Notes under the pieces: model-generated | Told to the model about the DNA's origin: nothing | The model's database searches: none | The model's input: only the letters and a program-made list of their open reading frames with translations | Assembly: GCF_001747405.1 (NCBI RefSeq) | Contig: NZ_CP017305.1 | Span: 266,001-330,000 of the forward strand | Direction of reading: 5' to 3' | Origin: Chlorobaculum limnaeum | GTDB lineage: Bacteria > Bacteroidota > Chlorobiia > Chlorobiales > Chlorobiaceae | DNA: 64,000 nt | Shown here: positions 1 to 64,000 of the stretch, piece after piece | Layout: each line of letters opens with the position of its first letter | Numbering within the stretch: position 1 is the first letter of the stretch | Made by a program: the position numbers and the translations under genes

Positions 1-2
1 GG

Positions 3-1025
3 GCTTTCGTGGCGGACAATATCGGCAGGGATGAACCTGAAGAGGTGCGCAACTACGGGAGAATCCTCGAAATTGTCTCCTCTCCGGCTTTCTCCGCAAA
101 GATCACCGCCGCCTCGCCCTTCGTCGAGTCGCAGATCATGGTGGTCAAGGGGAACCGAAACCAGCCGGTGCTACTCAAGGGGGTGGAGATCGACCGCGAG
201 GAGCGCATCAGCCACATCGGGCGCAGCCTCGTAGCGGGTGACCTCGTGCTGTTCCGCAAAACCCCCGACGCCCTGCTCGTCGGGCGCTCCGTGGCCACCG
301 ATCTCGGCGTGGAGCTGAACGACCAGATCACCATCATCTCGCCCGACGGTAAAAGCCGCCAGGGCAAGGTTACCGGAATCTTCTTCACCGGCATCAACGC
401 CGTCGATAGCAGCATTCTTTCATCGCTCAAGCTCGGCCAGATCGTCGAGGGCATGCCGCCGAACAAGGTCACCGGCATCGCGCTGAAGGTGGCCGACCCG
501 CTCGACAACGCGCCGCTGGCCCGCGAGCTGGAGCGCATGACCGGCTACCGCTGCCTGACCTGGCAGGAGGAGAACGCCAGCGTGCTGGTGCTCTTCAACC
601 GGATCGGCTCCATCGTGCTGTCGCTCGTGGGGTTCGTCGGCGTGGTGTCGGGCTTCGGCGTGGCGAACATCCTCGTGACGACGGTTTTCGAGAAGAGCCG
701 CGACATCGCCATCATGAAGTCCTTCGGCTTCTCGTCGGCGCAGATGGTGGCGCTGTTCGTCTTCGAGGGCTTTCTGGTCGGCCTCGGCGGAGCGCTCGCC
801 GGAGGCCTCCTGGCGACCGGTTCGATAGGCTTTCTGGCCAGCCTGCAGATCGAAAGCTCGCAGGGGCCGCTCACCAAAAGCGGCTTCAGCATGTCATGGA
901 ACCCCTGGTACTTTTTCTTCGTGATCGTGGTGACGGTCATCATCAGCACCATAGCCGCCGCGATTCCCTCGCTCAGAGCCGCCAGGCTGGAGCCGGTGAA
1001 GGTACTGCGCGAGAGCAATGTGTAG
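3..1025 (+). CDS. LolC/LolE-type ABC transporter permease, 5' end cut by window edge
   Basis: Membrane permease of the FtsX/MacB type, which works with an ATPase to move lipoproteins or other envelope cargo. The visible part begins inside the periplasmic MacB-PCD-like domain (to about residue 190). Three hydrophobic segments follow: one starting at IGSIVLSLVGFVGVVSGFG, one near ALFVFEGFLVGLGGALAGG, and a last at FFFVIVVTVIISTIAAAIP. The end, SLRAARLEPVKVLRESNV, is a typical FtsX-family C-terminus. A GTG at 9 could start translation, but these proteins have an N-terminal membrane helix that is absent here and the frame is open to the edge, so the gene is taken as truncated. It converges on the MsbA-like gene across an AT-rich gap. 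The family is clear; LolC/E rather than another FtsX-type role is inferred. Confidence 0.85.
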   Translation, partial: AFVADNIGRDEPEEVRNYGRILEIVSSPAFSAKITAASPFVESQIMVVKGNRNQPVLLKGVEIDREERISHIGRSLVAGDLVLFRKTPDALLVGRSVATDLGVELNDQITIISPDGKSRQGKVTGIFFTGINAVDSSILSSLKLGQIVEGMPPNKVTGIALKVADPLDNAPLARELERMTGYRCLTWQEENASVLVLFNRIGSIVLSLVGFVGVVSGFGVANILVTTVFEKSRDIAIMKSFGFSSAQMVALFVFEGFLVGLGGALAGGLLATGSIGFLASLQIESSQGPLTKSGFSMSWNPWYFFFVIVVTVIISTIAAAIPSLRAARLEPVKVLRESNV

Positions 1026-1587
1026 GGCGGGGGAAATAAAAGTCTTTTCTAAAAATTTATCGGGACTGCACCGGTTTCTCTGCGCTTTTTCAAGGTTCTC
1101 ACGATAAAAAATAAAAGAATCTGGGGTGATTCTGTGATCAGTTTCAGGAAGAGATTGCTTTTTGATGTTATAAGAATTATCAGCAAGCACAAACAATTAA
1201 GATTGGGCGATTAAGCTTCAAGAAAAGCAATAGGGAATTAATTCCTTATTATAGTCTTTTTTAAAAAGCCACGCGCCCCCTCTTTGGGAGAATTTATCTA
1301 TAACTGTTTTTAATAAAGGCAGTAAGGCCGCCATGCATGACAGAAGGGCTGTGATTAGTTCTATATTTTTTTGAAGCTTCAACCATTTTATCAATTATAC
1401 GACTTTGGTTTTTTTCTGCTTGTGCATGTTTACGTTTTTATGATATGTTTTTATCCAAAAAAACACAAATTCTTTTGATACTGTCGCGTCAGTTATCTCT
1501 TTTCTGTCGTAATACATTGAAAAGCCGTAGCCGGTTCGTGAGACGCCCTCTTTAATTATCCATTGTCAACTATCAATTATCAACTGT
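1026..1587. other. AT-rich gap of 562 bp without a convincing gene
   Basis: The stretch lies between two convergent genes and is visibly richer in A and T than its neighbours. No RNA gene or strong terminator was recognised. The longest protein-like piece is on the minus strand, 1294-1386 (30 codons from an ATG). Its frame is open upstream of that ATG back to a TAA near 1440, which suggests a decayed or very small gene. The right end (about 1556-1590) carries short AT-rich direct repeats with the words TATCAATTA and TCAACT. Confidence 0.5.
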
Positions 1588-3417
1588 TCACCCCGCCCCT
1601 TCCAGCCTGCCCCGTTCCGGGTGCTGCAATAAATACAGCTTGTAGTACAGCCCGCGCTGGGCGAGGAGTTCCTGGTGGGTACCGGTTTCGCGGATGGTGC
1701 CTTTGTGCAGCACCACGATCTTGTCGGCGTGCTGGATCGTCGAGAGGCGGTGGGCGATGATAATCGAGGTGCGGTGCTTCATCAGGCGGTCGGTGGCCTG
1801 TTCGATGAGCGACTCGGTTTCGGTATCGACCGAGCTGGTGGCTTCGTCGAGCACGAGGATGTCGGGGTTGTAGAGCAGCGCCCGCACGAAGGCGAGGAGC
1901 TGCTTCTGGCCCGCCGAGAGGCCGGAGCCGTTCTCGCGGATGCGGTAGTCGTACCCGCCCGGCAACTTCTCGATGAATCGATCCGCGCCGACGATGCGCG
2001 CCGCCTCGTGAATCGTTTCGTCCGAAATCGAAGGATCGCCGAACGAGAGATTCTCGCGGATCGATCCGGCGAAGAGCACCACATCCTGCATCACCACCCC
2101 CACGAGTTTGCGCAAATCGTGGCCGGGAATGTCTTTCAGCTCAATGCCGTCGATGGTCACCGAACCCTTCGCGTAGGGGTAGAATCTCGAAAGAATGTTG
2201 ATGAGCGTGGTCTTGCCGCTGCCGGTCGCGCCGACGATGGCCACGGTTTCGCCCGCCCGGATGTCGAGCGAGATGTCGCGCAGCACCCAGTTGCCCTCGT
2301 CGTAGGCGAACCACACCTGGTCGAAGCGGATGCGATCCCGGAACGCATCGAGCGAGCGGGCGCTCTCCGCCGGTTCGGGGTCGAGCGGCTCTTCGAGCAG
2401 CCGGAAGATGCGGTCGGAGCTGGTGATGGCGGTCTGCATGATGTTGAACCGGTCCGACAGGTGCTGCAACGGGCGGAAGAAGAGCCAGATGAACTGCACG
2501 AACGATACCACCACGCCGACCGACAGATCGGCCTGCAGGATGCGCGTCGCGCTGAACCAGAGCACCAGTCCCGCCGCCGCCGAGCTGAGGAACTCGATCA
2601 GCGGGAAGTAGATCGAAAAGTAGAAGACCGTTTTGATGTTGGCGTCGCGGTGGTCGGCGTTGATCGCGGAGTGTTTCCGGAACTCGGCCTCCTCGCGCGC
2701 GAAGAGCTGCACCACCTTCATGCCGGTGATGTGCTCCTGGAAGAAGGAGTTCAGGCGGGCCAGATGCGTCCGTACATCGAGGAACGCCTGGCGAACCCTG
2801 TCCTTGAAGAAAATGGTCGAGTAGATCATGACCGGCAGGATGCTCAGCACGACGAGCGTCAGTCGCCAGTCGGTCAGGAACATCATGACGACGATGAAGA
2901 GCAGTTGCAGAATGTCGCCGATGATGGTGATGAGGCCGCTGGAGAGCATCTCGTTTAGCGCCTCGACGTCGTTGGTGGTGCGGGTGATGATGCGCCCCAC
3001 CGGGTTGCGGTCGAAGTAGCGGATCGGCAGGCGCTGCAAGTGGCGGAAGATGTCGAGGCGGATGGCGTAGACCGCTTTCTGCCCGATGAGCTGCGTCAGC
3101 CAGGTGGCGGCGTACTGCTTGACGCCGTCGAGCACGATCACGAGCAGCATCAGGATGCTGACGACGGCGAGTCCCTTGTGGTCTCCGATGGCGATGTGGT
3201 CGTCGATGGCGATGCGGGTCAGCCAGGGGCGCAGCGGCGTCAGGATCGCTCCGGCGGCGGTCAGAGCCACCGCGCCCGCGACCAGCCCCCTGAAGGGCTT
3301 GATGTAGCCGAGAAGCCGCTTGATGATGTAGCGGTCAACGGAACCCTTTTTCCGGTTGCCGAGGGTTTCGTCCTGCTGCGTGCGGAATCCCGATGCCGCG
3401 CCTGCTCCCATTCTCAT
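1588..3417 (-). CDS. MsbA-like ABC exporter (fused membrane and ATPase domains)
   Basis: A 609-residue ABC exporter half-transporter that would act as a homodimer in the inner membrane, probably on lipid A core or another lipid or drug. The N-terminal half (to about residue 330) is an ABC_membrane type-1 domain with about six helices, beginning near RYIIKRLLGYIKPFRGLVAG. The ATPase half has Walker A GATGSGKTT, signature LSAGQ and Walker B ILVLDEATSSVD followed by the H-loop IIAHRLSTI. The open frame runs further upstream, but that extension lies inside the preceding phosphomutase gene and is arginine-rich shadow sequence. The ATG at 3417 sits six bases after that gene's stop and gives the normal family length. 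The cargo cannot be read from sequence. Confidence 0.92.
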   Translation of the reverse strand: MRMGAGAASGFRTQQDETLGNRKKGSVDRYIIKRLLGYIKPFRGLVAGAVALTAAGAILTPLRPWLTRIAIDDHIAIGDHKGLAVVSILMLLVIVLDGVKQYAATWLTQLIGQKAVYAIRLDIFRHLQRLPIRYFDRNPVGRIITRTTNDVEALNEMLSSGLITIIGDILQLLFIVVMMFLTDWRLTLVVLSILPVMIYSTIFFKDRVRQAFLDVRTHLARLNSFFQEHITGMKVVQLFAREEAEFRKHSAINADHRDANIKTVFYFSIYFPLIEFLSSAAAGLVLWFSATRILQADLSVGVVVSFVQFIWLFFRPLQHLSDRFNIMQTAITSSDRIFRLLEEPLDPEPAESARSLDAFRDRIRFDQVWFAYDEGNWVLRDISLDIRAGETVAIVGATGSGKTTLINILSRFYPYAKGSVTIDGIELKDIPGHDLRKLVGVVMQDVVLFAGSIRENLSFGDPSISDETIHEAARIVGADRFIEKLPGGYDYRIRENGSGLSAGQKQLLAFVRALLYNPDILVLDEATSSVDTETESLIEQATDRLMKHRTSIIIAHRLSTIQHADKIVVLHKGTIRETGTHQELLAQRGLYYKLYLLQHPERGRLEGAG

Positions 3418-3422
3418 GCCGG

Positions 3423-4856
3423 TCAGCCCTCGCTCGCGTTGGCCGACGCGGCGGCGTCTGCGATCTCGTCGATGAAGCTCGCGGCGAGAGCGTCGGCCTC
3501 CTCCTGCGTTGCGGCTTCGGTATAGATGCGCACGATCGGTTCGGTGTTCGACGGACGAAGGTGCGCCCATCCATTCTCGAAGTCGAGCTTGAGGCCGTCG
3601 AGCCGGTTGCACTCCGCTTCGGGATGGTTTGCCGCCACCGTGTCAAAAATCCTGCCAAGCGTCTCTTTGGTCAGTGCGGCCAGCTCGACCTTCTTTTTCG
3701 ACATGAAGTAGTCGGGGAAGGTTTTCCGGAACTCCGAGAGCGTGCCGCCCGTCGAAGCTTTCCATTCGGCGAAGGCCTCGATGAAGAGCGCGATGCCGGC
3801 GAGCGCGTCGCGCCCGTAGTGCAGCTCCGGCAGGATGACCCCGCCGTTGCCCTCGCCGCCGATCGCCGCCCGCTTCTCCTTCATCACCTCGGTCACGTTG
3901 GCCTCGCCGACCTTCGCGCTGAAGCACTCGACCTCGTGCTTACGGGCGATGTCCCGCAGGGCGCGGCTGCTGGAGAGGTTGTTGACCACCGGCCCTTTGT
4001 GGTGCTTCAGGTAGAAATCGGCGCAGGCCACCAGCGTGTACTCCTCGCCGAAGAGCGTGCCGTCCTCGCACACAAGCGCGAGGCGGTCGGCGTCGGGATC
4101 GACGATGATGCCGAGGTCGCAGCTCTCGCTGGCGAGAATCTCCATCGTCTGGCGGAGGTTCTGTTCGACCGGCTCCGGGTTGCGCGGAAAGATGCCCGTG
4201 CCCTCGCAGGCGAGCGTTTTGATCTCGCGAATGCCAAGCTTGCGGCACAGCTCCGGCACGATGAACGATCCGGCCCCCTCGACGGCGTCGATCAGCACGC
4301 GGAAGTTCATGCTGGCGATGAGGTCGAGGTCAAGGCACGAAAGCTTCAGGATTCGCTCGATATGCACCGCGTCCCACGAGCCGTTGGTTGTCAGCGAGCC
4401 GATGCCGTCCCAGCGGGCGGAGTCGAACGAGCCTTTTTCGACGATGGCGAGCAGCTCCTCGACGTCGGAGGCGTTCATGAACTCTCCCTTTTCGTTGAGC
4501 ATTTTCAGGGCGTTCCACTCGACAGGATTGTGGGAGGCGGTGACGATCAGTCCGCCGTCGGCTCCTTCGCCAGCGGTGGCGATCTCGACGGTCGGCGTGG
4601 TGGTCATGCCAACGTCCACCACGTCGCAGCCGCAGAGCGAGAGTGTGTTCGAGACCAGGCCGGTGATGACGCCACCGGTCGGACGGCTGTCCCTGCCGAT
4701 GACGATTTTCGGTTTCGCTGTGGAGCCGGGATTCAGCGCCTGTATGCGCCGCCTGATCCAGGTGGCGAAGGCCATGGTGAATGCCGTGAGGTTTTCCGGG
4801 GTGAGGCTCTTGCCGACGACGCCACGGATGCCGGAGACGCTGATCATCAGACTCAT
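3423..4856 (-). CDS. glmM: phosphoglucosamine mutase / phosphomannomutase family (GlmM-like)
   Basis: A 477-residue alpha-D-phosphohexomutase. The phosphoserine loop is TASHNP, the N-terminal motif is [10 protein letters not shown], the metal loop is [10 protein letters not shown], the sugar loop is GGEGNGGVI and the C-terminal phosphate-binding motif is [19 protein letters not shown] after the serine loop resembles GlmM-type enzymes, which interconvert glucosamine-6-P and -1-P for peptidoglycan and LPS. A phosphomannomutase role cannot be excluded, and a second family member lies at 26521-27903. The ATG at 4856 was chosen because the upstream extension of the frame is low-quality and the SVSGIRG motif begins directly after it. 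It is six bases upstream of the ABC exporter, suggesting co-transcription, and diverges from rpsT. Confidence 0.85.
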
Positions 4857-5064
4857 TGGCTTATATATCTTGAGAGTTGACAGGAAAATGCCGTTTCGCG
4901 CGGAAATATACAGAAAAATCTGCCGAAGCCTGATCACCGGTCTGGCGGATTCTGTCAATAATTTGTTTCGATATTTTTTAATTTTCGAGGTGGGTTTGTA
5001 TATTACATGCCTTTTGTTGCGGAAACCGCACACTCTTAACAAGATATTATAACAGCACAAGGTT

Positions 5065-5343
5065 ATGCCTCTACACAAATCAGCCGAAAAAAGACTCAGA
5101 CAGGCAGCGCGCAGGAATGAACGGAACCGTGCCCGTAAAAAAGAACTCAAGGGCGTTTTGAAGAACATGCAGAAGCTGATCGACGCTAACGCCCAGAAGA
5201 GCGAAGTCGAAGCGGCATACAAAGTTGCTGTGCAGAAGCTCGACAGGCTTGGCGTGAAGCGCTATATCCATGCCAACAAGGCGTCGCGCAAGAAAGCACA
5301 GTTGACCAAAGTTCTCAATAACTACACGCCGACCGTCGGCTGA
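5065..5343 (+). CDS. rpsT: 30S ribosomal protein S20
   Basis: A 92-residue very basic protein with the S20 opening [14 protein letters not shown] and the alpha-helical composition of the family. It binds 16S rRNA in the small subunit. It diverges from the glmM-like gene; the 208-bp region between them is AT-rich and contains a TATATTAC box about 50 bases before the start that resembles the -10 boxes upstream of the tRNA genes in this window. ruvA follows after a structured intergenic segment. Confidence 0.97.
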
Positions 5344-5395
5344 GCATTCGGTATCCGCAAGCGTGCCGCGAGCGGGCGATGCTTCATATTCAGTC

Positions 5396-5449
5396 ATACC
5401 CGGCCTGCATCCTGCGCTTGAAAGCGCTGACCGGTTGCATGCCGGGTAT
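5396..5449. other. long imperfect hairpin between rpsT and ruvA
   Basis: Outer arms ATACCCGGC (5396-5404) and GCCGGGTAT (5441-5449) pair perfectly. TGCA on each side (5406-5409 and 5436-5439) can extend the stem after one mismatch, and an inner stem GCGCTT/AAGCGC (5414-5419 and 5422-5427) closes on a three-base loop. There is no U-tract, so a simple Rho-independent terminator is unlikely. It may be a processing or rho-dependent 3' end of the rpsT transcript, or a small dispersed repeat. Confidence 0.5.
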
Positions 5450-5466
5450 CGTCCATCCTTTACATC

Positions 5467-6072
5467 ATGTTCGCATTTTTGAGAGGTGAGCTGGTAACGG
5501 CCTCCCGCGAGGAGGCGGTTGTCGAGGTATCCGGCATCGGGTATCTTCTGCACATCTCGTCCGGCACGAGCCGCCGCCTGCCCCCGGAGGGAAGCCAGGT
5601 GCGTCTCTTCACCCATCACTACGTCCGCGAGGATGCCCAGCAGCTTTTCGGTTTTCTTGACGAGGAGGAGCTTCAGCTTTTCCGCCTGCTGCTCACCATC
5701 AGCGGCGTGGGGCCGAAACTCGCCATGGCCGTGCTGTCGGGTCTCAGCGTAAGCGAAGTGCAGGAGGCGATTGTGGCGAACCGTCCCGAAACCCTCTACG
5801 GCATCACCGGCGTGGGCAAGAAAACCGCCGCCCGCATCATTCTCGAACTCAGGGACAAGATTCTCAAAATCCAGCCACCAACCGGCGGCAAGTCGGTCAC
5901 CGCGCCTCACGCTCTTCAGCTCAATGAAGACGCGCTGGCCGCTCTCTTGACCCTCGGTTTTCCCAGGCAGACCGCCCAGAAAGCTGTTTCCAGCGTTCTG
6001 GAATCGTCGCCCGCGCTGTCAGTCGAGGAGCTGGTCCGGGCCGCTCTTACCGCCATTCACAACAACTCTTGA
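5467..6072 (+). CDS. ruvA: Holliday junction branch migration protein RuvA
   Basis: A 201-residue protein starting MFAFLRGELV. The N-terminal OB-fold ends near residue 65. Two helix-hairpin-helix motifs follow (LLTISGVGPKLAMAVLSGLS and GITGVGKKTAARIILELR), with a C-terminal UBA-like domain from about residue 150 (ALAALLTLGFPRQTAQKAV) that would bind the RuvB motor. RuvA tetramers hold four-way junctions during recombinational repair. ruvB and ruvC are not adjacent. folC begins eight bases after the stop, so the two are probably co-transcribed. Confidence 0.96.
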   Translation: MFAFLRGELVTASREEAVVEVSGIGYLLHISSGTSRRLPPEGSQVRLFTHHYVREDAQQLFGFLDEEELQLFRLLLTISGVGPKLAMAVLSGLSVSEVQEAIVANRPETLYGITGVGKKTAARIILELRDKILKIQPPTGGKSVTAPHALQLNEDALAALLTLGFPRQTAQKAVSSVLESSPALSVEELVRAALTAIHNNS

Positions 6073-6079
6073 GCAGACT

Positions 6080-7387
6080 GTGGATTACCAGCAAGCTATC
6101 GATTTTCTTTTTCCCCTTCACCGATTCGGCATCAAGCCCGGTCTCGAACGCATCGGGGCGCTGCTCGACGCGCTCGGCCATCCGGAGCGGCGGCTCGGCA
6201 CGATTGTCCATGTCGCCGGAACCAATGGCAAAGGCACGGTCGCTTCGTGCGTGGCTTCGATTTTCAGCGCATCGGGTCGCAAAACAGGCCTTTTTACCTC
6301 GCCGCATCTGGTCGATTTCACGGAGCGGATTCGCATCGACGGCCAGCAGATCGGCCAGCAGAAAGTCGCCGAATACTGCGAGAAGCTGCAACCGGCGGTG
6401 ATTGAAACGGGCGCGACCTTTTTCGAGGCGACCACGGCGATGGCGTTCGCCTTTTTTGCCGACGAGGGGGTCGATGCCGCCGTGATCGAAACCGGCATGG
6501 GTGGCCGCCTCGACGCGACCAATGTCGTGCAGTCCGACATCGTGATCATCCCGAGCATCGGCATGGATCACACCGAGTGGCTTGGCGGAAGCCTCCGAGA
6601 GATTGCCGCCGAGAAGGCGGCGATCATCAAACCGGGGTCGCGGGTGTTCACCGCTGTGCCCGAAGCAGAGGAGGCGTTCGGGCCGATCCGCGAGGCCGTC
6701 GAAGCGGCGGGCGCGGAGCTGCGCCAGGTCGAGCGCGACGCGGAGTGGTCGGTGGAGGCGGTTTGCCCGGGCGCGCTCGCACTGCGCATCGCCATCGAGG
6801 GCGGCGAGCCGCGGCAGATTCGGGCTGCGCTGACCGGCTCGTTCCATGCTCCGAATGTCTGCCTCGCCGTCATGGCCGCCCGATCGGAGGGCATTTCGTG
6901 GGAGCATGTCGGCGACGGGCTGGCGCGGCTCGGCGCTTCGGGCTACAGGGCTCGGCTGGAACGGATCGCCGACAAACCAGTGGTGATGCTCGATGTCTCT
7001 CACAATCCCGACGGTATGCAGAAGACCGCGCAGTCGATTCTGGAGCTTCGGAACTGCTTTCGTTTTCTCTACGTAATTATCGGCATCGCTGCCGACAAGG
7101 ATGCCGCCGGTATCGTCCATCACATCGCCCCGGTCGCCGACGAAATCGTCGCCGTGGAGCTGCCGACGGAGCGGAGTCTTCCGGCAGCGGAGCTGGCGCG
7201 GCTGTGCGCGGAGGCCGGTGCTCAGCATGTCAGCTCGCGCCATACGGTTGCCGAGGCGCTGGAATTTCTCGACGGGCGAGTCGAGCATGAAGATATGATT
7301 CTCGTGACCGGCTCATTCTTTCTGGCCGGGGAGGTGGCTGCGATGGAGCGGTTTCGTTCAGCCCGGGCAACCGCGGGAGTGATATGA
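6080..7387 (+). CDS. folC: bifunctional folylpolyglutamate / dihydrofolate synthase
   Basis: A 435-residue Mur-ligase-superfamily enzyme that adds glutamate to folates and probably also to dihydropteroate. The ATP loop is VHVAGTNGKGTVAS. It continues with FTSPHLVDFTERIRIDG, the metal and folate region ETGMGGRLDATNVV, the DHTEWLGGSLREIAAEKA motif and the C-terminal ligase domain with MLDVSHNPDGM. The start is a GTG at 6080, eight bases after ruvA. The first residues MDYQQAIDFLFPL match the usual family opening, so the non-ATG start is likely correct. Confidence 0.94.
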   Translation: MDYQQAIDFLFPLHRFGIKPGLERIGALLDALGHPERRLGTIVHVAGTNGKGTVASCVASIFSASGRKTGLFTSPHLVDFTERIRIDGQQIGQQKVAEYCEKLQPAVIETGATFFEATTAMAFAFFADEGVDAAVIETGMGGRLDATNVVQSDIVIIPSIGMDHTEWLGGSLREIAAEKAAIIKPGSRVFTAVPEAEEAFGPIREAVEAAGAELRQVERDAEWSVEAVCPGALALRIAIEGGEPRQIRAALTGSFHAPNVCLAVMAARSEGISWEHVGDGLARLGASGYRARLERIADKPVVMLDVSHNPDGMQKTAQSILELRNCFRFLYVIIGIAADKDAAGIVHHIAPVADEIVAVELPTERSLPAAELARLCAEAGAQHVSSRHTVAEALEFLDGRVEHEDMILVTGSFFLAGEVAAMERFRSARATAGVI

Positions 7388-7670
7388 TTCATCTGTTTTT
7401 ACATAAAAAATTTTATATTCGTGTTGACCTCTGAGATTCTCCAGCCAGGCCGGAAGCCTTCCGCTGGCGCTTCTCCTGGTAAATACAATACATACCATCT
7501 TACCTCATACGGCTTCTTTTCTCATTTTCATGTCGCTTTCTACAGGATCGAAGGTGTTACTCACCATATCCGGCGGCCATCGACGATGATTCCGTTGTTT
7601 CTCCTCAGTGATTACGCATGAGGCAGTTCTTTTACTGCATACTTAACCATTAAGCGTTGACCAATCAACA

Positions 7671-8960
<1,290 letters not shown>

Positions 8961-8973
8961 TTCCTGCCTGCTC

Positions 8974-9005
8974 CGCGTGATCCGACTGATCAGTCGGATC
9001 ACGCG
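8974..9005. terminator. perfect 32-bp palindrome after rho
   Basis: Positions 8974-8989 (CGCGTGATCCGACTGA) and 8990-9005 are exact reverse complements with no loop bases between them. A transcript would form a strong hairpin, but no U-run follows, so it is either a non-canonical 3' end of rho or a dyad binding site. Confidence 0.55.
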
Positions 9006-9051
9006 AGGCAAAAGCTGCTAACGGGAAAAATTTTTCGCCCTCATTTTTTGT

Positions 9052-9080
9052 TTGGTGAAACGGGGTCGATGCCCTATATT
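9052..9080 (+). promoter_or_regulatory. promoter for the small basic protein and tRNA-Lys/Leu
   Basis: TTGGTG at 9052-9057, a 17-base spacer and TATATT at 9075-9080. The same arrangement, TTGGAG-17-TATATT, precedes tRNA-Phe at 50282-50310, which supports both as vegetative sigma-70 promoters. Inferred from pattern only. Confidence 0.6.
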
Positions 9081-9117
9081 ACTTGCCTTCTAAAACACAG
9101 GAAAGATTTTATCATTC

Positions 9118-9225
9118 ATGCCCTGCGGAAAAAAAAGAAAACGCCATAAAATGGCCGTGCACAAACGCAAAAAGATGCGCCGTAAGAACAGGCACAAAAA
9201 GCGTTTGAGGTACCAGAACAAGTAG
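9118..9225 (+). CDS. 35-residue COX24/AURKAIP1-like basic ribosome-associated protein
   Basis: A very short gene of 36 codons from ATG 9118 to TAG 9225. The product begins MPCGKKRKRHKMAVHKRKKM; almost half its residues are lysine or arginine, and it carries the K-x-R-HK pattern of the COX24/AURKAIP1 C-terminal domain. From family knowledge, such tiny proteins occur in Bacteroidota/Chlorobiota genomes and their mitochondrial relative is the ribosomal protein mS38, so a place on the small ribosomal subunit is likely. It has its own promoter-like sequence upstream and is followed after 26 bases by tRNA-Lys, probably on one transcript. Gene finders often miss it because of its size. Confidence 0.85.
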   Translation: MPCGKKRKRHKMAVHKRKKMRRKNRHKKRLRYQNK

Positions 9226-9251
9226 GCTTTCATCGAGCCTGGAGCTTGGTT

Positions 9252-9324
9252 GAGAATATAGCTCAGTCGGTAGAGCAACTGCCTTTTAAGCAGTGGGTCG
9301 AAGGTTCGAGTCCTTCTATTCTCA
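9252..9324 (+). tRNA. tRNA-Lys (anticodon TTT)
   Basis: A 73-base cloverleaf. Acceptor arms GAGAATA/TATTCTC pair perfectly, the D-arm has GCTCAGTCGGTAGAGC, the anticodon stem ACTGC/GCAGT encloses loop CTTTTAA with TTT at 9285-9287, and the T-loop is GGTTCGAGTCC. The discriminator base is A and CCA is not encoded. Confidence 0.97.
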
Positions 9325-9362
9325 CTGGAAGCACTGTTGTTTCCTGAACGACAAGACAGAAT

Positions 9363-9444
9363 GCCCGAGTGGTGGAATTGGTAGACACACCATCTTGAGG
9401 GGGTGGCGCCGTTAGGTGTAGGAGTTCGAATCTCCTCTCGGGCA
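9363..9444 (+). tRNA. tRNA-Leu (anticodon GAG)
   Basis: An 82-base class II tRNA with a long variable arm. Acceptor arms GCCCGAG/CTCGGGC pair perfectly, the D-arm is TGGTGGAATTGGTAGACA, the anticodon stem is CCATC/GGTGG with GAG at 9397-9399, and the T-arm is GGAGTTCGAATCTCC. CCA is not encoded. It lies 38 bases after tRNA-Lys and is followed by a strong terminator. Confidence 0.96.
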
Positions 9445-9451
9445 CATAGAA

Positions 9452-9484
9452 CAAAAAAGCCGCATAAAGCGGCTTTTTTGTTTT
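9452..9484 (+). terminator. Rho-independent terminator after tRNA-Leu
   Basis: Arms CAAAAAAGCCGC (9452-9463) and GCGGCTTTTTTG (9469-9480) pair perfectly around the loop ATAAA, with further T residues to 9484. Confidence 0.93.
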
Positions 9485-9637
9485 CATGAAGGAACGTGTA
9501 CTCAACTATCCGGAACCGTATTCATGGGTTTGAGTATGGTCATACCTTTTTGATCAAGAAATGTTTAACAGTACTTTTCCGTTAAAGACTCGGGTGATTT
9601 TTTTTTCTCCCGCTGTAACGATAAATGTTCCCGAATC

Positions 9638-10252
9638 ATGCACAAACTTCAGGTGGATATTCTCGGACTATCAACGAGTCCTCATACCAACGGCGCGTAC
9701 GCCCTGATTCTCTACGAAGTCGAAGGCAAGCGCAAACTGCCAATTATCATTGGCGGCTTCGAGGCCCAGGCTATTGCACTCAAGCTCGAGAACATTAAAC
9801 CGCCTCGTCCGTTCACGCATGACCTGTTCAAACAGATTGCAGATGCTTTCGATCTTCATGTGAATGAGGTTTTTATCGACGAGCTGCATAACGAGACCTT
9901 CTATGCGAAAGTGATCTGTGAAATGGGCGGCGTGGTGCACGAGATCGACGCGAGGCCCAGCGACGCCATCGCCATAGCGGTTCGCTTCAGCGCTCCGATT
10001 TTCGTATCGGAAGAGATCATGAACGAGGCGGGCATTGTCGAGGAGCGGCAGAAAGAGGGGGAGGAGGAGCAGGTTTCCGCGGAAGAAGTTGTCGAAAATC
10101 AGGCTGAAGCGGAACCCGTCAAGAAAGAGTCACTTGCGGCGGAGCTGAACCGGAAGCTCGAAGAGGCGATCAACAGTGAAGATTACGAGGAGGCGGCACG
10201 CATCAGGGACGAGCTTTCCCGTCTCAAACAGAGCGGCGAAAGCCAGGAGTGA
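9638..10252 (+). CDS. DUF151 bifunctional-nuclease family protein with a C-terminal UVR motif
   Basis: 204 residues. The N-terminal domain (1-135) is the DUF151/BFN domain, with the recognisable ALILYEVEGKRKLPIIIGGFEAQ and ARPSDAIAIAVRF motifs. A charged linker (about 140-172) rich in Glu leads to a UvrB/UvrC-type helical hairpin near the end (KLEEAINSEDYEEAARIRDEL). Plant members of the DUF151 family have nuclease activity; the bacterial role is not settled. The UVR motif usually mediates protein contacts in repair or protein quality control. It is transcribed alone and converges on bamA at a bidirectional terminator. Confidence 0.9.
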   Translation: MHKLQVDILGLSTSPHTNGAYALILYEVEGKRKLPIIIGGFEAQAIALKLENIKPPRPFTHDLFKQIADAFDLHVNEVFIDELHNETFYAKVICEMGGVVHEIDARPSDAIAIAVRFSAPIFVSEEIMNEAGIVEERQKEGEEEQVSAEEVVENQAEAEPVKKESLAAELNRKLEEAINSEDYEEAARIRDELSRLKQSGESQE

Positions 10253-10291
10253 TCGGAAGTTCGAGCTGCCAGATTCCATCAGGCCCAATAA

Positions 10292-10332
10292 AAAAAGCCA
10301 TGACTGCATCGATTACAGTCATGGCTTTTTCT
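10292..10332. terminator. bidirectional terminator between the DUF151 gene and bamA
   Basis: A 15-bp perfect stem: AAAAAGCCATGACTG (10292-10306) with CAGTCATGGCTTTTT (10316-10330). The A-run and T-run at its two ends allow use in either direction, which suits the two convergent genes. Confidence 0.94.
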
Positions 10333-10351
10333 GTTTGACGATGAGGCCGGA

Positions 10352-12856
10352 TCAGTCGTTCGGCTGTCCGAACGAGAAGGTGAAGTTCCAGCCCTGCGCT
10401 CCTTTGTCCGGTTCTGACGGAATAGCGTCAAAGCCATAACCGTAATCGATACCGATTTGTCCGATGATCGGCAGATAGAGCCTCAGGCCGATACCGGCCG
10501 ATTTTTTCAGATCGGTCAGGTCGAAGCTCGATGCATCGGCCCAGAGATTGCCCGCTTCGGCAAAAACCAGAGCGTAGATGCTCGCCGAAGGGCTGAGCGT
10601 CAGCGGGTAGCGAAGCTCGGTCGTGAACTTCGAGTAGATTTTGCCGCCGTACAGGTCGCTTTCGCCATCGAACTTCTGACCGAGGCTGTGGTCGGGATAG
10701 CCCCGGAGCGGAACGGTCGGCAGGGAAGACATGCCGCTGCCACCCATGTAGAAGTAGTTCGTGTAGGGGATGTAGTCGTCTTCGCTGAAGGTATCGAGGT
10801 ATCCCTGCTGCGCGGAGACGTTGACAACCAGGTCGCGCGATACCGGGAAAAACCAGCTCGAGGTACCGATCAGCTTGTAGAAGTTGATCGTTCCCGGCAG
10901 AACTCCTCCGGCTATCTGCGCGGTGAAGACGTTCTTGCTTCCGTGCCGCGGATAGATCGGATTGTCGATGCTGTTCCGGCTGATGGTCTGGGTGATCGAG
11001 AACTCCTCGGCCTCTTCGGGTACGCCCGTCTCGTTGAGGAAGCTGACGAAACCGCCCTTGGTGTGCAGGTAGCCGAGCCGCCAGCTGATGGCGAAATAGT
11101 CGTCGGGCCAGGTGAGTCTTCGCCCGATGGTGACGTTGGCGCCGTACTGGTCGATCGTTTTCGTCTCTTCATCGATGCCATCGTCGACCAGATCGTAGCT
11201 CTGTTTGGTTTTGAAGGCAGTGAATCCTAACGAAGTATGGGTGCCGAATGCCCACGGGTCACTGGCCGACAGTGAAAGCGTCCGGTAGTTGTTCGATCCG
11301 AACTGCCACTGCAGGGCGAGTCTCTGGCCGTCGCCATGAGGAAGCGGACGATATGCAGAAGGATTGAAGAGGTCGCCGAACGAGAAGTTGTTGAAGGTCA
11401 GGCCAAGAGAGCCGGTGCCTCCGCTCGATGCGCTGTAGCCGATGGCGGCATTGAAGGTATCGGTCTGCCGCTCGGTGACGTTGTAGGTCAGATCGACCGT
11501 ATCGTTTTTCTGGTTTGGCTGGATGTCCGGCGTCAAAGTTTCGGGATCGAAGTAGTTGAGCATGGAGAGCTCCCTGATGCTTCTGACGACGTTTTTCCGG
11601 CTGAAAGTTTCGCCCGGAACGGTATAGAGTTCGCGCCGGATGACGTGATCTTTCGTTTTGGTATTGCCCTTGATGTTGATGATGTTCAGCGCGTAGGGGT
11701 TGCCTTCGGCAAGGGTGATGACCAGATCGACCTGGTTTGGCTGCACCACCCGTTCTTCGAGCTGCGCCCTGAACGAGAGGTATCCCCGGTCGAGGTACAG
11801 CGAACTCACGTCGGAATGATCCTGCGAAAAGTTCAGGCGCTCGTTGATCTTTTTGGCGCTGTACAGATCGCCGTTCTTGATGGCGAAGGTGGCGTTGAGG
11901 ATGTCGGTGGTCGCGAAATCCTTGGTGTTGCCGCTCCAACTGATGTTTCTGATATGATATATCGGCCCCTCTTCGACGTAAATATCGAGGATGAGTCCCT
12001 TTTTGTCGTCGGTGTAGGTGATCGTATCCTTGACGATTCGCGCGTTGCGATAGCCGTTGTCGCGATAGAATTCAACCAGCAGGTTCTTGTCCTCTTCGAA
12101 CTTGTCCTTGTCGAGCTTCGGCTGTCCGAAAATTTTGCGCCACCACGAGTTCTGCGTGGTCTCTTTGAGAACGCCACGGAGCTTGCCCTCCTTGAAGGCA
12201 GCGTTGCCGTGGAACCTTATTTTTTCGATGACGACCTTGTTCCCTTCCTGAATGGAAAAGACCGCCTTGACTCTGTTGTCGCCGGTACTCTGAAGGCTGT
12301 ACTCCGCGCCTGCCGTCAGATAGCCTTTCGCTGCGTATTGCTTTTCGATCCTGTTTTCGGCGTTCAGCAGCTCCTGGTTGCTGATCCGGCGTCCGAGGCT
12401 CAGATTGGCGGTGCTCAGCAGCTCCTTCGTTTTGAACTTGTGATTGCCCTTGAACTCGACGCTTTCGAGAACCGGAAACTCGGTGACGACAAAGGTCAGC
12501 TTGAGGTTGCCGCTGCCCAGATCGGTCTGCTCGATCTGGATATTGCTGAAATATTGCAGGTTCCACAGGTATTGCAGCACGCCGGGAATCTCCTGGCCGG
12601 GAATGGTGATCTGGTCGTTGACCTTGACGGGCAGGCTCTTGAGCAACTCAGCCTCCTTGACGGTCTGAAGTCCGCGGAAGGAAATTTCCCGGACGGTGAG
12701 CGTGCGTGTTTGCGGCATGCTCGCCGAAGCTGCGTTGGCAGGAGCCTGAGGCGCGGCTTTCGCTTTTGCCGAGGCTACAGTCGAGGGGAAATTGACCAGT
12801 GCCAGAACGATCAGGAGCGCTGATAACCTCTCTGGCTGAAATGGTGTCGTTTTCAT
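10352..12856 (-). CDS. bamA: outer-membrane protein assembly factor BamA (Omp85)
   Basis: 834 residues. A signal peptide (about 1-30, ending near STVASA) is followed by POTRA domains: VREISFRGLQTVKEAEL, VLESVEFKGNHKFKTKELL, VIEKIRFHGNAAFKEGKL, HIRNISWSGNTKDF and ALNIINIKGNTKTKDHVI. From about residue 480 comes a 16-strand Omp85 barrel with the conserved VPLRGYPDHSLGQ-type RGY/F loop. It folds and inserts outer-membrane beta-barrel proteins. It ends WNFTFSFGQPND, so a few residues follow the terminal aromatic strand rather than the usual final F. It lies 40 bases downstream of uppS in the common envelope order uppS-bamA. Confidence 0.96.
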   Translation of the reverse strand: MKTTPFQPERLSALLIVLALVNFPSTVASAKAKAAPQAPANAASASMPQTRTLTVREISFRGLQTVKEAELLKSLPVKVNDQITIPGQEIPGVLQYLWNLQYFSNIQIEQTDLGSGNLKLTFVVTEFPVLESVEFKGNHKFKTKELLSTANLSLGRRISNQELLNAENRIEKQYAAKGYLTAGAEYSLQSTGDNRVKAVFSIQEGNKVVIEKIRFHGNAAFKEGKLRGVLKETTQNSWWRKIFGQPKLDKDKFEEDKNLLVEFYRDNGYRNARIVKDTITYTDDKKGLILDIYVEEGPIYHIRNISWSGNTKDFATTDILNATFAIKNGDLYSAKKINERLNFSQDHSDVSSLYLDRGYLSFRAQLEERVVQPNQVDLVITLAEGNPYALNIINIKGNTKTKDHVIRRELYTVPGETFSRKNVVRSIRELSMLNYFDPETLTPDIQPNQKNDTVDLTYNVTERQTDTFNAAIGYSASSGGTGSLGLTFNNFSFGDLFNPSAYRPLPHGDGQRLALQWQFGSNNYRTLSLSASDPWAFGTHTSLGFTAFKTKQSYDLVDDGIDEETKTIDQYGANVTIGRRLTWPDDYFAISWRLGYLHTKGGFVSFLNETGVPEEAEEFSITQTISRNSIDNPIYPRHGSKNVFTAQIAGGVLPGTINFYKLIGTSSWFFPVSRDLVVNVSAQQGYLDTFSEDDYIPYTNYFYMGGSGMSSLPTVPLRGYPDHSLGQKFDGESDLYGGKIYSKFTTELRYPLTLSPSASIYALVFAEAGNLWADASSFDLTDLKKSAGIGLRLYLPIIGQIGIDYGYGFDAIPSEPDKGAQGWNFTFSFGQPND

Positions 12857-12896
12857 GAAGTGGCTTGTTGGTTCTGTGGTTCAGTTCGGCTTGTTT

Positions 12897-13688
12897 CTAT
12901 TCATTGCTCTTCAGTTGCTCGCTGGTCTGGCCAAACCGCCGTTCGCGGTTCTGGAATTCCCGGATGGCGTCGTAGAGCTGGGCGCGGCGGAAGTCAGGCC
13001 AAAGGGTATCGGTGAAGATGATCTCGGAATAGGCGCTTTGCCAGAGCATGAAGTTGCTGATGCGGGACTCTCCACTGGTTCGTATCATCAGGTCAGGGTC
13101 AGGCATCGTGGCGGTGGAAAGAAAAGAGGCGAACAGATTTTCGTCGATGGTTCCGGGATCGAGCGTACCCCCCTTGACCTGAAGCGCGATGTTTTTGCAA
13201 GCCTGGGTGATGTCCCATTTGCCGCTGTAGCTCAGGGCGATGGTGAGCACCAGTTGTTTATTGTTTCTGGTCTGCGCCCTGGTCTCTTCGATCGTTTGAC
13301 GCACATCCTTGCCAACCAGACTCAAGTCGCCAATGACTTCCAGCCGGACGTTGTTGTCGCGCAACTGGGCGGTCTCTTTCCGAAGCACTTTGATGAGCAG
13401 CCTCATGAGCGCCGAGATTTCGAGTTTCGGCCTTCGCCAGTTCTCGATGGAAAAGGTGAACAGGGTGAGATTGGCGATGCCGAGCTGTTTGGCGGCTTCG
13501 ACGACATCTCTTACCGATTCGACGCCAGCTACATGGCCTGCGACGCGAGACTTGCCTTTCATTTTCGCCCACCGGCCGTTCCCGTCCATGATTATGCCGA
13601 TGTGCCGGGGAAGCACGCAGGATGATTTCAGCGTCTCCTGGATTCGGATATCTTCAGGATCAGATTTCGATGTGAACCACTGAGGCAT
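12897..13688 (-). CDS. uppS: isoprenyl (undecaprenyl) diphosphate synthase
   Basis: A 263-residue cis-prenyltransferase making the C55 lipid carrier for peptidoglycan and O-antigen. The catalytic P-loop is IGIIMDGNGRWAKMKG, followed by HVAGVESVRDVV and TLFTFSIENWRRP; the C-terminal signature is DLMIRTSGESRISNFMLWQ plus FTDTLWPDF. The open frame continues 29 codons upstream, but MPQWFTS at 13688 gives the normal length and a typical opening. It diverges from gatA. Confidence 0.94.
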   Translation of the reverse strand: MPQWFTSKSDPEDIRIQETLKSSCVLPRHIGIIMDGNGRWAKMKGKSRVAGHVAGVESVRDVVEAAKQLGIANLTLFTFSIENWRRPKLEISALMRLLIKVLRKETAQLRDNNVRLEVIGDLSLVGKDVRQTIEETRAQTRNNKQLVLTIALSYSGKWDITQACKNIALQVKGGTLDPGTIDENLFASFLSTATMPDPDLMIRTSGESRISNFMLWQSAYSEIIFTDTLWPDFRRAQLYDAIREFQNRERRFGQTSEQLKSNE

Positions 13689-13943
13689 GTAAGAGTAGAA
13701 AAATCCAAGAGTTGATGCTGTCCATCGGAGTTTGCGGCTTTCAGGCGGAGAGGTTTCCGCCTTTGAAGCATGCAAGCTCCATGAGATTGAATTATAGACA
13801 GTTATTTATTATTATACAAACTTCATGGCGGCAGAGCCTCCAGGACTCTTCCAGCTGGCAGCGCCCTCTACCCGCAGGAGTTGTTGCCGCGCCGCAACAT
13901 GCAGAGGAACGATCTTCAATTTCATCAATCCAGCCGAATAAAC

Positions 13944-15389
13944 GTGCAGTTTCATGGTTACGAGGACCTCAGGTCCAGACTGCTCTCACGTGAGCTTACC
14001 TGTGAGCAGGTGATTACAGATTATTTACAGCGAATCGATACGCATCGCGACGACAATATTTTCACCGCCGTGTTTCACGACGAGGCGATGGTGCGTGCCC
14101 GCGAGCTTGACAGCAAGCTTCAGCGCGGCGAAGCGCCAGGCAAGCTGTTCGGCATGCCGATCGCCATCAAGGACAACATCTCGATGAAGGGCGCGCCGCT
14201 CGGCTGCGCCTCGAAAATCCTCGCCGGTTACGAAAGCGTTTACGACGCAACGGTGATTGAGCGTATGCTGGCCGAAGACGCCATCTTCGTCGGTCGCACC
14301 AACATGGACGAGTTCGCGATGGGCAGCTCCAACGAGAACTCCTCTATCGGCCCGGTTCCCAATCCCTACGACAAAACCCGCGTGCCCGGTGGCAGCTCCG
14401 GCGGCTCGGCGGCGGCGGTGGCTGGCGATCTCGCCATGGTGGCGCTCGGCTCCGACACCGGCGGCTCGGTTCGCCAGCCCGCGGGCTTCTGCAACATTGT
14501 CGGTCTCAAGCCAACCTATGGCCGCATTTCGCGTTACGGCCTCGTAGCCTTTGCATCGTCCTTCGACCAGATCGGCCTGCTCGCCGCCAACTGCGACGAC
14601 GCGGCGCTCGTGCTTGGCGTCATCGCTGGAAAGGACGAGCATGATGCAACCTCGTCGCACCACGACGTGCCGGAGTACGACGCCACGATGGATCACGTCT
14701 CCCTCGAAGGACTGCGAATCGGCGTGCCGCGCGCGTTTTTCCCGGAGAGCCTCAATGCCGACGTGGCCGGAGTGGTCAAGGCGGGGCTGAAGCGGCTCGA
14801 AGAGGCGGGCGCGGAGCTGGTTGAAATCGACCTGCCGGAGAGCGATTACGCCATCGCGGCGTATTATATTCTCGTCACCGCCGAGGCCTCTTCGAACCTC
14901 GCCCGGTTCGACGGCGCTCGTTACGGCTACCGCTCGCCCGACTCGCCCGATCTTTCGAGCATGTACGTCAACTCACGCACCGAAGGGTTCGGCGCGGAGG
15001 TCAAGCGCCGCATCATGCTCGGCACCTACGTGCTCTCGGCGGGCTACTACGACACCTACTACAAGAAAGCGCAGCAGGTGCGCCGCGTCTTCCAGGACAA
15101 ATACCGCGAGGCGTTCGAGAAGGTCGATGTGATCTTTGGCCCGACCTCGCCATTTCCGCCTTTCGGTATCGGCGACAAGATGGACAACCCGCTCGAAATG
15201 TACCTGGCTGACGTTTTCACGGTTCCGGCCAGCATCGTTGGAATGCCCGCCATCAGCGTTCCCGTGGGCTTCGACAGCCTTGGACTGCCGGTCGGCGTCC
15301 ATCTGATCTGCAACTTTTTCGAAGAGGGCAAGATGCTCGGCATCGCCCGCCATCTCCAGACTTTGTGTCAAGCAGCACCGTCGAACTGA
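13944..15389 (+). CDS. gatA: Asp-tRNA(Asn)/Glu-tRNA(Gln) amidotransferase subunit A
   Basis: 481-residue amidase that frees ammonia from glutamine for transamidation of Glu-tRNA(Gln) or Asp-tRNA(Asn). The catalytic Lys lies in [12 protein letters not shown]. The Ser-cisSer-Lys signature is [16 protein letters not shown] followed by [13 protein letters not shown] place the start at the GTG at 13944 ([14 protein letters not shown]) because GatA normally opens with a helix of this form. ATG codons exist upstream in frame (for example 13896), with a poorer-looking leader. gatB and gatC are not adjacent. sucD follows after 33 bases. Confidence 0.93.
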
Positions 15390-15422
15390 CGGCTTTTTCA
15401 TCACCAAAACGAATATCGGCAT

Positions 15423-16325
<903 letters not shown>

Positions 16326-16352
16326 GCGCTAGGCGATATATTTTCGCAGAAA

Positions 16353-16394
16353 GAAGGCTGCTCCGGTGTTGATCCGGGGCAGCCTTTTTTTTTT
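16353..16394 (+). terminator. Rho-independent terminator after sucD
   Basis: Arms AGGCTGCTCCGG (16355-16366) and CCGGGGCAGCCT (16374-16385) pair with a single G-T wobble, followed by a run of ten T. Confidence 0.93.
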
Positions 16395-16413
16395 CGTTGG
16401 GTGGCCTGGGAGC

Positions 16414-16452
16414 GCCGAGCGCCTGCTCGGCATTTGAAGCCGCAGGCTTCAA
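16414..16452. repeat. two adjacent small hairpins
   Basis: GCCGAGC/GCTCGGC (16414-16420 and 16425-16431), then TTGAAGCC/GGCTTCAA (16434-16441 and 16445-16452). Both are perfect with loops of four and three bases. They sit just past the sucD terminator at the left border of the AT-rich island and look like a small dispersed repeat. Confidence 0.5.
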
Positions 16453-16538
16453 CGTCTTCCTGTGATGGTGTGATTTGCTGTCGGCGTGGCTATATTAAGG
16501 TCGTGATAAGGGTCGATTAATTTCAGACAGGATGAATC

Positions 16539-16718
16539 ATGGAAAGCCTAAAGCAGGAAGCTATCAAAGTAATATTAGCATTGCCGGAAAATGTTGATAT
16601 AGAAGAGATTATGTACAAGTTGTATGTGGTCGATAAAGTCAAAAAGGGCGAAAATGCTGTCAGGGAAGGAAAGACGATTTCAAGCGAGGATTTAAAAAAG
16701 GAAATTGCGTCATGGTGA
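16539..16718 (+). CDS. antitoxin of a type II toxin-antitoxin pair
   Basis: A 59-residue protein too short for routine gene calls, from ATG 16539 to TGA 16718, beginning MESLKQEAIKVILALPENVD. It is helical and acidic, then ends in a Lys/Glu-rich tail with KTISSEDLKKEIASW, which resembles the toxin-wrapping tail of small PHD/RelB/ParD-type antitoxins. Its end overlaps the toxin start by seven bases, the normal translational coupling in such modules. The pair is in an AT-rich island. The exact antitoxin family is not certain. Confidence 0.8.
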   Translation: MESLKQEAIKVILALPENVDIEEIMYKLYVVDKVKKGENAVREGKTISSEDLKKEIASW

Positions 16719-16990
16719 TCTGGTCGCTTCCAGCGAAAGAGGATTTGAAAAGAATTTATGATTATATTTCAGAAGATTCAAAATTCTATGCGAAGGAAGT
16801 GGTTGAAAATATTGTTGCAAAGACGGATTTACTTTTAGATTTTCCGAAGATGGGAAGAGAAGTGCCAGAAATAGGTGATCCTGAAATCAGAGAATTTCCG
16901 ATCTATTCTTACAGGATAATTTATAAATGCCAAGGAAAGGATATTCAAGTATTGACTATTGTGCATAGCAGACAAATTTATTCTCCATGA
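16712..16990 (+). CDS. RelE/ParE-superfamily toxin
   Basis: A 92-residue toxin with the ParE/RelE layout: WSLPAKEDLKRIYDYISE near the start, KTDLLLDFPKMGREVPEIG in the middle and EFPIYSYRIIYKCQGKDIQVLTIVHSRQ at the end. YSYRIIY and VHSRQ are the usual core strand and C-terminal motif. ParE members block gyrase and RelE members cut mRNA; which applies here cannot be told. It starts inside the antitoxin gene and ends 42 bases before the caspase-like gene. Confidence 0.88.
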   Translation: MVIWSLPAKEDLKRIYDYISEDSKFYAKEVVENIVAKTDLLLDFPKMGREVPEIGDPEIREFPIYSYRIIYKCQGKDIQVLTIVHSRQIYSP

Positions 16991-18235
16991 TAAAGTTTCT
17001 GATGAATATAAATGCCTTAAAGGAATACAGATATGCCAAGTTTAGCGATTCTTATTGGAAATACTGATTACTGCTCTTTAAGTCAGCTCAACTGTTGTCG
17101 AGATGATGTGCTTGCAATGAGAGCACTGCTTGAGGCTACAGATAAATATTCTCATATCGAGGTAATAGAGAACGTTAAAGCAGACGATCTTAAAACTCGT
17201 ATTCGTGAGGCTATTGATAAGTCACAATCGCCAACAGAATTGTTTTTTTATTATACAGGTCATGGTTATCAAAATGAGGATGAGTTTTTCTATTGTGCGA
17301 CAAATTTCGATGCAAAACGACCTAATGAGACGGGTATTTCAACTACCGAATTACATATGCTCCTGAGATTGGCAGAATCTGATCTTGTCGTAAAGGTTAT
17401 TGATGCTTGTAATTCTGGTTCTCTTTTAGTCAAATCTGAATTGATTACCCCGCAAAATAAGCAAGGGTTTAAAAACCTTATTCAAATATCATCATGCCTT
17501 GATTCACAAAATTCACTTACAGGTAATCCATTGAGTCTGTTCACGGAAAAGTTTCGTCTTTCCGTCTTGCGTAAAATGGAAGGAGTGGTCTATTATACAG
17601 ATGCTATCAATGCCTTGAGAGACGAGTTCATCAATAATAATTCGCAAACGCCCTTCTTTGTTTCACAGGTAACGGGTCGTGAGGAGTTTGTAGATGATGC
17701 AAGGCGGTTTGATAAAATCCGCGATTCACTCATTCCAGTAAATGAAGTTGATTCAGGTTTGGTTGATGAACAGTCAAGTGTTCCAGCTCTTACATCGTTG
17801 CAAATACTCGAAGCCCGTGAGGCATGTATGGTGAACCCAGAGAAAATGAATGCTTTTGTCGGGGATTTTTTTGACGCTTTGAAATCAAAGATATCAATAA
17901 ACGAGTTTGCTGATTATTTTAGTATAGAATTTACGGAGCACGGCGGTTTTTATGAAGATACTACACGTAATTTTATTATTCGGGTACTTTCACAAGAAAA
18001 GCGATATGATAATTTTGTGACAGCTAATTATTCAAAAAAGTATAAGCATCGAAACTCGCTCAATTTTATGCTGTTTCCAGATGACGACGATTTTGTCGAG
18101 ACATACGATCTTTTGCTGAACTGTTCAATGTCACGAGTTCAATTTCGTCTAATAATAACGCCAAAATTCAGCCCATTACAACGGATAAAGCTCGTAGTGA
18201 GTTGCGCTCCAAGCATGGATACGTGTTATGTTTTT

Positions 18236-18243
18236 GGGTTCTT
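18236..18243. repeat. left target-site duplication of the ISL3-type element
   Basis: GGGTTCTT at 18236-18243 matches GCGTTCTT at 19527-19534 in seven of eight bases. ISL3-family elements normally duplicate 8 bp. The reconstructed frame supports this placement. Confidence 0.7.
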
Positions 18244-19526
18244 CGTAAGATTTAATGGTAACGCTCGTCAGCAATTACGTCAACCGGTAATAGCCATGTT
18301 GAGCTTTCCACAGTAAAACAAAATCCTTATGCGGTAGCTGTGAAAGCTGTGGAACCCACGGGCCGATGCTTTGTACAACTGGATCTTGCTGTTCAGACCT
18401 TCGGAAACTGCGTTGGTCATTTCGTGCTCGAAATAGTTCAGGATGTTGTCGAGATGCCGCTTCAGCAGCTCTTTGACCTTGATCATGGGTTTCAACGCTA
18501 ACTGGTCAACGCGTTCAGACCAGTAATCGAAAAAGAAGCTTGCACTCTCTCGACAACCCAGCCGCCAGAACTCCCGAAACATGTTCTTCATCGACCAGGC
18601 TTTTCCGGTTTTCAGCTCACAGGCCATCAATTGATCAAAGCTTGTCCGCTGGCTTTCCGTCATGTTCTCCGGATTGCGCAGCCAGGTGAATTTCGAGCCA
18701 ATCAGAGTCCTGTCCCCTGCATGATGAAGTTGACGGGACTCTTGGCGACGAACCGTGTCGACCGCCTCGTTCAGATATTTGCTGATATGGAAACGGTCAT
18801 GCACAATATCGGCCTGCGGCAGATGCTTTTTGGCAGCAATCGCGAAGGGTTTCCACATATCCATCGAGATCGATTTCACACCCTGGCGTTGCGATGCTTC
18901 AAAGCTGAGGAGTAGCGCTTCTGCTCCATCGGTCGTTCGGCTCTGGACCACCTCAAGTACCCGGCCACCTTTCAGGTCGTTCAGGATCGTCACATACTGA
19001 TGGCCTGCCCGGAAGCTCTTTTCATCAAGACCAAGATGAGCAATCGCCTCCTTATTCCGGCGGCTCAGGCCTCGCTTAACTGCACGGTTCATGATCTCGT
19101 TGGTTGCATGCCAGTTCAATCGCAAGAGCCTCGATGCCGACTGAATGCTTGAACACTCCTGAAGCAACTCGACAGCAAGCGCTTCAAACTTCAGGGTGTA
19201 GCGCGAATAGCGCGTTGCCCACGGAACTTGAATTGTCTTGATCCTGTGCTCTTTGCACTCACACCGAGGCACCCTGGCTATCAGATGCGTCTCGTACTCC
19301 ATGGTATCCAGATGCCGCCACCGTTGTTCTGGCGCCAGGTCATAAATTCGTCCGGCCTTGCCGCATTCAGGGCATTCGACTTTGGGTCCGATATACTCCA
19401 GATGGATTTCTATCCGGGGGCCGGACGTCGACAGCCGGACATCAGACACCTTCCATGTTTCTGGTAATCCTAATAACTGCTGGTAATGGGTAATGAGGCT
19501 CGGCATACGTTGGGGTTAGTGTTTTG
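18244..19526. mobile_element. ISL3-family insertion sequence (1283 bp)
   Basis: One transposase gene on the minus strand nearly fills the element. The ends, placed from the flanking 8-bp repeat, are only weakly inverted (CGTAAGATTTAATGGTAACG against CAAAACACTAACCCCAACG read from the other end, about 12 of 20 positions). The terminal repeats may be degraded or the boundary may shift by a few bases. It is inserted in the caspase-like gene. Confidence 0.8.
18280..19506 (-). CDS. ISL3-family transposase
   Basis: 408 residues. The N-terminal zinc ribbon has CPECGKAGRIYD and then RCECKEH. A helix-turn-helix region follows (LLQECSSIQSASRLLRLNWH), then the DDE catalytic core: HLGLDEKSFRAGHQY, SISMDMWKPFAIAAKKHLP, DRFHISKYLNEAVD, and a late AVSEGLNSKIQLYKASARGF with the final Glu. 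The frame is intact and full length, so the element may still move. Confidence 0.93.
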   Translation of the reverse strand: MPSLITHYQQLLGLPETWKVSDVRLSTSGPRIEIHLEYIGPKVECPECGKAGRIYDLAPEQRWRHLDTMEYETHLIARVPRCECKEHRIKTIQVPWATRYSRYTLKFEALAVELLQECSSIQSASRLLRLNWHATNEIMNRAVKRGLSRRNKEAIAHLGLDEKSFRAGHQYVTILNDLKGGRVLEVVQSRTTDGAEALLLSFEASQRQGVKSISMDMWKPFAIAAKKHLPQADIVHDRFHISKYLNEAVDTVRRQESRQLHHAGDRTLIGSKFTWLRNPENMTESQRTSFDQLMACELKTGKAWSMKNMFREFWRLGCRESASFFFDYWSERVDQLALKPMIKVKELLKRHLDNILNYFEHEMTNAVSEGLNSKIQLYKASARGFHSFHSYRIRILFYCGKLNMAITG

Positions 19527-19534
19527 GCGTTCTT
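19527..19534. repeat. right target-site duplication of the ISL3-type element
   Basis: GCGTTCTT, one mismatch from GGGTTCTT at 18236-18243. The caspase-like reading frame resumes immediately after it at 19535. Confidence 0.7.
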
Positions 19535-19852
19535 GGATAAATTACACCAAGCCACTCATTTTTACTACCAGCCCATTAAATTCTGCGAAGAGCCTGTTTT
19601 TGAGATGACTACTCAACATAAAAGGAGAGATTTTGGAGAATTTGATAGTGACGGTCAAGAGGTGGTGAAGCGTTGGTACACTTTTAAATGGACAGATGAT
19701 ACCGATTTTGTGGCGACGAAGATAGCAACCAAGCTTGCTGAGGTTGTACACGCGCATGTGGAGAACACAATCAAACGGCTTTCTGATGAAGATTCAAAAG
19801 CGAATGGGTAGGTCTAACAGTAATTTTCTCGTTTCAACTGTCCTCCCATCCC

Positions 19853-20827
19853 TCACAACCCCAGCGTTACCAGATCGTGGATGTGCACTATTCCTACCGG
19901 GCAGTGATTTTCGTCGCAGACCATGAGCTGGGTGATGCGGTGGGTTTCGAGGAGTTCGAGGCAGGCTTTGGCCATCATTTCGGCTGAGACGGTTTTCGGG
20001 TTGGGGGTCATCACCTCTGCGGCTTTCTTGTCGAGGAACGACTCGCCGGTCTGCACCAGTCGCCGCAAGTCGCCGTCGGTGAAGATGCCGGTCAGCTTAC
20101 CCGTCGCATCGACCACGCCGCTGACTCCGTAGCGTTTCGAGGTCATTTCGAGGATCAGGTCGGAGATCGTCGCATCCTCGCTGACGACGGGGAGCGCATC
20201 TCCCTGCGCCATCACGTCGCCGACTCGCATCGTCAACTGCTTGCCGAGCGAACCTTTTGGGTGGGTGAGGGCGAACTCCTGGTCGGTGAAGTTTTTCTTT
20301 TTCATCAGGCAGATCGCCAGCGCGTCACCCATCGCGAGCATCGCCGTGGTCGAGCTGGTTGGCGCCAGGTCGTACGGGCACGCCTCCTGATCGATGCCGG
20401 TGTCGAGCACCACGTCGGCGTTCATCGCCAGGAACGAACGCGGGTTGCCGGTAAAGGCGATGATCGTCGCCTTGCGCTCCCGGAGCGCCGGGAGGATGAA
20501 GTTCAGCTCCTCGGTCATGCCGCTTTTGGAGAGGCAGATGACCGTGTCGCCCTCCGAAACCACGCCGAGGTCGCCGTGGGCAGCTTCCGCCGGATGGAGG
20601 AAGATGGCCGTCGTGCCGGTCGAAGAGAGTGTGGCGGCGATCTTCTGGCCGATAATGCCCGATTTGCCCATGCCGGAGATGACAACCTTGCCCGCGCAGC
20701 AGAGCATCAGCTCGACCGCCTTCGAAAAGTTCTCGTCCAGCCGCTCGCTCATCGTGCGGATGGCATCAGCTTCCTGAAGAAGAATGCTCTTTCCTTCCTG
20801 TATGGTAGTCGCTTGTTCTGTCATCAT
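19853..20827 (-). CDS. kdsD: arabinose-5-phosphate isomerase (KpsF/GutQ family)
   Basis: 324 residues converting ribulose-5-P to arabinose-5-P, the first step to Kdo of lipopolysaccharide. The SIS domain (about 40-175) has VVISGMGKSGIIGQKIAATLSS, HGDLGVVSEGDTVICLSKSG, and TSSTTAMLAMGDALA with the downstream HPKGSLGKQL motif. Two CBS domains follow (VMAQGDALPVVSEDATISD and VMTPNPKTVSAEMMA). It starts MMTEQATT; the first or second Met could serve. It marks the right border of the AT-rich island and diverges from the small membrane protein at 21042. Confidence 0.94.
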   Translation of the reverse strand: MMTEQATTIQEGKSILLQEADAIRTMSERLDENFSKAVELMLCCAGKVVISGMGKSGIIGQKIAATLSSTGTTAIFLHPAEAAHGDLGVVSEGDTVICLSKSGMTEELNFILPALRERKATIIAFTGNPRSFLAMNADVVLDTGIDQEACPYDLAPTSSTTAMLAMGDALAICLMKKKNFTDQEFALTHPKGSLGKQLTMRVGDVMAQGDALPVVSEDATISDLILEMTSKRYGVSGVVDATGKLTGIFTDGDLRRLVQTGESFLDKKAAEVMTPNPKTVSAEMMAKACLELLETHRITQLMVCDENHCPVGIVHIHDLVTLGL

Positions 20828-21041
20828 CGTTGGGATGGTTTCGATAACGGAGATTCCGCTTTCCGGAAAAAGCAGGAAATATTCATTTTTTAATCCGATA
20901 TTCAGCGCTATAATCTGGAAAATTCATGATATTTTCAAAGCCCGGGCCGGGAGCGCCGGTATGTCGCGAGGGGGTGTGTCGAGACGCGGTGGCTCCGTAC
21001 TGTTCCCGGAAACTGTTCATGCTAACCATAACCTGCGGATT

Positions 21042-21380
21042 ATGAGCTGGATTTTAATACTCGGATTTGCCCTGGCGGTCTTTTTTCTGCTCATGTTTTT
21101 TCTTTCCAGGTTCGTCAATCACATGAAACAAGAGCAGAACCTCCAGATCGAGTCGTTCAAGGAGAGCCTGATCGACAAGGACAATCCGGTCGGTCTGACG
21201 GGTGAAGAGCTCGAAAAGATGAAGCAGCAGCAGGCCGAGGCGCAGGCGCATCTGCGCGAGGTGATCTCCAAGATTCCCGTCATCCAGAAAGATGGCAAGT
21301 TCCAGCTCGATATGGACGCCGTCAGAAAACAGAAAGAGCAAGCTGCGGTGACCAACGGATCGGCGAGGCAGAACGACTAG
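21042..21380 (+). CDS. small single-pass membrane protein, unknown function
   Basis: 112 residues from ATG 21042, opening MSWILILGFALAVFFLLMFF, one clear transmembrane helix, followed by a charged helical region rich in Glu, Gln and Lys (about 35-85). The upstream open frame (to 20784) crosses the start of divergent kdsD and was rejected. It lies 24 bases before the flippase gene and is probably in its operon. I do not recognise the family. Confidence 0.75.
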   Translation: MSWILILGFALAVFFLLMFFLSRFVNHMKQEQNLQIESFKESLIDKDNPVGLTGEELEKMKQQQAEAQAHLREVISKIPVIQKDGKFQLDMDAVRKQKEQAAVTNGSARQND

Positions 21381-21404
21381 GCAGATCATCGGGATACCTG
21401 GCGG

Positions 21405-22949
21405 ATGTTATCCAAACTCAAGCTTCTCGCAAAGGATACGGTCATCTACGGCGCGAGCACCATTCTGGCCCGAAGCCTGAACTATGTGCTCGTTCCGCTC
21501 TACGCCAACAAGCTGACCACCTTCGACAACGGCATCCAGGCGGTGGTTTACGCCAACATCGCCCTGGCAAACGTCATTTTCACCTACGGTCTCGAAACCT
21601 CCTACCTGAAGGTCGCCTCCGACGCCATCAAGCGCAACGAGGATGAACGCCCGCTGTTTTCGACGGCCTTCTTCAGCCTCTTCGTTACCTCGATCCTTTT
21701 TTCGGCGCTGATGCTCTTCTTCGCGCCGTCGATTGCCGTGGCCATCGGTCTGGCGCCTGAATCGGGCCTTTTTATCCGGTTTGCCGCCCTGATTCTCTTT
21801 CTCGATACGATGCTGGTCGTGCCCTTCGCCGAATTGCGGCTGAAGCGCAAGGCGATCCGGTTCGCGCTCGCCAAGGTGATGGGGGTGGTCGGCGGCGTCA
21901 TCAGCACCTTCGTGCTCATCCTCGGCGTCGGGGCGGGGCTCTCCGGCGTCTTTATCGGCGAGGCGCTCGGCTCGCTGGTGAGCCTCTGCTTCATCCTGCC
22001 GGTGCTGAAAAATCTCAAGCCTTTTTTCTCGCCCGGCATGTACCGGCAGTTGCTCGGTATCGGCTTGCCCTACGTGCCGACCGGCATCGCGGGCCTCCTG
22101 ATTCACCTGATCGACCGGAACCTCCTGATCCGCATTCCGCAGCAGGACATCGAACGGCTCTACGGCGAGGGGTTCCAGGCTTCGGACATCACCGGCATTT
22201 ACGGGCGGGTGGCGGCCTTCGGCGTGGCGCTCCAGATGTTCATCCAGATTTTCCGCTTCGCCTGGCAACCCTTTTTCCTGCAACACGCCGACGATCCCGA
22301 AGCGAAGCCGCTCTTCCGCCAGGTGATGAACCTTTCGGGCATCGCGGTGATCGTGCTCGCCGTGGCCTGCACCTTTTTCGTGCCCGATCTGGTTCGCTAC
22401 CACTGGGGTGGTGTGCTCTATCTCCTGCCGCCGAAGTACTGGATGGGGCTGTCGATTTTGCCGTGGATCTTTTTCAGCTACGTCTTCGATATGATTTCGA
22501 CCAACCTTTCGGCAGGTATCCTGATTACCGGCAACACGAAATATCTGCCGGTGGTGACCTTCGTCGGCGCGGCGGTGACGTCGCTCGGCTGCTGGATTCT
22601 CATTCCGCTCGCCGGCATGGATGGCGCGGCGGTGGCGATTCTGTTCGGCACGGCGGCGATGTGCCTCTGCATGGGGTGGTATTCGGTGCGGTTCTACCCG
22701 GTCAGCTACGACTGGGGGAGGCTCGCGCTTCTGCTCGGCGCGGGGCTGGCGTTCGCCGTGTGGCATGACGAGCTGCTCCTCTGGCTCGCCGGATTCGGCA
22801 TCAGCGGTCTCTTCGCCATCGTCGTGAAGCTGCTCATCGTTTTGCTCTATCTCGCGCTTGGCACGCTCATTTTCCGCAACGAGGCGTCGGCTGTCGTGCG
22901 AATGGCGTGGAAGAAATTGCGCCCGGCGGGAGGCTCCGGCAGCCGATGA
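21405..22949 (+). CDS. MOP-superfamily polysaccharide flippase (Wzx/MATE-like)
   Basis: 514 residues with about 12-14 hydrophobic segments. The N-terminus [28 protein letters not shown] is characteristic of the polysaccharide-transporter (Wzx/RfbX) branch. It would flip undecaprenyl-linked glycans or a similar lipid across the inner membrane, fitting the nearby Kdo and rhamnose genes. The substrate is unknown. Its stop overlaps the start of the nitrilase-family gene by four bases (ATGA), so translation is coupled. Confidence 0.9.
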
Positions 22950-23758
22950 TCCGCCTCGCCACCATCCAGTTCACGCCCCGCCTCGGGGAACGGCAGGCGA
23001 ACCTCGACGCTATCCAGAGACTGCTCGATCCGGTCGAAGCCGATATTATCGTGCTGCCGGAGCTGTGCACGAGCGGCTATTTTTTCGTGACGCGCGAAGA
23101 GCTTGCGCCGCTTGCCGAAGCGCCGGGCGGCGTGGCGTGCGTTTTTTTCCAGCGCCTCTCTGAAGCGAAGCGAGCGATCATCGTCGCCGGTATGCCCGAA
23201 GTGGCGGAGGGGCGCTTCTACAATTCTGTGTTCGTGTTCCGGCCCGGTCTCCCGGAGCCGCTCGTCTATCGCAAGGCGCACCTTTTTTACAAGGAGCGCT
23301 TTGTCTTCGAGCCGGGCGACACCGCTTTTCCGGTCATCCGCGACGAGCGGCTCGACCTCTCCATCGGCATCATGCTCTGCTACGACTGGCGCTTTCCCGA
23401 AGTATCGCGGGTGCTGGCACTCGGCGGGGCGGAACTGATCGCCTGTCCCTCGAATCTCGTCACCGATGCGTGGCGGAAGGTGATGCCTGCGCGGGCCATC
23501 GAGAACAAGGTGTATGTGGCCGTGGCCAATCGGGCGGGAAGCGAGACGAAAAATGGCGAGAGGCTTGATTTCAAGGGGGGTTCAGCGGTGTACGATCCTT
23601 TCGGCGAAGCGGTCGTCCTGGCCGCGTCGTCGGGCGACGTTGTGCTCGTGGTGGAGATCGATCCGCGCATCTGCAGCGACAAGAGCTTCAACGAGTTCAA
23701 CGATATTTTCGCCGACCGCCGCCCCGAACTGTACGGCGCAATCTGCCGGAAACGCTGA
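22946..23758 (+). CDS. carbon-nitrogen hydrolase (nitrilase superfamily)
   Basis: 270-residue amidase. The catalytic triad is visible: Glu in [11 protein letters not shown], Lys in [17 protein letters not shown], Cys in [16 protein letters not shown]. The start ATG at 22946 overlaps the flippase stop; [11 protein letters not shown] is the standard family opening. Closest in feel to the omega-amidase/N-carbamoylputrescine branch, but the substrate cannot be stated. Translational coupling to a flippase hints at an envelope or lipid-linked role, which is inference. Confidence 0.9.
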
Positions 23759-23800
23759 AATCGCTTATCGATACCTCTCGGAACGGACGAAGCTTCTTCT

Positions 23801-24643
23801 TTACCGCTTTTCGGTCATGACGTTGATTCGCTGGATCAGTTCGGGAGTGTTCAGGCCGTTTTTCGATGCAATATCGGCGATCCTCTCGTCGGGCGCGGCT
23901 TCGATGCCCTGCTGCTTCAGCGCCTGTTGCAGGGCGATCGGGGTCACGCCGGCAGCCTCGGCAGCTTCGCCGAGCGTTTTGCGGCCCCATCCACCACCTT
24001 CGCCAAGTCCGCCAGAGCGCTTTGCCGGAACCAGTATGTCGTACAACCGCTGCACCTCTGCGCCGTTTTCGGAGGCGATTTCGAGCAGTGTCTGCCGGGT
24101 GTCGCGAACCTTCAGGCCCGCTGACTGGAGTTTTTTGAGTAGTTCGCTGCCCGGCTGGTTGACCTGGGGCAGTTTGCCCAGTTCGTCGAGCGAGAGCGTT
24201 TCAGCATGCGGTACGGGTGGCGTGCCGGTTTTTTTCTCCCACGATCCCGAAAGCTGTTCGCCGAGCGCAATGATCTGCTCGAAGGGTGGCAGGTGCCAGA
24301 AGGTGCCGACGCCCAGCACCACAAACAGGAGCATCGATGCGGCGAGTTCGGCAGGGCTGTTCACGCCTTTCGAAGCCTTGCTCTTGATGTAGGAGAGAAA
24401 CGCCTTCCAGTTGATGACGAACAGGTGGAAGATCGACAGGATGATGAAGGCGAAGCCGAAAATGATGTGCTGGTTCTGCCATCCTGTTTTAGTGAGTCCC
24501 AGAAGGTTCCAGTTTGTCCAGTTCGCCACTCTTCCCGGCGGAGAGATGAAAAGCACGACGCCGGAGATGAACATGACGATAAAGGTCAATACCAGACCGG
24601 CGCTGATGAAGACGCGCCATTTGAACGATTGCTTGACAGTCAT
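23801..24643 (-). CDS. DUF4405 membrane protein with repeated helical tail
   Basis: 280 residues. About three membrane segments: residues 8-35, one around HIIFGFAFIILSIFHLFVINW, and one around ELAASMLLFVVLGVGTFW. Histidines within the second helix (QNQH and IFHLF) are placed as in cytochrome-b561-like DUF4405 proteins, so heme binding is possible. The C-terminal half is soluble and contains at least three related helical units: TLLEIASENGAEVQRLYDIL, TLGEAAEAAGVTPIALQQAL and RIADIASKNGLNTPELIQRI. It is the last of four genes on this strand led by an ECF sigma factor, 15 bases after the Spy-like gene. DUF4405 assignment is by pattern; function unknown. Confidence 0.75.
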   Translation of the reverse strand: MTVKQSFKWRVFISAGLVLTFIVMFISGVVLFISPPGRVANWTNWNLLGLTKTGWQNQHIIFGFAFIILSIFHLFVINWKAFLSYIKSKASKGVNSPAELAASMLLFVVLGVGTFWHLPPFEQIIALGEQLSGSWEKKTGTPPVPHAETLSLDELGKLPQVNQPGSELLKKLQSAGLKVRDTRQTLLEIASENGAEVQRLYDILVPAKRSGGLGEGGGWGRKTLGEAAEAAGVTPIALQQALKQQGIEAAPDERIADIASKNGLNTPELIQRINVMTEKR

Positions 24644-24658
24644 GGCTGGATCGGATTA

Positions 24659-25222
24659 TCAGTTTTCCGGAGGCGGTGGCGGCGGAAACGGGCCGCGACG
24701 ATTGTTATCATCCTGATCCCGGTGAGGCCTGCCTCTCAATGAATTCATCTTCTGGTACCGCACGGTGTAGATATTGTTGAGCAACTTTTCCAGAGAATCG
24801 CGCTGTGCTGGCGTGCAAAGCATGGAAAGTTCATGGAAATGGAGGGCAAGATCCTTTTCGATCCATGCCTGGCGATGGCCGATGCTGTCGGCGATGGCCG
24901 AAAGTTTCGCCTTGTCTGGCTCCGGCTTGACCGATTCCGAGATCAGCTCCTTTTTGAATTCGATGATTTTCTGCACGGCAGGCATGGTTTTGCGGAAATG
25001 TTCCTGCCGGAGTTTCCGGAACGCCTCTTTCTGCTGATCGGTCAGAGCCAGTTCGCTGCCACCACGCGGGCCATTGCGGCTGTAAAATCGGGTGACTTCG
25101 ACGGACCGGTAACTTTTATTGACAAAGTTCTGCCACCAGAGCACTCCCATCAGGGTGACGTTGAGTATGACCAGCAGCACCAGGGCTGTCGTGACGAAGC
25201 GCTTGGAAGAGAGAAAATCCAT
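24659..25222 (-). CDS. Spy/CpxP-like membrane-anchored periplasmic protein
   Basis: 187 residues. An N-terminal membrane helix (about 11-31, VTTALVLLVILNVTLMGVLWW) is followed by a helical periplasmic domain with two LTxxQ-like motifs, ALTDQQKEAFRKLRQEH and LCTPAQRDSLEKLL, as in Spy/CpxP/ZraP-type chaperones and heavy-metal sensors. The tail is proline-rich (GPFPPPPPPEN). The gene belongs to the sigma-factor operon and probably senses or buffers envelope stress. Confidence 0.8.
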   Translation of the reverse strand: MDFLSSKRFVTTALVLLVILNVTLMGVLWWQNFVNKSYRSVEVTRFYSRNGPRGGSELALTDQQKEAFRKLRQEHFRKTMPAVQKIIEFKKELISESVKPEPDKAKLSAIADSIGHRQAWIEKDLALHFHELSMLCTPAQRDSLEKLLNNIYTVRYQKMNSLRGRPHRDQDDNNRRGPFPPPPPPEN

Positions 25223-25317
25223 CGGTAATCATTGATAATTAATACCATAAGAGAGTGCCTGCGCGATTCGGTTCATCGCAGCGGGTTTTTTGCCGTCCAG
25301 AATTTCAGGCAACGGCG

Positions 25318-25671
25318 TCAGCGGTCTATAGCCGACTGATCGTCGTAATAAGAGAGCGCAGGTCCGCCGTAAGCTTCACTGAATGATTCAGCAATCGCGC
25401 TCGCAGAGGCTGCGCCTTGCGGCGTCTCATGCAGGTAAAGCATGAAAGCCGACGCGATATTCAGCACCAGCAGCAGTGCCATGAAAGCGAGTTTCGGATT
25501 GAAAGCACCGCCAAACACAGTCACCCTGGAGGTTTTTTCGATCTCCATCGTATCGATACGTTGCATGAGCTGTACCCTGAACAGGTGATTCACTTCCACC
25601 CGGGGCATCTTGTCAAGCATTCCGAGGGTCTTTGCGACCTCTTCGTTGCGTTGTTCAGTAGATCTGTTCAT
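25318..25671 (-). CDS. small membrane protein in the position of an anti-sigma factor
   Basis: 117 residues: a charged N-terminal region (about 1-55), one membrane helix (about 59-80, FMALLLVLNIASAFMLYLH), then a short presumed periplasmic tail ending SYYDDQSAIDR. It lies 66 bases after the ECF sigma gene. Position, size and topology fit a minimal anti-sigma or sigma-linked regulator, but no ZAS zinc motif (HxxxCxxC) is present, so this is inference. Confidence 0.65.
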   Translation of the reverse strand: MNRSTEQRNEEVAKTLGMLDKMPRVEVNHLFRVQLMQRIDTMEIEKTSRVTVFGGAFNPKLAFMALLLVLNIASAFMLYLHETPQGAASASAIAESFSEAYGGPALSYYDDQSAIDR

Positions 25672-25737
25672 GGTTTTTTTTCAGTTTCATAAAATACGAC
25701 GTCGAAACATTGAAAATCTTGTATCGATCCGGAGCAC

Positions 25738-26295
25738 TCAGTTCGAGCGGTAGTGACGCTCAAGACGTGATTGCAGATTTTTTTTCGCCCGGTGTATCAG
25801 CGATTCGACCGCCGGGATGGTGGTCTGGAGAATATCGGCGATTTCCTGATTGCTGTATCCATCCTGCTTGCTGAGGAGGAACGCCGTTTTCTGGTTGTCG
25901 GGCAGGGCGTCGAGCGCGTTTTGCAGTACGCTGATACGCTCCTTGCCGACAAGCGCATCGGCGGGATTGTCATCGCTCGGGGCCGGTATCGAGTCCGCCG
26001 GGTCGTCTATACCGATGACCCGTTTCAGAGAGCTGAACCGTTTCTTGCGTTTCAGCTTGCGCAGATGATCGAGCGATTTGGTGACCGCGATCCGGTAAAT
26101 CCAGGTGGAGAGTTTCGACTCTTCGCGGAATTTGTCCAGCGAGCGATAGACCTCGATGAACACCTCCTGAGCGAGATCCTCGGCATCCTCGCGATTGAAG
26201 ACGAACCGGTAACAGGTGTTGACCACCATATCCTGATGTTCGGCGACAAGTTCGCTGAACGAGCGATCTGCTGATGTTAAGGCCTGTGGCTGCAA
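25738..26295 (-). CDS. ECF-type RNA polymerase sigma factor
   Basis: 185 residues. Region 2 contains [42 protein letters not shown]-type sequence ([11 protein letters not shown] being the sigma2 core), and [18 protein letters not shown] follows. Region 4 has [29 protein letters not shown], a helix-turn-helix. It resembles SigW/RpoE-class factors and probably activates the three genes downstream and its own promoter. Upstream (26296-26400) an AT-rich TATATATATAATATAC segment is present, but no ECF promoter motif could be confirmed. Confidence 0.93.
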
Positions 26296-26520
26296 TGGGC
26301 AATGATTAAAGGCAAATCGAAAATAACCTCCGGCGAACCGTCGTTGGATATGTCGTTGTATATATATAATATACAGGTGGAATGGTTTTCAATGCAACCG
26401 GTAGCGTTTTGCGCTCTGCGGTTTTACCGGCTGTGCCGATGACCTCCATCCCGCCAGAATCGCCGGATTTTGGGCGGGATGTCAGTGTGAGACGACATTC
26501 AGCCGGAATTCTTGCGCCCG

Positions 26521-27903
26521 TCAACCGAGTTTCGAGGCGAATGCGAGCACTTTTTCCACTTTTTCGGTGGAATCGGCTTCGCAATAGATGCGCAGCACCG
26601 GTTCGGTGCCCGACGCCCGGATGAGCAGCCACCCCCCTTCGAAATGGTATTTGAAGCCGTCGAGATCGTTGAAGCCCGTGACCGGGTATCCCGCGATGCT
26701 TGCCAGTTTGCCTCCGGAAGCCGCCGCGATGATCGCCAGCTTCTTCGATTCGGCGACCCGCATGTCGAGCCGGTTGTAGCTGAAAAAGCCATACTCGTCG
26801 TACAGCTCCTCGACCAGGCCGGTCAGCGTTTTCTGGCGTCGCGCCATGATTTCGAGCATCAACAGGCCGGTAAAGACGCCATCACGCTCTGGCAGGAACG
26901 AGGTGATGCCGATGCCGCCGGACTCCTCGCCGCCGATGAGAATGTCGTTGGTGCCCATCAGACGACTGACATATTTGAACCCGACCGGCAAGAGGTGCAT
27001 CTTCAGGTCGTGCTTCAGGCAGATTCGGTCGATGACGTCGGTCAGTGCGAAGGTTTTGGCCACCTCTCCGCGCAGGCCCTTCTGTTCGACCAGATATTTG
27101 AGGATGATGGCGAAGAGCTTGTGCGAATCGACGAACTCGCCCTTCTCGTCGAGCATGCCGATGCGGTCGGCGTCGCCGTCGTTGATGATGGCCACGTCGG
27201 TCTCGACCTCCTTGAAGAACTCCACGAAATCAACGATATACTGGGGAATCGGTTCGGGATTGATGCCATCGAATCCCGGGTTGACCGAGCAGTGGTAGCA
27301 GTTGACCATCGACTCGTCGAGCAGGCGGGTGACGATGTCCTGGCCCGCGCCGTACATGGCGTTGTGGGCGATCTTCAGCCCCGACTCACGGATCAGCTTC
27401 AGGTCGAGCTTCGATTCGAGATAGGCGACATATTCCGATTTGATGTCGGTCATCGTGATCAGGTTTTCCGCAGGAGTCACTTGAGTTGCGGGATCGATGC
27501 CGGGCAGGTTCCGTTCTATCTCGTCGATCACCTCCGGGTTGGCCGGTCCGCCGAAGGAGGCCTTGATCTTGAAGCCGTTGTAAGTCGGCGGATTGTGCGA
27601 TGCGGTGATCATGACGCCGCCCGCGAGCTTGTGCTCTCTTGTATAAAGCGAAACCGCAGGCGTCGAAACGAAGCTGTCGGCGAGGAAGACCCTGAGGCCC
27701 ATCGAGGAGAGCACCTCAGCCGTGTAGCGGGCGAATTCCTTGGACATGAAGCGGGTATCGTAACCGACGCAGACGCCGTTGGACTTGTCGGGATGCGAGA
27801 GGAAATATTTTCCAGAGGCCAGCGCGGCCAGTTTGAGATTGTTGTAAGTGTATTCTTTGGCTATAATTGCCCTCCACCCATCGGTTCCGAATTTGACTTG
27901 CAT
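26521..27903 (-). CDS. phosphoglucomutase/phosphomannomutase (alpha-D-phosphohexomutase)
   Basis: 460 residues. N-terminal VKFGTDGWRAIIAKEYT, phosphoserine loop GVMITASHNPPTYNGFKIK, metal loop IINDGDADRIGMLDEKG, sugar loop GGEESGGIGI and phosphate loop RASGTEPVLRIYCE. These fit the glucose-type branch that feeds glycogen or nucleotide-sugar synthesis; glucose-1-P would supply rfbA and glycogen. The MQVKFGTDG start at 27903 was preferred over the longer open frame, which runs into the divergent lpxB promoter. It is distinct from the GlmM-like gene at 3423-4856. Confidence 0.9.
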   Translation of the reverse strand: MQVKFGTDGWRAIIAKEYTYNNLKLAALASGKYFLSHPDKSNGVCVGYDTRFMSKEFARYTAEVLSSMGLRVFLADSFVSTPAVSLYTREHKLAGGVMITASHNPPTYNGFKIKASFGGPANPEVIDEIERNLPGIDPATQVTPAENLITMTDIKSEYVAYLESKLDLKLIRESGLKIAHNAMYGAGQDIVTRLLDESMVNCYHCSVNPGFDGINPEPIPQYIVDFVEFFKEVETDVAIINDGDADRIGMLDEKGEFVDSHKLFAIILKYLVEQKGLRGEVAKTFALTDVIDRICLKHDLKMHLLPVGFKYVSRLMGTNDILIGGEESGGIGITSFLPERDGVFTGLLMLEIMARRQKTLTGLVEELYDEYGFFSYNRLDMRVAESKKLAIIAAASGGKLASIAGYPVTGFNDLDGFKYHFEGGWLLIRASGTEPVLRIYCEADSTEKVEKVLAFASKLG

Positions 27904-28008
27904 TCTGTAGTAGATTTGATATAATGGTGTTGACTTGCCGGTGACATGTTTCGCAAATGCGCCGGTTCCTCTACCGGTAACGTCATGCAAAATACAGTTT
28001 CCTGTTCG

Positions 28009-29175
28009 ATGATGCAATCACCGCAAACGATCCGCCCGAAGAAGCTGTTCGTTCTGGCCGGAGAGGTCTCCGGCGATCTCCATGCGGCCGGCCCCGTGCG
28101 CGAGCTGCTCGCAGCTCGGCCCGAGACTAAGGTGTTTGGCGTGGGGGGGCGCAAGCTGGCCGAACTCGGCGCGGAGCTGCTTTACACCACCGACCAGATG
28201 AGCATCATGGGCTTCGTCGAGGTGCTCAAACACGCCTCGTTTCTGCGCAAGGTGATCCGCGATCTCAAGGCGGCCATCGTACGCGAAAAGCCCGATGCGG
28301 CGCTTCTGATCGATTATCCCGGCATGAACCTGCATCTGGCGGCGTTTTTCCGCGAGCTCGGCATTCCGGTGATCTACTACATCTCGCCACAGGTGTGGGC
28401 ATGGAAGGAGCGTCGCGTCGAGAAGATTCGCGCCTGCGTTGACCGGCTGCTGGTGATTTTTGATTTCGAGGTCGATTTTTACCGCCGCCACGGCATCGAG
28501 GCGGAGTTCGTCGGCAACCCGGTGGTCGAGGAGCTGGCGGAGTTGGAGTTCGCGCCGAAGCCCGGGTTTCTCGGGCGGATGGGCATCGATCCCGCCGCCC
28601 GCATCGTCGGTCTGCTACCGGGCAGCCGCAAGCAGGAGATCGAGAAGATCTTTCCCGCAATGCTCGGCGCGGCAAAGCGCATCCGGGAGCAGGCCGACAC
28701 CGTCTTTCTGCTTGGCCGCGCGCCGCACATCGATCCCGCGCTTTATGACCGGCACCTGCGCGAGGCGGGAGTCGAGTCGCTCGTCTGCTCCTCATACGAG
28801 GTGATGCAATACAGCGATCTCGCGCTCGTCACCTCCGGCACGGCGACGCTCGAATCGCTCTGTTTCGCGGTGCCGATGGTGGTGCTTTACAAGACCTCGC
28901 CGCTGAACTATTTTATCGGCAAGCGGCTCGTCAAGCTCCACAACATCGCGCTGGCCAACATCGTCGCCTGCGGATTGCTCTCCGAAAGGCAGGCCGTGCC
29001 GGAGCTGATCCAGCACGAGGCCAACGCGCCGGAAATCGCCCGCACGGCGCTGAACATTCTTGGCGATCCGTCGGTCGCCTCGGCCATGCGGCGTGAGCTT
29101 CAGGAGGCGCGTGCGCGGCTCTCCTCCGACTCGCCGTCACGCCATGTGGCCTCCGTTTTGCTTGAATATCTATGA
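28009..29175 (+). CDS. lpxB: lipid-A-disaccharide synthase
   Basis: 388-residue GT19 glycosyltransferase that joins UDP-diacylglucosamine and lipid X. Motifs: LFVLAGEVSGDLHAAG at the start, MSIMGFVEV, LLIDYPGMNLHLAAFFRELG, YYISPQVWAWKERRVEKI, GLLPGSRKQEIEKIFP, SGTATLESL and PMVVLYKTSPLNYFIGKRLVK. The start is placed at ATG 28009 (or the adjacent 28012); an upstream frame to 27946 is less likely. It diverges from the phosphohexomutase and is followed after 10 bases by a small membrane protein. Confidence 0.95.
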   Translation: MMQSPQTIRPKKLFVLAGEVSGDLHAAGPVRELLAARPETKVFGVGGRKLAELGAELLYTTDQMSIMGFVEVLKHASFLRKVIRDLKAAIVREKPDAALLIDYPGMNLHLAAFFRELGIPVIYYISPQVWAWKERRVEKIRACVDRLLVIFDFEVDFYRRHGIEAEFVGNPVVEELAELEFAPKPGFLGRMGIDPAARIVGLLPGSRKQEIEKIFPAMLGAAKRIREQADTVFLLGRAPHIDPALYDRHLREAGVESLVCSSYEVMQYSDLALVTSGTATLESLCFAVPMVVLYKTSPLNYFIGKRLVKLHNIALANIVACGLLSERQAVPELIQHEANAPEIARTALNILGDPSVASAMRRELQEARARLSSDSPSRHVASVLLEYL

Positions 29176-29185
29176 CCTGCGAACC

Positions 29186-29482
29186 ATGACTACGATCATC
29201 AATTACCTGACCGCCCATCCCGTTGCGCTCGGCATTGCCGTCATCATCTCTCTCCTGATCGTCCTGTCGTTCGCGCGGCGGATCCTGCGTTTCGCGCTGG
29301 TGCTTGTCGCGCTAGGCATTCTCTATGTTGCCTGGGTGAGCTGGCACGGCGGCGATCCCGCCGAAAAGGCGCAAAAGGCGAGCCGGACGGTGAAGCAGGC
29401 CGTCCACAAGGGCGAAGGCGTTATGAAGGTGGTTGACTGGCTGTTCAAGCGAGACGAAGAGCGCCCGCGGAAAGAGGAGTGA
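29186..29482 (+). CDS. small membrane protein after lpxB, unknown function
   Basis: 98 residues from ATG 29186 (MTTIINYLTAHPVALG). Two hydrophobic stretches (about 13-30 and 36-52) surround a short RRILRF loop, then a basic/acidic helical tail with KASRTVKQAVHKGEGVMK. It is 10 bases after lpxB and so probably co-expressed. The longer open frame from 29060 overlaps lpxB and is shadow. Not recognised. Confidence 0.7.
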   Translation: MTTIINYLTAHPVALGIAVIISLLIVLSFARRILRFALVLVALGILYVAWVSWHGGDPAEKAQKASRTVKQAVHKGEGVMKVVDWLFKRDEERPRKEE

Positions 29483-29577
29483 AAAGGATTTCTTCTTGAA
29501 CGGCGGGGGCAACTCACCATTATTTCCCAAAAGAAGAAATTTGGCTAAAGCCCGGATTTATTTTGTCTTATCCATAA

Positions 29578-29597
29578 CCCCGGACTGAAGTCCGGGG
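29578..29597. terminator. GC-rich hairpin downstream of the lpxB operon
   Basis: CCCCGGACT (29578-29586) pairs perfectly with AGTCCGGGG (29589-29597) around two bases. A relic of the same motif, GCCCGGATTTATTTT, lies 30 bases upstream. No U-run follows; it sits between two convergent genes. Confidence 0.5.
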
Positions 29598-29616
29598 CAG
29601 GTGTTTCAAGCTTCCC

Positions 29617-31581
29617 TCACCGTCCGCTGATCGCTCCGGTCGGGCAGTGGTCGATCAGCTCCTCGCGGATCGTCGCCGCGTCTGTCGTGACCGACTCCAT
29701 CGTGCGGATGCAGACGCCGCAATCGACGCACTTTTCCCTTTCAAACCGGATCGCGCCCGAGGCGTCGATGCTGAAGTAGTCGTGGGTTTCTGCGATTGCC
29801 GGCGCCGTCACGCCGAACGCCGTCGCGAGGTCGCGCAGCCGGCACGACTCGACCGCCTGGCAGCGGCAGCTCAGGCAGCGCCGCGCCTCCGCTCGCGCCT
29901 GTTCGGCATCGTAGCCCGTGACCGCCTCCTCGAAGCTCCGGCGTCTCGACTCCGCCTCCAGCTCCGGCACGGCCACGCGCGCTGCCGGTTTGGCCCGGTC
30001 GTAGAACTGGCGCGGGGCCTTGTCACGATCTCCGTACGACGAGTTGAAGCACGCCGCTCCCGTTGCCGCCGGATCGCCACCGTTCAGGAAGCGGTCGATG
30101 GCCTCGGCGGCGAGGCGTCCCTGCCGGACAGCCTCGATGGCCAGGTCGGGGCCGCTGACGCAGTCGCCCGCCGCGAAGACGCCTGGAGCGCCGGTCTGCA
30201 TCGAGCCGCCACTGACCTTGATCGTTCCGTTGCGCTCGACGCCGACGCCTCCGGCGGCTTCCGCCGGGAGGTCAACGAACTGGCCGGTGGCGGCGATGAC
30301 CGTATCCGCCTGAAGCGTGAACTCCGAACCGGCGACCGGCACCGGACGGCGGCGTCCGCTCGCGTCCGGCTCGCCGAGCTGCATCTTCACGGCGGTGACG
30401 GCGAGGCCATCGCTCCCTTTTTCAATCGCAACCGGAGCCGCGAGAAGGAACAGTTCGACGCCTTCGGCGACCGCTTCCCCGATTTCGAGCCGGTTGGCGG
30501 GCATCTCGTCGCGTCCACGGCGATACATGATCGTCACCGAATCCGCGCCGAGCCGCAGGGCGGTTCGCGCCGCGTCGATGGCCGTATTACCGCCGCCGAT
30601 GACGATCACCGATTTGCCGGGCGCGGCGGCGTGTCCGACGGCCACGTCGGCCAGGAAGCCGATGCCGCTCTGTACGCCGTCAAGCTCCTCGCCCGGAATG
30701 CCGAGCTTCGAGGGCTGGCTCGCGCCGATGGTGAGCAGCACGGCGTCGTGCTCCTTCCGCAATCCTGCCAAGTCCGCGTCCTTGCCGAACAGGGTCGAGA
30801 AGCGGAAGGTCGCGCCCATCTTCACGAGCGGCTCGACATCGGCGTCGATCACCGCTTCGGGCAGGCGGAACTTCGGAATGCCGTAGCGCATCATGCCGCC
30901 TGCCTTTTCGTTCGCGTCGATGATCGTCACCTCGTGGCCGCCGAGCAGGAGGAACCACGCCGCCGTGAGGCCCGCCGGGCCAGCGCCGACGATGGCCACG
31001 CGCTTGCCCGAAGCCGCTTTGCGCTCCGGCAGTTCCGATCCATCGGCCATCTCCTGGTCGGCGGCGAAGCGCTTGAGGGCGCAGATCGAGACTGGCTCGT
31101 CAACGCCGTGGCGGCGGCACGCCTCCTCGCACGGCGCGGGGCAGACGCGCCCGAGGATGCCCGGCAGCGGAATCGTGCGGCGGATGATTTCGAGCGCTTC
31201 GCAGTCGCTGCCCTTGGCGATGGCCGCGACGAATCCGGGAATGTCGCAACCCGCCGGGCAGGCCAGTTCGCACGGCGCGAGGCAGTCGCCGCAGTGCTGC
31301 GCCAGCAGCCGTTCGAGGCTCTGGCGGCGCATGGCGTCGAGCTCGGCGTTGCGCGTTTCGACCACCATCCCTTCGCTCACCTTCGTACTGCACGAGGGGA
31401 TGAAGCGGTTCTTGCCCTTGAGTTCCACGATGCAGATCCAGCACGAGCCGGTCGCTTCGATCTCTTTGTGGAAGCAGAGCGTCGGGATGCGGATGCCGTG
31501 CTGGCGGGCCGCTTCGAGGATGGTCTGTCCAGGAGCCGCCGACACGCCGCGGCCATCGATGGTGAGGTTGACGAGGTTCAT
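29617..31581 (-). CDS. ferredoxin-GltD-ferredoxin oxidoreductase
   Basis: 654 residues with four modules. (1) About 1-80: a NuoG/HydA-type 2Fe-2S domain with IPTLCFHKE, GSCWICIVELKG and FIPSCSTKV. (2) About 90-190: the GltD-type cysteine domain with CGDCLAPCELACPAGCDIP and GRVCPAPCEEACRR. (3) About 190-500: FAD binding (VAIVGAGPAGLTAAW) and NAD(P) binding (VIVIGGGNTAIDAARTALRLGA). (4) C-terminal cysteine cluster RRCLSCRC and a ferredoxin-like CVDCGVCIRTM with a late CPTGAI. It is therefore an iron-sulfur flavoprotein moving electrons between NAD(P)H and other carriers, perhaps ferredoxin or a hydrogenase/dehydrogenase partner; none is encoded nearby. Not the catalytic partner of a GltB here. 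The start at 31581 leaves 25 bases after ispH. Confidence 0.85.
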   Translation of the reverse strand: MNLVNLTIDGRGVSAAPGQTILEAARQHGIRIPTLCFHKEIEATGSCWICIVELKGKNRFIPSCSTKVSEGMVVETRNAELDAMRRQSLERLLAQHCGDCLAPCELACPAGCDIPGFVAAIAKGSDCEALEIIRRTIPLPGILGRVCPAPCEEACRRHGVDEPVSICALKRFAADQEMADGSELPERKAASGKRVAIVGAGPAGLTAAWFLLLGGHEVTIIDANEKAGGMMRYGIPKFRLPEAVIDADVEPLVKMGATFRFSTLFGKDADLAGLRKEHDAVLLTIGASQPSKLGIPGEELDGVQSGIGFLADVAVGHAAAPGKSVIVIGGGNTAIDAARTALRLGADSVTIMYRRGRDEMPANRLEIGEAVAEGVELFLLAAPVAIEKGSDGLAVTAVKMQLGEPDASGRRRPVPVAGSEFTLQADTVIAATGQFVDLPAEAAGGVGVERNGTIKVSGGSMQTGAPGVFAAGDCVSGPDLAIEAVRQGRLAAEAIDRFLNGGDPAATGAACFNSSYGDRDKAPRQFYDRAKPAARVAVPELEAESRRRSFEEAVTGYDAEQARAEARRCLSCRCQAVESCRLRDLATAFGVTAPAIAETHDYFSIDASGAIRFEREKCVDCGVCIRTMESVTTDAATIREELIDHCPTGAISGR

Positions 31582-31606
31582 GATCGGTATCGTTTCATGG
31601 TTGCGT

Positions 31607-32605
31607 TCATGCGTCCGGGGCGCCGGAGTCATGGGCGAATGTCCGTTCGATGTACTGGGCTACCTTTTCGAGCAGCCACATGGGCGTCGAGGTCGCGCCG
31701 CAGATGCCGACGCTCTGCACCGGTTTGCCGTCGTCGCCGACGAACCACTCCGGCAGAATATCCTCGACATCCTCGATGAAGTAGCTCTTCGGATTGGCGT
31801 CGCGGCAGATCGAGTAGAGCACCTGGCCGTTCGAGCTTTTGCGTCCCGCCGCGAAGACGATGCAGTCGTTCGAGAGCGCGAAGTCGCGCAGTTTGCCGTT
31901 GCGGCTCGATACCTGTCGGCAGATAGTGTCCTTGAAAACCAGCTCCGGCATGGCGCGCGCGCCGGTTTTTTCGGCGGTGATGTCGATGTCGCGCACAGCC
32001 ATCCACTCGCCGCTCTGGGTGCCGGGGTTGCGGTGGCCGTGTTCGGCGAAGAGCTTTTCGAGGTTCTTCTTCAGCTCGTAAAAGCCGGGTACGTCCATCG
32101 TGGTCTGGGAGATCAGGGCGGTTTTGCGGCTGAGGTCGAGCGGCTCGATTTCCACCGGATCGGACAGGTCGGGATGCTTGATGACGACCCCTTCGTCGTC
32201 GCACTGGCCGTTGATGCCGATCACTTCGGGGTGGACTTTCTTGCCGTAGATCACCACCTGGTAGCCGAGCTGGTGCAGCATTCTGGCGGTCTTCTGCAAT
32301 TTGGCCACCACCGGGCAGGTGGTGTCGGTGATCGCGAGGTTGTTCTTCCGCGCGGTATCGTAGGTCGATGGCGGTTCGCCGTGGGCGCGGATCAGCACCT
32401 CGGCGTTCCGCAGCTCCTCGAACGCCGGGATGTCGATGGTCTCCATGCCGAGCGCTTCGAGCCGCTTGACCTCCACCTCGTTGTGCACCACATCGCCGAG
32501 GCAGTATAGCTCGCCGGACTGGGCAAGCTTCTCTTCGGCAACGTGAATCGTGCCCTGCACGCCGATGCAGAAGCCGGACGATGTTCTGTCAAGATTGATT
32601 TTCAC
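31607..32605 (-). CDS. ispH: 4-hydroxy-3-methylbut-2-enyl diphosphate reductase
   Basis: 332-residue 4Fe-4S enzyme that makes IPP and DMAPP in the MEP pathway, feeding carotenoids, quinones and (bacterio)chlorophyll tails. Three cluster cysteines are seen: [20 protein letters not shown] and the C-terminal [19 protein letters not shown]-type HGE motif: [11 protein letters not shown]. The start is taken as GTG 32605 ([11 protein letters not shown]), preceded by GGAGAG with correct spacing; an ATG 12 codons upstream exists without a ribosome-binding site. Confidence 0.94.
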
Positions 32606-32703
32606 TGGTCTCTCCGGAATGGTAAGGCCGTCGCCTTTCAAGGTTCAGATTTTGCCGGAAAAGATACGATTAAAATGGGAAAGGCAATGGGGGAGAAGAG
32701 GCA

Positions 32704-32742
32704 ATGGGACGAATAGGACTGATAGGACAAATAGGACGTAGA
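32704..32742 (+). repeat. nonamer array A (four GGAC units)
   Basis: GGAC starts at 32707, 32716, 32725 and 32734, exactly nine bases apart: GGACGAATA, GGACTGATA, GGACAAATA, GGACGTAGA. It is in the gap between the start of ispH and the end of murI, and is followed by an inverted array. Confidence 0.85.
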
Positions 32743-32771
32743 GGAGGAAGAGAAAAGCAGGTTCTTTCTTT

Positions 32772-32798
32772 GTCCTTGATGTCCCTGTTGTCTCTTTA
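32772..32798 (-). repeat. inverted nonamer array A'
   Basis: GTCC, GTCC and GTCT at 32772, 32781 and 32790, again nine bases apart, so on the minus strand the units read as GGAC. It ends 18 bases before the murI stop codon. Confidence 0.8.
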
Positions 32799-32816
32799 CT
32801 CTGAAATTCATTGCCC

Positions 32817-33635
32817 CTACACCCCCACCAGCTCCACGTCGGGGAGTTCGGTGCCCATGAAGAGGCGGTAGAGCTCGCGGAATTTCTGCGGAAGGTCGCT
32901 CACCATGAGGTGCGGAAGCGCTTGTTCGTCGCCCCGATTCAGGATGTTGCGGGCCGCGAGCAGCTCTCCGGCCTTGCTGGCGACCGCTTCGGCGGAGTCG
33001 ATGATGGTGATCTGTGGCCCGGCGATGCTTTCGATGACCTTGCGGAGAATCGGGTAGTGGGTACAGCCGAGCACGAGCGTGTCGATCGCCTTGCCCGCGA
33101 AGGCCGCGAGGTACTCTTCGGCGACGAGGCGGGTGGCGGGGTGGTCGATGAACCCCTCCTCTGCGAGCGGCACGAAGAGCGGACAGGCTTTCGGGAAGAC
33201 TTCGAGCGCGTCGTTCTCCTCCTGGATCGCGCAGGTGTAGGCGTGCGAGCCGATGGTGGCCTGGGTGCCGATGACGCCGATTCGGCCCGACCTCGTCCTG
33301 CCGGCGGCCAGCTCCGCGCCCGCCCTGAGCACGCCGATGACCGGAACGCCGCCAGCCGTCTGCTCGACCACGTCGAGCGCGAGCGCTGAAACGGTGTTGC
33401 AGGCCACGATGATCAGCTTCGGCTGATGCTTCATCAGAAGCTCGGTGTCCTCGCGGGCGTACTTGCGGATCGTGACCTGCGACTTCGTGCCATAGGGCAC
33501 ACGCGCCGTGTCGCCGAAGTAGATCAGCCGCTCCGCAGGCAGCGCGGCTTGCACCGCCTTGACGACGGTCAGCCCGCCGATGCCCGAGTCGAAGATGCCG
33601 ATAGGGCTGTCAGGTGAAATCTTGTGCTGCGGCAT
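32817..33635 (-). CDS. murI: glutamate racemase
   Basis: 272-residue cofactor-free racemase supplying D-glutamate for peptidoglycan. N-terminal [17 protein letters not shown], first catalytic Cys in [13 protein letters not shown], second in [25 protein letters not shown] is the usual substrate-loop region. It lies between two nonamer-repeat regions and appears to be transcribed alone or after ychF. Confidence 0.95.
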
Positions 33636-33650
33636 GGGTTATGCTTTTAT

Positions 33651-33686
33651 GGGACACTCGGGACGAGTGGGACAGATGGGATATGC
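33651..33686 (+). repeat. nonamer array B (four TGGGAC units)
   Basis: GGGAC starts at 33651, 33660 and 33669 and GGGAT at 33678, exactly nine bases apart. It lies just upstream of the murI start and is followed by an inverted array. Confidence 0.85.
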
Positions 33687-33699
33687 AGAATTTGCTTTC

Positions 33700-33735
33700 G
33701 TCCCAAGTGTCTCATTCGCCCCACAAGTCTCAAAA
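33700..33735 (-). repeat. inverted nonamer array B'
   Basis: GTCCC (33700), GTCTC (33709), GCCCC (33718) and GTCTC (33727), nine bases apart: four complementary units facing array B, ending two bases before the ychF stop codon. Confidence 0.82.
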
Positions 33736-33737
33736 TT

Positions 33738-34829
33738 TCAAACATTGAACCTGAAGGTAATCACGTCGCCGTCCTTGACGATGTACTCTTTGCCTTCGGA
33801 GCGCATTTTGCCGGCCTCCTTGACCTTCTGCTCCGAGCCGAGGGTGATCAGGTCTTCGTAGGCCATCACTTCGGCGCGGATGAACCCCTTCTCGAAGTCG
33901 GAGTGAATGGCTGCGGCGGCTTCCGGGGCGGCAGCGCCCTTGCGGATCGTCCATGCGTGAACCTCCTTGACGCCCGCCGTGAAGTAGTTGTGCAGGCCGA
34001 GCAGGTCGTAGGCGGCCATGATCAGGCGGTCGAGGCCCGACATTTCGAGCCCGAGGCTTTCGAGGAAGTCCGGGCGCTCCTCTTCGGGCAGCTCGGCGAT
34101 GTCCGCTTCGGCTTTGGCGCTGATGACGAGCATTTTCGATCCGCTCTCCGCAGCGATCTTCGCCACCGTGGCGGTGTGCTCGTTACCATCCGGCAGGTCG
34201 TTTTCGGCGACGTTGGCCGCGATAAGCACCGGTTTGGCCGTGATGAGGAAGAACTGTTTCGCCATCTCTCGCTCTTCGTCGTTTTCGAGAATGCGGCGCA
34301 CCGGCACACCCTCGCCAAGTCCTGCCACGATTTTTTCGGCCAGATCGACCAGCGCCTGCTGCTCCTTCTCCTTGCGAGCGCCCTTGCGCAGCTTGTCAAT
34401 GCGCTTCTCCATGCTGTCCAGATCAGCCAGCATCAGCTCGGTCTCGATGGTCGTGATGTCGTCTGTAGGATCGATCTTGCCTTCCACATGAATGATGTTC
34501 GGGTCTTCGAAGCAGCGCACCACGTGGATGATCGCGTCAACCTCGCGGATGTGCGAAAGGAACTGGTTGCCGAGTCCCTCGCCCTTGCTGGCGCCTCTGA
34601 CCAGACCGGCAATATCGACGATTTCGAGCACGGCGGGCACGATCACCGGAGTCTTGACGACGCGGGCGAGTTCACCGAGGCGCGGATCGGGCACCAGCAC
34701 GGTGCCGACGTTGGGTTCGATGGTGCAGAACGGGTAGTTGGCGGCTTCGGCCTGCTTGGCCGTGATGGCATTGAACAGCGTCGATTTGCCGACATTGGGC
34801 AGACCGACAATGCCGCAGCGGAGTGACAT
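33738..34829 (-). CDS. ychF: ribosome-binding ATPase/GTPase YchF (OBG family)
   Basis: 363 residues. P-loop [18 protein letters not shown], the switch motif [29 protein letters not shown] and the relaxed NKxE-like specificity site ([11 protein letters not shown]) fit YchF, which prefers ATP. A coiled-coil region is followed by a C-terminal TGS domain ([16 protein letters not shown] and [12 protein letters not shown]-like [14 protein letters not shown]). The start is ATG 34829 (MSLRCGI); a TTG two codons upstream is possible. It diverges from cmk. Confidence 0.95.
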
Positions 34830-34930
34830 GGGCAAAGGTGTTTGTTGATGAAAAACGGTTTTAACATGTAATCAATCCGTTTGGAAAAAGCAAATTAATT
34901 TTTTACAATTACAGGCTATTTTAAAATGCA

Positions 34931-35629
34931 TTGGAGAGTCCTATCGTAAAGAAACCGATCATCGTCGCCATAGACGGTCCGGCAGCATCCGGCAAGAGCA
35001 CCACGGCGAAAATTCTCGCTGGCAGGCTGGGTTACACCTACATCGATACCGGAGCCATGTTCCGTTCCGTTACTCTCAGGGTGATCCGAGAGGGTTTGCT
35101 CGAAGCCCTTCGCGAGGATGAATCCCGTATTGCCGGAGTGCTCCAGTCGATCACCATCGGCTTTCGGGGCGACCGGGTGATTCTCGACGGCGAGGATGTG
35201 TCCGAAGCGATCCGGGAGAACCAGGTCAGCCGCGAGGTCAGCTTCATCAGTTCGCTCAAGCCGGTCAGGGACAAGCTCAAAGAGCTTCAGCAGGAGATGG
35301 GCCGCAAGCGCGGTATCGTCATGGATGGCCGCGACATCGGCACGGTGATTTTCCCCGATGCCGAGCTGAAAATCTTTCTCGTCGCCGATCCGGCGGAACG
35401 CGCCAAACGGCGTCACGCCGAGCTATCGCTCAAGGCTGGCGGCGCGGCGGTTCCTTCGCTCGAAGAGCTCGAAGCTGAGATCGTCAAGCGCGACAAGGAC
35501 GACGAAGAGCGCACCCATGCGCCGCTGAGGCGGCATCCCGATGCGGTCGTCGTCGATACTTCGAAACTGACCATCGACGAGCAGGTCGGGTTCGTCCATG
35601 ATCTGGTCATGAAATTAGTCGGGCAATGA
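34931..35629 (+). CDS. cmk: cytidylate kinase
   Basis: 232-residue (d)CMP kinase. P-loop [18 protein letters not shown], then [51 protein letters not shown] and [14 protein letters not shown]. The frame has no ATG near its beginning: the only standard candidate is TTG 34931, and an excellent GGAGAG lies just after it. Translation may therefore start a few codons later at a rare codon (ATC 34943). The N-terminal start is uncertain by about four residues; identity is not. It precedes rpsA, a classical cmk-rpsA pair. Confidence 0.94.
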
Positions 35630-35758
35630 AGCCGGTGACGGCGTTGCCTTCGTGAATATGAACCGTGTTCTTTCGTGTCATAATCCATAACCATAAAAAC
35701 CGGCAGTCGAAATCTCTCGCGGCTGACGGCAACTCACCAGAGAGGAAGGAAAACATTA

Positions 35759-37510
35759 ATGTCAGAAACAAAAACGCTGGAAAAGCCGCAGCCGAAGGTG
35801 CCGGGCAGAAAGAAAATCAAGATTTTCGCTCACTACGAAGCCGCCGAGCTGGAGCAGATGGAGTCGCTCTACACGAGCACCCTCTCCGAGATCACCGAAG
35901 AGGAGATCGTGAAGGGACGCATCGTGTCGATCTCCAACAAGGATGTCACCATCGACGTCGGTTTCAAGTCGGAAGGTATCGTTTCGCTTCTCGAGTTCAG
36001 GGATGACGACGAGATCAAGGTCGGCGACGAGGTCGAGGTCTATCTCGAAAACATCGAAGACAAGATGGGTCAGCTCATCCTCTCCAAGAGGAAAGCCGAC
36101 GTGCTCAGAATCTGGGACAAGATCTACGATTCAATCGAGAACGACACTATCATCAATGGCAAGATCATCAACCGCGTCAAGGGCGGCATGACCGTCTCCC
36201 TGTCCGGTGTCGAAGCCTTCTTGCCCGGTTCGCAGATCGACGTCAAGCCGGTTCGCGACTTCGACGCGCTCGTGGGCAGGACCATGGACTTCAGGGTCGT
36301 CAAGATCAACCCGGTCACCCAGAACATCGTCGTCAGCCACAAGGTCATCCTCGAAGAGGAGTATGCGGCCAAGCGTGAGGAGATGCTCGCCAACATCAAG
36401 GTCGGCATGGTCCTCGAAGGCACCGTCAAGAACATCACCGATTTCGGTATCTTCGTCGATCTCGGCGGTCTGGACGGTCTCGTTCACATTACCGATATCA
36501 CCTGGGGCAGGATCAACCATCCGTCCGAGGTTGTCGAGCTCGATCAGCCGATCAAGGTCGTGGTCGTCGGCTTCGACGAGAACACCAAGCGTGTCTCTCT
36601 CGGCATGAAGCAGCTCGAACCCCATCCGTGGGAAAACATCGAAATCAAATATCCTGTCGGCATCAAGGCTCAGGGCCGCGTGGTTTCCATTACTGATTAC
36701 GGCGCTTTCGTCGAGATCGAGAAGGGCATCGAGGGTCTGGTGCACATCTCCGAGATGAGCTGGACGCAGCACATCAAGCACCCGAGCCAGTTCGTTTCGC
36801 TGGATCAGGAGGTCGAGTGCGTCATCCTGAACATCGACAAGGAGCACACCAAGCTGTCGCTGTCGATGAAGCGCGTTTCGGAAGATCCGTGGATCGCCCT
36901 CTCCGAGAAATACGTCGAGGGTTCGCTGCACAGGGGCACGGTCAGCAACATTACCGACTTCGGCGTCTTCGTGGAGCTGGAGCCTGGCGTTGACGGTCTG
37001 GTGCACATCTCCGACCTGTCGTGGACCAAGAAGATCCGTCACCCCAGCGAGCTGGTCAAGAAGGGCCAGGAACTCGAAGTCAAGGTGCTGAAATTCGACG
37101 TCAACGCACGCCGCATCGCTCTCGGCCACAAGCAGATCAACAGCGATCCGTGGGGCGAGTTCGAGCAGAAGTACGCTGTCGGCGCTGAATGCACCGGCGC
37201 GATTTCGCAGATCATCGAGAAGGGCGTCATCGTCATTCTCCCCGGCGAAGTCGATGGATTTGTGCCGGTGTCGCACCTGTTGCAGGGCGGCGTGAAGGAT
37301 ATTCACTCCTCCTTCAAGATCGGCGACGAGCTGCCGCTCCGCGTCATTGAGTTCGACAAGGAGAACAAGCGCATCATCCTCTCGGCGCTCGAGTACTTCA
37401 AGGACAAGAGCAAAGAGGAGATCGAAGCCTATCTCCAGGCGCATCCGAACGAGAAAAAAGAGATCGAGGCCGCCAGCGCCGAGCTGGAGCCGCAGCCGAA
37501 AGGCCGCTGA
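35759..37510 (+). CDS. rpsA: 30S ribosomal protein S1
   Basis: 583 residues with six S1/OB repeats in the usual order, the last four strongly alike (for example [43 protein letters not shown] and [22 protein letters not shown]). Each repeat carries GLVHI(S/T). S1 brings mRNA to the 30S subunit. The start ATG has a good ribosome-binding site (AGAGAGGAAGG). A strong terminator with a TTCG loop follows 29 bases after the stop. Confidence 0.97.
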
Positions 37511-37539
37511 TTTTTCACCGGTTGTTACAGCCCAAAGCC

Positions 37540-37574
37540 AGAAAAACCCCTTCATTCGTGAAGGGGTTTTTCTG
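37540..37574. terminator. terminator after rpsA with a TTCG tetraloop
   Basis: A 15-bp perfect stem, AGAAAAACCCCTTCA (37540-37554) and TGAAGGGGTTTTTCT (37559-37573), closed by the stable TTCG loop. A-run and T-run allow either direction. Confidence 0.95.
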
Positions 37575-37589
37575 CTTTTTGGGAGCAGC

Positions 37590-37625
37590 GTGGACTTTGT
37601 AGACTCTGTGGACGCTGTGGATAAA
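37590..37625 (+). repeat. nonamer array C (four GTGGAC units)
   Basis: GTGGAC at 37590, GTAGAC at 37599, GTGGAC at 37608, GTGGAT at 37617, exactly nine bases apart. It follows the rpsA terminator by 16 bases. Confidence 0.85.
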
Positions 37626-37649
37626 GCTTCGGAAAAATCTTCTTTCCCC

Positions 37650-37667
37650 GTCCACAAAGTCCACTAT
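37650..37667 (-). repeat. inverted nonamer array C'
   Basis: GTCCAC at 37650 and 37659, with a degenerate third unit at 37668 that overlaps the era stop. GTCCACAAAGTCCAC (37650-37664) can pair with GTGGACTTTGTAGAC (37590-37604) at 14 of 15 positions. Confidence 0.8.
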
Positions 37668-37671
37668 TCAT

Positions 37672-38589
37672 TCAATACCCGTAGCTCTTTAGCAGGTTCT
37701 TTTTCTTGCGCCAGTCGGGGCGGATTTTAACGAAAATTTCCAGGTATACCGGCCGGTCGAGCAGCTCTTCGATCTCTTTTCTTGCCGCCTGACCGAGCTT
37801 CTTGAGCGCCGCGCCGCCAGCGCCGACGATGATCTGCTTCTGGCTGTTGCGCTCGACGATGACGGAGCAACGGATCAGCTCCTTGCGGCGGGGATCGTTT
37901 TCGTGCTGTTCCTTGAATTCGTCGATGACCACCTCGGTCGAGTAGGGGATTTCCCGTCCGTACATCAGGAATATTTTTTCACGGATGATCTCGCCGACAA
38001 AGAAACGCTCCGGCTCGGTGCTGAGGATGTCGTCCGGCCAGAGTGGTTCGTCGAGCGGAAGCAGCGGGCGGATGAGATCGACCAGCTCATCGATGTTGCG
38101 CCCGTCGAGCGCCGAGACTGCCGTGACCGCAATGGGCCTGAAGGTTTCCATAATCTCGTTCTTCGCATCGCTGACGGTGCTTTCCGGCACGAGGTCAGCC
38201 TTGTTCAGGGCGATGATGAAGGGTTTTCCGGAGGGTCGAATCCATAGATCGAGCAGCTCCGTGGCAAATGCCCTGTCGAAGGGCTCTTCCCCTTTCTGCA
38301 TCGGGATGAGGCCGACGATGAGATCGCACTCCCGCAACGACCGTCGGGTGATTTCGAGCATCGATTCGTGCAGCGACTGCTTCGGCTCCATGATGCCGGG
38401 AGTGTCGAGAATGACGATCTGACTGCCGCTGTCGTGGTAAATACCGGTAATTTTTTTTCTTGTTGTTTGCGGTTTTGGGGTGACAATCGATAGCTTGTGG
38501 TCCAGAAGACGGTTCAGCAGGGTCGATTTGCCCGCATTCGGCGCTCCGACGAAAGCGACATGGCCGCATGAGAATGACGATGGCTCCAC
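37672..38589 (-). CDS. era: GTPase Era
   Basis: 305 residues. G1 [19 protein letters not shown]3 [14 protein letters not shown]4 [11 protein letters not shown]5 [17 protein letters not shown]; the C-terminal KH domain contains [32 protein letters not shown]-type sequence ([14 protein letters not shown]). Era matures the 30S subunit by binding the 3' end of 16S rRNA, fitting the neighbouring rpsA. It diverges from rodA. Confidence 0.95.
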
Positions 38590-38709
38590 GATGGTGGTGT
38601 TCCTTCTATGGTTTCGGAGCCGGAATATTGTTTGAAAACCTGTTCCGGCAGTTTATGGATCTGTTTTTCGGCAAGATAACATGATATATCTCCTCTTTAC
38701 GGACAAGTG

Positions 38710-39939
38710 ATGGAAAAGTACAATAAATTCGATCTTTTATGGCTTCTGGCGCCGACGGCAGGTCTGATCCTCATGGGGCTTCTTGCCGTTTACAGCGCCA
38801 CGAATGGTTCTTCCGAGTCGGTTTCACTTTTTTACAAGCAGCTCTCCTGGGCTGTGGCCGGCATAATGGCCGCATCGATCATGTACTATATGGATTATCG
38901 TTTTGTAAAAGACAATGCCTACTTCATATATGCCGCTGGTCTTCTTCTGCTTGTCGTTGTGCTGGTTTTCGGCAAGAAAATCGCTGGACAGACCAGTTGG
39001 GTTCGTATCGGTATGTTCAGTTTTCAGCCCTCTGAACTTACCAAGATGTTTACCATCATCGCGATGGCGAGGTTTTTGTCTGACGACCAGACCGACATCG
39101 GCAATATGATGGATCTGGGAAAAGTGCTTGCCATGGCGCTGGTTCCTGCCGGTCTGATCATGCTTCAGCCGGATATGGGCACGACTCTGACTTGCCTGTC
39201 ATTCATTGTTCCCATGATCGTTCTTGCCGGTTTCGACCTGTACTATATCATGCTTGCGGTTGTTCCGCTTGCATTGATGCTTGCCGGTTTTTTCAATTTT
39301 ACCATTCTCGTGACTCTCGCCGTTATTTCCCTGATCATGTTTGTTCTGCTCAGGAAAAAGTTTTTTTTCCACCAGTTGATGATTACGGGCGGCGGCTTTT
39401 TATGCGGCTTGCTGACCTGGAAGTTTACCTCAGTCATTCTCAAGCCACACCAGATCAAGAGAATTCAGATATTTCTTGACCCTACAGCCGATCCGCAGGG
39501 GGCCGGTTACAATGCGCTTCAGGCCAAAATCGCCATTGCCTCCGGCGGTATTTTCGGTAAAGGGTTTCTTCAGGGTACCCAGACGCAGCTTCGCTATATT
39601 CCCGCGCAGTGGACCGATTTCATTTTCTGCGTAGTTGCCGAGGAACTCGGGTTTTTGGGCTCGACACTACTGCTGCTGTTATTTCTGGCCCTTGCGCTTC
39701 GTTTGATCTGGATGGTTGGAGCCATCAAGAACCGCTTCGTTGAACTGATGCTTGCCGGATACGCCTCGTTGCTCCTGACTCATGTGGTTATCAATATCGG
39801 TATGACTATCGGTGTCATGCCAGTGATTGGCGTGCCGCTTCCATTTATTTCATATGGAGGGTCGTCTCTGGTAGCCAATATGATGATGGTTGGTCTTGCG
39901 ATGAATTTTTCGAAAAACCGCCGACATATCGGTTATTGA
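38710..39939 (+). CDS. rodA: rod-shape determining SEDS glycosyltransferase RodA
   Basis: 409 residues, about ten membrane helices. SEDS signatures: [10 protein letters not shown] at the first loop, [23 protein letters not shown]-type motif ([10 protein letters not shown]), [11 protein letters not shown], and [14 protein letters not shown] near the end. RodA polymerises glycan strands during cell elongation with a class B PBP, which is not adjacent. The ATG at 38710 follows a GTG in the same frame; either may be used. A terminator lies 27 bases after the stop. Confidence 0.93.
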
Positions 39940-39965
39940 GACAGGAAAGATTATGAACCAGATAA

Positions 39966-39995
39966 AAAAAGGCTGTCGTTCTGGACAGCCTTTTT
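39966..39995. terminator. terminator between rodA and the coiled-coil gene
   Basis: AAAAAGGCTGTC (39966-39977) pairs with GACAGCCTTTTT (39984-39995) around GTTCTG. It can serve both convergent genes. Confidence 0.93.
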
Positions 39996-40034
39996 GTCGA
40001 AAAAACAATGTGTTTTATTTCGTTTTTTCTGCGA

Positions 40035-40490
40035 TCATTTTTTGATCTGATAGATGAATCGTTTGCCGCCTTCGCCAACGGGAATCCGTTCGATTTCCGG
40101 ATCCTGATTGCCGTATTTGTTGAACCAGAGGCTGACAGCGGTTCCTTTGGTCTGAAGAGCAGCCGCTATTTCACGGGGTTTGAATGCCTTGTCAGGATTG
40201 GCCTGAAGCAGATTCTTGATCGATATGCCGAGCTTTCCTCTTCCAAACTTGGCAGTTGCCGGTTTCGCTACCGGGCCGCCTTCCATTTTGGAAAGATTGT
40301 TTTCGAGCTTTTTGATAACGACATTCAATTCGGTTTCGAAAGGCCGGATGCTTTCTTCGAACTGAAGCTGCAATTCAGCGATTTTTTCCTTCAGCTCGTT
40401 TTTCTGCTGGTTCAATGCCTTGAATTCATCGACATTCAGAATGTACAGATCAAATTTGTCCGGAGCAGATTCTTTTCTCATAGTGTTCAT
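40035..40490 (-). CDS. coiled-coil plus winged-helix-like protein, unknown function
   Basis: 151 residues from ATG 40490. Residues about 15-75 form a predicted coiled coil (NVDEFKALNQQKNELKEKIA and following). A Lys/Gly linker leads to a C-terminal segment KAFKPREIAAALQTKGTAVS followed by LWFNKY and RFIYQI, which reads like a small winged helix-turn-helix. It may be a DNA-associated or nucleoid protein. An upstream in-frame Met at 40553 would add 21 hydrophobic residues and is judged unlikely. The IS5-type element begins about 100 bp upstream and may separate the gene from its original promoter. Confidence 0.7.
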   Translation of the reverse strand: MNTMRKESAPDKFDLYILNVDEFKALNQQKNELKEKIAELQLQFEESIRPFETELNVVIKKLENNLSKMEGGPVAKPATAKFGRGKLGISIKNLLQANPDKAFKPREIAAALQTKGTAVSLWFNKYGNQDPEIERIPVGEGGKRFIYQIKK

Positions 40491-40587
40491 GATTTGCGTG
40501 TGTGTAATAGGTACAGTTTGAAAACAAAAGAAATATAACAGGTTTGTATGCAATTGTGCAATAAAAAAAAATATCAGTTTTTATTAA

Positions 40588-41890
40588 GGGCACCTCGAAA
40601 AAAAGGGATTTGAAATATTCTCTTGCCAGCAAAGTTGGTACATGCCAGGCTAGCGGGCACCAATGAACGTTCTTTGACAGATTTGAGTCTACAAACCCAG
40701 GATTTGGTCATACTGGGCGCACTTATCCCCAGAGAAACACGTTGTAAACCTTTTTGTTGAGCTGCACACAACGCATCATGTTGTAGGTCAGATTGGCCAA
40801 GCCAATCTTTGCCGTTGCCCTATCGTAGCCGATGGTTCTGATGTACATGGCTTTCATCGAATTGGTCAAAAAACCGAAGATATGCTCCACTCGGGCACGA
40901 TGACGAGTTTTTTCTTGATTTGAGGCTTTCTGGGTCTCGGTAAGCTTATGGTGTTTGTTGGCTTTCTCATGGACGTTATTGGTCATGCCGCACTGTTCGA
41001 TGCTTGCTTCCTGGCCGATATAGGCTGCGTCAGCGTACAGCGGCTGTCCAGCATCAGTTTGATCGAGAAGCGTCTCGAGTTCCTGGGAGTCATGGACTGA
41101 CGCATCGGTTACCGTGTAGTCGCTGATAAGCTTGGTTCCTTTATCAACCTTGATATGGTTCTTGTAGCCGTAGAAGTTCATCTTGTTTTTCTTGGCCCAA
41201 CGGGCGTCACGGTCTTTTTGATGAAGCTTGTTGGGATTAGCTTTCCAAGCCTCAGGGGTCTGGCCCTGCTTGATCTGCTGGTTTTCATCACGACTGTTGC
41301 GCTGACGGGGTACTTCAACGAAACTGGCATCAACAATCTGACCCGTGTTTGCAAAGATGCACTGGTCGTCAAGGGCTTGATTGAAGCGTGCAAACAGTGC
41401 CTCGATGAGCCCTTCCCGGATCAGGGTTTCACGGAAATGCCAGATGGTTTTGGCATCGGGAACCTTGTCACTCGATTTCAGCCCGAGAAAGCGCTTGAAA
41501 CTCAAACGATCGGTAATCTGGTACTCCATCTGGTCGTCCGAAAGGCTGTAGAGGCTTTGCAGAATGAGAATCTTGAACATCATGGTGCGATCAAACGGGG
41601 GACGTCCCATCTTGCTTTTGTTGGCCGGCTTGGAGAACGCGATCTCAAGGACAGGCTGAAAGAGAGCCCAGTCGATATGTGTTTCAAGCTTTACCAGCGG
41701 ATCTTTCAGCTTGGTCAGGCGTTCCAAGAGAAAATGCTCGTCGAAAAAACCCAGAGGATTGATGTTCTTCATGGCAGTGGAAATGAGCGATGAGGTTCTG
41801 CCATAAAATACGGAATATTGGTCTGATGTCGATGCACTATATTGCTTTTTTATAATAGCTTATAGCACATTTGACTTTTTAGAGACGCCC
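40588..41890. mobile_element. IS5-type insertion sequence (1303 bp) flanked by TTAA
   Basis: The ends are inverted: GGGCACCTCGAAAAA at the left and GGGCGTCTCTAAAAA read inward from the right, 12 of 15 positions equal. TTAA stands immediately outside both ends (40584-40587 and 41891-41894); because TTAA is palindromic it could be a target duplication or part of the repeat. One transposase gene on the minus strand. Confidence 0.85.
40723..41772 (-). CDS. IS5-family transposase
   Basis: 349 residues, apparently complete. N-terminal domain with NPLGFFDEHFLLERLTKL and the DUF772-type RPPFDRTMMFKILILQSLYSLSDDQMEYQI; the DDE core has QIVDASFVEVPRQR, YGYKNHIKVDKGTKLISDYTV, LYADAAYIGQEA and RARVEHIFGFLTNSMKAM. 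The intact frame suggests recent insertion. Confidence 0.93.
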   Translation of the reverse strand: MKNINPLGFFDEHFLLERLTKLKDPLVKLETHIDWALFQPVLEIAFSKPANKSKMGRPPFDRTMMFKILILQSLYSLSDDQMEYQITDRLSFKRFLGLKSSDKVPDAKTIWHFRETLIREGLIEALFARFNQALDDQCIFANTGQIVDASFVEVPRQRNSRDENQQIKQGQTPEAWKANPNKLHQKDRDARWAKKNKMNFYGYKNHIKVDKGTKLISDYTVTDASVHDSQELETLLDQTDAGQPLYADAAYIGQEASIEQCGMTNNVHEKANKHHKLTETQKASNQEKTRHRARVEHIFGFLTNSMKAMYIRTIGYDRATAKIGLANLTYNMMRCVQLNKKVYNVFLWG

Positions 41891-41987
41891 TTAAATTAGA
41901 GATGTGAGTGCTGTATTATGGATGTATATAAACTACGGTTTCAACTTGATGTGTATTATTTGTTATTCAATTGAATAAAAGGATAGT

Positions 41988-43346
41988 ATGTTTATGAAAC
42001 AGAAAAGTGTTGCTGCTGTAACTCTTGGTTGTAAAGTGAATTATGCAGAGTCATCCTCCATAGTCGATACGCTGGTTTCTGAAGGATGGCAATTGCATGC
42101 AATCGATGATGGGGCTGATGTTATTATTATTCATACCTGCGCCGTTACCGGTGAAGCGGAGCGGAAGTCGAGGCAACAGATTCGCAAAATCATAAGAAAT
42201 CATCCACAAAGCAGAGTCGGAGTGATCGGTTGCTACGCGCAGCTCGATCCGGAACGGATTGCTGCTATCGAGGGCGTTTCATTCGTGCTTGGCACGACCG
42301 ACAAATTCGCAACTGAATGGTACGGATATGAATCCTTGCCGACTGATCCCGTCCCCTTGGTTAAGGTCTCTCCATCCGATCAGGCGAAAATCGCTCATCC
42401 GGCCTGTTCGATACTTTCCCGGCCTGAAAAGGGCAGAACCAGAGCATTCCTGAAAATACAGGATGGTTGCAGTTTTGGTTGCGCTTATTGCTCGATTCCG
42501 CTCGCCAGAGGGCGTTCTCGTTCAGTAACGCTTCCTGAGGTGCTCGACAGGGCGCGAAGGATTGCCGATGCCGGCTATCGCGAAATCGTGCTTACCGGCA
42601 TCAACATCGCCGATTTCCGGGATGGTGATATCCGGCTCGCTGATCTGCTCAGGCGTCTGGAAACTATCGATGTCTGCCGGATTCGAGTCAGCTCGATCGA
42701 GCCGCAACTGCTCGATGACGAATTGATCGACATCGTGGCGTCTTCCGCCAAAATCATGCCCCATTTCCACCTGCCATTGCAGAGCGGCTCCGACAAGGTG
42801 CTTCAGGCCATGAGGCGGCACTACGATACAGCATTCTATCGCGAACGGCTCGTGAAGGCGGTTTCGTCGATCGAAGGATGCGCTGTCGGCGCGGATGTGA
42901 TGGTGGGTTATCCCGGTGAAAGCGAGCAGGATTTCGCGGGGATGTGCCGTTTCATCGAGGAGTTGCCGGTTGCGTACCTGCATGTTTTTAAATGTTCGCC
43001 CAGGCCGCGCACCAGCCTTTTCGCGGAAATCGCCGGAAAGAAGCTGATCCGCGTACCTTCCGCAGAAGCGTCGTCGAGAGCGGCCCGGCTTGGCGAGATC
43101 GGTGAAAAGATCGAGCGGCGCTTTGCCGAAGCATTCATCGGAAGCCGTCTGAAGGTGCTTTTCGAAGAGTCCGGGGCGCTTCCCGGAGGAGTGATGCGCT
43201 GGAGCGGGTACAGCGAGAATTACCTCCGGGTGAGTGTCGATACCGGAGCGGATTTCAGCGCCGGGGAGTTGAGGGGGCGGGTTCGTGAGGTGATCGTCGA
43301 TGGCTTTGGCGAGGGTTTGCAATTAAGGGGCAGACTCTTATCTTGA
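41988..43346 (+). CDS. mtaB: tRNA (t6A37) methylthiotransferase
   Basis: 452-residue radical-SAM MiaB-family enzyme that converts t6A to ms2t6A at position 37 of ANN-decoding tRNAs. The N-terminal UPF0004 domain has VTLGCKVNYAES, IIHTCAVTGEAERKSRQQI and VIGCYAQLDPE (three cluster cysteines); the radical-SAM motif is IQDGCSFGCAYCSIPLARGRS. LGCKVN rather than LGCPKN places it with MtaB rather than RimO. AAAGGATAG precedes the ATG. Upstream is the IS5-type element, so the promoter may be altered. Confidence 0.93.
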   Translation: MFMKQKSVAAVTLGCKVNYAESSSIVDTLVSEGWQLHAIDDGADVIIIHTCAVTGEAERKSRQQIRKIIRNHPQSRVGVIGCYAQLDPERIAAIEGVSFVLGTTDKFATEWYGYESLPTDPVPLVKVSPSDQAKIAHPACSILSRPEKGRTRAFLKIQDGCSFGCAYCSIPLARGRSRSVTLPEVLDRARRIADAGYREIVLTGINIADFRDGDIRLADLLRRLETIDVCRIRVSSIEPQLLDDELIDIVASSAKIMPHFHLPLQSGSDKVLQAMRRHYDTAFYRERLVKAVSSIEGCAVGADVMVGYPGESEQDFAGMCRFIEELPVAYLHVFKCSPRPRTSLFAEIAGKKLIRVPSAEASSRAARLGEIGEKIERRFAEAFIGSRLKVLFEESGALPGGVMRWSGYSENYLRVSVDTGADFSAGELRGRVREVIVDGFGEGLQLRGRLLS

Positions 43347-43439
43347 TGTTTTGCATGAAGAAGGCGTCTTTCCGAGGTCTGGCACCGGAAGCGTCCTGTA
43401 TCCGGCAGTATTCATCAATATCGAAAAACTTCCACATCC

Positions 43440-43973
43440 ATGCCTATCAAATCCAGAATTCGCACCGTTCCCGATTATCCGAAAAAAGGGATCATGTTTC
43501 GTGACATCACCACGTTGATCAAGGATCCGGTCGGGTTCCGTCTGGTGATCGACAACCTGACCCAGCACTATCTGTCCAACGGAGTCGATTTCGATGTGAT
43601 CGTGGGTATCGAGGCCAGAGGCTTCATTCTTGGCGGCGCGCTTGCCTATACGCTCGGCAAGGGATTCGTGCCGGTCAGGAAGCCCGGCAAGCTTCCGGCG
43701 GATGTGGTGCAGCTCGAATACGAACTCGAGTATGGAACAGACAAGATCGAGATGCATACCGACTCCCTGGTTGAGGGGCAGCGCGTGCTTCTGGTCGATG
43801 ATCTCCTTGCTACGGGCGGTACGGCTCTTGCCGCTGCCGGACTGGTCGAGAAGCTTGGTGGCGTCGTGGCTGGCATGGCCTTCATCGTCAATCTGCCCGA
43901 TATCGGCGGCGAAAAGAAGATTCGTGAAAAAGGATATGATATCTACTCCCTGACCGAGTTCGAAGGGGATTGA
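43440..43973 (+). CDS. apt: adenine phosphoribosyltransferase
   Basis: 177-residue purine-salvage enzyme: PDYPKKGIMFRDITTLIKDP at the start, VGIEARGFILGGALA, FVPVRKPGKLPADV and the PRPP loop VLLVDDLLATGGTALAA. It lies between mtaB and an antiporter gene, 16 bases before the latter's start. Confidence 0.96.
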   Translation: MPIKSRIRTVPDYPKKGIMFRDITTLIKDPVGFRLVIDNLTQHYLSNGVDFDVIVGIEARGFILGGALAYTLGKGFVPVRKPGKLPADVVQLEYELEYGTDKIEMHTDSLVEGQRVLLVDDLLATGGTALAAAGLVEKLGGVVAGMAFIVNLPDIGGEKKIREKGYDIYSLTEFEGD

Positions 43974-43989
43974 GTCTTTTCGAAATTTG

Positions 43990-45441
43990 ATGGATTTAAT
44001 GAAGTATTCTTTTGGCTTGTTGAAACATGGCGCGCTCCTTGCCGCCATGCTGCTGCTTTCCGTCAGCCTTCCAGCGGTGGCGTTTTGCTCGACCGGAGGG
44101 GGAGAGCACTCTTTCCTTCCTCCGGTATGGCTGGCTCTTCCGTTTGTGCTGCTGCTTGTGATGATCGCCACCGGCCCGCTCTTGTATCCGAAATTCTGGG
44201 AGCATAACTATCAGAAGGTCGCTCTTCTGCTTGGCGGCGGTGTTTCGCTTTATTATGCGTTTGCCGTGGCGGGCGGGTTGGGTCAGCTCGAACATACGCT
44301 CGAAGAGTACATCTCCTTCATCGCCCTGATTGCCTCGCTTTTTGTCGTGGCGGGTGGCATTCTCATCAAGATCGAACGTCGCGGCACGCCGATGCTCAAT
44401 GGGTTCCTGCTGCTGTTCGGCGCGGTGCTGTCGAATATGGTCGGAACGACCGGGGCTTCGATGCTGCTGATCAGGCCCTATCTCAGGGTCAACGAAGGTC
44501 GCCTGAAGCCGTTCCATATCGTCTTTTTCATCTTCATCGTCAGCAACATTGGCGGTGCCTTGACGCCTATCGGCGATCCGCCGCTCTTTTTGGGTTTCCT
44601 GCGTGGAGTGCCGTTTTTCTGGGTAGTTCAACACCTTTGGCTACCCTGGCTGGTGACGGTCGTTCTTCTGGTCGCCATCTTTCTCGTGCTCGATGCGAAG
44701 AACGGGAAGAGCGCGAACGAAGGGAGCTATTCGGGCCGAATTACGCTGACCGGGCGCAGAAATTTCATCTATCTGATTCCGTTGATCGGGTCGATCTTTC
44801 TCGATCCCGCCGTGATTCCCGGATTTCCGAGTCTTCAGGAGATGTTTCATGTGCCGTTCGGCATCAGGGAGGTCATCATGCTGACGATCGCGGTCGTGGC
44901 GTACAAGACAGCCAACCAGAATGCGCTCAAGGGCAACGAGTTCAACTTCGAGCCGATCAAGGAGGTCGCATTTCTTTTCGTGGGCATCTTCGCCACCATG
45001 ATTCCCGCGCTCCAGCTTATCGGCGCTTATGCGCAATCCCACGCAGCCGAGTTCACCGTCACGAGGTTTTACTGGTTCACCGGAATCCTGTCCGGCGTGC
45101 TCGACAATGCGCCGACCTATCTGAATTTCCTCGCAGGCGCGATGGGCAAGTTCGGCCTCGATGCCGGAAGTCCCACGGACATGGCAAGGTTCGCGCACGG
45201 CATCGCTTCGCCGGTCGCGGGGGATGTCGAATCCTATCTGTACCTGATGGCCATTTCTGTGGCGGCGGTCTTTTTTGGCGCGATGACCTACATCGGCAAT
45301 GCTCCGAATTTCATGGTCAAGAATATCGCCGAGCAGACGGAAGCGGACGTACCCTCTTTCGTGGAATATATTTACCGCTATTCGATTCCGGTCTTGCTGC
45401 CGGTATTCGGAATCATCTGGTTTGTCATGTTCAACTGGTAG
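43990..45441 (+). CDS. nhaD: NhaD-type Na+/H+ antiporter
   Basis: 483 residues. An N-terminal signal-like helix (about 8-30) precedes about 12 further membrane helices of the ion-transporter superfamily. NhaD-like motifs: NMVGTTGASMLLIRPYLRVNE, FFIFIVSNIGGALTPIGDPPLF and SGVLDNAPTYLNFL. It would expel sodium in exchange for protons. A TTG lies one codon before the ATG at 43990; the ATG was chosen. Confidence 0.9.
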   Translation: MDLMKYSFGLLKHGALLAAMLLLSVSLPAVAFCSTGGGEHSFLPPVWLALPFVLLLVMIATGPLLYPKFWEHNYQKVALLLGGGVSLYYAFAVAGGLGQLEHTLEEYISFIALIASLFVVAGGILIKIERRGTPMLNGFLLLFGAVLSNMVGTTGASMLLIRPYLRVNEGRLKPFHIVFFIFIVSNIGGALTPIGDPPLFLGFLRGVPFFWVVQHLWLPWLVTVVLLVAIFLVLDAKNGKSANEGSYSGRITLTGRRNFIYLIPLIGSIFLDPAVIPGFPSLQEMFHVPFGIREVIMLTIAVVAYKTANQNALKGNEFNFEPIKEVAFLFVGIFATMIPALQLIGAYAQSHAAEFTVTRFYWFTGILSGVLDNAPTYLNFLAGAMGKFGLDAGSPTDMARFAHGIASPVAGDVESYLYLMAISVAAVFFGAMTYIGNAPNFMVKNIAEQTEADVPSFVEYIYRYSIPVLLPVFGIIWFVMFNW

Positions 45442-45452
45442 GCGTACCATAA

Positions 45453-45480
45453 CCTGCCGTTCAGAACAGCAAACGGCAGG
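45453..45480. terminator. hairpin after the antiporter gene
   Basis: CCTGCCGTT (45453-45461) pairs with AACGGCAGG (45472-45480) around ten bases. No U-run follows, so termination is plausible but not certain. Confidence 0.55.
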
Positions 45481-45641
45481 GTAGAAAGCCGGAAACCGCG
45501 CGGTCACTCTTATCCGGTACTCAAGACAAGAGTGACTGAATTATATCGTTCCGCAGTCGTCCAGAAACAGGTCCACTCCTCTGTGCGCGAGCACTTCATT
45601 CCGTCAATATCCTTGCCGCGCGGGATGTGCCGCCGAGGCGG

Positions 45642-45947
45642 TTACTCGTCTGATTTCAGGCTTTCGCTGACAGCGTGCTTGAACTCTTTGGAGATTTTGA
45701 AAGTCGGCACGTTTTTCGGCTCGACGGTCACCTTCTCGCCAGTTCTCGGGTTTCTGGCCTGCCGGAGATTCTTGTAGCGGATGTTGAACGATCCGAACCC
45801 GCGAATCTCAATCCGTTTTCCGGCTTTCAGCGAGTCGATGATGCTCTCGAAAAGGGAGTCAACGACTGCTTCCGTTTCGTTTTTGGTCAGACCTGTGCGC
45901 TGGGCGATAACGTTCACCAGGTCGGCTTTGGTGGTAGTCTGTCCCAT
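45642..45947 (-). CDS. HU/IHF-family DNA-binding protein
   Basis: 101 residues: KADLVNVIAQRTGLTKNETEAVVDSLF, then GKRIEIRGFGSF and the DNA-inserting arm RYKNLRQARNPRTGEKVTVEPKNVPTFK with the conserved proline in RNPRTG. It bends DNA as a dimer; length and EPKN suggest an IHF-like member, but no partner subunit is adjacent. It probably influences replication and many promoters. Confidence 0.93.
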   Translation of the reverse strand: MGQTTTKADLVNVIAQRTGLTKNETEAVVDSLFESIIDSLKAGKRIEIRGFGSFNIRYKNLRQARNPRTGEKVTVEPKNVPTFKISKEFKHAVSESLKSDE

Positions 45948-45990
45948 GGTAGTGTGTGCTTTGGGGTTATAGGTTTGCCAATACTGCTGG

Positions 45991-46353
45991 TTAATTCCAA
46001 AGGCGTATAGCTACTAATACAAGAAAAACTGCGAACATCCGTCTCAAAAGATCGCTTGAGAGTTCAATGGCCAGCCGTGCTCCAAAAAAAGCACCGGCGA
46101 AAAGGCCGAGCGCGATGACCAGTCCAAACCAGATATTGTCGGTCGAGATTTTGCCGGACTGGTAATATTCGTAAACCCCCAGAATCCCTACCGGAAGCAA
46201 GAGGGCGACGAGCGAGGTCGCGCTGGCGGTTTGCTGGGTCATGCCGAAAAAGAACACGAGCGCCGGAACGATGATCACTCCGCCACCGACGCCGAACATG
46301 CCGGAGAGGAGTCCGGCGGCGAGTCCCGTGATGAACAGAATGAGCAGTTGCAT
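45991..46353 (-). CDS. half-size TauE/SafE (TSUP) family permease
   Basis: 120 residues with four hydrophobic segments. The N-terminal GLAAGLLSGMFGVGGGVIIVPALVFFFG is the first TSUP signature (GxxxGxxGxGGG). Full-length TSUP permeases have two such halves (about 250 residues); this protein has one, so it would act as a dimer. No frameshifted second half is seen in the flanks. It is 45 bases after ftsH on the same strand. Substrate possibly sulfur oxyanions, unproven. Confidence 0.85.
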   Translation of the reverse strand: MQLLILFITGLAAGLLSGMFGVGGGVIIVPALVFFFGMTQQTASATSLVALLLPVGILGVYEYYQSGKISTDNIWFGLVIALGLFAGAFFGARLAIELSSDLLRRMFAVFLVLVAIRLWN

Positions 46354-46398
46354 GATGTTTTTCGAAAAGATGTTCCGTTGTTGACTTGTCAGGTTCGC

Positions 46399-48378
46399 TC
46401 ATGCCGGAGAGCCTTCAATGGTCCCCTTCGAATTGACGATAGCGTCGATTTCAGCCGAATCGAGCGACTCCTTTTCAATCAGCAGCGCAGCCATTTCGTG
46501 CAGTATCCGGCCATGCGCCGTGAGAATCTTTCGTGCGTTGTCCATGCACTCGGTGATGATTCTGCGCACCTCGACATCAATCTGCAGGGCGGTATCCTCG
46601 CTGTACTCCCTCACATGCGAATAGTCCTTGCCGAGGAACACCTCCTTGTGCCCGTCGCCGTAATTGATCGGGCCGAGCTTGTCGCTCATGCCCCAGTTTT
46701 TGACCATCTTGCGGGCGATCTCGGTCGCCTTCTCTATATCGTTGGCCGCGCCAGTACTCACCTCGTCGAAGATCAACTCTTCCGCCGCGCGCCCACCGAG
46801 GGCGTAGGTGATCATGGCGATCAGGTACTCGCGATTCTGTGTGTAGCGGTCTTCGAGCGGCAGGTAGGCGGTCTGGCCGAGGCTTCGGCCTCGCGGAATG
46901 ATCGTGACCTTGTGGATCGGGTCGGAGCCGCTGGTGAACTTCGAAACGATCACATGCCCCGCCTCGTGATAGGCGGTGAGCTTTTTCTGGTCGGGCGAGA
47001 TGAACATGCTCCTGCGCTCCGGTCCCATGAGCACCTTGTCACGGGCATCTTCAAAATTCCGGGCGGTAATTACCGTCTGCTCCTTTCTTGCCGCGAGGAG
47101 CGCCGCCTCGTTGACCAGATTGGCCAGGTCGGCACCCGAAAAGCCCGGTGTGCTGCGGGCGATGCCGGCAATATCAATTTCGCCCGAAAGTGGCGTGTTG
47201 CGGGTATGAATCTTCAGGATCGCCTCGCGCCCGCGAATGTCGGGCTTGTCGATGACCACCTGACGGTCGAATCTGCCGGGGCGCAACAGCGCGGTATCGA
47301 GCACGTCGGGGCGGTTGGTGGCGGCGATGAGAATCACGTTGTCCTTGGTGGTGAAACCGTCCATCTCCACGAGGAGCTGGTTCAGCGTCTGCTCGCGCTC
47401 GTCGTGCCCGCCGCCGAGACCCGCGCCACGGCTCCGGCCCACGGCGTCGATCTCATCGACGAAAACGATGCACGGCGCGTTTTTCTTGGCGGTGTCGAAC
47501 AGGTCACGCACGCGAGCCGCGCCGACGCCGACGAACATCTCGACGAAATCCGCGCCGGAGATGGAAAAGAAGGGCACCTTCGCCTCGCCCGCAATCGCCT
47601 TGGCAAGCAGCGTTTTTCCTGTGCCGGGAGGGCCGAGCAGGAGCACGCCCTTGGGTATCTTGCCGCCGATCTTCTGGAACTTCTCGGGGTTCATGAGGAA
47701 CTCCACGGTCTCCTTGAGCTCTTCGACAGCTTCGTCAACTCCGGCAACGTCTTCGAATGTCACCTTGACGTCAAACTCGCTGACGAGCTTGGCGCGGCTT
47801 TTGCCGAAGCTGAAGATGTTTTTCGACGCGCCGTTCTGCATCGACATACGTCTGAAGATGAAAAAATAGACGAAGCCAAAGAGAACCCACGGCAGCAGGA
47901 GGAGCAGGAAACTGGAAAAATCGTCGCTGCTTTGCACGATCTTGAGCTGGATGCCGCGCGCCGAGAGGCTGTCGGCCTGGGGCCGGTCGAAACCCGGAAG
48001 CCTGACCATGAAGCGGTCGGAGCTGATGGTGCTGCCGTTGGTCAGCCGGAGACTGTCGGCGGCCTTGAGCTTGCCGGTCAGGAGGGCAGAGTTGTCCTGG
48101 CTGGTTTTGACGGTGACTTCAGCGAGCGAACCGCCAGTGACGATCGAACGGTATTCGTTATAGGAGATTTCCGGGGAGAGTTCCTGGGAGAAAAAGCGCT
48201 GGAATACAAACAGGCCAAGCATCGCCAGCATCAGGAAAAGGATGAACTTTGGAAATCCACCCTCGCGTTCCTCTTTACCGGGAAAACGGTCATCTGGATC
48301 CGAACCTTTGTCTGGCGGCATGAAGCGGTTGCCGGGCCGGTTTTTCGGAGTCTTGTCGCTGCTTTTATTTGACTGCAT
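46399..48378 (-). CDS. ftsH: ATP-dependent zinc metalloprotease FtsH
   Basis: 659 residues. A charged N-terminus leads to two membrane helices ([19 protein letters not shown] and [22 protein letters not shown]) flanking a periplasmic domain; then the AAA+ module with Walker [19 protein letters not shown], Walker [13 protein letters not shown] and [22 protein letters not shown]; then the protease with [10 protein letters not shown]. It degrades membrane and regulatory proteins. The start at ATG 48378 (MQSNKSSDK) is chosen; the upstream frame is in the promoter region shared with gltX. Confidence 0.96.
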
Positions 48379-48713
48379 CTGCTGTTGTTCGGGTGATGCA
48401 AGATAACTTACGGAATAATAAGTAATTAAAAGTAAAACTTTGGTAGAAACCAAAAAGTTTATCGTGAGCCATCTCCGGCAGGTTTTTTTTGGAGTTATTT
48501 TCTTGCCGCAGCCGGAGATATGGCTTCCGTCGAGCCACTTGCGCGCTTTTTCTCCGTAGTTGGTCAAATTCTCTTACAATTGCCAAATGCAGCGAGTTTT
48601 TCTTAAATTCCTTGCGTTTCGAAGGCGCTGCCGTAACGTCTGATCTTTCAGATTTCGAGGGTGTGCCTGCCGTTACAGTCTGTCGCAATTACAAAATCTT
48701 CATCTTTCGTACT
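48379..48713. promoter_or_regulatory. 335-bp divergent promoter region, ftsH/gltX
   Basis: No gene is seen. An interrupted inverted repeat at 48435-48460 (AAACTTTGGT, AGAA, ACCAAAAAGTTT; perfect core TTTGGT/ACCAAA) could be an operator for ftsH, but this is a pattern only. The gltX half holds an extended frame that lacks protein-like composition. Confidence 0.4.
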
Positions 48714-50225
48714 ATGGCCGGTCAAAGGGTTAGAACGCGATTTGCCCCATCTCCTACGGGATATCTTCACGTCGGCGGTCTTCGCACCGCACTGTACAAT
48801 TATCTGTTCGCCAAGAGAATGAACGGGGATTTCGTCATCCGGATCGAGGATACCGACCAGAGCCGCAAGGTCGAGGATGCCGAAAAGAATCTTATCAGCA
48901 CGTTCGAATGGGCGGGCATCATCGCCGATGAAAGTCCGATGCATGGCGGCAACTATGGCCCGTACGTGCAGTCACAGCGCCTTTCGATCTACCGCGACTA
49001 CTGCACCCGCCTGCTCGAAGACAAAAACGCTTACTACTGCTTCTCGACCTCCGAAGAGCTTGAAGAGAATCGCCAGCTTCAGCTCAAGCAGGGGCTTCAG
49101 CCCAAATACAACCGCAAGTGGCTACCCGAGGAAATGGGTGGCAACATGCCGGAGTCGGAGATCAAAAAGAAGCTCGACGAGGGCGTACCCTACGTGGTGA
49201 GGATGAAGGTGCCGGACTATGTGTCGGTCTGGTTCGAGGATATGATTCGCGGCCCGATCGAATTCGACTCGGCGACCATCGATGACCAGGTGCTGATGAA
49301 GTCCGATGGCTTCCCGACCTACCACTTCGCCAGCGTCATCGACGACCATCTGATGGAGTTTACCCACATCATCCGTGGCGAGGAGTGGCTGCCGTCGATG
49401 CCGAAGCACCTGTTGCTCTACGAATTCTTCGGCTGGGAGCCGCCGAAGTTCGCGCACCTGCCGCTTCTGCTCAACCCCGACCGCTCCAAGCTCAGCAAGC
49501 GCCAGGGCGACGTGGCCGTCGAGGATTACATGCGCAAGGGTTACAGCAACGAGGCGATTGTCAACTTCGTCGCGCTGCTCGGCTGGAACGAGGGTGAAGG
49601 CAGCGAGCAGGAGGTGTTCAGCATGGAGGAGCTGATCTCGAAATTCTCGCTCGAACGGGTGGGCAAGGCTGGCGCCGTCTTCAACGTCGAAAAGCTCTCA
49701 TGGCTGGAAAAGCAGTACATCAAGACCCGTCCGGTCGAAATGATCGTGGGCAACATCAAGCCGGTGCTCCAGGCCAGGCTGGCTGAATTCTCGCCGGAGA
49801 TGCCGGTCGAGCGCATCAGCTCCGACGACTATCTCGGCAAGGTGGTCGAACTGATGCGTGAGCGCGTCAACTTCGAGCACGAGTTCGTGACCTTCAGCAG
49901 CTACTTCTTCTTCGAGCCGGAGAGCTACGAGGAGGAGGCGGTCGCCAAGCGCTGGACGCCGAACGTGCCGCCGCTGCTTCAGGAGTTTGTCGAAGTGCTC
50001 GAAGCGAACGACGACTTCACCGCCGAGAACATCGAGGCGCAGCTCAAGGCGTTCGTGGCTCCGAAAGGCTTGAAGCCCGCCGTCTTGATTCATCCGCTCA
50101 GGATCGCCGCCTCCGGCGTGAGTTTCGGCCCGAGCCTCTACCACATGCTCGAAGTGCTTGGCAAGGAAGCGGTGCTCCGCCGCATCCGCCGCGCCATCGA
50201 GCGGATCGAGGTGCCCGTGGCCTGA
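48714..50225 (+). CDS. gltX: glutamyl-tRNA synthetase
   Basis: 503-residue class I synthetase. The HIGH-type motif is [28 protein letters not shown] follows, and the KMSKS-type motif is [14 protein letters not shown]. The C-terminal anticodon-binding region ends near [24 protein letters not shown]. With gatA in the window, it may be the non-discriminating form that also makes Glu-tRNA(Gln). Glu-tRNA also feeds tetrapyrrole (bacteriochlorophyll) synthesis. The ATG at 48714 ([12 protein letters not shown]) is a standard start. Confidence 0.96.
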
Positions 50226-50281
50226 CTCAACCCTCAGCGGGGCATTCCGTTGCCCCGCTGAGGAAAAAGTTCTTTTTTTGT

Positions 50282-50310
50282 TTGGAGTTAAAAAGGCCAA
50301 TTGCTATATT
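50282..50310 (+). promoter_or_regulatory. promoter of tRNA-Phe
   Basis: TTGGAG (50282-50287), 17-base spacer, TATATT (50305-50310), the same arrangement as at 9052-9080. The tRNA begins 16 bases later. Confidence 0.6.
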
Positions 50311-50325
50311 CACCTCACTCCGATT

Positions 50326-50401
50326 GGACAGATAGCTCAGTTGGTAGAGCAAAGGACTGAAAATCCTTGTGTCGGGGGTTCGATTCCCTCTCTGTCCACC
50401 A
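50326..50401 (+). tRNA. tRNA-Phe (anticodon GAA)
   Basis: Acceptor arms GGACAGA/TCTGTCC, D-arm GCTCAGTTGGTAGAGC, anticodon stem AAGGA/TCCTT with GAA at 50359-50361, T-arm GGGGGTTCGATTCCCTC. Unlike the other two tRNAs here, the CCA end (50399-50401) is encoded. AT-rich accessory genes follow directly. Confidence 0.97.
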
Positions 50402-50418
50402 CCATACTCCTACTCCCC

Positions 50419-50444
50419 AAACCCCGGAACTCCCGGGGTTTTCT
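50419..50444 (+). terminator. terminator after tRNA-Phe
   Basis: AAACCCCGG (50419-50427) pairs with CCGGGGTTT (50433-50441) around AACTC, followed by T-rich sequence. Confidence 0.88.
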
Positions 50445-50582
50445 GCTTTTCTGGCGGTTTTTTGGCTTGACTGTTGAATTTTTATGATGATAGTCAGCGC
50501 GTGAATCTTCCGAAACTTTCTGTATATTTCGAGCAGCAGTATCCCGAGCAGTACCCTTTTACTGAACTTTAAACTTACGGGT

Positions 50583-51721
50583 ATGACTGATAATCAGTTT
50601 TTTGAAGAACAAAAAGAGCAATCATTGATTAAATCTGTGATTGTTGCGAAATATTTTAGTGTATGGGCTAATGTTATCGTGAGTACACTTCAGAAAAAAC
50701 CTTTTTCACAGCAGAAAATTGCATATATAGATTTGTTTGCCGGTCCAGGTCGTTATAAGGATGGAGCTAAGTCAACACCAATAAAAATTTTAGAACATGC
50801 AATCGGTGATGAGAAACTAAAAGAGCGGTAAGTGGCAATTTTTAACGATAAGGATGAAGATAACTCAAAAAGTTTAGATGAGGCTATTTCAAAAATACCA
50901 AGAGTTGAAGAGCTGAGGTATAAACCAAAGGTGTATAATGAAGAAGTTGGGGAGAAAATAGTGAAAATGCTATAAACGACGAATTTTATACCGACATTGT
51001 TTTTCGTAGATCCTTGGGGTTATAAGGGTTTGTCATTGAGGTTAGTTAATTCGGTATTAAAGGATTGGGGTTGTGATGCTATATTTTTTTTAATTATAAC
51101 CGAATCAATATGGGGTTGAACAATCCATATGTATTAGAGCATATGGAGGCTTTGTTTGGAAAGGGACGTGCTGAACAAATAAGTGCATCTGTATTGAATA
51201 AACGTCCAGTTCAAAGGGAGCAAATTATCGTTGAAGAACTGTGTCAGTCGCTAAAAAGATATGGATCAAGATATGTGTTGCCTTTTGGATTTAAAAATGA
51301 AAATGGTAAGAGGACAAGCCATCATTTAATATTTGTTAGCAAACATTTTCGCGGGTATGAAATTATGAAGGAGATTATGGCAAAAGAAAGTTCTAATAAT
51401 AACCAAGGTGTTCCTTCTTTAGAATACAATCCAGCAGATTTTTTGCCGCAGCAGTCATTGCTTGCGCAACTATATCGGCCATTTGAAGATTTGAGTGAAG
51501 AGATTCTTGGCGCATTTCAAGGGAAGAGTTTAACATTGGAAGATATTTATCATACACATAGTGTGGATAAACCTTATATTAGAAAGAATTATAAGGATGT
51601 TATGAGCAGTCTTTTTGAAGATGGGTTGATTGATGCTGTGTCCCCGAATGGAAAACCTCCACGTAAGGGAACGTTTAGTGATAAAACAATAGCAACTATT
51701 CCGAATAAAAATGACAAATAG
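50583..51721 (+). pseudogene. tcmP: decayed tcmP (three-Cys-motif partner protein)
   Basis: The reading frame begins MTDNQFFEEQKEQSLIKSVI with the TcmP-type IAYIDLFAGPGRYKDGAKST near residue 60. It is broken by TAA at 50829-50831 and TAA at 50973-50975; both lie in the original frame, and protein-like sequence continues across them (for example VAIFNDKDEDNSKSLDEAIS, then TTNFIPTLFFVDPWGYKGLS). A one-base loss in the T8 run at 51084-51091 then shifts the frame. Adding one T gives CDAIFFF and joins to NYNRINMGLNNPYVLEHMEA, continuing to a normal end at 51721. In the family TcmP is encoded beside Gp37/Gp68 proteins and thought to act with them. The last 11 bases overlap the next gene. Sequencing error could explain one lesion, less easily three. 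Confidence 0.82.
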
Positions 51722-52448
51722 TAAAATAGAGTGGACGGAATCAACTTGGAATCCGGTGACAGGGTGTACGAAGGTTTCGGAAGGGTGTCGGCATTGTTAT
51801 GCTGAGTCGTTCGCGCGGCGGTTGCAGGGGATGGGGGTTGAGAAGTACCGTGATGGGTTTCGCTTGACCTGTCATCCTGATGCCTTGCAGGAGCCTTTCA
51901 GGTGGAAAAAACCTCGCGTCGTGTTTGTGAACTCGATGAGCGATTTGTTCCATAAAGACATTCCACTCGATTACATCCAGAAAGTTTTCAGCGTGATGAG
52001 GCAGAACCCGCATCATGTGTTTCAGGTGCTCACCAAACGCGCGGATGTTCTCAGGTATTACGATAGTGAAGGGTGGCTGACCTGGCCGCATAACGTGTGG
52101 ATGGGCGTGACGGTTGAAAATGCCGACAATGTTGGACGGATAGAGCTACTGCGTCAAACGGGAGCAAAGGTGAAATTCCTTTCCTGCGAGCCGCTGCTCA
52201 GCGCGTTGCCTGATTTGAATCTCACCGGAATCGATTGGGTCATCGTCGGCGGCGAAAGTGGCAGGGGAGCGCGGCAGATGAAGGAGGAGTGGGTTCTCGA
52301 TATTCGGGAGAAATGTCTTGCTGCCAACGTGCCATTTTTCTTCAAGCAATGGGGCGGGGTTAATAAGAAAGCTGCGGGCAGGTTACTGGAAGGGAAGGTG
52401 TATGACGGGAGTCCGATGGAGTTGGTTGGTGGAGAGCGATTGCTGTGA
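51711..52448 (+). CDS. phage Gp37/Gp68 family protein (DUF5131), three-Cys-motif protein
   Basis: 245 residues. The three-cysteine motif is in TGCTKVSEGCRHCYAE (near residues 18-30), reminiscent of an iron-sulfur radical-SAM-like site. Conserved downstream blocks: PRVVFVNSMSDLFHKDIPLD, FQVLTKRADVLRYY, NVWMGVTVENADNVGRI, FLSCEPLLSALPDLNL, DWVIVGGESGRGARQM and FFFKQWGG. It occurs in phages and mobile regions; activity is unknown. It is intact although its partner gene is broken. Its codon use is GC-richer than the tcmP remnant, so the two may have different histories. Confidence 0.9.
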   Translation: MTNSKIEWTESTWNPVTGCTKVSEGCRHCYAESFARRLQGMGVEKYRDGFRLTCHPDALQEPFRWKKPRVVFVNSMSDLFHKDIPLDYIQKVFSVMRQNPHHVFQVLTKRADVLRYYDSEGWLTWPHNVWMGVTVENADNVGRIELLRQTGAKVKFLSCEPLLSALPDLNLTGIDWVIVGGESGRGARQMKEEWVLDIREKCLAANVPFFFKQWGGVNKKAAGRLLEGKVYDGSPMELVGGERLL

Positions 52449-52488
52449 GGTGATTTTATGTTTATAAATTAATGTATTTGTACGGTTT

Positions 52489-53151
52489 ATGGAAAAAGAA
52501 AATATTATCGCATTTTGTCCGAAATGTAATGTTCAGTGTATGCTGAAGAGTGTCGCATCGCACACGATAACGACCCCTGATAATCCACTTCAGGCTCAAG
52601 AAGACCCGACTGGTACGCCATATCATGTACATGTGTATGAACTTGCGGTATGTGATAGATGTGATACTTTGTTTTTAGTCGATTCTTGCTATTACGACAT
52701 TCCTGATGCTGGCATAAGTGCTTTTCAAGGACAAGAGGTATTGTATCCGGCAGAAAAAAGAATCATTTTAGATGAGAATATCTCGGCAAGTATGAGGAAG
52801 ATATATTCTCAAGCCATTAGTTCATATAATTGTGGTTTGTATGAGCCATGTGTGATTATGTGCAGAAAAACTCTTGAGGCAATTTGTGTTGAGTTTGGTA
52901 TAAAAAAGGGTGATTTGAAAAGTCGACTTGTGCTTTTAGAGAAAAATGGGATAATAGATCAGAAGCTTTTATCGTGGTCTGATGAGTTGCGTATGATAGG
53001 TAATGATGCTGCTCATGATATGTGTGTTTTAATAGAAAAGTCGGATGCTCAGGATGCTATTGATTTTTTGGATGCTATTTTACTTTATGTTTTTTTGCTT
53101 GATAAAAAGTTTCAGGATTTTAAAAATCGAAGAATCTCTAAGAATGCTTGA
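52489..53151 (+). CDS. DUF4145 protein with an N-terminal zinc ribbon
   Basis: 220 residues. Two cysteine pairs, CPKCNVQC (near residue 10) and CDRCDTL (near 56), form a probable zinc ribbon. The C-terminal two thirds is an all-helical DUF4145-type domain with YEPCVIMCRKTLEAICVEFG, KKGDLKSRLVLLEKNGIID and MIGNDAAHDM. DUF4145 domains are common in defence islands and in restriction or abortive systems, but no specific function is known. Strongly AT-rich relative to the host genes. It starts 40 bases after the Gp37/Gp68 gene. Confidence 0.8.
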   Translation: MEKENIIAFCPKCNVQCMLKSVASHTITTPDNPLQAQEDPTGTPYHVHVYELAVCDRCDTLFLVDSCYYDIPDAGISAFQGQEVLYPAEKRIILDENISASMRKIYSQAISSYNCGLYEPCVIMCRKTLEAICVEFGIKKGDLKSRLVLLEKNGIIDQKLLSWSDELRMIGNDAAHDMCVLIEKSDAQDAIDFLDAILLYVFLLDKKFQDFKNRRISKNA

Positions 53152-53455
53152 GTTGTGTTCAAAAAGAGCTGTTCTTTTTCAGAGCTTTAAGCGTTCAATA
53201 AGTCATCAGCGAATTGTGTGAGTTGCGGGAGAACTTCCCGATGCTGATTAATCCCACCAAAAGCGCTATCTTGTTGAAATTTTTTGGCCGGTTGTGTCGG
53301 TAGTTGTGGGTTTAACAAGATAGGTGGCGAGGTTTTTGACGTATGTGCATCCGATCTCTTCTCTCTTCTCAACTCTCCCTTGCGCGGGCCGCTCGGCCTG
53401 TCCGACTGCCGTGCGGTGAGTCCGTCAACTCGTTATCCTACCAGCAGTTCGCGGC
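53152..53455. other. 304-bp gap with a possible gene remnant
   Basis: No complete gene is visible. A protein-like piece without a start codon lies at 53202-53303 on the plus strand (33 codons, including ELRENFPMLINPTKSAILLK and ending FGRLCR), perhaps the C-terminal relic of a transposase or accessory gene. The right part (about 53350-53455) is GC-rich and is the presumed promoter region of crtC. Confidence 0.45.
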
Positions 53456-54586
53456 ATGAACATCACGACTGATCCGCTTCAGGAGGCCTGGCACCGGCTC
53501 GATGCTCCCGGTTCCTACGAGTGGTGGTACTTCGATGCCGAGGATGAGGCGCAGGGAATCTCCGTCGTCTTTATCTGGTTCGCCGGTTTCGCCTTTTCGC
53601 CCTACTACCTCAGCCACTACGAAGAGTGGAAAGCCCGGCGCCGGGCCGATCCGCCCAGTCCTGTCGATTACGCCGGGTTCAGCTTTCAGCTCTACGAAAA
53701 CGGCAAGGAAAGCATCAATTTCATCAAGGAGGGCCCGCGTGAGCTGTTCGCCTCCGAAGATGGCGGAATCGGCGTACGCTTCGAGGGGAACCGTTTCGTT
53801 TACGATCCCCTGCAAGACGAGTACCGTCTCTCCATCGACTTCACGTTTCCGGCGCGAGACCGTTCGGTGCACGCCTCGTTCTCCTTCCGCCCGCAGCACC
53901 GCTTCGACTACAGCCTCGACACCGCCGCGAATGACGGCGTCGATTTCCGGCACCAGTGGGTGCTGAGCGTGCCGAAAGCCGAGGTGCTCGGCGTGCTCGA
54001 CCTCAAATCGCTCTCGTCAGGCAAACGCAAGGTTCTGCAATTCCGCGGACGGGGCTATCATGACCACAACCTCGGTACCGTGCCGATGTACGAATCGATC
54101 GACCGGTGGTACTGGGGACGGACGTTTTCGCAGCGCTACGACCTGATCTACTACGTGGTGTTCCTGCGTGGCCGCGCCTCCAGGCCGCAGGCGGTCATGC
54201 TGGTTCGCGATCACGAAAGCGGCGAGCAGTCGGTGTCCGCTGCCGTGAGCGTGAGCGAAAAGCGTTTCACCAGAGGGCTGTTCGCGCCGGTTCACGCTCA
54301 GTCGCTCCGCCTCGAAGCGCCCGGCGTCAGCGTGGAGGTGCGGCATGGCGAGTCGCTCGACGCCGGGCCCTTTTATCTTCGTTACGGCTCGCGTTTTTCC
54401 ATGACGATAGGGGAGGAGCGTCTGGAGAAGGTCAGGGGCATTTCGGAATTTCTGAATCCGAAGCCTCTGCATTCAAAGGTGATGCAATTTTTTACGGCGA
54501 GCCGTGTTCTGAGGGATGGTAAAAGTTCGGTGATGTACACCCTTTACAATTTTTTCAAGCAACAATTTGATTTTCGGCGCTTCTAA
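53456..54586 (+). CDS. crtC: carotenoid 1',2'-hydratase (CrtC family)
   Basis: 376 residues. The N-terminus has PGSYEWWYFDAEDEAQGIS, the CrtC/hydroxyneurosporene-synthase signature WWYFDA; later FRGRGYHDHNLGTVPM and RWYWGRTFSQRYDLIYYVVF are also typical. In green sulfur bacteria this enzyme hydrates chlorobactene to hydroxychlorobactene for chlorosome pigments (established for the group; assignment here is by pattern). petC-petB follow after 240 bp on the same strand, the known order in Chlorobaculum as I recall it. Confidence 0.9.
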   Translation: MNITTDPLQEAWHRLDAPGSYEWWYFDAEDEAQGISVVFIWFAGFAFSPYYLSHYEEWKARRRADPPSPVDYAGFSFQLYENGKESINFIKEGPRELFASEDGGIGVRFEGNRFVYDPLQDEYRLSIDFTFPARDRSVHASFSFRPQHRFDYSLDTAANDGVDFRHQWVLSVPKAEVLGVLDLKSLSSGKRKVLQFRGRGYHDHNLGTVPMYESIDRWYWGRTFSQRYDLIYYVVFLRGRASRPQAVMLVRDHESGEQSVSAAVSVSEKRFTRGLFAPVHAQSLRLEAPGVSVEVRHGESLDAGPFYLRYGSRFSMTIGEERLEKVRGISEFLNPKPLHSKVMQFFTASRVLRDGKSSVMYTLYNFFKQQFDFRRF

Positions 54587-54702
54587 CTACTTATTACACA
54601 TTTCGATAGCACTCAGACCACTGATGATGCCTTTTTAAGGCGCCATTGTATAAAAAGGAAATAATTTTAAATTAAATGTCAGTCTGTACGCGCCTTCGGC
54701 AC

Positions 54703-54763
54703 TTCCGGTACCCATAGCGATACCGGAACACCATCAAGACTCGGTGTATCTTTTGCGAGATAC
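54703..54763 (+). promoter_or_regulatory. two hairpins in the leader of petC
   Basis: TTCCGGTA/TACCGGAA (54703-54710 and 54721-54728) and GTATCT/AGATAC (54746-54751 and 54758-54763) lie between crtC and petC. They may end the crtC transcript or form the petC 5' leader. A good ribosome-binding site, AAGGAGATAG, precedes petC. Confidence 0.45.
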
Positions 54764-54826
54764 CGTCAGACGGCGGAAGCCCTCTTTATTCATACAACTC
54801 AAGTCATTTAAAGGAGATAGATAGAA

Positions 54827-55372
54827 ATGGCGCAAACTGGTAATTTCAAAAGCCCTGCAAGAATGAGTTCGCTGGGTCAGGGAGCATCTCCCGCTTCAGC
54901 CGGTGCGGTTACCGGCGGAAAACCTCGCGAGGAAGGACTCAAGGGAGTCGATTTCGAACGCAGAGGCTTTCTGCACAAGGTTGTTGGCGGAGTGGGCGCA
55001 GTCGTGGCTGTCAGCACGCTGTATCCTGTCGTGAAGTACATCATTCCTCCGGCCAGGAAGATCAAGATCGTCGATGAACTTACCGTTGGAAAGGCCTCGG
55101 AAGTTCCGGATGGCAAGGGAAAGATTTATCAGTTCAATGAGGACAAGGTCATCGTGGTCAACAAGGGCGGCACACTGACGGCTGTCAGCGCCGTTTGCAC
55201 GCACCTTGGCTGCCTGGTTAACTGGGTTGATGCCGATAACGAGTATTTCTGCCCCTGCCACGGTGCGAAGTACAAGATCACCGGCGAGATCATCTCCGGC
55301 CCGCAGCCTCTGCCGCTGAAGCAGTACAAGGCAAGGATCGAAGGTGACAGCATTATCATTTCAAAAGCTTAA
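54827..55372 (+). CDS. petC: Rieske iron-sulfur protein of the cytochrome bc complex
   Basis: 181 residues. A 45-residue cytoplasmic N-terminal stretch precedes a membrane anchor (about 50-72, FLHKVVGGVGAVVAVSTLYP). The 2Fe-2S cluster is held by Cys124/His126 in CTHLGC and Cys142/His145 in CPCHGA, with the disulfide partners Cys129 and Cys144. It oxidises menaquinol and passes electrons to a cytochrome c in photosynthetic electron flow. petB follows after 35 bases. Confidence 0.96.
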   Translation: MAQTGNFKSPARMSSLGQGASPASAGAVTGGKPREEGLKGVDFERRGFLHKVVGGVGAVVAVSTLYPVVKYIIPPARKIKIVDELTVGKASEVPDGKGKIYQFNEDKVIVVNKGGTLTAVSAVCTHLGCLVNWVDADNEYFCPCHGAKYKITGEIISGPQPLPLKQYKARIEGDSIIISKA

Positions 55373-55407
55373 GCATCAATACCTGAAAATCAAGGGAGTC
55401 AAGACCT

Positions 55408-56721
55408 ATGGCTGAAAATACCCAGAAACCGGCAGCAGGCAGCGCACCTGCCAAGCCGAAACCGGCGGCAGGCGCAGCCAAGCCCGCCGCGCCGGGCGCT
55501 GCCAAGCCTGCTGCGCCGGGAGCCGCCAAACCCGCTGCGCCGGGCGCAGCGAAAGCCCCCGCAAAGCCGGCCGCTCCGGCTGCCGCAGCACCTTCCGGCG
55601 TATTCAAACCTCCGGTAGATCGTCCGGATCCGAATCCATTCAAGGATTCCAAAATGAGCGCCGTGGCCGGATGGTTCCAGGAGCGTTTTTACGTGCTCAA
55701 CCCGATCATCGATTACCTGAAGCACAAAGAGGTGCCGAAGCACCGCCTCTCCTTCTGGTACTATTTCGGCGGTCTCGGACTCTTCTTCTTCATTATCCAG
55801 ATTCTTACCGGCCTTTTGCTCCTCCAGTACTACAAACCTACTGAAACCGATGCGTTCGCTTCGTTCCTGTTCATCCAGGGCGAGGTGCCTTTTGGCTGGC
55901 TGCTTCGCCAGATTCACGCATGGAGCGCCAACCTGATGATCATGATGCTGTTCATCCACATGTTCAGCACCTTCTTCATGAAGTCCTACCGCAAGCCTCG
56001 TGAGTTGATGTGGGTCAGCGGCTTCCTCTTGCTCGTGCTCAGCCTCGGCTTCGGCTTCACCGGCTACCTCCTGCCGTGGAACGAGCTGGCCTTCTTCGCT
56101 ACCCAGGTCGGTACCGAAGTTCCTAAGGTCGCCCCCGGCGGCGCGTTCCTGGTCGAGATTCTTCGCGGCGGCCCCGAGGTCAGCGGCGAGACCCTCACCC
56201 GCATGTTCTCGCTGCACGTCGTGCTGCTTCCCGGCCTCGTGCTGCTCGTGCTCACCGCTCATCTGACGATGGTGCAGATTCTCGGCACCTCCGCTCCGAT
56301 CGGCTACAAAGAGGCTGGCCTCATCAAGGGTTACGACAAGTTCTTCCCGACCTTCCTTGCCAAGGACGGCATCGGCTGGCTTATCGGTTTCGCTCTGCTT
56401 GTCTATCTGGCCGTGGTGTTCCCCTGGGAGATCGGCGTGAAGGCAGATGCGCTCGCTTCGGCTCCTGTCGGCATCAAGCCGGAATGGTACTTCTGGGCGC
56501 AGTTCCAGTTGCTCAAGGACTTCAAGTTCGAAGGTGGCGAGCTTCTGGCCATCATCCTCTTCACCATCGGTGGCGTTGTCTGGATGCTCGTGCCGTTCAT
56601 CGACCGTCAGGCTTCACAGGAGAAGAAAAGCCCCATCTTCACCGTGTTCGGTATTCTGGTGCTGGCCTTCCTGCTCATCAATACCTACAGGGTCTATGCC
56701 GAGTACTCGATGCTCAAGTAA
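55408..56721 (+). CDS. petB: cytochrome b of the cytochrome bc complex, with an Ala/Pro-rich extension
   Basis: 437 residues. Residues 1-70 are an unusual low-complexity extension with three copies of AAKPAAPG. From about residue 85 a full cytochrome b follows with eight helices: heme ligands His170 and His184 in one helix and His270 and His285 in another, Qo motif PEWYFWAQ, and a fused subunit-IV-like C-terminal half. The spacing is 14 residues for the first pair and 15 for the second, as in cytochrome b6 rather than mitochondrial cytochrome b. There is no separate petD. A terminator follows. Confidence 0.95.
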
Positions 56722-56743
56722 GATTCCTGTTTGATAGTGCTAC

Positions 56744-56773
56744 GAAAAAGCCCGGATTTCCGGGCTTTTTCTG
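56744..56773 (+). terminator. terminator after petB
   Basis: GAAAAAGCCCGG (56744-56755) pairs with CCGGGCTTTTTC (56760-56771) around ATTT. Confidence 0.93.
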
Positions 56774-56794
56774 TTGTGCGGGGTATTGATGCGG

Positions 56795-56830
56795 GTGGAC
56801 GTTGTGGACGCCGTGGACGAGGTAGACAAC
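56795..56830 (+). repeat. nonamer array D (four GTGGAC units)
   Basis: GTGGAC at 56795, 56804 and 56813 and GTAGAC at 56822, exactly nine bases apart. It ends four bases before the stop codon of the convergent GH13 gene. No inverted partner is seen. Confidence 0.85.
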
Positions 56831-56834
56831 AGGA

Positions 56835-59800
56835 TCAGATGTTCAGCAATGCGCCGAGTTCGTAGCCGCTGAGGAAAGCGGCGGTTTCGAGCGATTCTAT
56901 CGCTTCGAGCCAGGCGCCCGGCAGAAGCTCCTCGTCTGTCGTTACCTCTTGCGTTTCTCCGGTCTTTCGGGCTTCAAGCATCGCTTGCGCCATGAGCCAT
57001 GCGGCGAGGATGGTGAGCTGCCGCTCGCGGAACCACTCCTTGCCGTGCAGGCGCTGCACCTGTATGAAGGCTCCGAGGTGGCCACCGCACGATTCATTCA
57101 GGGTTCGGATCGACAGCATGAGCTGGCTGTCCGGGGTTGCATCGCTGTTTGATTCTGTCCGCATCGAAAGCAGGCAGCAGAAGAGATCGACCGCCTGCTC
57201 GCCGTGGACGGGCCATGCGGTTTTTCCGGTCATGAGCGTTTTCAGCGTCTCGCCGAGCATCAACTGGTCGATGACCTGCTCTTCGAGCAGGCCGTTCTGT
57301 TGCAGCATCTGTTGAATGGCGTCGAGTGCGATCCGGATTCTCGCCATTGGCCTGAAGGCACTCTCCTCCTTTTCAGCAATGCCGAGCGCGGCTTTGATCC
57401 GTTTCGCTCCGGCAATATTTCCGAGCGCCGTCTCGAAACGCAAGGCGTTGCGGTCACTCTCCGCCGCGTTTTCGGCGATGCCGGTCGGCAGCGTCAGCGC
57501 TGTTTCCATGATCTCGCCGAAGCGCTCCGCGAGGCTCGCGAGCAGCTCTTCGCACTCAGCGCCGAACGCTTCGGCCTCCGGCTCCGTGCTCATGATTCTA
57601 TCGAGCGCCGACGCCACGATCTGGTGAATTGGCCTCAGGCTCATCGACAGGGTTTCGAGTTCTATCGACTCGATGCCCCTGCCGTCAAGCTCGTGGCAGA
57701 CGCGGTCGTAGGGCTTGAGCTTCGAGGGACGGACGATGCGGAAGTCGAGGAAGAGGTTGTACTGGTAACCGCCGAGGGACACGTACAGCCCCTGCTCCTG
57801 GATCGCCGCGCATGAGCGGATGAATTCGAGGCCGCTCCGGTGGTCGCGGAAGATGGCGTAGCTGTCGTGCTCGCCCGGCAGCGCAAGGGCGTCGGCGAGC
57901 ACGGTCTGCCGGAATGCACCGTTGTCGAGCCTGGCCGCCGAGAGCCTGATCCACCCTTCCGAGGCGTCGTAACGGTTGTTGTAGATGAAGAGCGCACGCT
58001 CCTCGCCAAGCCGGTTGGCGTAGGCGAAGACGTGTTCGTTGACCTGCCCGTCCGGCGCGTAGAGATCGAAGAGTTGGAAGTTGGCCACTTCGGCGAAGAG
58101 GCTCCGTTTCTTGATGATCGGGAATATTTCGCGGTAGTGCCGCGCGACCAGCTCCTCGTCGGGGTGCTCGTCGTAATACGCTTTGGCGTACTCCATGCCG
58201 TACTTTTCCGTCAACCCCTCGACCTGGCCGTGGCCGAACATCGGCAGGCCCGGCGTGGTCACCATCATCATGCAGACGCCGATGTACTTGTCCCCCCTGC
58301 CGAACTGCGCGATGGCCGTGTCCTCATCCGGGTTGTTCATGAAGTTGACGTAGCGCTTGAGAATCTCCGCGTCGAACTCCAGCGTCTTTTTGATGAGCTG
58401 TCGGTAGCCCGCGTTGTCCTCCTTTTTGAGCATGTGCATGAAGGCGCTGTTGTAGACGCGGTGCATCCCGAGCGTACGGACGAAGTAGCCTTCGAGCATC
58501 CAGAACGCCTCGGCGAGGAGCAGCGTGTCGGGCACTTCGCGGGCGACGCGGTCAACCACTTCGCGCCAGAACTCCTGCGGCATGGCGGCCTCGAAATCGG
58601 CCATGCTCATCGACCATGCCCCACGCGACGGTACGCCGGGGGCGTGGCCCGGCAGCGGGAACCAGAGGCGCTGTATGTGCATCTTGGCCAGCACCATCGC
58701 CGCGTCGAAGCGGATCACCGGAAACATCCGGGCGACGTGCAGAATCTGCTGGATCACCCCTTCGCGCACCTCGGGATCGAGGAAGTTAAGCTGCGCAGTG
58801 TCGTTCCACGGCATGGTGGTGCCGTCGTTGCCGTGGTAGAGGTAGCGGGTGTCGCCGGTGAGGTGATCGACCCGCTTGAAGGTGACGGCGGCGTCCGTGC
58901 GGTTCCAGTAGCCATCCTCGATGTGGATGCCGTAGCGGGAGTCCGCGCTGAGGTTCGGGCCGTTGTAGGTATAGTTCGGGTAGGGCGGCTCGGTCGCCGA
59001 GAGGAACCAGTCGGGGCGGTTACGCACCAGCTCCGAGTCGATGCCGGTGTGGTTCGGCACCATGTCGCTGGCCAAACGAATGCCGCGCTCCATCGCGCGG
59101 TTCCGCAGATCGACGTAGCCCGCGTAGCCGCCCAGCTCCTGGGCGATGTCGTAGCTTTCGAGCGCGTAGGCCGACGCCTTGGCTTCGGGGTTGCCCTGCA
59201 ACTGCTTGATTTTGCGCGAGGCGTGGCTCCGCTCCCAGAGGCCGATGAGCCACAGGGCGGTGAAGCCGCGCCCGGCAAGCTGGTCGAGTTCCTCGTCGGG
59301 AATATCCTGCAATCGCGCGATGTGCCGCCCATATTGGCGCGAGAGCTGGTCGAGCCAGACGTAGGTGCTCTTGGCGATCATCACCACCTCGGGCATCCAC
59401 GACGAGTCGTGCGAGTAGCGCGCCGGGGCGTTGGCAAGATCGGCATACGAAGGCACGTGCGCCTCCTTGTCGCCCATGCCGTGCGTCTCGACGCCTCCAT
59501 GCTGTGCGAGATTTTCGAAGAAGAGGTAGCGATCCTCGTCCTCGATCAGCACGATCGCCTCGTCGAGCAGCGGCCAGAACGGCGAGTCCGAGAGCATCTC
59601 TCCCCAGTTCAGCCTGATGAAGCGGAGCTGGTCGAGCAGCGAGCCGGGGGCGTACCGCGATGGATTCAGGAGCAGTTCCTCCAGATCGTTCGCGTTGCCG
59701 ACCGCTCCCGAGGAGCGAATGGCCTCCTGCATCGCCCTGACGAGGTGCGGGTAGGCCTGGTCGCCGTGCAGCTCGCGGTCGGAAATCAGTCCGGCAAAAT

Positions 59801-60284
59801 CCTGTAAAGCGGGGTTCCGGTTGTTGATCCACACGAGAAAAGCCTCTTCAAGCGCGTCGGCTCGCCCGGTCGGGCTTTTCAGGCAGGCTTCAGGAGTCGT
59901 TTTCGAACGATAGATCTCCGGAGTGGGGAAGCGTTCGAGGAACCTGCCGAGGTACTCGATGGCGTGCCAGTTCGAAGTTTCGCGCTCGAGAACGGCAAGC
60001 GCGCCGGTCTGGAGGCCCGAGACCTTGTCAATGATATGGTGTTGCAACTCGTGCAACAGCTTCATGGCGTGAAACTGCGCAGGCAGAATTTTTTTGGCCT
60101 GTTCACCCTCGACCAGTGAGAGGCGCCGGTTGATCGCTTTGGTCTGCCGCTCGGCCAGAGCCATCGCTTCTCGCCGGTCAGCCGGAAGCAGCAGCAGATC
60201 AGGGTCGTCGAGGCGATAGCGATCCCTCGCCTTCCGGTTGATGTAGAAGTGTTCCTTTACTGAATGGCGGCTATTGGTGCTCAT
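56835..60284 (-). CDS. very large GH13 alpha-amylase-family protein
   Basis: 1149 residues, about twice the usual GH13 length. Residues 1-280 are helical and unrecognised. The catalytic barrel spans about 290-780 with region I SDMVPNH (Asp407, His412), region II FPVIRFDAAM (Asp527 as nucleophile), region III LLLAEAFWM (Glu592 as acid/base) and region IV NNPDED (Asp653 or 655). A beta-rich middle and a helical C-terminal third follow. No signal peptide is seen, so it probably acts in the cytoplasm on glycogen, maltodextrin or a glucosyl transfer. Region IV lacks the usual NHD, suggesting a distinct subfamily. It diverges from rfbA; rare substrates are possible. Confidence 0.82.
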   Translation of the reverse strand: MSTNSRHSVKEHFYINRKARDRYRLDDPDLLLLPADRREAMALAERQTKAINRRLSLVEGEQAKKILPAQFHAMKLLHELQHHIIDKVSGLQTGALAVLERETSNWHAIEYLGRFLERFPTPEIYRSKTTPEACLKSPTGRADALEEAFLVWINNRNPALQDFAGLISDRELHGDQAYPHLVRAMQEAIRSSGAVGNANDLEELLLNPSRYAPGSLLDQLRFIRLNWGEMLSDSPFWPLLDEAIVLIEDEDRYLFFENLAQHGGVETHGMGDKEAHVPSYADLANAPARYSHDSSWMPEVVMIAKSTYVWLDQLSRQYGRHIARLQDIPDEELDQLAGRGFTALWLIGLWERSHASRKIKQLQGNPEAKASAYALESYDIAQELGGYAGYVDLRNRAMERGIRLASDMVPNHTGIDSELVRNRPDWFLSATEPPYPNYTYNGPNLSADSRYGIHIEDGYWNRTDAAVTFKRVDHLTGDTRYLYHGNDGTTMPWNDTAQLNFLDPEVREGVIQQILHVARMFPVIRFDAAMVLAKMHIQRLWFPLPGHAPGVPSRGAWSMSMADFEAAMPQEFWREVVDRVAREVPDTLLLAEAFWMLEGYFVRTLGMHRVYNSAFMHMLKKEDNAGYRQLIKKTLEFDAEILKRYVNFMNNPDEDTAIAQFGRGDKYIGVCMMMVTTPGLPMFGHGQVEGLTEKYGMEYAKAYYDEHPDEELVARHYREIFPIIKKRSLFAEVANFQLFDLYAPDGQVNEHVFAYANRLGEERALFIYNNRYDASEGWIRLSAARLDNGAFRQTVLADALALPGEHDSYAIFRDHRSGLEFIRSCAAIQEQGLYVSLGGYQYNLFLDFRIVRPSKLKPYDRVCHELDGRGIESIELETLSMSLRPIHQIVASALDRIMSTEPEAEAFGAECEELLASLAERFGEIMETALTLPTGIAENAAESDRNALRFETALGNIAGAKRIKAALGIAEKEESAFRPMARIRIALDAIQQMLQQNGLLEEQVIDQLMLGETLKTLMTGKTAWPVHGEQAVDLFCCLLSMRTESNSDATPDSQLMLSIRTLNESCGGHLGAFIQVQRLHGKEWFRERQLTILAAWLMAQAMLEARKTGETQEVTTDEELLPGAWLEAIESLETAAFLSGYELGALLNI

Positions 60285-60526
60285 ATGGCGGGCTTGACGA
60301 TATCAGGATATTTCAGATGCGCAAACAAGTTACACAATAATTGGTTCCGGCTGAAATACGGGTTCCAGAAGCGCTTTCTGCAACGGAGCTGTTTCACGAT
60401 GATCCGAATCACCCCTCTGGATACACGAATAAAAAGTGGAAATATTATCTATATTCAAGGAGTTGCCGGCTTGGATAGCGGCATGTCGGAAACAGATCAA
60501 TCTCAGACCGAAGATCACCAACCACC

Positions 60527-61408
60527 ATGAAAGGCATCATTCTTGCCGGCGGATCAGGTACCCGCCTCTATCCGGTGACCAGGGGTGTATCGAAGCAGCT
60601 CCTGCCGGTGTACGACAAGCCGATGATCTACTATCCTCTCTCCACGCTGATGCTTGCGGGCATCAGGGATATTCTGGTCATCACCACGCCCGAGGATCAG
60701 CCGTCGTTCGTCAAGCTGCTCGGCGATGGCAGCGACTGGGGCATCTCGATTTCCTATACCGTCCAGCCACGCCCGGACGGTCTGGCGCAGGCCTTCATTC
60801 TCGGACGCGAATTTATCGGCGACGACGACGTTTGCCTCGTGCTTGGGGATAATATCTTTTTTGGTTACGGCTTCAGCGGAATGCTCGAAGAGGCGGTTCG
60901 AACCGTGCAAACCCGCAGAAATGCGGTCGTCTTCGGCTACTATGTCAGTGATCCGGAGCGGTACGGCGTGGTCGAGTTCGATCCGGAAGGGCAGGTGCTC
61001 TCCATCGTCGAGAAGCCTGAAAAGCCGAAATCGAACTACGCCGTCGTGGGCCTTTACTTTTATACGAACGATGTGGTTGATATTGCCGCTGGTATCACTC
61101 CGTCGGCCAGAGGAGAGCTGGAGATCACCTCGGTGAACCAGACGTACCTTGAACGCGGCGATCTGGTTTGTTCCATCTTGGGGCGCGGATTTGCTTGGCT
61201 CGACACCGGTACCCATGAATCATTCCAGGAAGCGGGAAGCTTCATTGAAACAGTCGAAAAGCGGCAGGGCCTCAAGATTGCCTGTCCCGAAGAGATTGCC
61301 TGGCGAAACGGCTGGATTGGCGATGCTGAACTGGAACGTCTCTCAACGCCACTTCTCAAGAACCAGTACGGGCAGTATCTGCTCAAGCTTCTGGAACGGA
61401 GAATCTGA
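60527..61408 (+). CDS. rfbA: glucose-1-phosphate thymidylyltransferase
   Basis: 293 residues. [40 protein letters not shown] is represented by its opening motif [23 protein letters not shown] and [22 protein letters not shown] follow. It makes dTDP-glucose, the first step to dTDP-L-rhamnose. It begins the rfbA-C-D-B cluster, with glucose-1-P probably from the phosphohexomutase at 26521. Confidence 0.96.
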
Positions 61409-61454
61409 GCCGGGCGATTGCATGTTTATCAATTCATCAGCCCCAGATTAATTT

Positions 61455-62012
61455 ATGCAGATGATCCAGACCTCGATTCCTGACGTGCTGTTGTTCGAGC
61501 CAAAAGTGTTCGGCGACGAGCGCGGCTGGTTTTTCGAGTCTTTCCGGCAGGATATTTTCGAGCAGTACGCCGGATGCCACCGTTTCGTGCAGGATAATGA
61601 AGCGTTTTCCCGTTACGGAGTGCTTCGCGGGCTGCACTACCAGAAACCGCCTTATACGCAGGGCAAGCTTGTTCGCGTTATCCAGGGCAGCGTGCTCGAC
61701 GTGGCGGTCGATGTACGCAAGGGATCGCCGACCTTCGGCCAGTATACGGCCCAACTGCTCAGCGACCAGAACCACCGCATAATGTGGGTTCCGCGTGGAT
61801 TCGCGCATGGCTATGCGGTGCTGAGCGAGACGGCGATTTTCAGTTACAAGTGCGATAACTACTACGCGCCGTCACACGATGCAGGAATCAGGTGGAACGA
61901 TCCGGCGCTCGGCATCGATTGGCGATTGCCCGAGAGCGACGTGAGTCTGTCGGACAAGGATCAGCGTCAGCCGATGTTTCATGAAATCGATCCGGTTGTG
62001 CTGACGTCATAG
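61455..62012 (+). CDS. rfbC: dTDP-4-dehydrorhamnose 3,5-epimerase
   Basis: 185 residues, cupin fold: FEPKVFGDERGWFFESFRQD, FVQDNEAFSRYGVLRGLHYQ with the catalytic His in LRGLHYQ, and IMWVPRGFAHGYAVLSE, then RWNDPALGIDW. It lies 46 bases after rfbA and 37 before rfbD. Confidence 0.96.
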   Translation: MQMIQTSIPDVLLFEPKVFGDERGWFFESFRQDIFEQYAGCHRFVQDNEAFSRYGVLRGLHYQKPPYTQGKLVRVIQGSVLDVAVDVRKGSPTFGQYTAQLLSDQNHRIMWVPRGFAHGYAVLSETAIFSYKCDNYYAPSHDAGIRWNDPALGIDWRLPESDVSLSDKDQRQPMFHEIDPVVLTS

Positions 62013-62049
62013 TCTCTTTTTTGTTTTGCGAATCTACGTGATACCCTCA

Positions 62050-62928
62050 ATGAATATTCTTGTCACCGGGAGCCATGGGCAGCTTGGCTCCGAATTGCGC
62101 AAACACCAGGAGATACAGGGGCGGCAGGGATGGTTTTTCGCCGATATCCCTGACCTCGATATTACCGATGCGTCCGCCGTGGAGCGTGTTTGCCGCGACC
62201 GGCAGATCGGCGCGATGGTCAACTGCGCGGCTTACACAGCGGTGGACAAGGCCGAGAGTGACATCGATGCGGCCTTCAGGGTGAACCGCGACGGCGCGGC
62301 GGTGCTCGCTTCGGTCGCAAAAGCGGCAGGCGCGCTGCTCCTGCACGTTTCGACCGACTACGTTTTCGACGGATCGAGCAACCGACCCTATCGCGAAGAT
62401 GATCCGGCAACTCCTCTCGGGGTGTATGGTCAGTCCAAGTGGGAGGGGGAGGAGGCGATCCGCTCAATCGGCTGCTCGCATCTCATCGTTCGCACCTCAT
62501 GGCTCTACTCGGCTTACGGGCAGAACTTCGTGAAGACGATGCTTCGCCTTGGCCGGGAGCGTGAGTCGATTGGGGTGGTGTTCGATCAGGTTGGTACGCC
62601 AACCTGGGCCGCCGACCTGGCTGGAGCCATCGTGTCGATGCTCGACCGGCTCGATCCGGCGCGGAGTTATGCCGAAACTTTTCACTACTCGAACGAAGGG
62701 GTCTGCTCATGGTACGATGTCGCCACGGAGGTGATGAATGCCGCCGGACTATCGTGCCGTGTCATGCCGATCGAGAGCCACGAGTACCCGACGCCGGTGA
62801 CACGCCCGCCCTACAGTGTGCTGAACAAGCGCAAGATCAAAAATGCCTGGGGTCTCGAAATTCTCCACTGGCGCCAGAGCCTGCTGAAGATGCTCGAAGA
62901 GTTGCGGGAGGGCGGCGGTAACTCGTGA
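62050..62928 (+). CDS. rfbD: dTDP-4-dehydrorhamnose reductase
   Basis: 292 residues, short-chain/extended Rossmann: MNILVTGSHGQLGSELRK, then MVNCAAYTAVDKAESD, HVSTDYVFDGSSNRPYREDD and YGQSKWEGEEAI with the catalytic Tyr/Lys in YGQSK. The ATG at 62050 starts at the Rossmann glycine motif; an upstream TTG in frame would add eight unlikely residues. It makes the final dTDP-L-rhamnose. Confidence 0.95.
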   Translation: MNILVTGSHGQLGSELRKHQEIQGRQGWFFADIPDLDITDASAVERVCRDRQIGAMVNCAAYTAVDKAESDIDAAFRVNRDGAAVLASVAKAAGALLLHVSTDYVFDGSSNRPYREDDPATPLGVYGQSKWEGEEAIRSIGCSHLIVRTSWLYSAYGQNFVKTMLRLGRERESIGVVFDQVGTPTWAADLAGAIVSMLDRLDPARSYAETFHYSNEGVCSWYDVATEVMNAAGLSCRVMPIESHEYPTPVTRPPYSVLNKRKIKNAWGLEILHWRQSLLKMLEELREGGGNS

Positions 62929-62931
62929 CGC

Positions 62932-62967
62932 TGGGTGTCATGGGACTCATGGGACTTGTGGGTCGGG
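62932..62967 (+). repeat. nonamer array E (four TGGGAC units)
   Basis: TGGGTG at 62932, TGGGAC at 62941 and 62950, TGGGTC at 62959, exactly nine bases apart. It starts four bases after the rfbD stop, before rfbB. No inverted partner is seen. Confidence 0.82.
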
Positions 62968-63019
62968 AAGATGGATGCGGATTTTTCTGATTTCCAATTC
63001 ATAATTCATAATTTGTTCA

Positions 63020-64000
63020 ATGCATATACTCATAACCGGCGGGGCGGGGTTTATCGGTTCGCATGTGGTCAGGCATTTTCTGGAGCGCTATCCCGGCTAC
63101 GCCATCACCAATCTCGACAAGCTCACCTACGCGGGCAACCTGGCCAATCTGCGCGATGTCGAGTCGAACCAGAACTACCGGTTCGTGAAGGGCGACATTG
63201 CCGATGGCGCGTTCCTGCTCGATCTGTTCAGGGAGCAAACGTTCGATGCGGTCATTCATCTTGCCGCGGAGTCGCACGTTGACCGCTCCATCGAGAGCCC
63301 GGTCGAGTTCGTGGTCTCCAACGTGCTCGGCACGGTCAACCTGCTCAATGCGGCGAGGGCGACGTGGGATGGCGCGTTCGAGGGCAAACGCTTCTACCAT
63401 ATCTCGACCGACGAGGTGTACGGTTCGCTCGGCAGCGAGGGGATGTTTACCGAGGCCACGCCCTACGATCCGCACAGCCCCTATTCGGCCTCGAAAGCCT
63501 CTTCCGACCACTTTGTCCGCGCATTCCACGACACCTACGGCCTGCCGGTGGTGATCAGCAACTGCTCGAACAACTACGGCTCGCACCAGTTTCCCGAAAA
63601 GCTGATCCCGCTGTTCATCAACAACATCCGTCTGCGGAAGCCGCTGCCGGTCTACGGCGCGGGGCTGAACATTCGGGACTGGCTCTGGGTGGTCGATCAC
63701 GCCCGCGCCATCGACGAAATCTTCCATCGCGGAACGGCGGGCGAGACCTACAATATCGGCGGGCACAACGAGTGGACGAACATCGATCTCATCCGTTTGC
63801 TCTGCCGCATCATGGACAGGAAGCTCGGCAGGGAAGCGGGGGAGTCGGAAACGCTCATCACCTACGTCACCGACCGTGCGGGCCACGATCTCCGGTACGC
63901 CATCGACGCCTCGAAGCTGCAACGCGAGCTTGGCTGGGTGCCCTCCGTCACCTTCGAGGAGGGTTTGGAAAAGACGGTCGATTGGTATCTTTCCAATCAG
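63020..64000 (+). CDS. rfbB: dTDP-glucose 4,6-dehydratase, 3' end cut by window edge
   Basis: 327 residues visible with no stop. MHILITGGAGFIGSHVV (NAD-binding), LDKLTYAGNLANL, HLAAESHVDRSIESP, HISTDEVYGSLG and SPYSASKASSDH with the catalytic Tyr/Lys (YSASK), then NYGSHQFPEKLIP. It converts dTDP-glucose to the 4-keto-6-deoxy sugar, the second step of the pathway, although fourth in the gene order. Full length is normally about 350 residues, so only about 20-25 are missing. Confidence 0.95.
   Translation, partial: MHILITGGAGFIGSHVVRHFLERYPGYAITNLDKLTYAGNLANLRDVESNQNYRFVKGDIADGAFLLDLFREQTFDAVIHLAAESHVDRSIESPVEFVVSNVLGTVNLLNAARATWDGAFEGKRFYHISTDEVYGSLGSEGMFTEATPYDPHSPYSASKASSDHFVRAFHDTYGLPVVISNCSNNYGSHQFPEKLIPLFINNIRLRKPLPVYGAGLNIRDWLWVVDHARAIDEIFHRGTAGETYNIGGHNEWTNIDLIRLLCRIMDRKLGREAGESETLITYVTDRAGHDLRYAIDASKLQRELGWVPSVTFEEGLEKTVDWYLSNQ

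Follow-up and report, generated by a model that had tools for sequence, protein, structure and literature searches.

The gap between ychF and murI in Chlorobaculum limnaeum holds two arrays of nonamers that face each other, raising the question of whether they are kept for the RNA helices that they could form or belong to a wider family of repeats with another basis. We analyzed this locus within the window, by which we mean the whole 64-kb stretch of DNA under study (part of the 2,797,276-base C. limnaeum genome, G000), and in relatives. An earlier, sequence-only reading had given the positions and phasing of the arrays correctly: the 9-nt spacing is exact in both arms, with four units against four. 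On the + strand the forward cores are GGGAC at 33651, 33660 and 33669 and GGGAT at 33678, and the inverted cores are GTCCC at 33700, GTCTC at 33709, GCCCC at 33718 and GTCTC at 33727. Four of the eight match the claimed GGGAC/GTCCC cores exactly, and the other four carry one mismatch each. The array had been described as ending two bases before the ychF stop codon, which holds if the final nonamer is taken in full (to 33735), whereas six bases separate the end of the last inverted core from that codon; read in the sense of ychF, arm 2 begins 6 nt past the stop. The array had also been called the clearest member of a family. That it belongs to a family was borne out, while other loci, with four exact units in one arm, are clearer examples.

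Table 1. Array elements and neighboring features in the window. Genes were called with our own codon-usage finder and not taken from an annotation, and their start codons are approximate.
Feature	Position	Strand	Description
ychF-murI element, arm 1	33651..33686	+	four 9-nt units, cores GGGAC, GGGAC, GGGAC, GGGAT; dialect D2, T[G/A]GGACNNN
ychF-murI element, loop	33687..33695		separates the arms in the array model (arms 33651-33686 and 33696-33731)
ychF-murI element, arm 2	33696..33731	-	four 9-nt units, cores GAGAC, GGGGC, GAGAC, GGGAC (- strand reading)
ychF	33738..34829	-	stop codon 33738-33740; element follows gene end; Pfam YchF-GTPase_C PF06071, E 1.2e-39
murI	32817..33635	-	start codon 15 nt from element; Pfam Asp_Glu_race PF01177, E 5e-20
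Second element, arm 1	32706..32750	+	murI-ispH gap; TAGGAC-type units; ispH-side gene matches LytB PF02401
Second element, arm 2	32768..32794	-	ARGGAC-type units; directly past murI stop
Third element, arm 1	37590..37626	+	GTGGAC dialect; rpsA-era convergent gap
Third element, arm 2	37646..37664	-	GTCCAC units on + strand
Canonical terminator-like hairpin	37540..37573		A and T tracts; adjoins third element; outside array family
Fourth element	56796..56831	+	single arm found; GTGGAC dialect
Weak one-arm member	62942..62968	+	two GGGAC units and GGGTC

A count at period 9 of arrays with three or more units, with cores matching at 4/5 positions or better, gave six in the window, while none of 20 third-order Markov controls yielded more than one. 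Those at 56796 and 62942 are less clean than the others, the third unit of the latter being weak. The genes flanking the third element were recognizable by their Pfam domains (six S1 domains in RpsA; the GTPase and KH_2 domains in Era), and Rfam at gathering thresholds reported three tRNAs in the window and nothing else.

Arrays in strict 9-nt register lie between genes and face inward

The C. limnaeum genome contains 93 instances of three exact GGAC cores at period 9, against 4 of the reversed control pattern, and 57 of the 59 clusters of at least three exact units lie outside called genes. Spacing was assessed in a systematic sample of 864 kb, made up of the window and 40 stretches of 20 kb each, spread evenly. 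Same-strand intergenic GTGGAC pairs in this sample were 9 nt apart in 54 cases, 18 nt in 29, 27 nt in 12 and 20 nt in one, and no pair had any of the remaining spacings between 4 and 30, while genic pairs showed little such phasing (3 at spacing 9). Three spellings coexist in the genome, namely GTGGACNNN, T[G/A]GGACNNN and A[G/A]GGACNNN, and the ychF-murI element is of the T[G/A]GGACNNN type. The second dialect was revealed when our initial motif refinement drifted from GGGAC to GTGGAC, and a neutral core model was used afterwards. Because this model has a high background below score 16 (67 real versus 48 reversed matches at threshold 14), our counts come from thresholds 15-16 or from exact patterns; the thresholds were picked after inspection of the data, and bare-core counts are biased toward intact cores. 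Isolated copies of GTGGAC outside arrays were fewer than the means of 120 anagrams, both between genes (30 versus 57) and within them (159 versus 441). As the motif on its own shows no enrichment beyond the arrays, the array, and not the motif, constitutes the unit.

We then classified the arrays by the orientation of the flanking genes. Among gaps of at least 30 nt in the 864-kb sample, 16 of 82 convergent gaps contained an array, compared with 17 of 285 tandem and 4 of 89 divergent gaps; convergent gaps were enriched relative to both divergent (p = 0.003) and tandem gaps (p = 0.0006). Reversed-control arrays in the same gaps numbered 3, 2 and 0 in convergent, tandem and divergent gaps, respectively. 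Across all fetched sequence of the C. limnaeum genome, the start of the array on its GGAC strand is flanked by a stop codon in 65 of 96 cases and by a start codon in 31, and the array begins within 25 nt of that codon in 42 of the 65 stop-side arrays versus 7 of the 31 start-side arrays. The unbiased sample taken alone gave 20/35 and 3/15 for the same comparison. The orientation of neighboring arrays is equally one-sided: where two lie less than 90 nt apart in this genome, the GGAC arm leads in 23 pairs, the reverse order does not occur and two pairs run in the same direction. The corresponding counts for 30 loci of 30 genomes, C. limnaeum included, were 8, 0 and 2.

Other repeats were also noticed in convergent gaps. 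These comprise period-7 (GAATTAT)n tandem repeats (L064 3578-3719 and L065 16992-17155), and the palindromes TAGGGGCAACC and GGTTGCCCCTA together with the variant GGGGCGAACC (L038 4781-4949, L039 12735-12845 and L046 11136-11182).

Spelling holds genome-wide and changes at orthologous gaps

Relatives found by means of MurI comprised Chlorobaculum and other Chlorobiaceae, and their ychF-murI, murI-ispH and rpsA-era gaps were read by eye. At the ychF-murI gap, after exclusion of L033, in which the gene start is missing, 15 relatives were readable: three have full facing arrays (L018, L019, L020), five have partial or one-armed arrays in other spellings (L023, L029-L032), and seven have none. The rpsA-era gap of 18 genomes of the genus holds arrays of GTGGAC type in 6, decayed arrays in 2, ATGGAC in 3, A[G/A]GGAC in 2, a T[G/A]GGAC-like array in 1 and none in 4. 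The element is therefore dispensable, being absent from 7/15 and 4/18 of these gaps. The sequence-only reading had held that array-free gaps in close relatives, with spacing and expression intact, would speak against it, and this was found in part: L021, L022, L024 and L025 lack the array, and their ychF-murI gap measures 6 nt. At a third locus, the window and Chlorobaculum sp. 24CR (L023) share a near-identical murI-ispH array (32706-32794) that is missing from the closer relatives L018, L019 and L020, so that loss or local exchange must have occurred. Orthologous gaps show arrays being gained and lost as well as switching dialect. Where the ychF-murI element could be compared across four orthologues, identity was 89% in the cores of the 5′ arm (107/120), 79% in the loop (81/102) and 57% in the fillers (41/72).

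Four-unit arrays of any spelling were present in 19 of 21 Chlorobaculum-group genomes, 15 of 65 sister-genus genomes and none of 12 from other families of the order, although control matches equal or exceed arrays in a few genomes (G026, 22; G065, 9). Some complete genomes of the genus have almost no such arrays (none in G001 and G003, one in G019). Three-unit GTGGAC arrays occurred in 15 of the 21 genus genomes, 4 of the 65 sister-genus genomes and 0 of 308 others drawn from the phylum, and three-unit ATGGAC arrays in 5 of the 21, being strong in G006, G010, G011 and G018. The choice between these two spellings is made genome by genome. In the 13 array-rich Chlorobaculum-group genomes (at least 10 arrays each), 586 of 587 three-unit arrays follow the spelling of their genome, GTGGAC or ATGGAC, in a count that demands three like units, lone units of the other spelling existing inside arrays (e.g., in G007). 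Descent explains part of this split, because in a cmk/rpsA DNA tree all three placeable ATGGAC genomes fall in one seven-genome clade, which also includes the GTGGAC user G009 and has weak internal support.

Long heptamer arrays of GGACTGA type were observed in the rpsA 3′ gap of the sister genus (L156/L158, from G042 and G076); these have a GGAC core at period 7, not 9. Heptanucleotide repeats are also known from Geobacter metallireducens, where GGGACCG heptamers occur in 49 places, and these resemble the nonamer arrays in being short G-rich tandem units, in four copies, at many places. They differ in having period 7 and in lying also inside genes, and the accessible portion of that report describes neither a free triplet nor facing arms (PMC2700814). 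Our search of the open-access literature found no description of nonamer arrays in Chlorobiaceae.

Slippage, DNA uptake and mobilization

Arrays of this kind could in principle be neutral minisatellites, in which nonamers expand by replication slippage, then decay, and are tolerated past gene ends. Unit copy number does differ between orthologues, the arrays sit in permissive places, and homogeneous runs are found in G047, G004, G002 and G010, which indicates that slippage also acts on some arrays. Outside such exceptions in other genomes, neighboring units differ from those of a minisatellite (VNTR) in that, in C. limnaeum, they are not alike over their full length: neighboring fillers are identical in 2 of 93 cases versus 7.6% expected from random draws (p = 0.02), the opposite of what recent duplication would leave. 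Exact-core runs are restricted to lengths of 3 units (37 runs), 4 (25) and 5 (2), and the cores change at a different rate from the fillers. The filler of the innermost unit is distinctive and rich in purines, its first base being A at a frequency of 0.61, G at 0.36, T at 0.03 and C at 0. Moreover, slippage does not produce inward orientation or genome-wide dialects, and as the source of the family as a whole we consider it quite improbable. In G047 (L131 1478-1604), one arm was seen to hold ten identical GGGACGAAT units plus variants, a recent expansion when set against the usual four-unit arms.

Species dialects are also a property of the DNA uptake sequences (DUS) of Neisseriaceae. As described in the accessible part of one report, these have one spelling per genome, a small common core and inverted pairs near gene ends (PMC3630211), and a second source, likewise available in part, lists Chlorobaculum limnaeum as naturally transformable (PMC3613366). 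The likeness suggests that the arrays might be uptake-like signals for natural transformation, and the single-dialect feature does apply to the GT/AT pair, with other dialects coexisting. In contrast to DUS, the nonamer motif occurs in intergenic arrays, in tens of clusters and not thousands of single sites, and isolated GTGGAC falls below anagram means both between and within genes. This lack of enrichment outside arrays makes it unlikely that the motif is read by a receptor acting on single sites, as happens in DNA uptake. In addition, only one four-unit array was found in G019, which we take to be the transformable C. tepidum TLS. Overall, we regard a role in uptake as very unlikely.

In place and behavior the arrays are a REP/BIME-like gene-end repeat with a new architecture. 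REPs and BIMEs, so far as the available parts of two reports portray them, are extragenic, lie mostly past coding regions and in convergent gaps, form inverted pairs, reach many copies, and come in species-specific types that can combine into hybrid pairs (PMC3733652, PMC2817692). The extragenic location past genes, the inverted pairs and the species-specific types, as reported for REPs in part of the first of these (PMC3733652), would fit a family mobilized by a Y1 (RAYT-type) transposase. Y1_Tnp is moreover present in 16/16 genomes with at least 10 four-unit arrays versus 2/5 with fewer (Fisher p = 0.0075). Unlike a REP, however, a single nonamer arm is a phased degenerate array and not itself a short palindrome, only opposed arms pair, and the copies have no fixed sequence in common beyond the core. 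Neither of the two Y1 genes in the C. limnaeum genome adjoins or is flanked by arrays, and one of them lies between palindromes of another kind, CCGGACTNNAGTCCGG; two defining features of REPs are thus lacking. Reverse transcriptase shows an association of the same kind, being found in 12/16 array-rich genomes versus 0/5 of the remainder (p = 0.006), and the three genomes without Y1 are closely related in the tree. Since Y1 and reverse transcriptase associate alike, genome size and the load of mobile elements probably act as confounders, and kinship, like genome size, confounds both associations. Mobilization by a Y1 transposase accordingly appears distinctly unlikely to us.

The CCGGACTNNAGTCCGG palindromes themselves, of which the 864-kb sample contains 13 exact copies (for example at 29578-29597 in the window and at 1262, 1379 and 2183 in L134), flank the Y1 transposase gene at G000:C1:2252073. 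Together with that gene they resemble a conventional REP-RAYT pair that is distinct from the nonamer arrays. Two further candidates were rejected. One is templating of the arrays by a reverse transcriptase: RVT_1 is absent from 4 of the 16 array-rich genomes (G006, G007, G009 and G010) and so is not required. The other, a sponge for CsrA, in the form of CsrA-binding GGA arrays, would need a protein for which PF02599 gave no match in the C. limnaeum genome, while control genomes matched in 3 of 14 cases. None of CsrA, Y1 transposase and reverse transcriptase was identified as a factor acting on the arrays.

Arm pairing and a possible role at gene ends

The sequence-only reading had envisaged a ladder of short helices in which cores pair and fillers do not. 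Folding the RNA on both strands, as it proposed, gave minimum free energies of -42.1 and -34.6 kcal/mol (z of -5.3 and -4.5), and none of 200 shuffles folded as well on either strand. Folding through the cores is thus upheld for both strands, although the + strand fold contains an 11-bp helix that runs through one filler. Pairing as a conserved feature did not hold up. No compensatory changes in the cores were seen among relatives, a comparison the same reading had suggested; what changes from species to species is the spelling of the flank of the core, in all arrays together. In a small test on 12 GTGGAC hairpins of the same dialect, own arms folded with a mean of -37.7 kcal/mol and swapped arms with -39.9 (permutation p = 0.92). 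Among the four orthologous ychF-murI hairpins the own arm pair was best in one, and 7 of 23 hairpins in the C. limnaeum genome combine arms of different dialect. As own arms pair no better than swapped ones, core pairing follows from the shared, inward-facing core; as far as testable, it is not separately maintained.

These results bear on the implication of the earlier reading that the element is an RNA stem selected for pairing, that is, an intrinsic terminator or an mRNA-stabilizing hairpin in the narrow sense. The strong folds on both strands would agree with such a stem, as would the placement of arrays after stop codons and in convergent gaps and the order of a 5′ GGAC arm followed by a 3′ GTCC arm in all 23 opposed pairs. 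Like bidirectional intrinsic terminators, the arrays can form hairpins and lie between convergent genes, where canonical terminators were detected in 5 of 16 gaps with arrays versus 34 of 63 gaps lacking them, a tendency toward replacement that is not significant (p = 0.16). Against this stand the swapped-arm result (p = 0.92, n = 12) and the mixed dialects in 7/23 hairpins, which indicate that arms are not selected for pairing, and the lack of a U-tract enrichment, with 5 of 8 T after the 3′ arm in 23% of 64 arms versus 20% of random intergenic stretches. Canonical terminators also stand beside some arrays. They are equally common in tandem gaps with arrays (4/17) and without them (62/243), and in the species read by eye the terminator-like hairpin of the rpsA-era gap follows rpsA whether or not an array is present. 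A stem selected for pairing is, in our judgment, unlikely.

The explanation that we favor, and to which we would give about an even chance, is that the ychF-murI array is one copy of an extragenic inverted-repeat family of Chlorobiaceae, located mostly past gene ends, in which the array is the unit, a trans-acting factor sets the spelling and the copies have a role at gene ends. Each arm comprises about four xyGGACNNN units at a strict 9-nt interval, in which the core is constant and the triplet varies, and the arms face each other across a short loop. It would be the whole array, not the single motif, that this factor keeps or spreads, and copies presumably arise in this way. A trans-acting factor that reads arrays is the simplest account of the dialects, and we infer that it would set the genome-wide spelling as GTGGAC or ATGGAC, alongside two additional dialects, T[G/A]GGAC and A[G/A]GGAC. 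The inversion of the cores allows a transcript arriving from either side to form a long, imperfect stem immediately past the stop codon. Judged by its place and its foldability, the element, where functional, may serve as an mRNA 3′-end stem or as a boundary between convergent genes.

A more specific proposal, unlikely as it stands, is that these arrays represent a novel type of genomic element in 9-nt register, each array being read or written as a whole by a protein or RNA particular to the lineage, which fixes the spelling of all arrays in a genome and leaves the triplet of each unit free. When a repeat family keeps in step throughout a genome, an active enzyme or a binding protein is usually behind it, and the combination of a single spelling choice, as seen in array-rich genomes, with an exact 9-nt register and a free triplet was found in none of the known short-repeat families compared. 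If such a lineage-specific factor exists, a change in it would re-spell the arrays of a genome, as at the rpsA-era gap, which holds GTGGAC, ATGGAC or A[G/A]GGAC arrays depending on the species; given the two-dialect split, the factor of one species should distinguish (GTGGACNNN)n from (ATGGACNNN)n. To our knowledge, little is known about mRNA ends in this phylum, and if the arrays are indeed 3′-end or boundary elements, they would add a class of gene-end signal to it.
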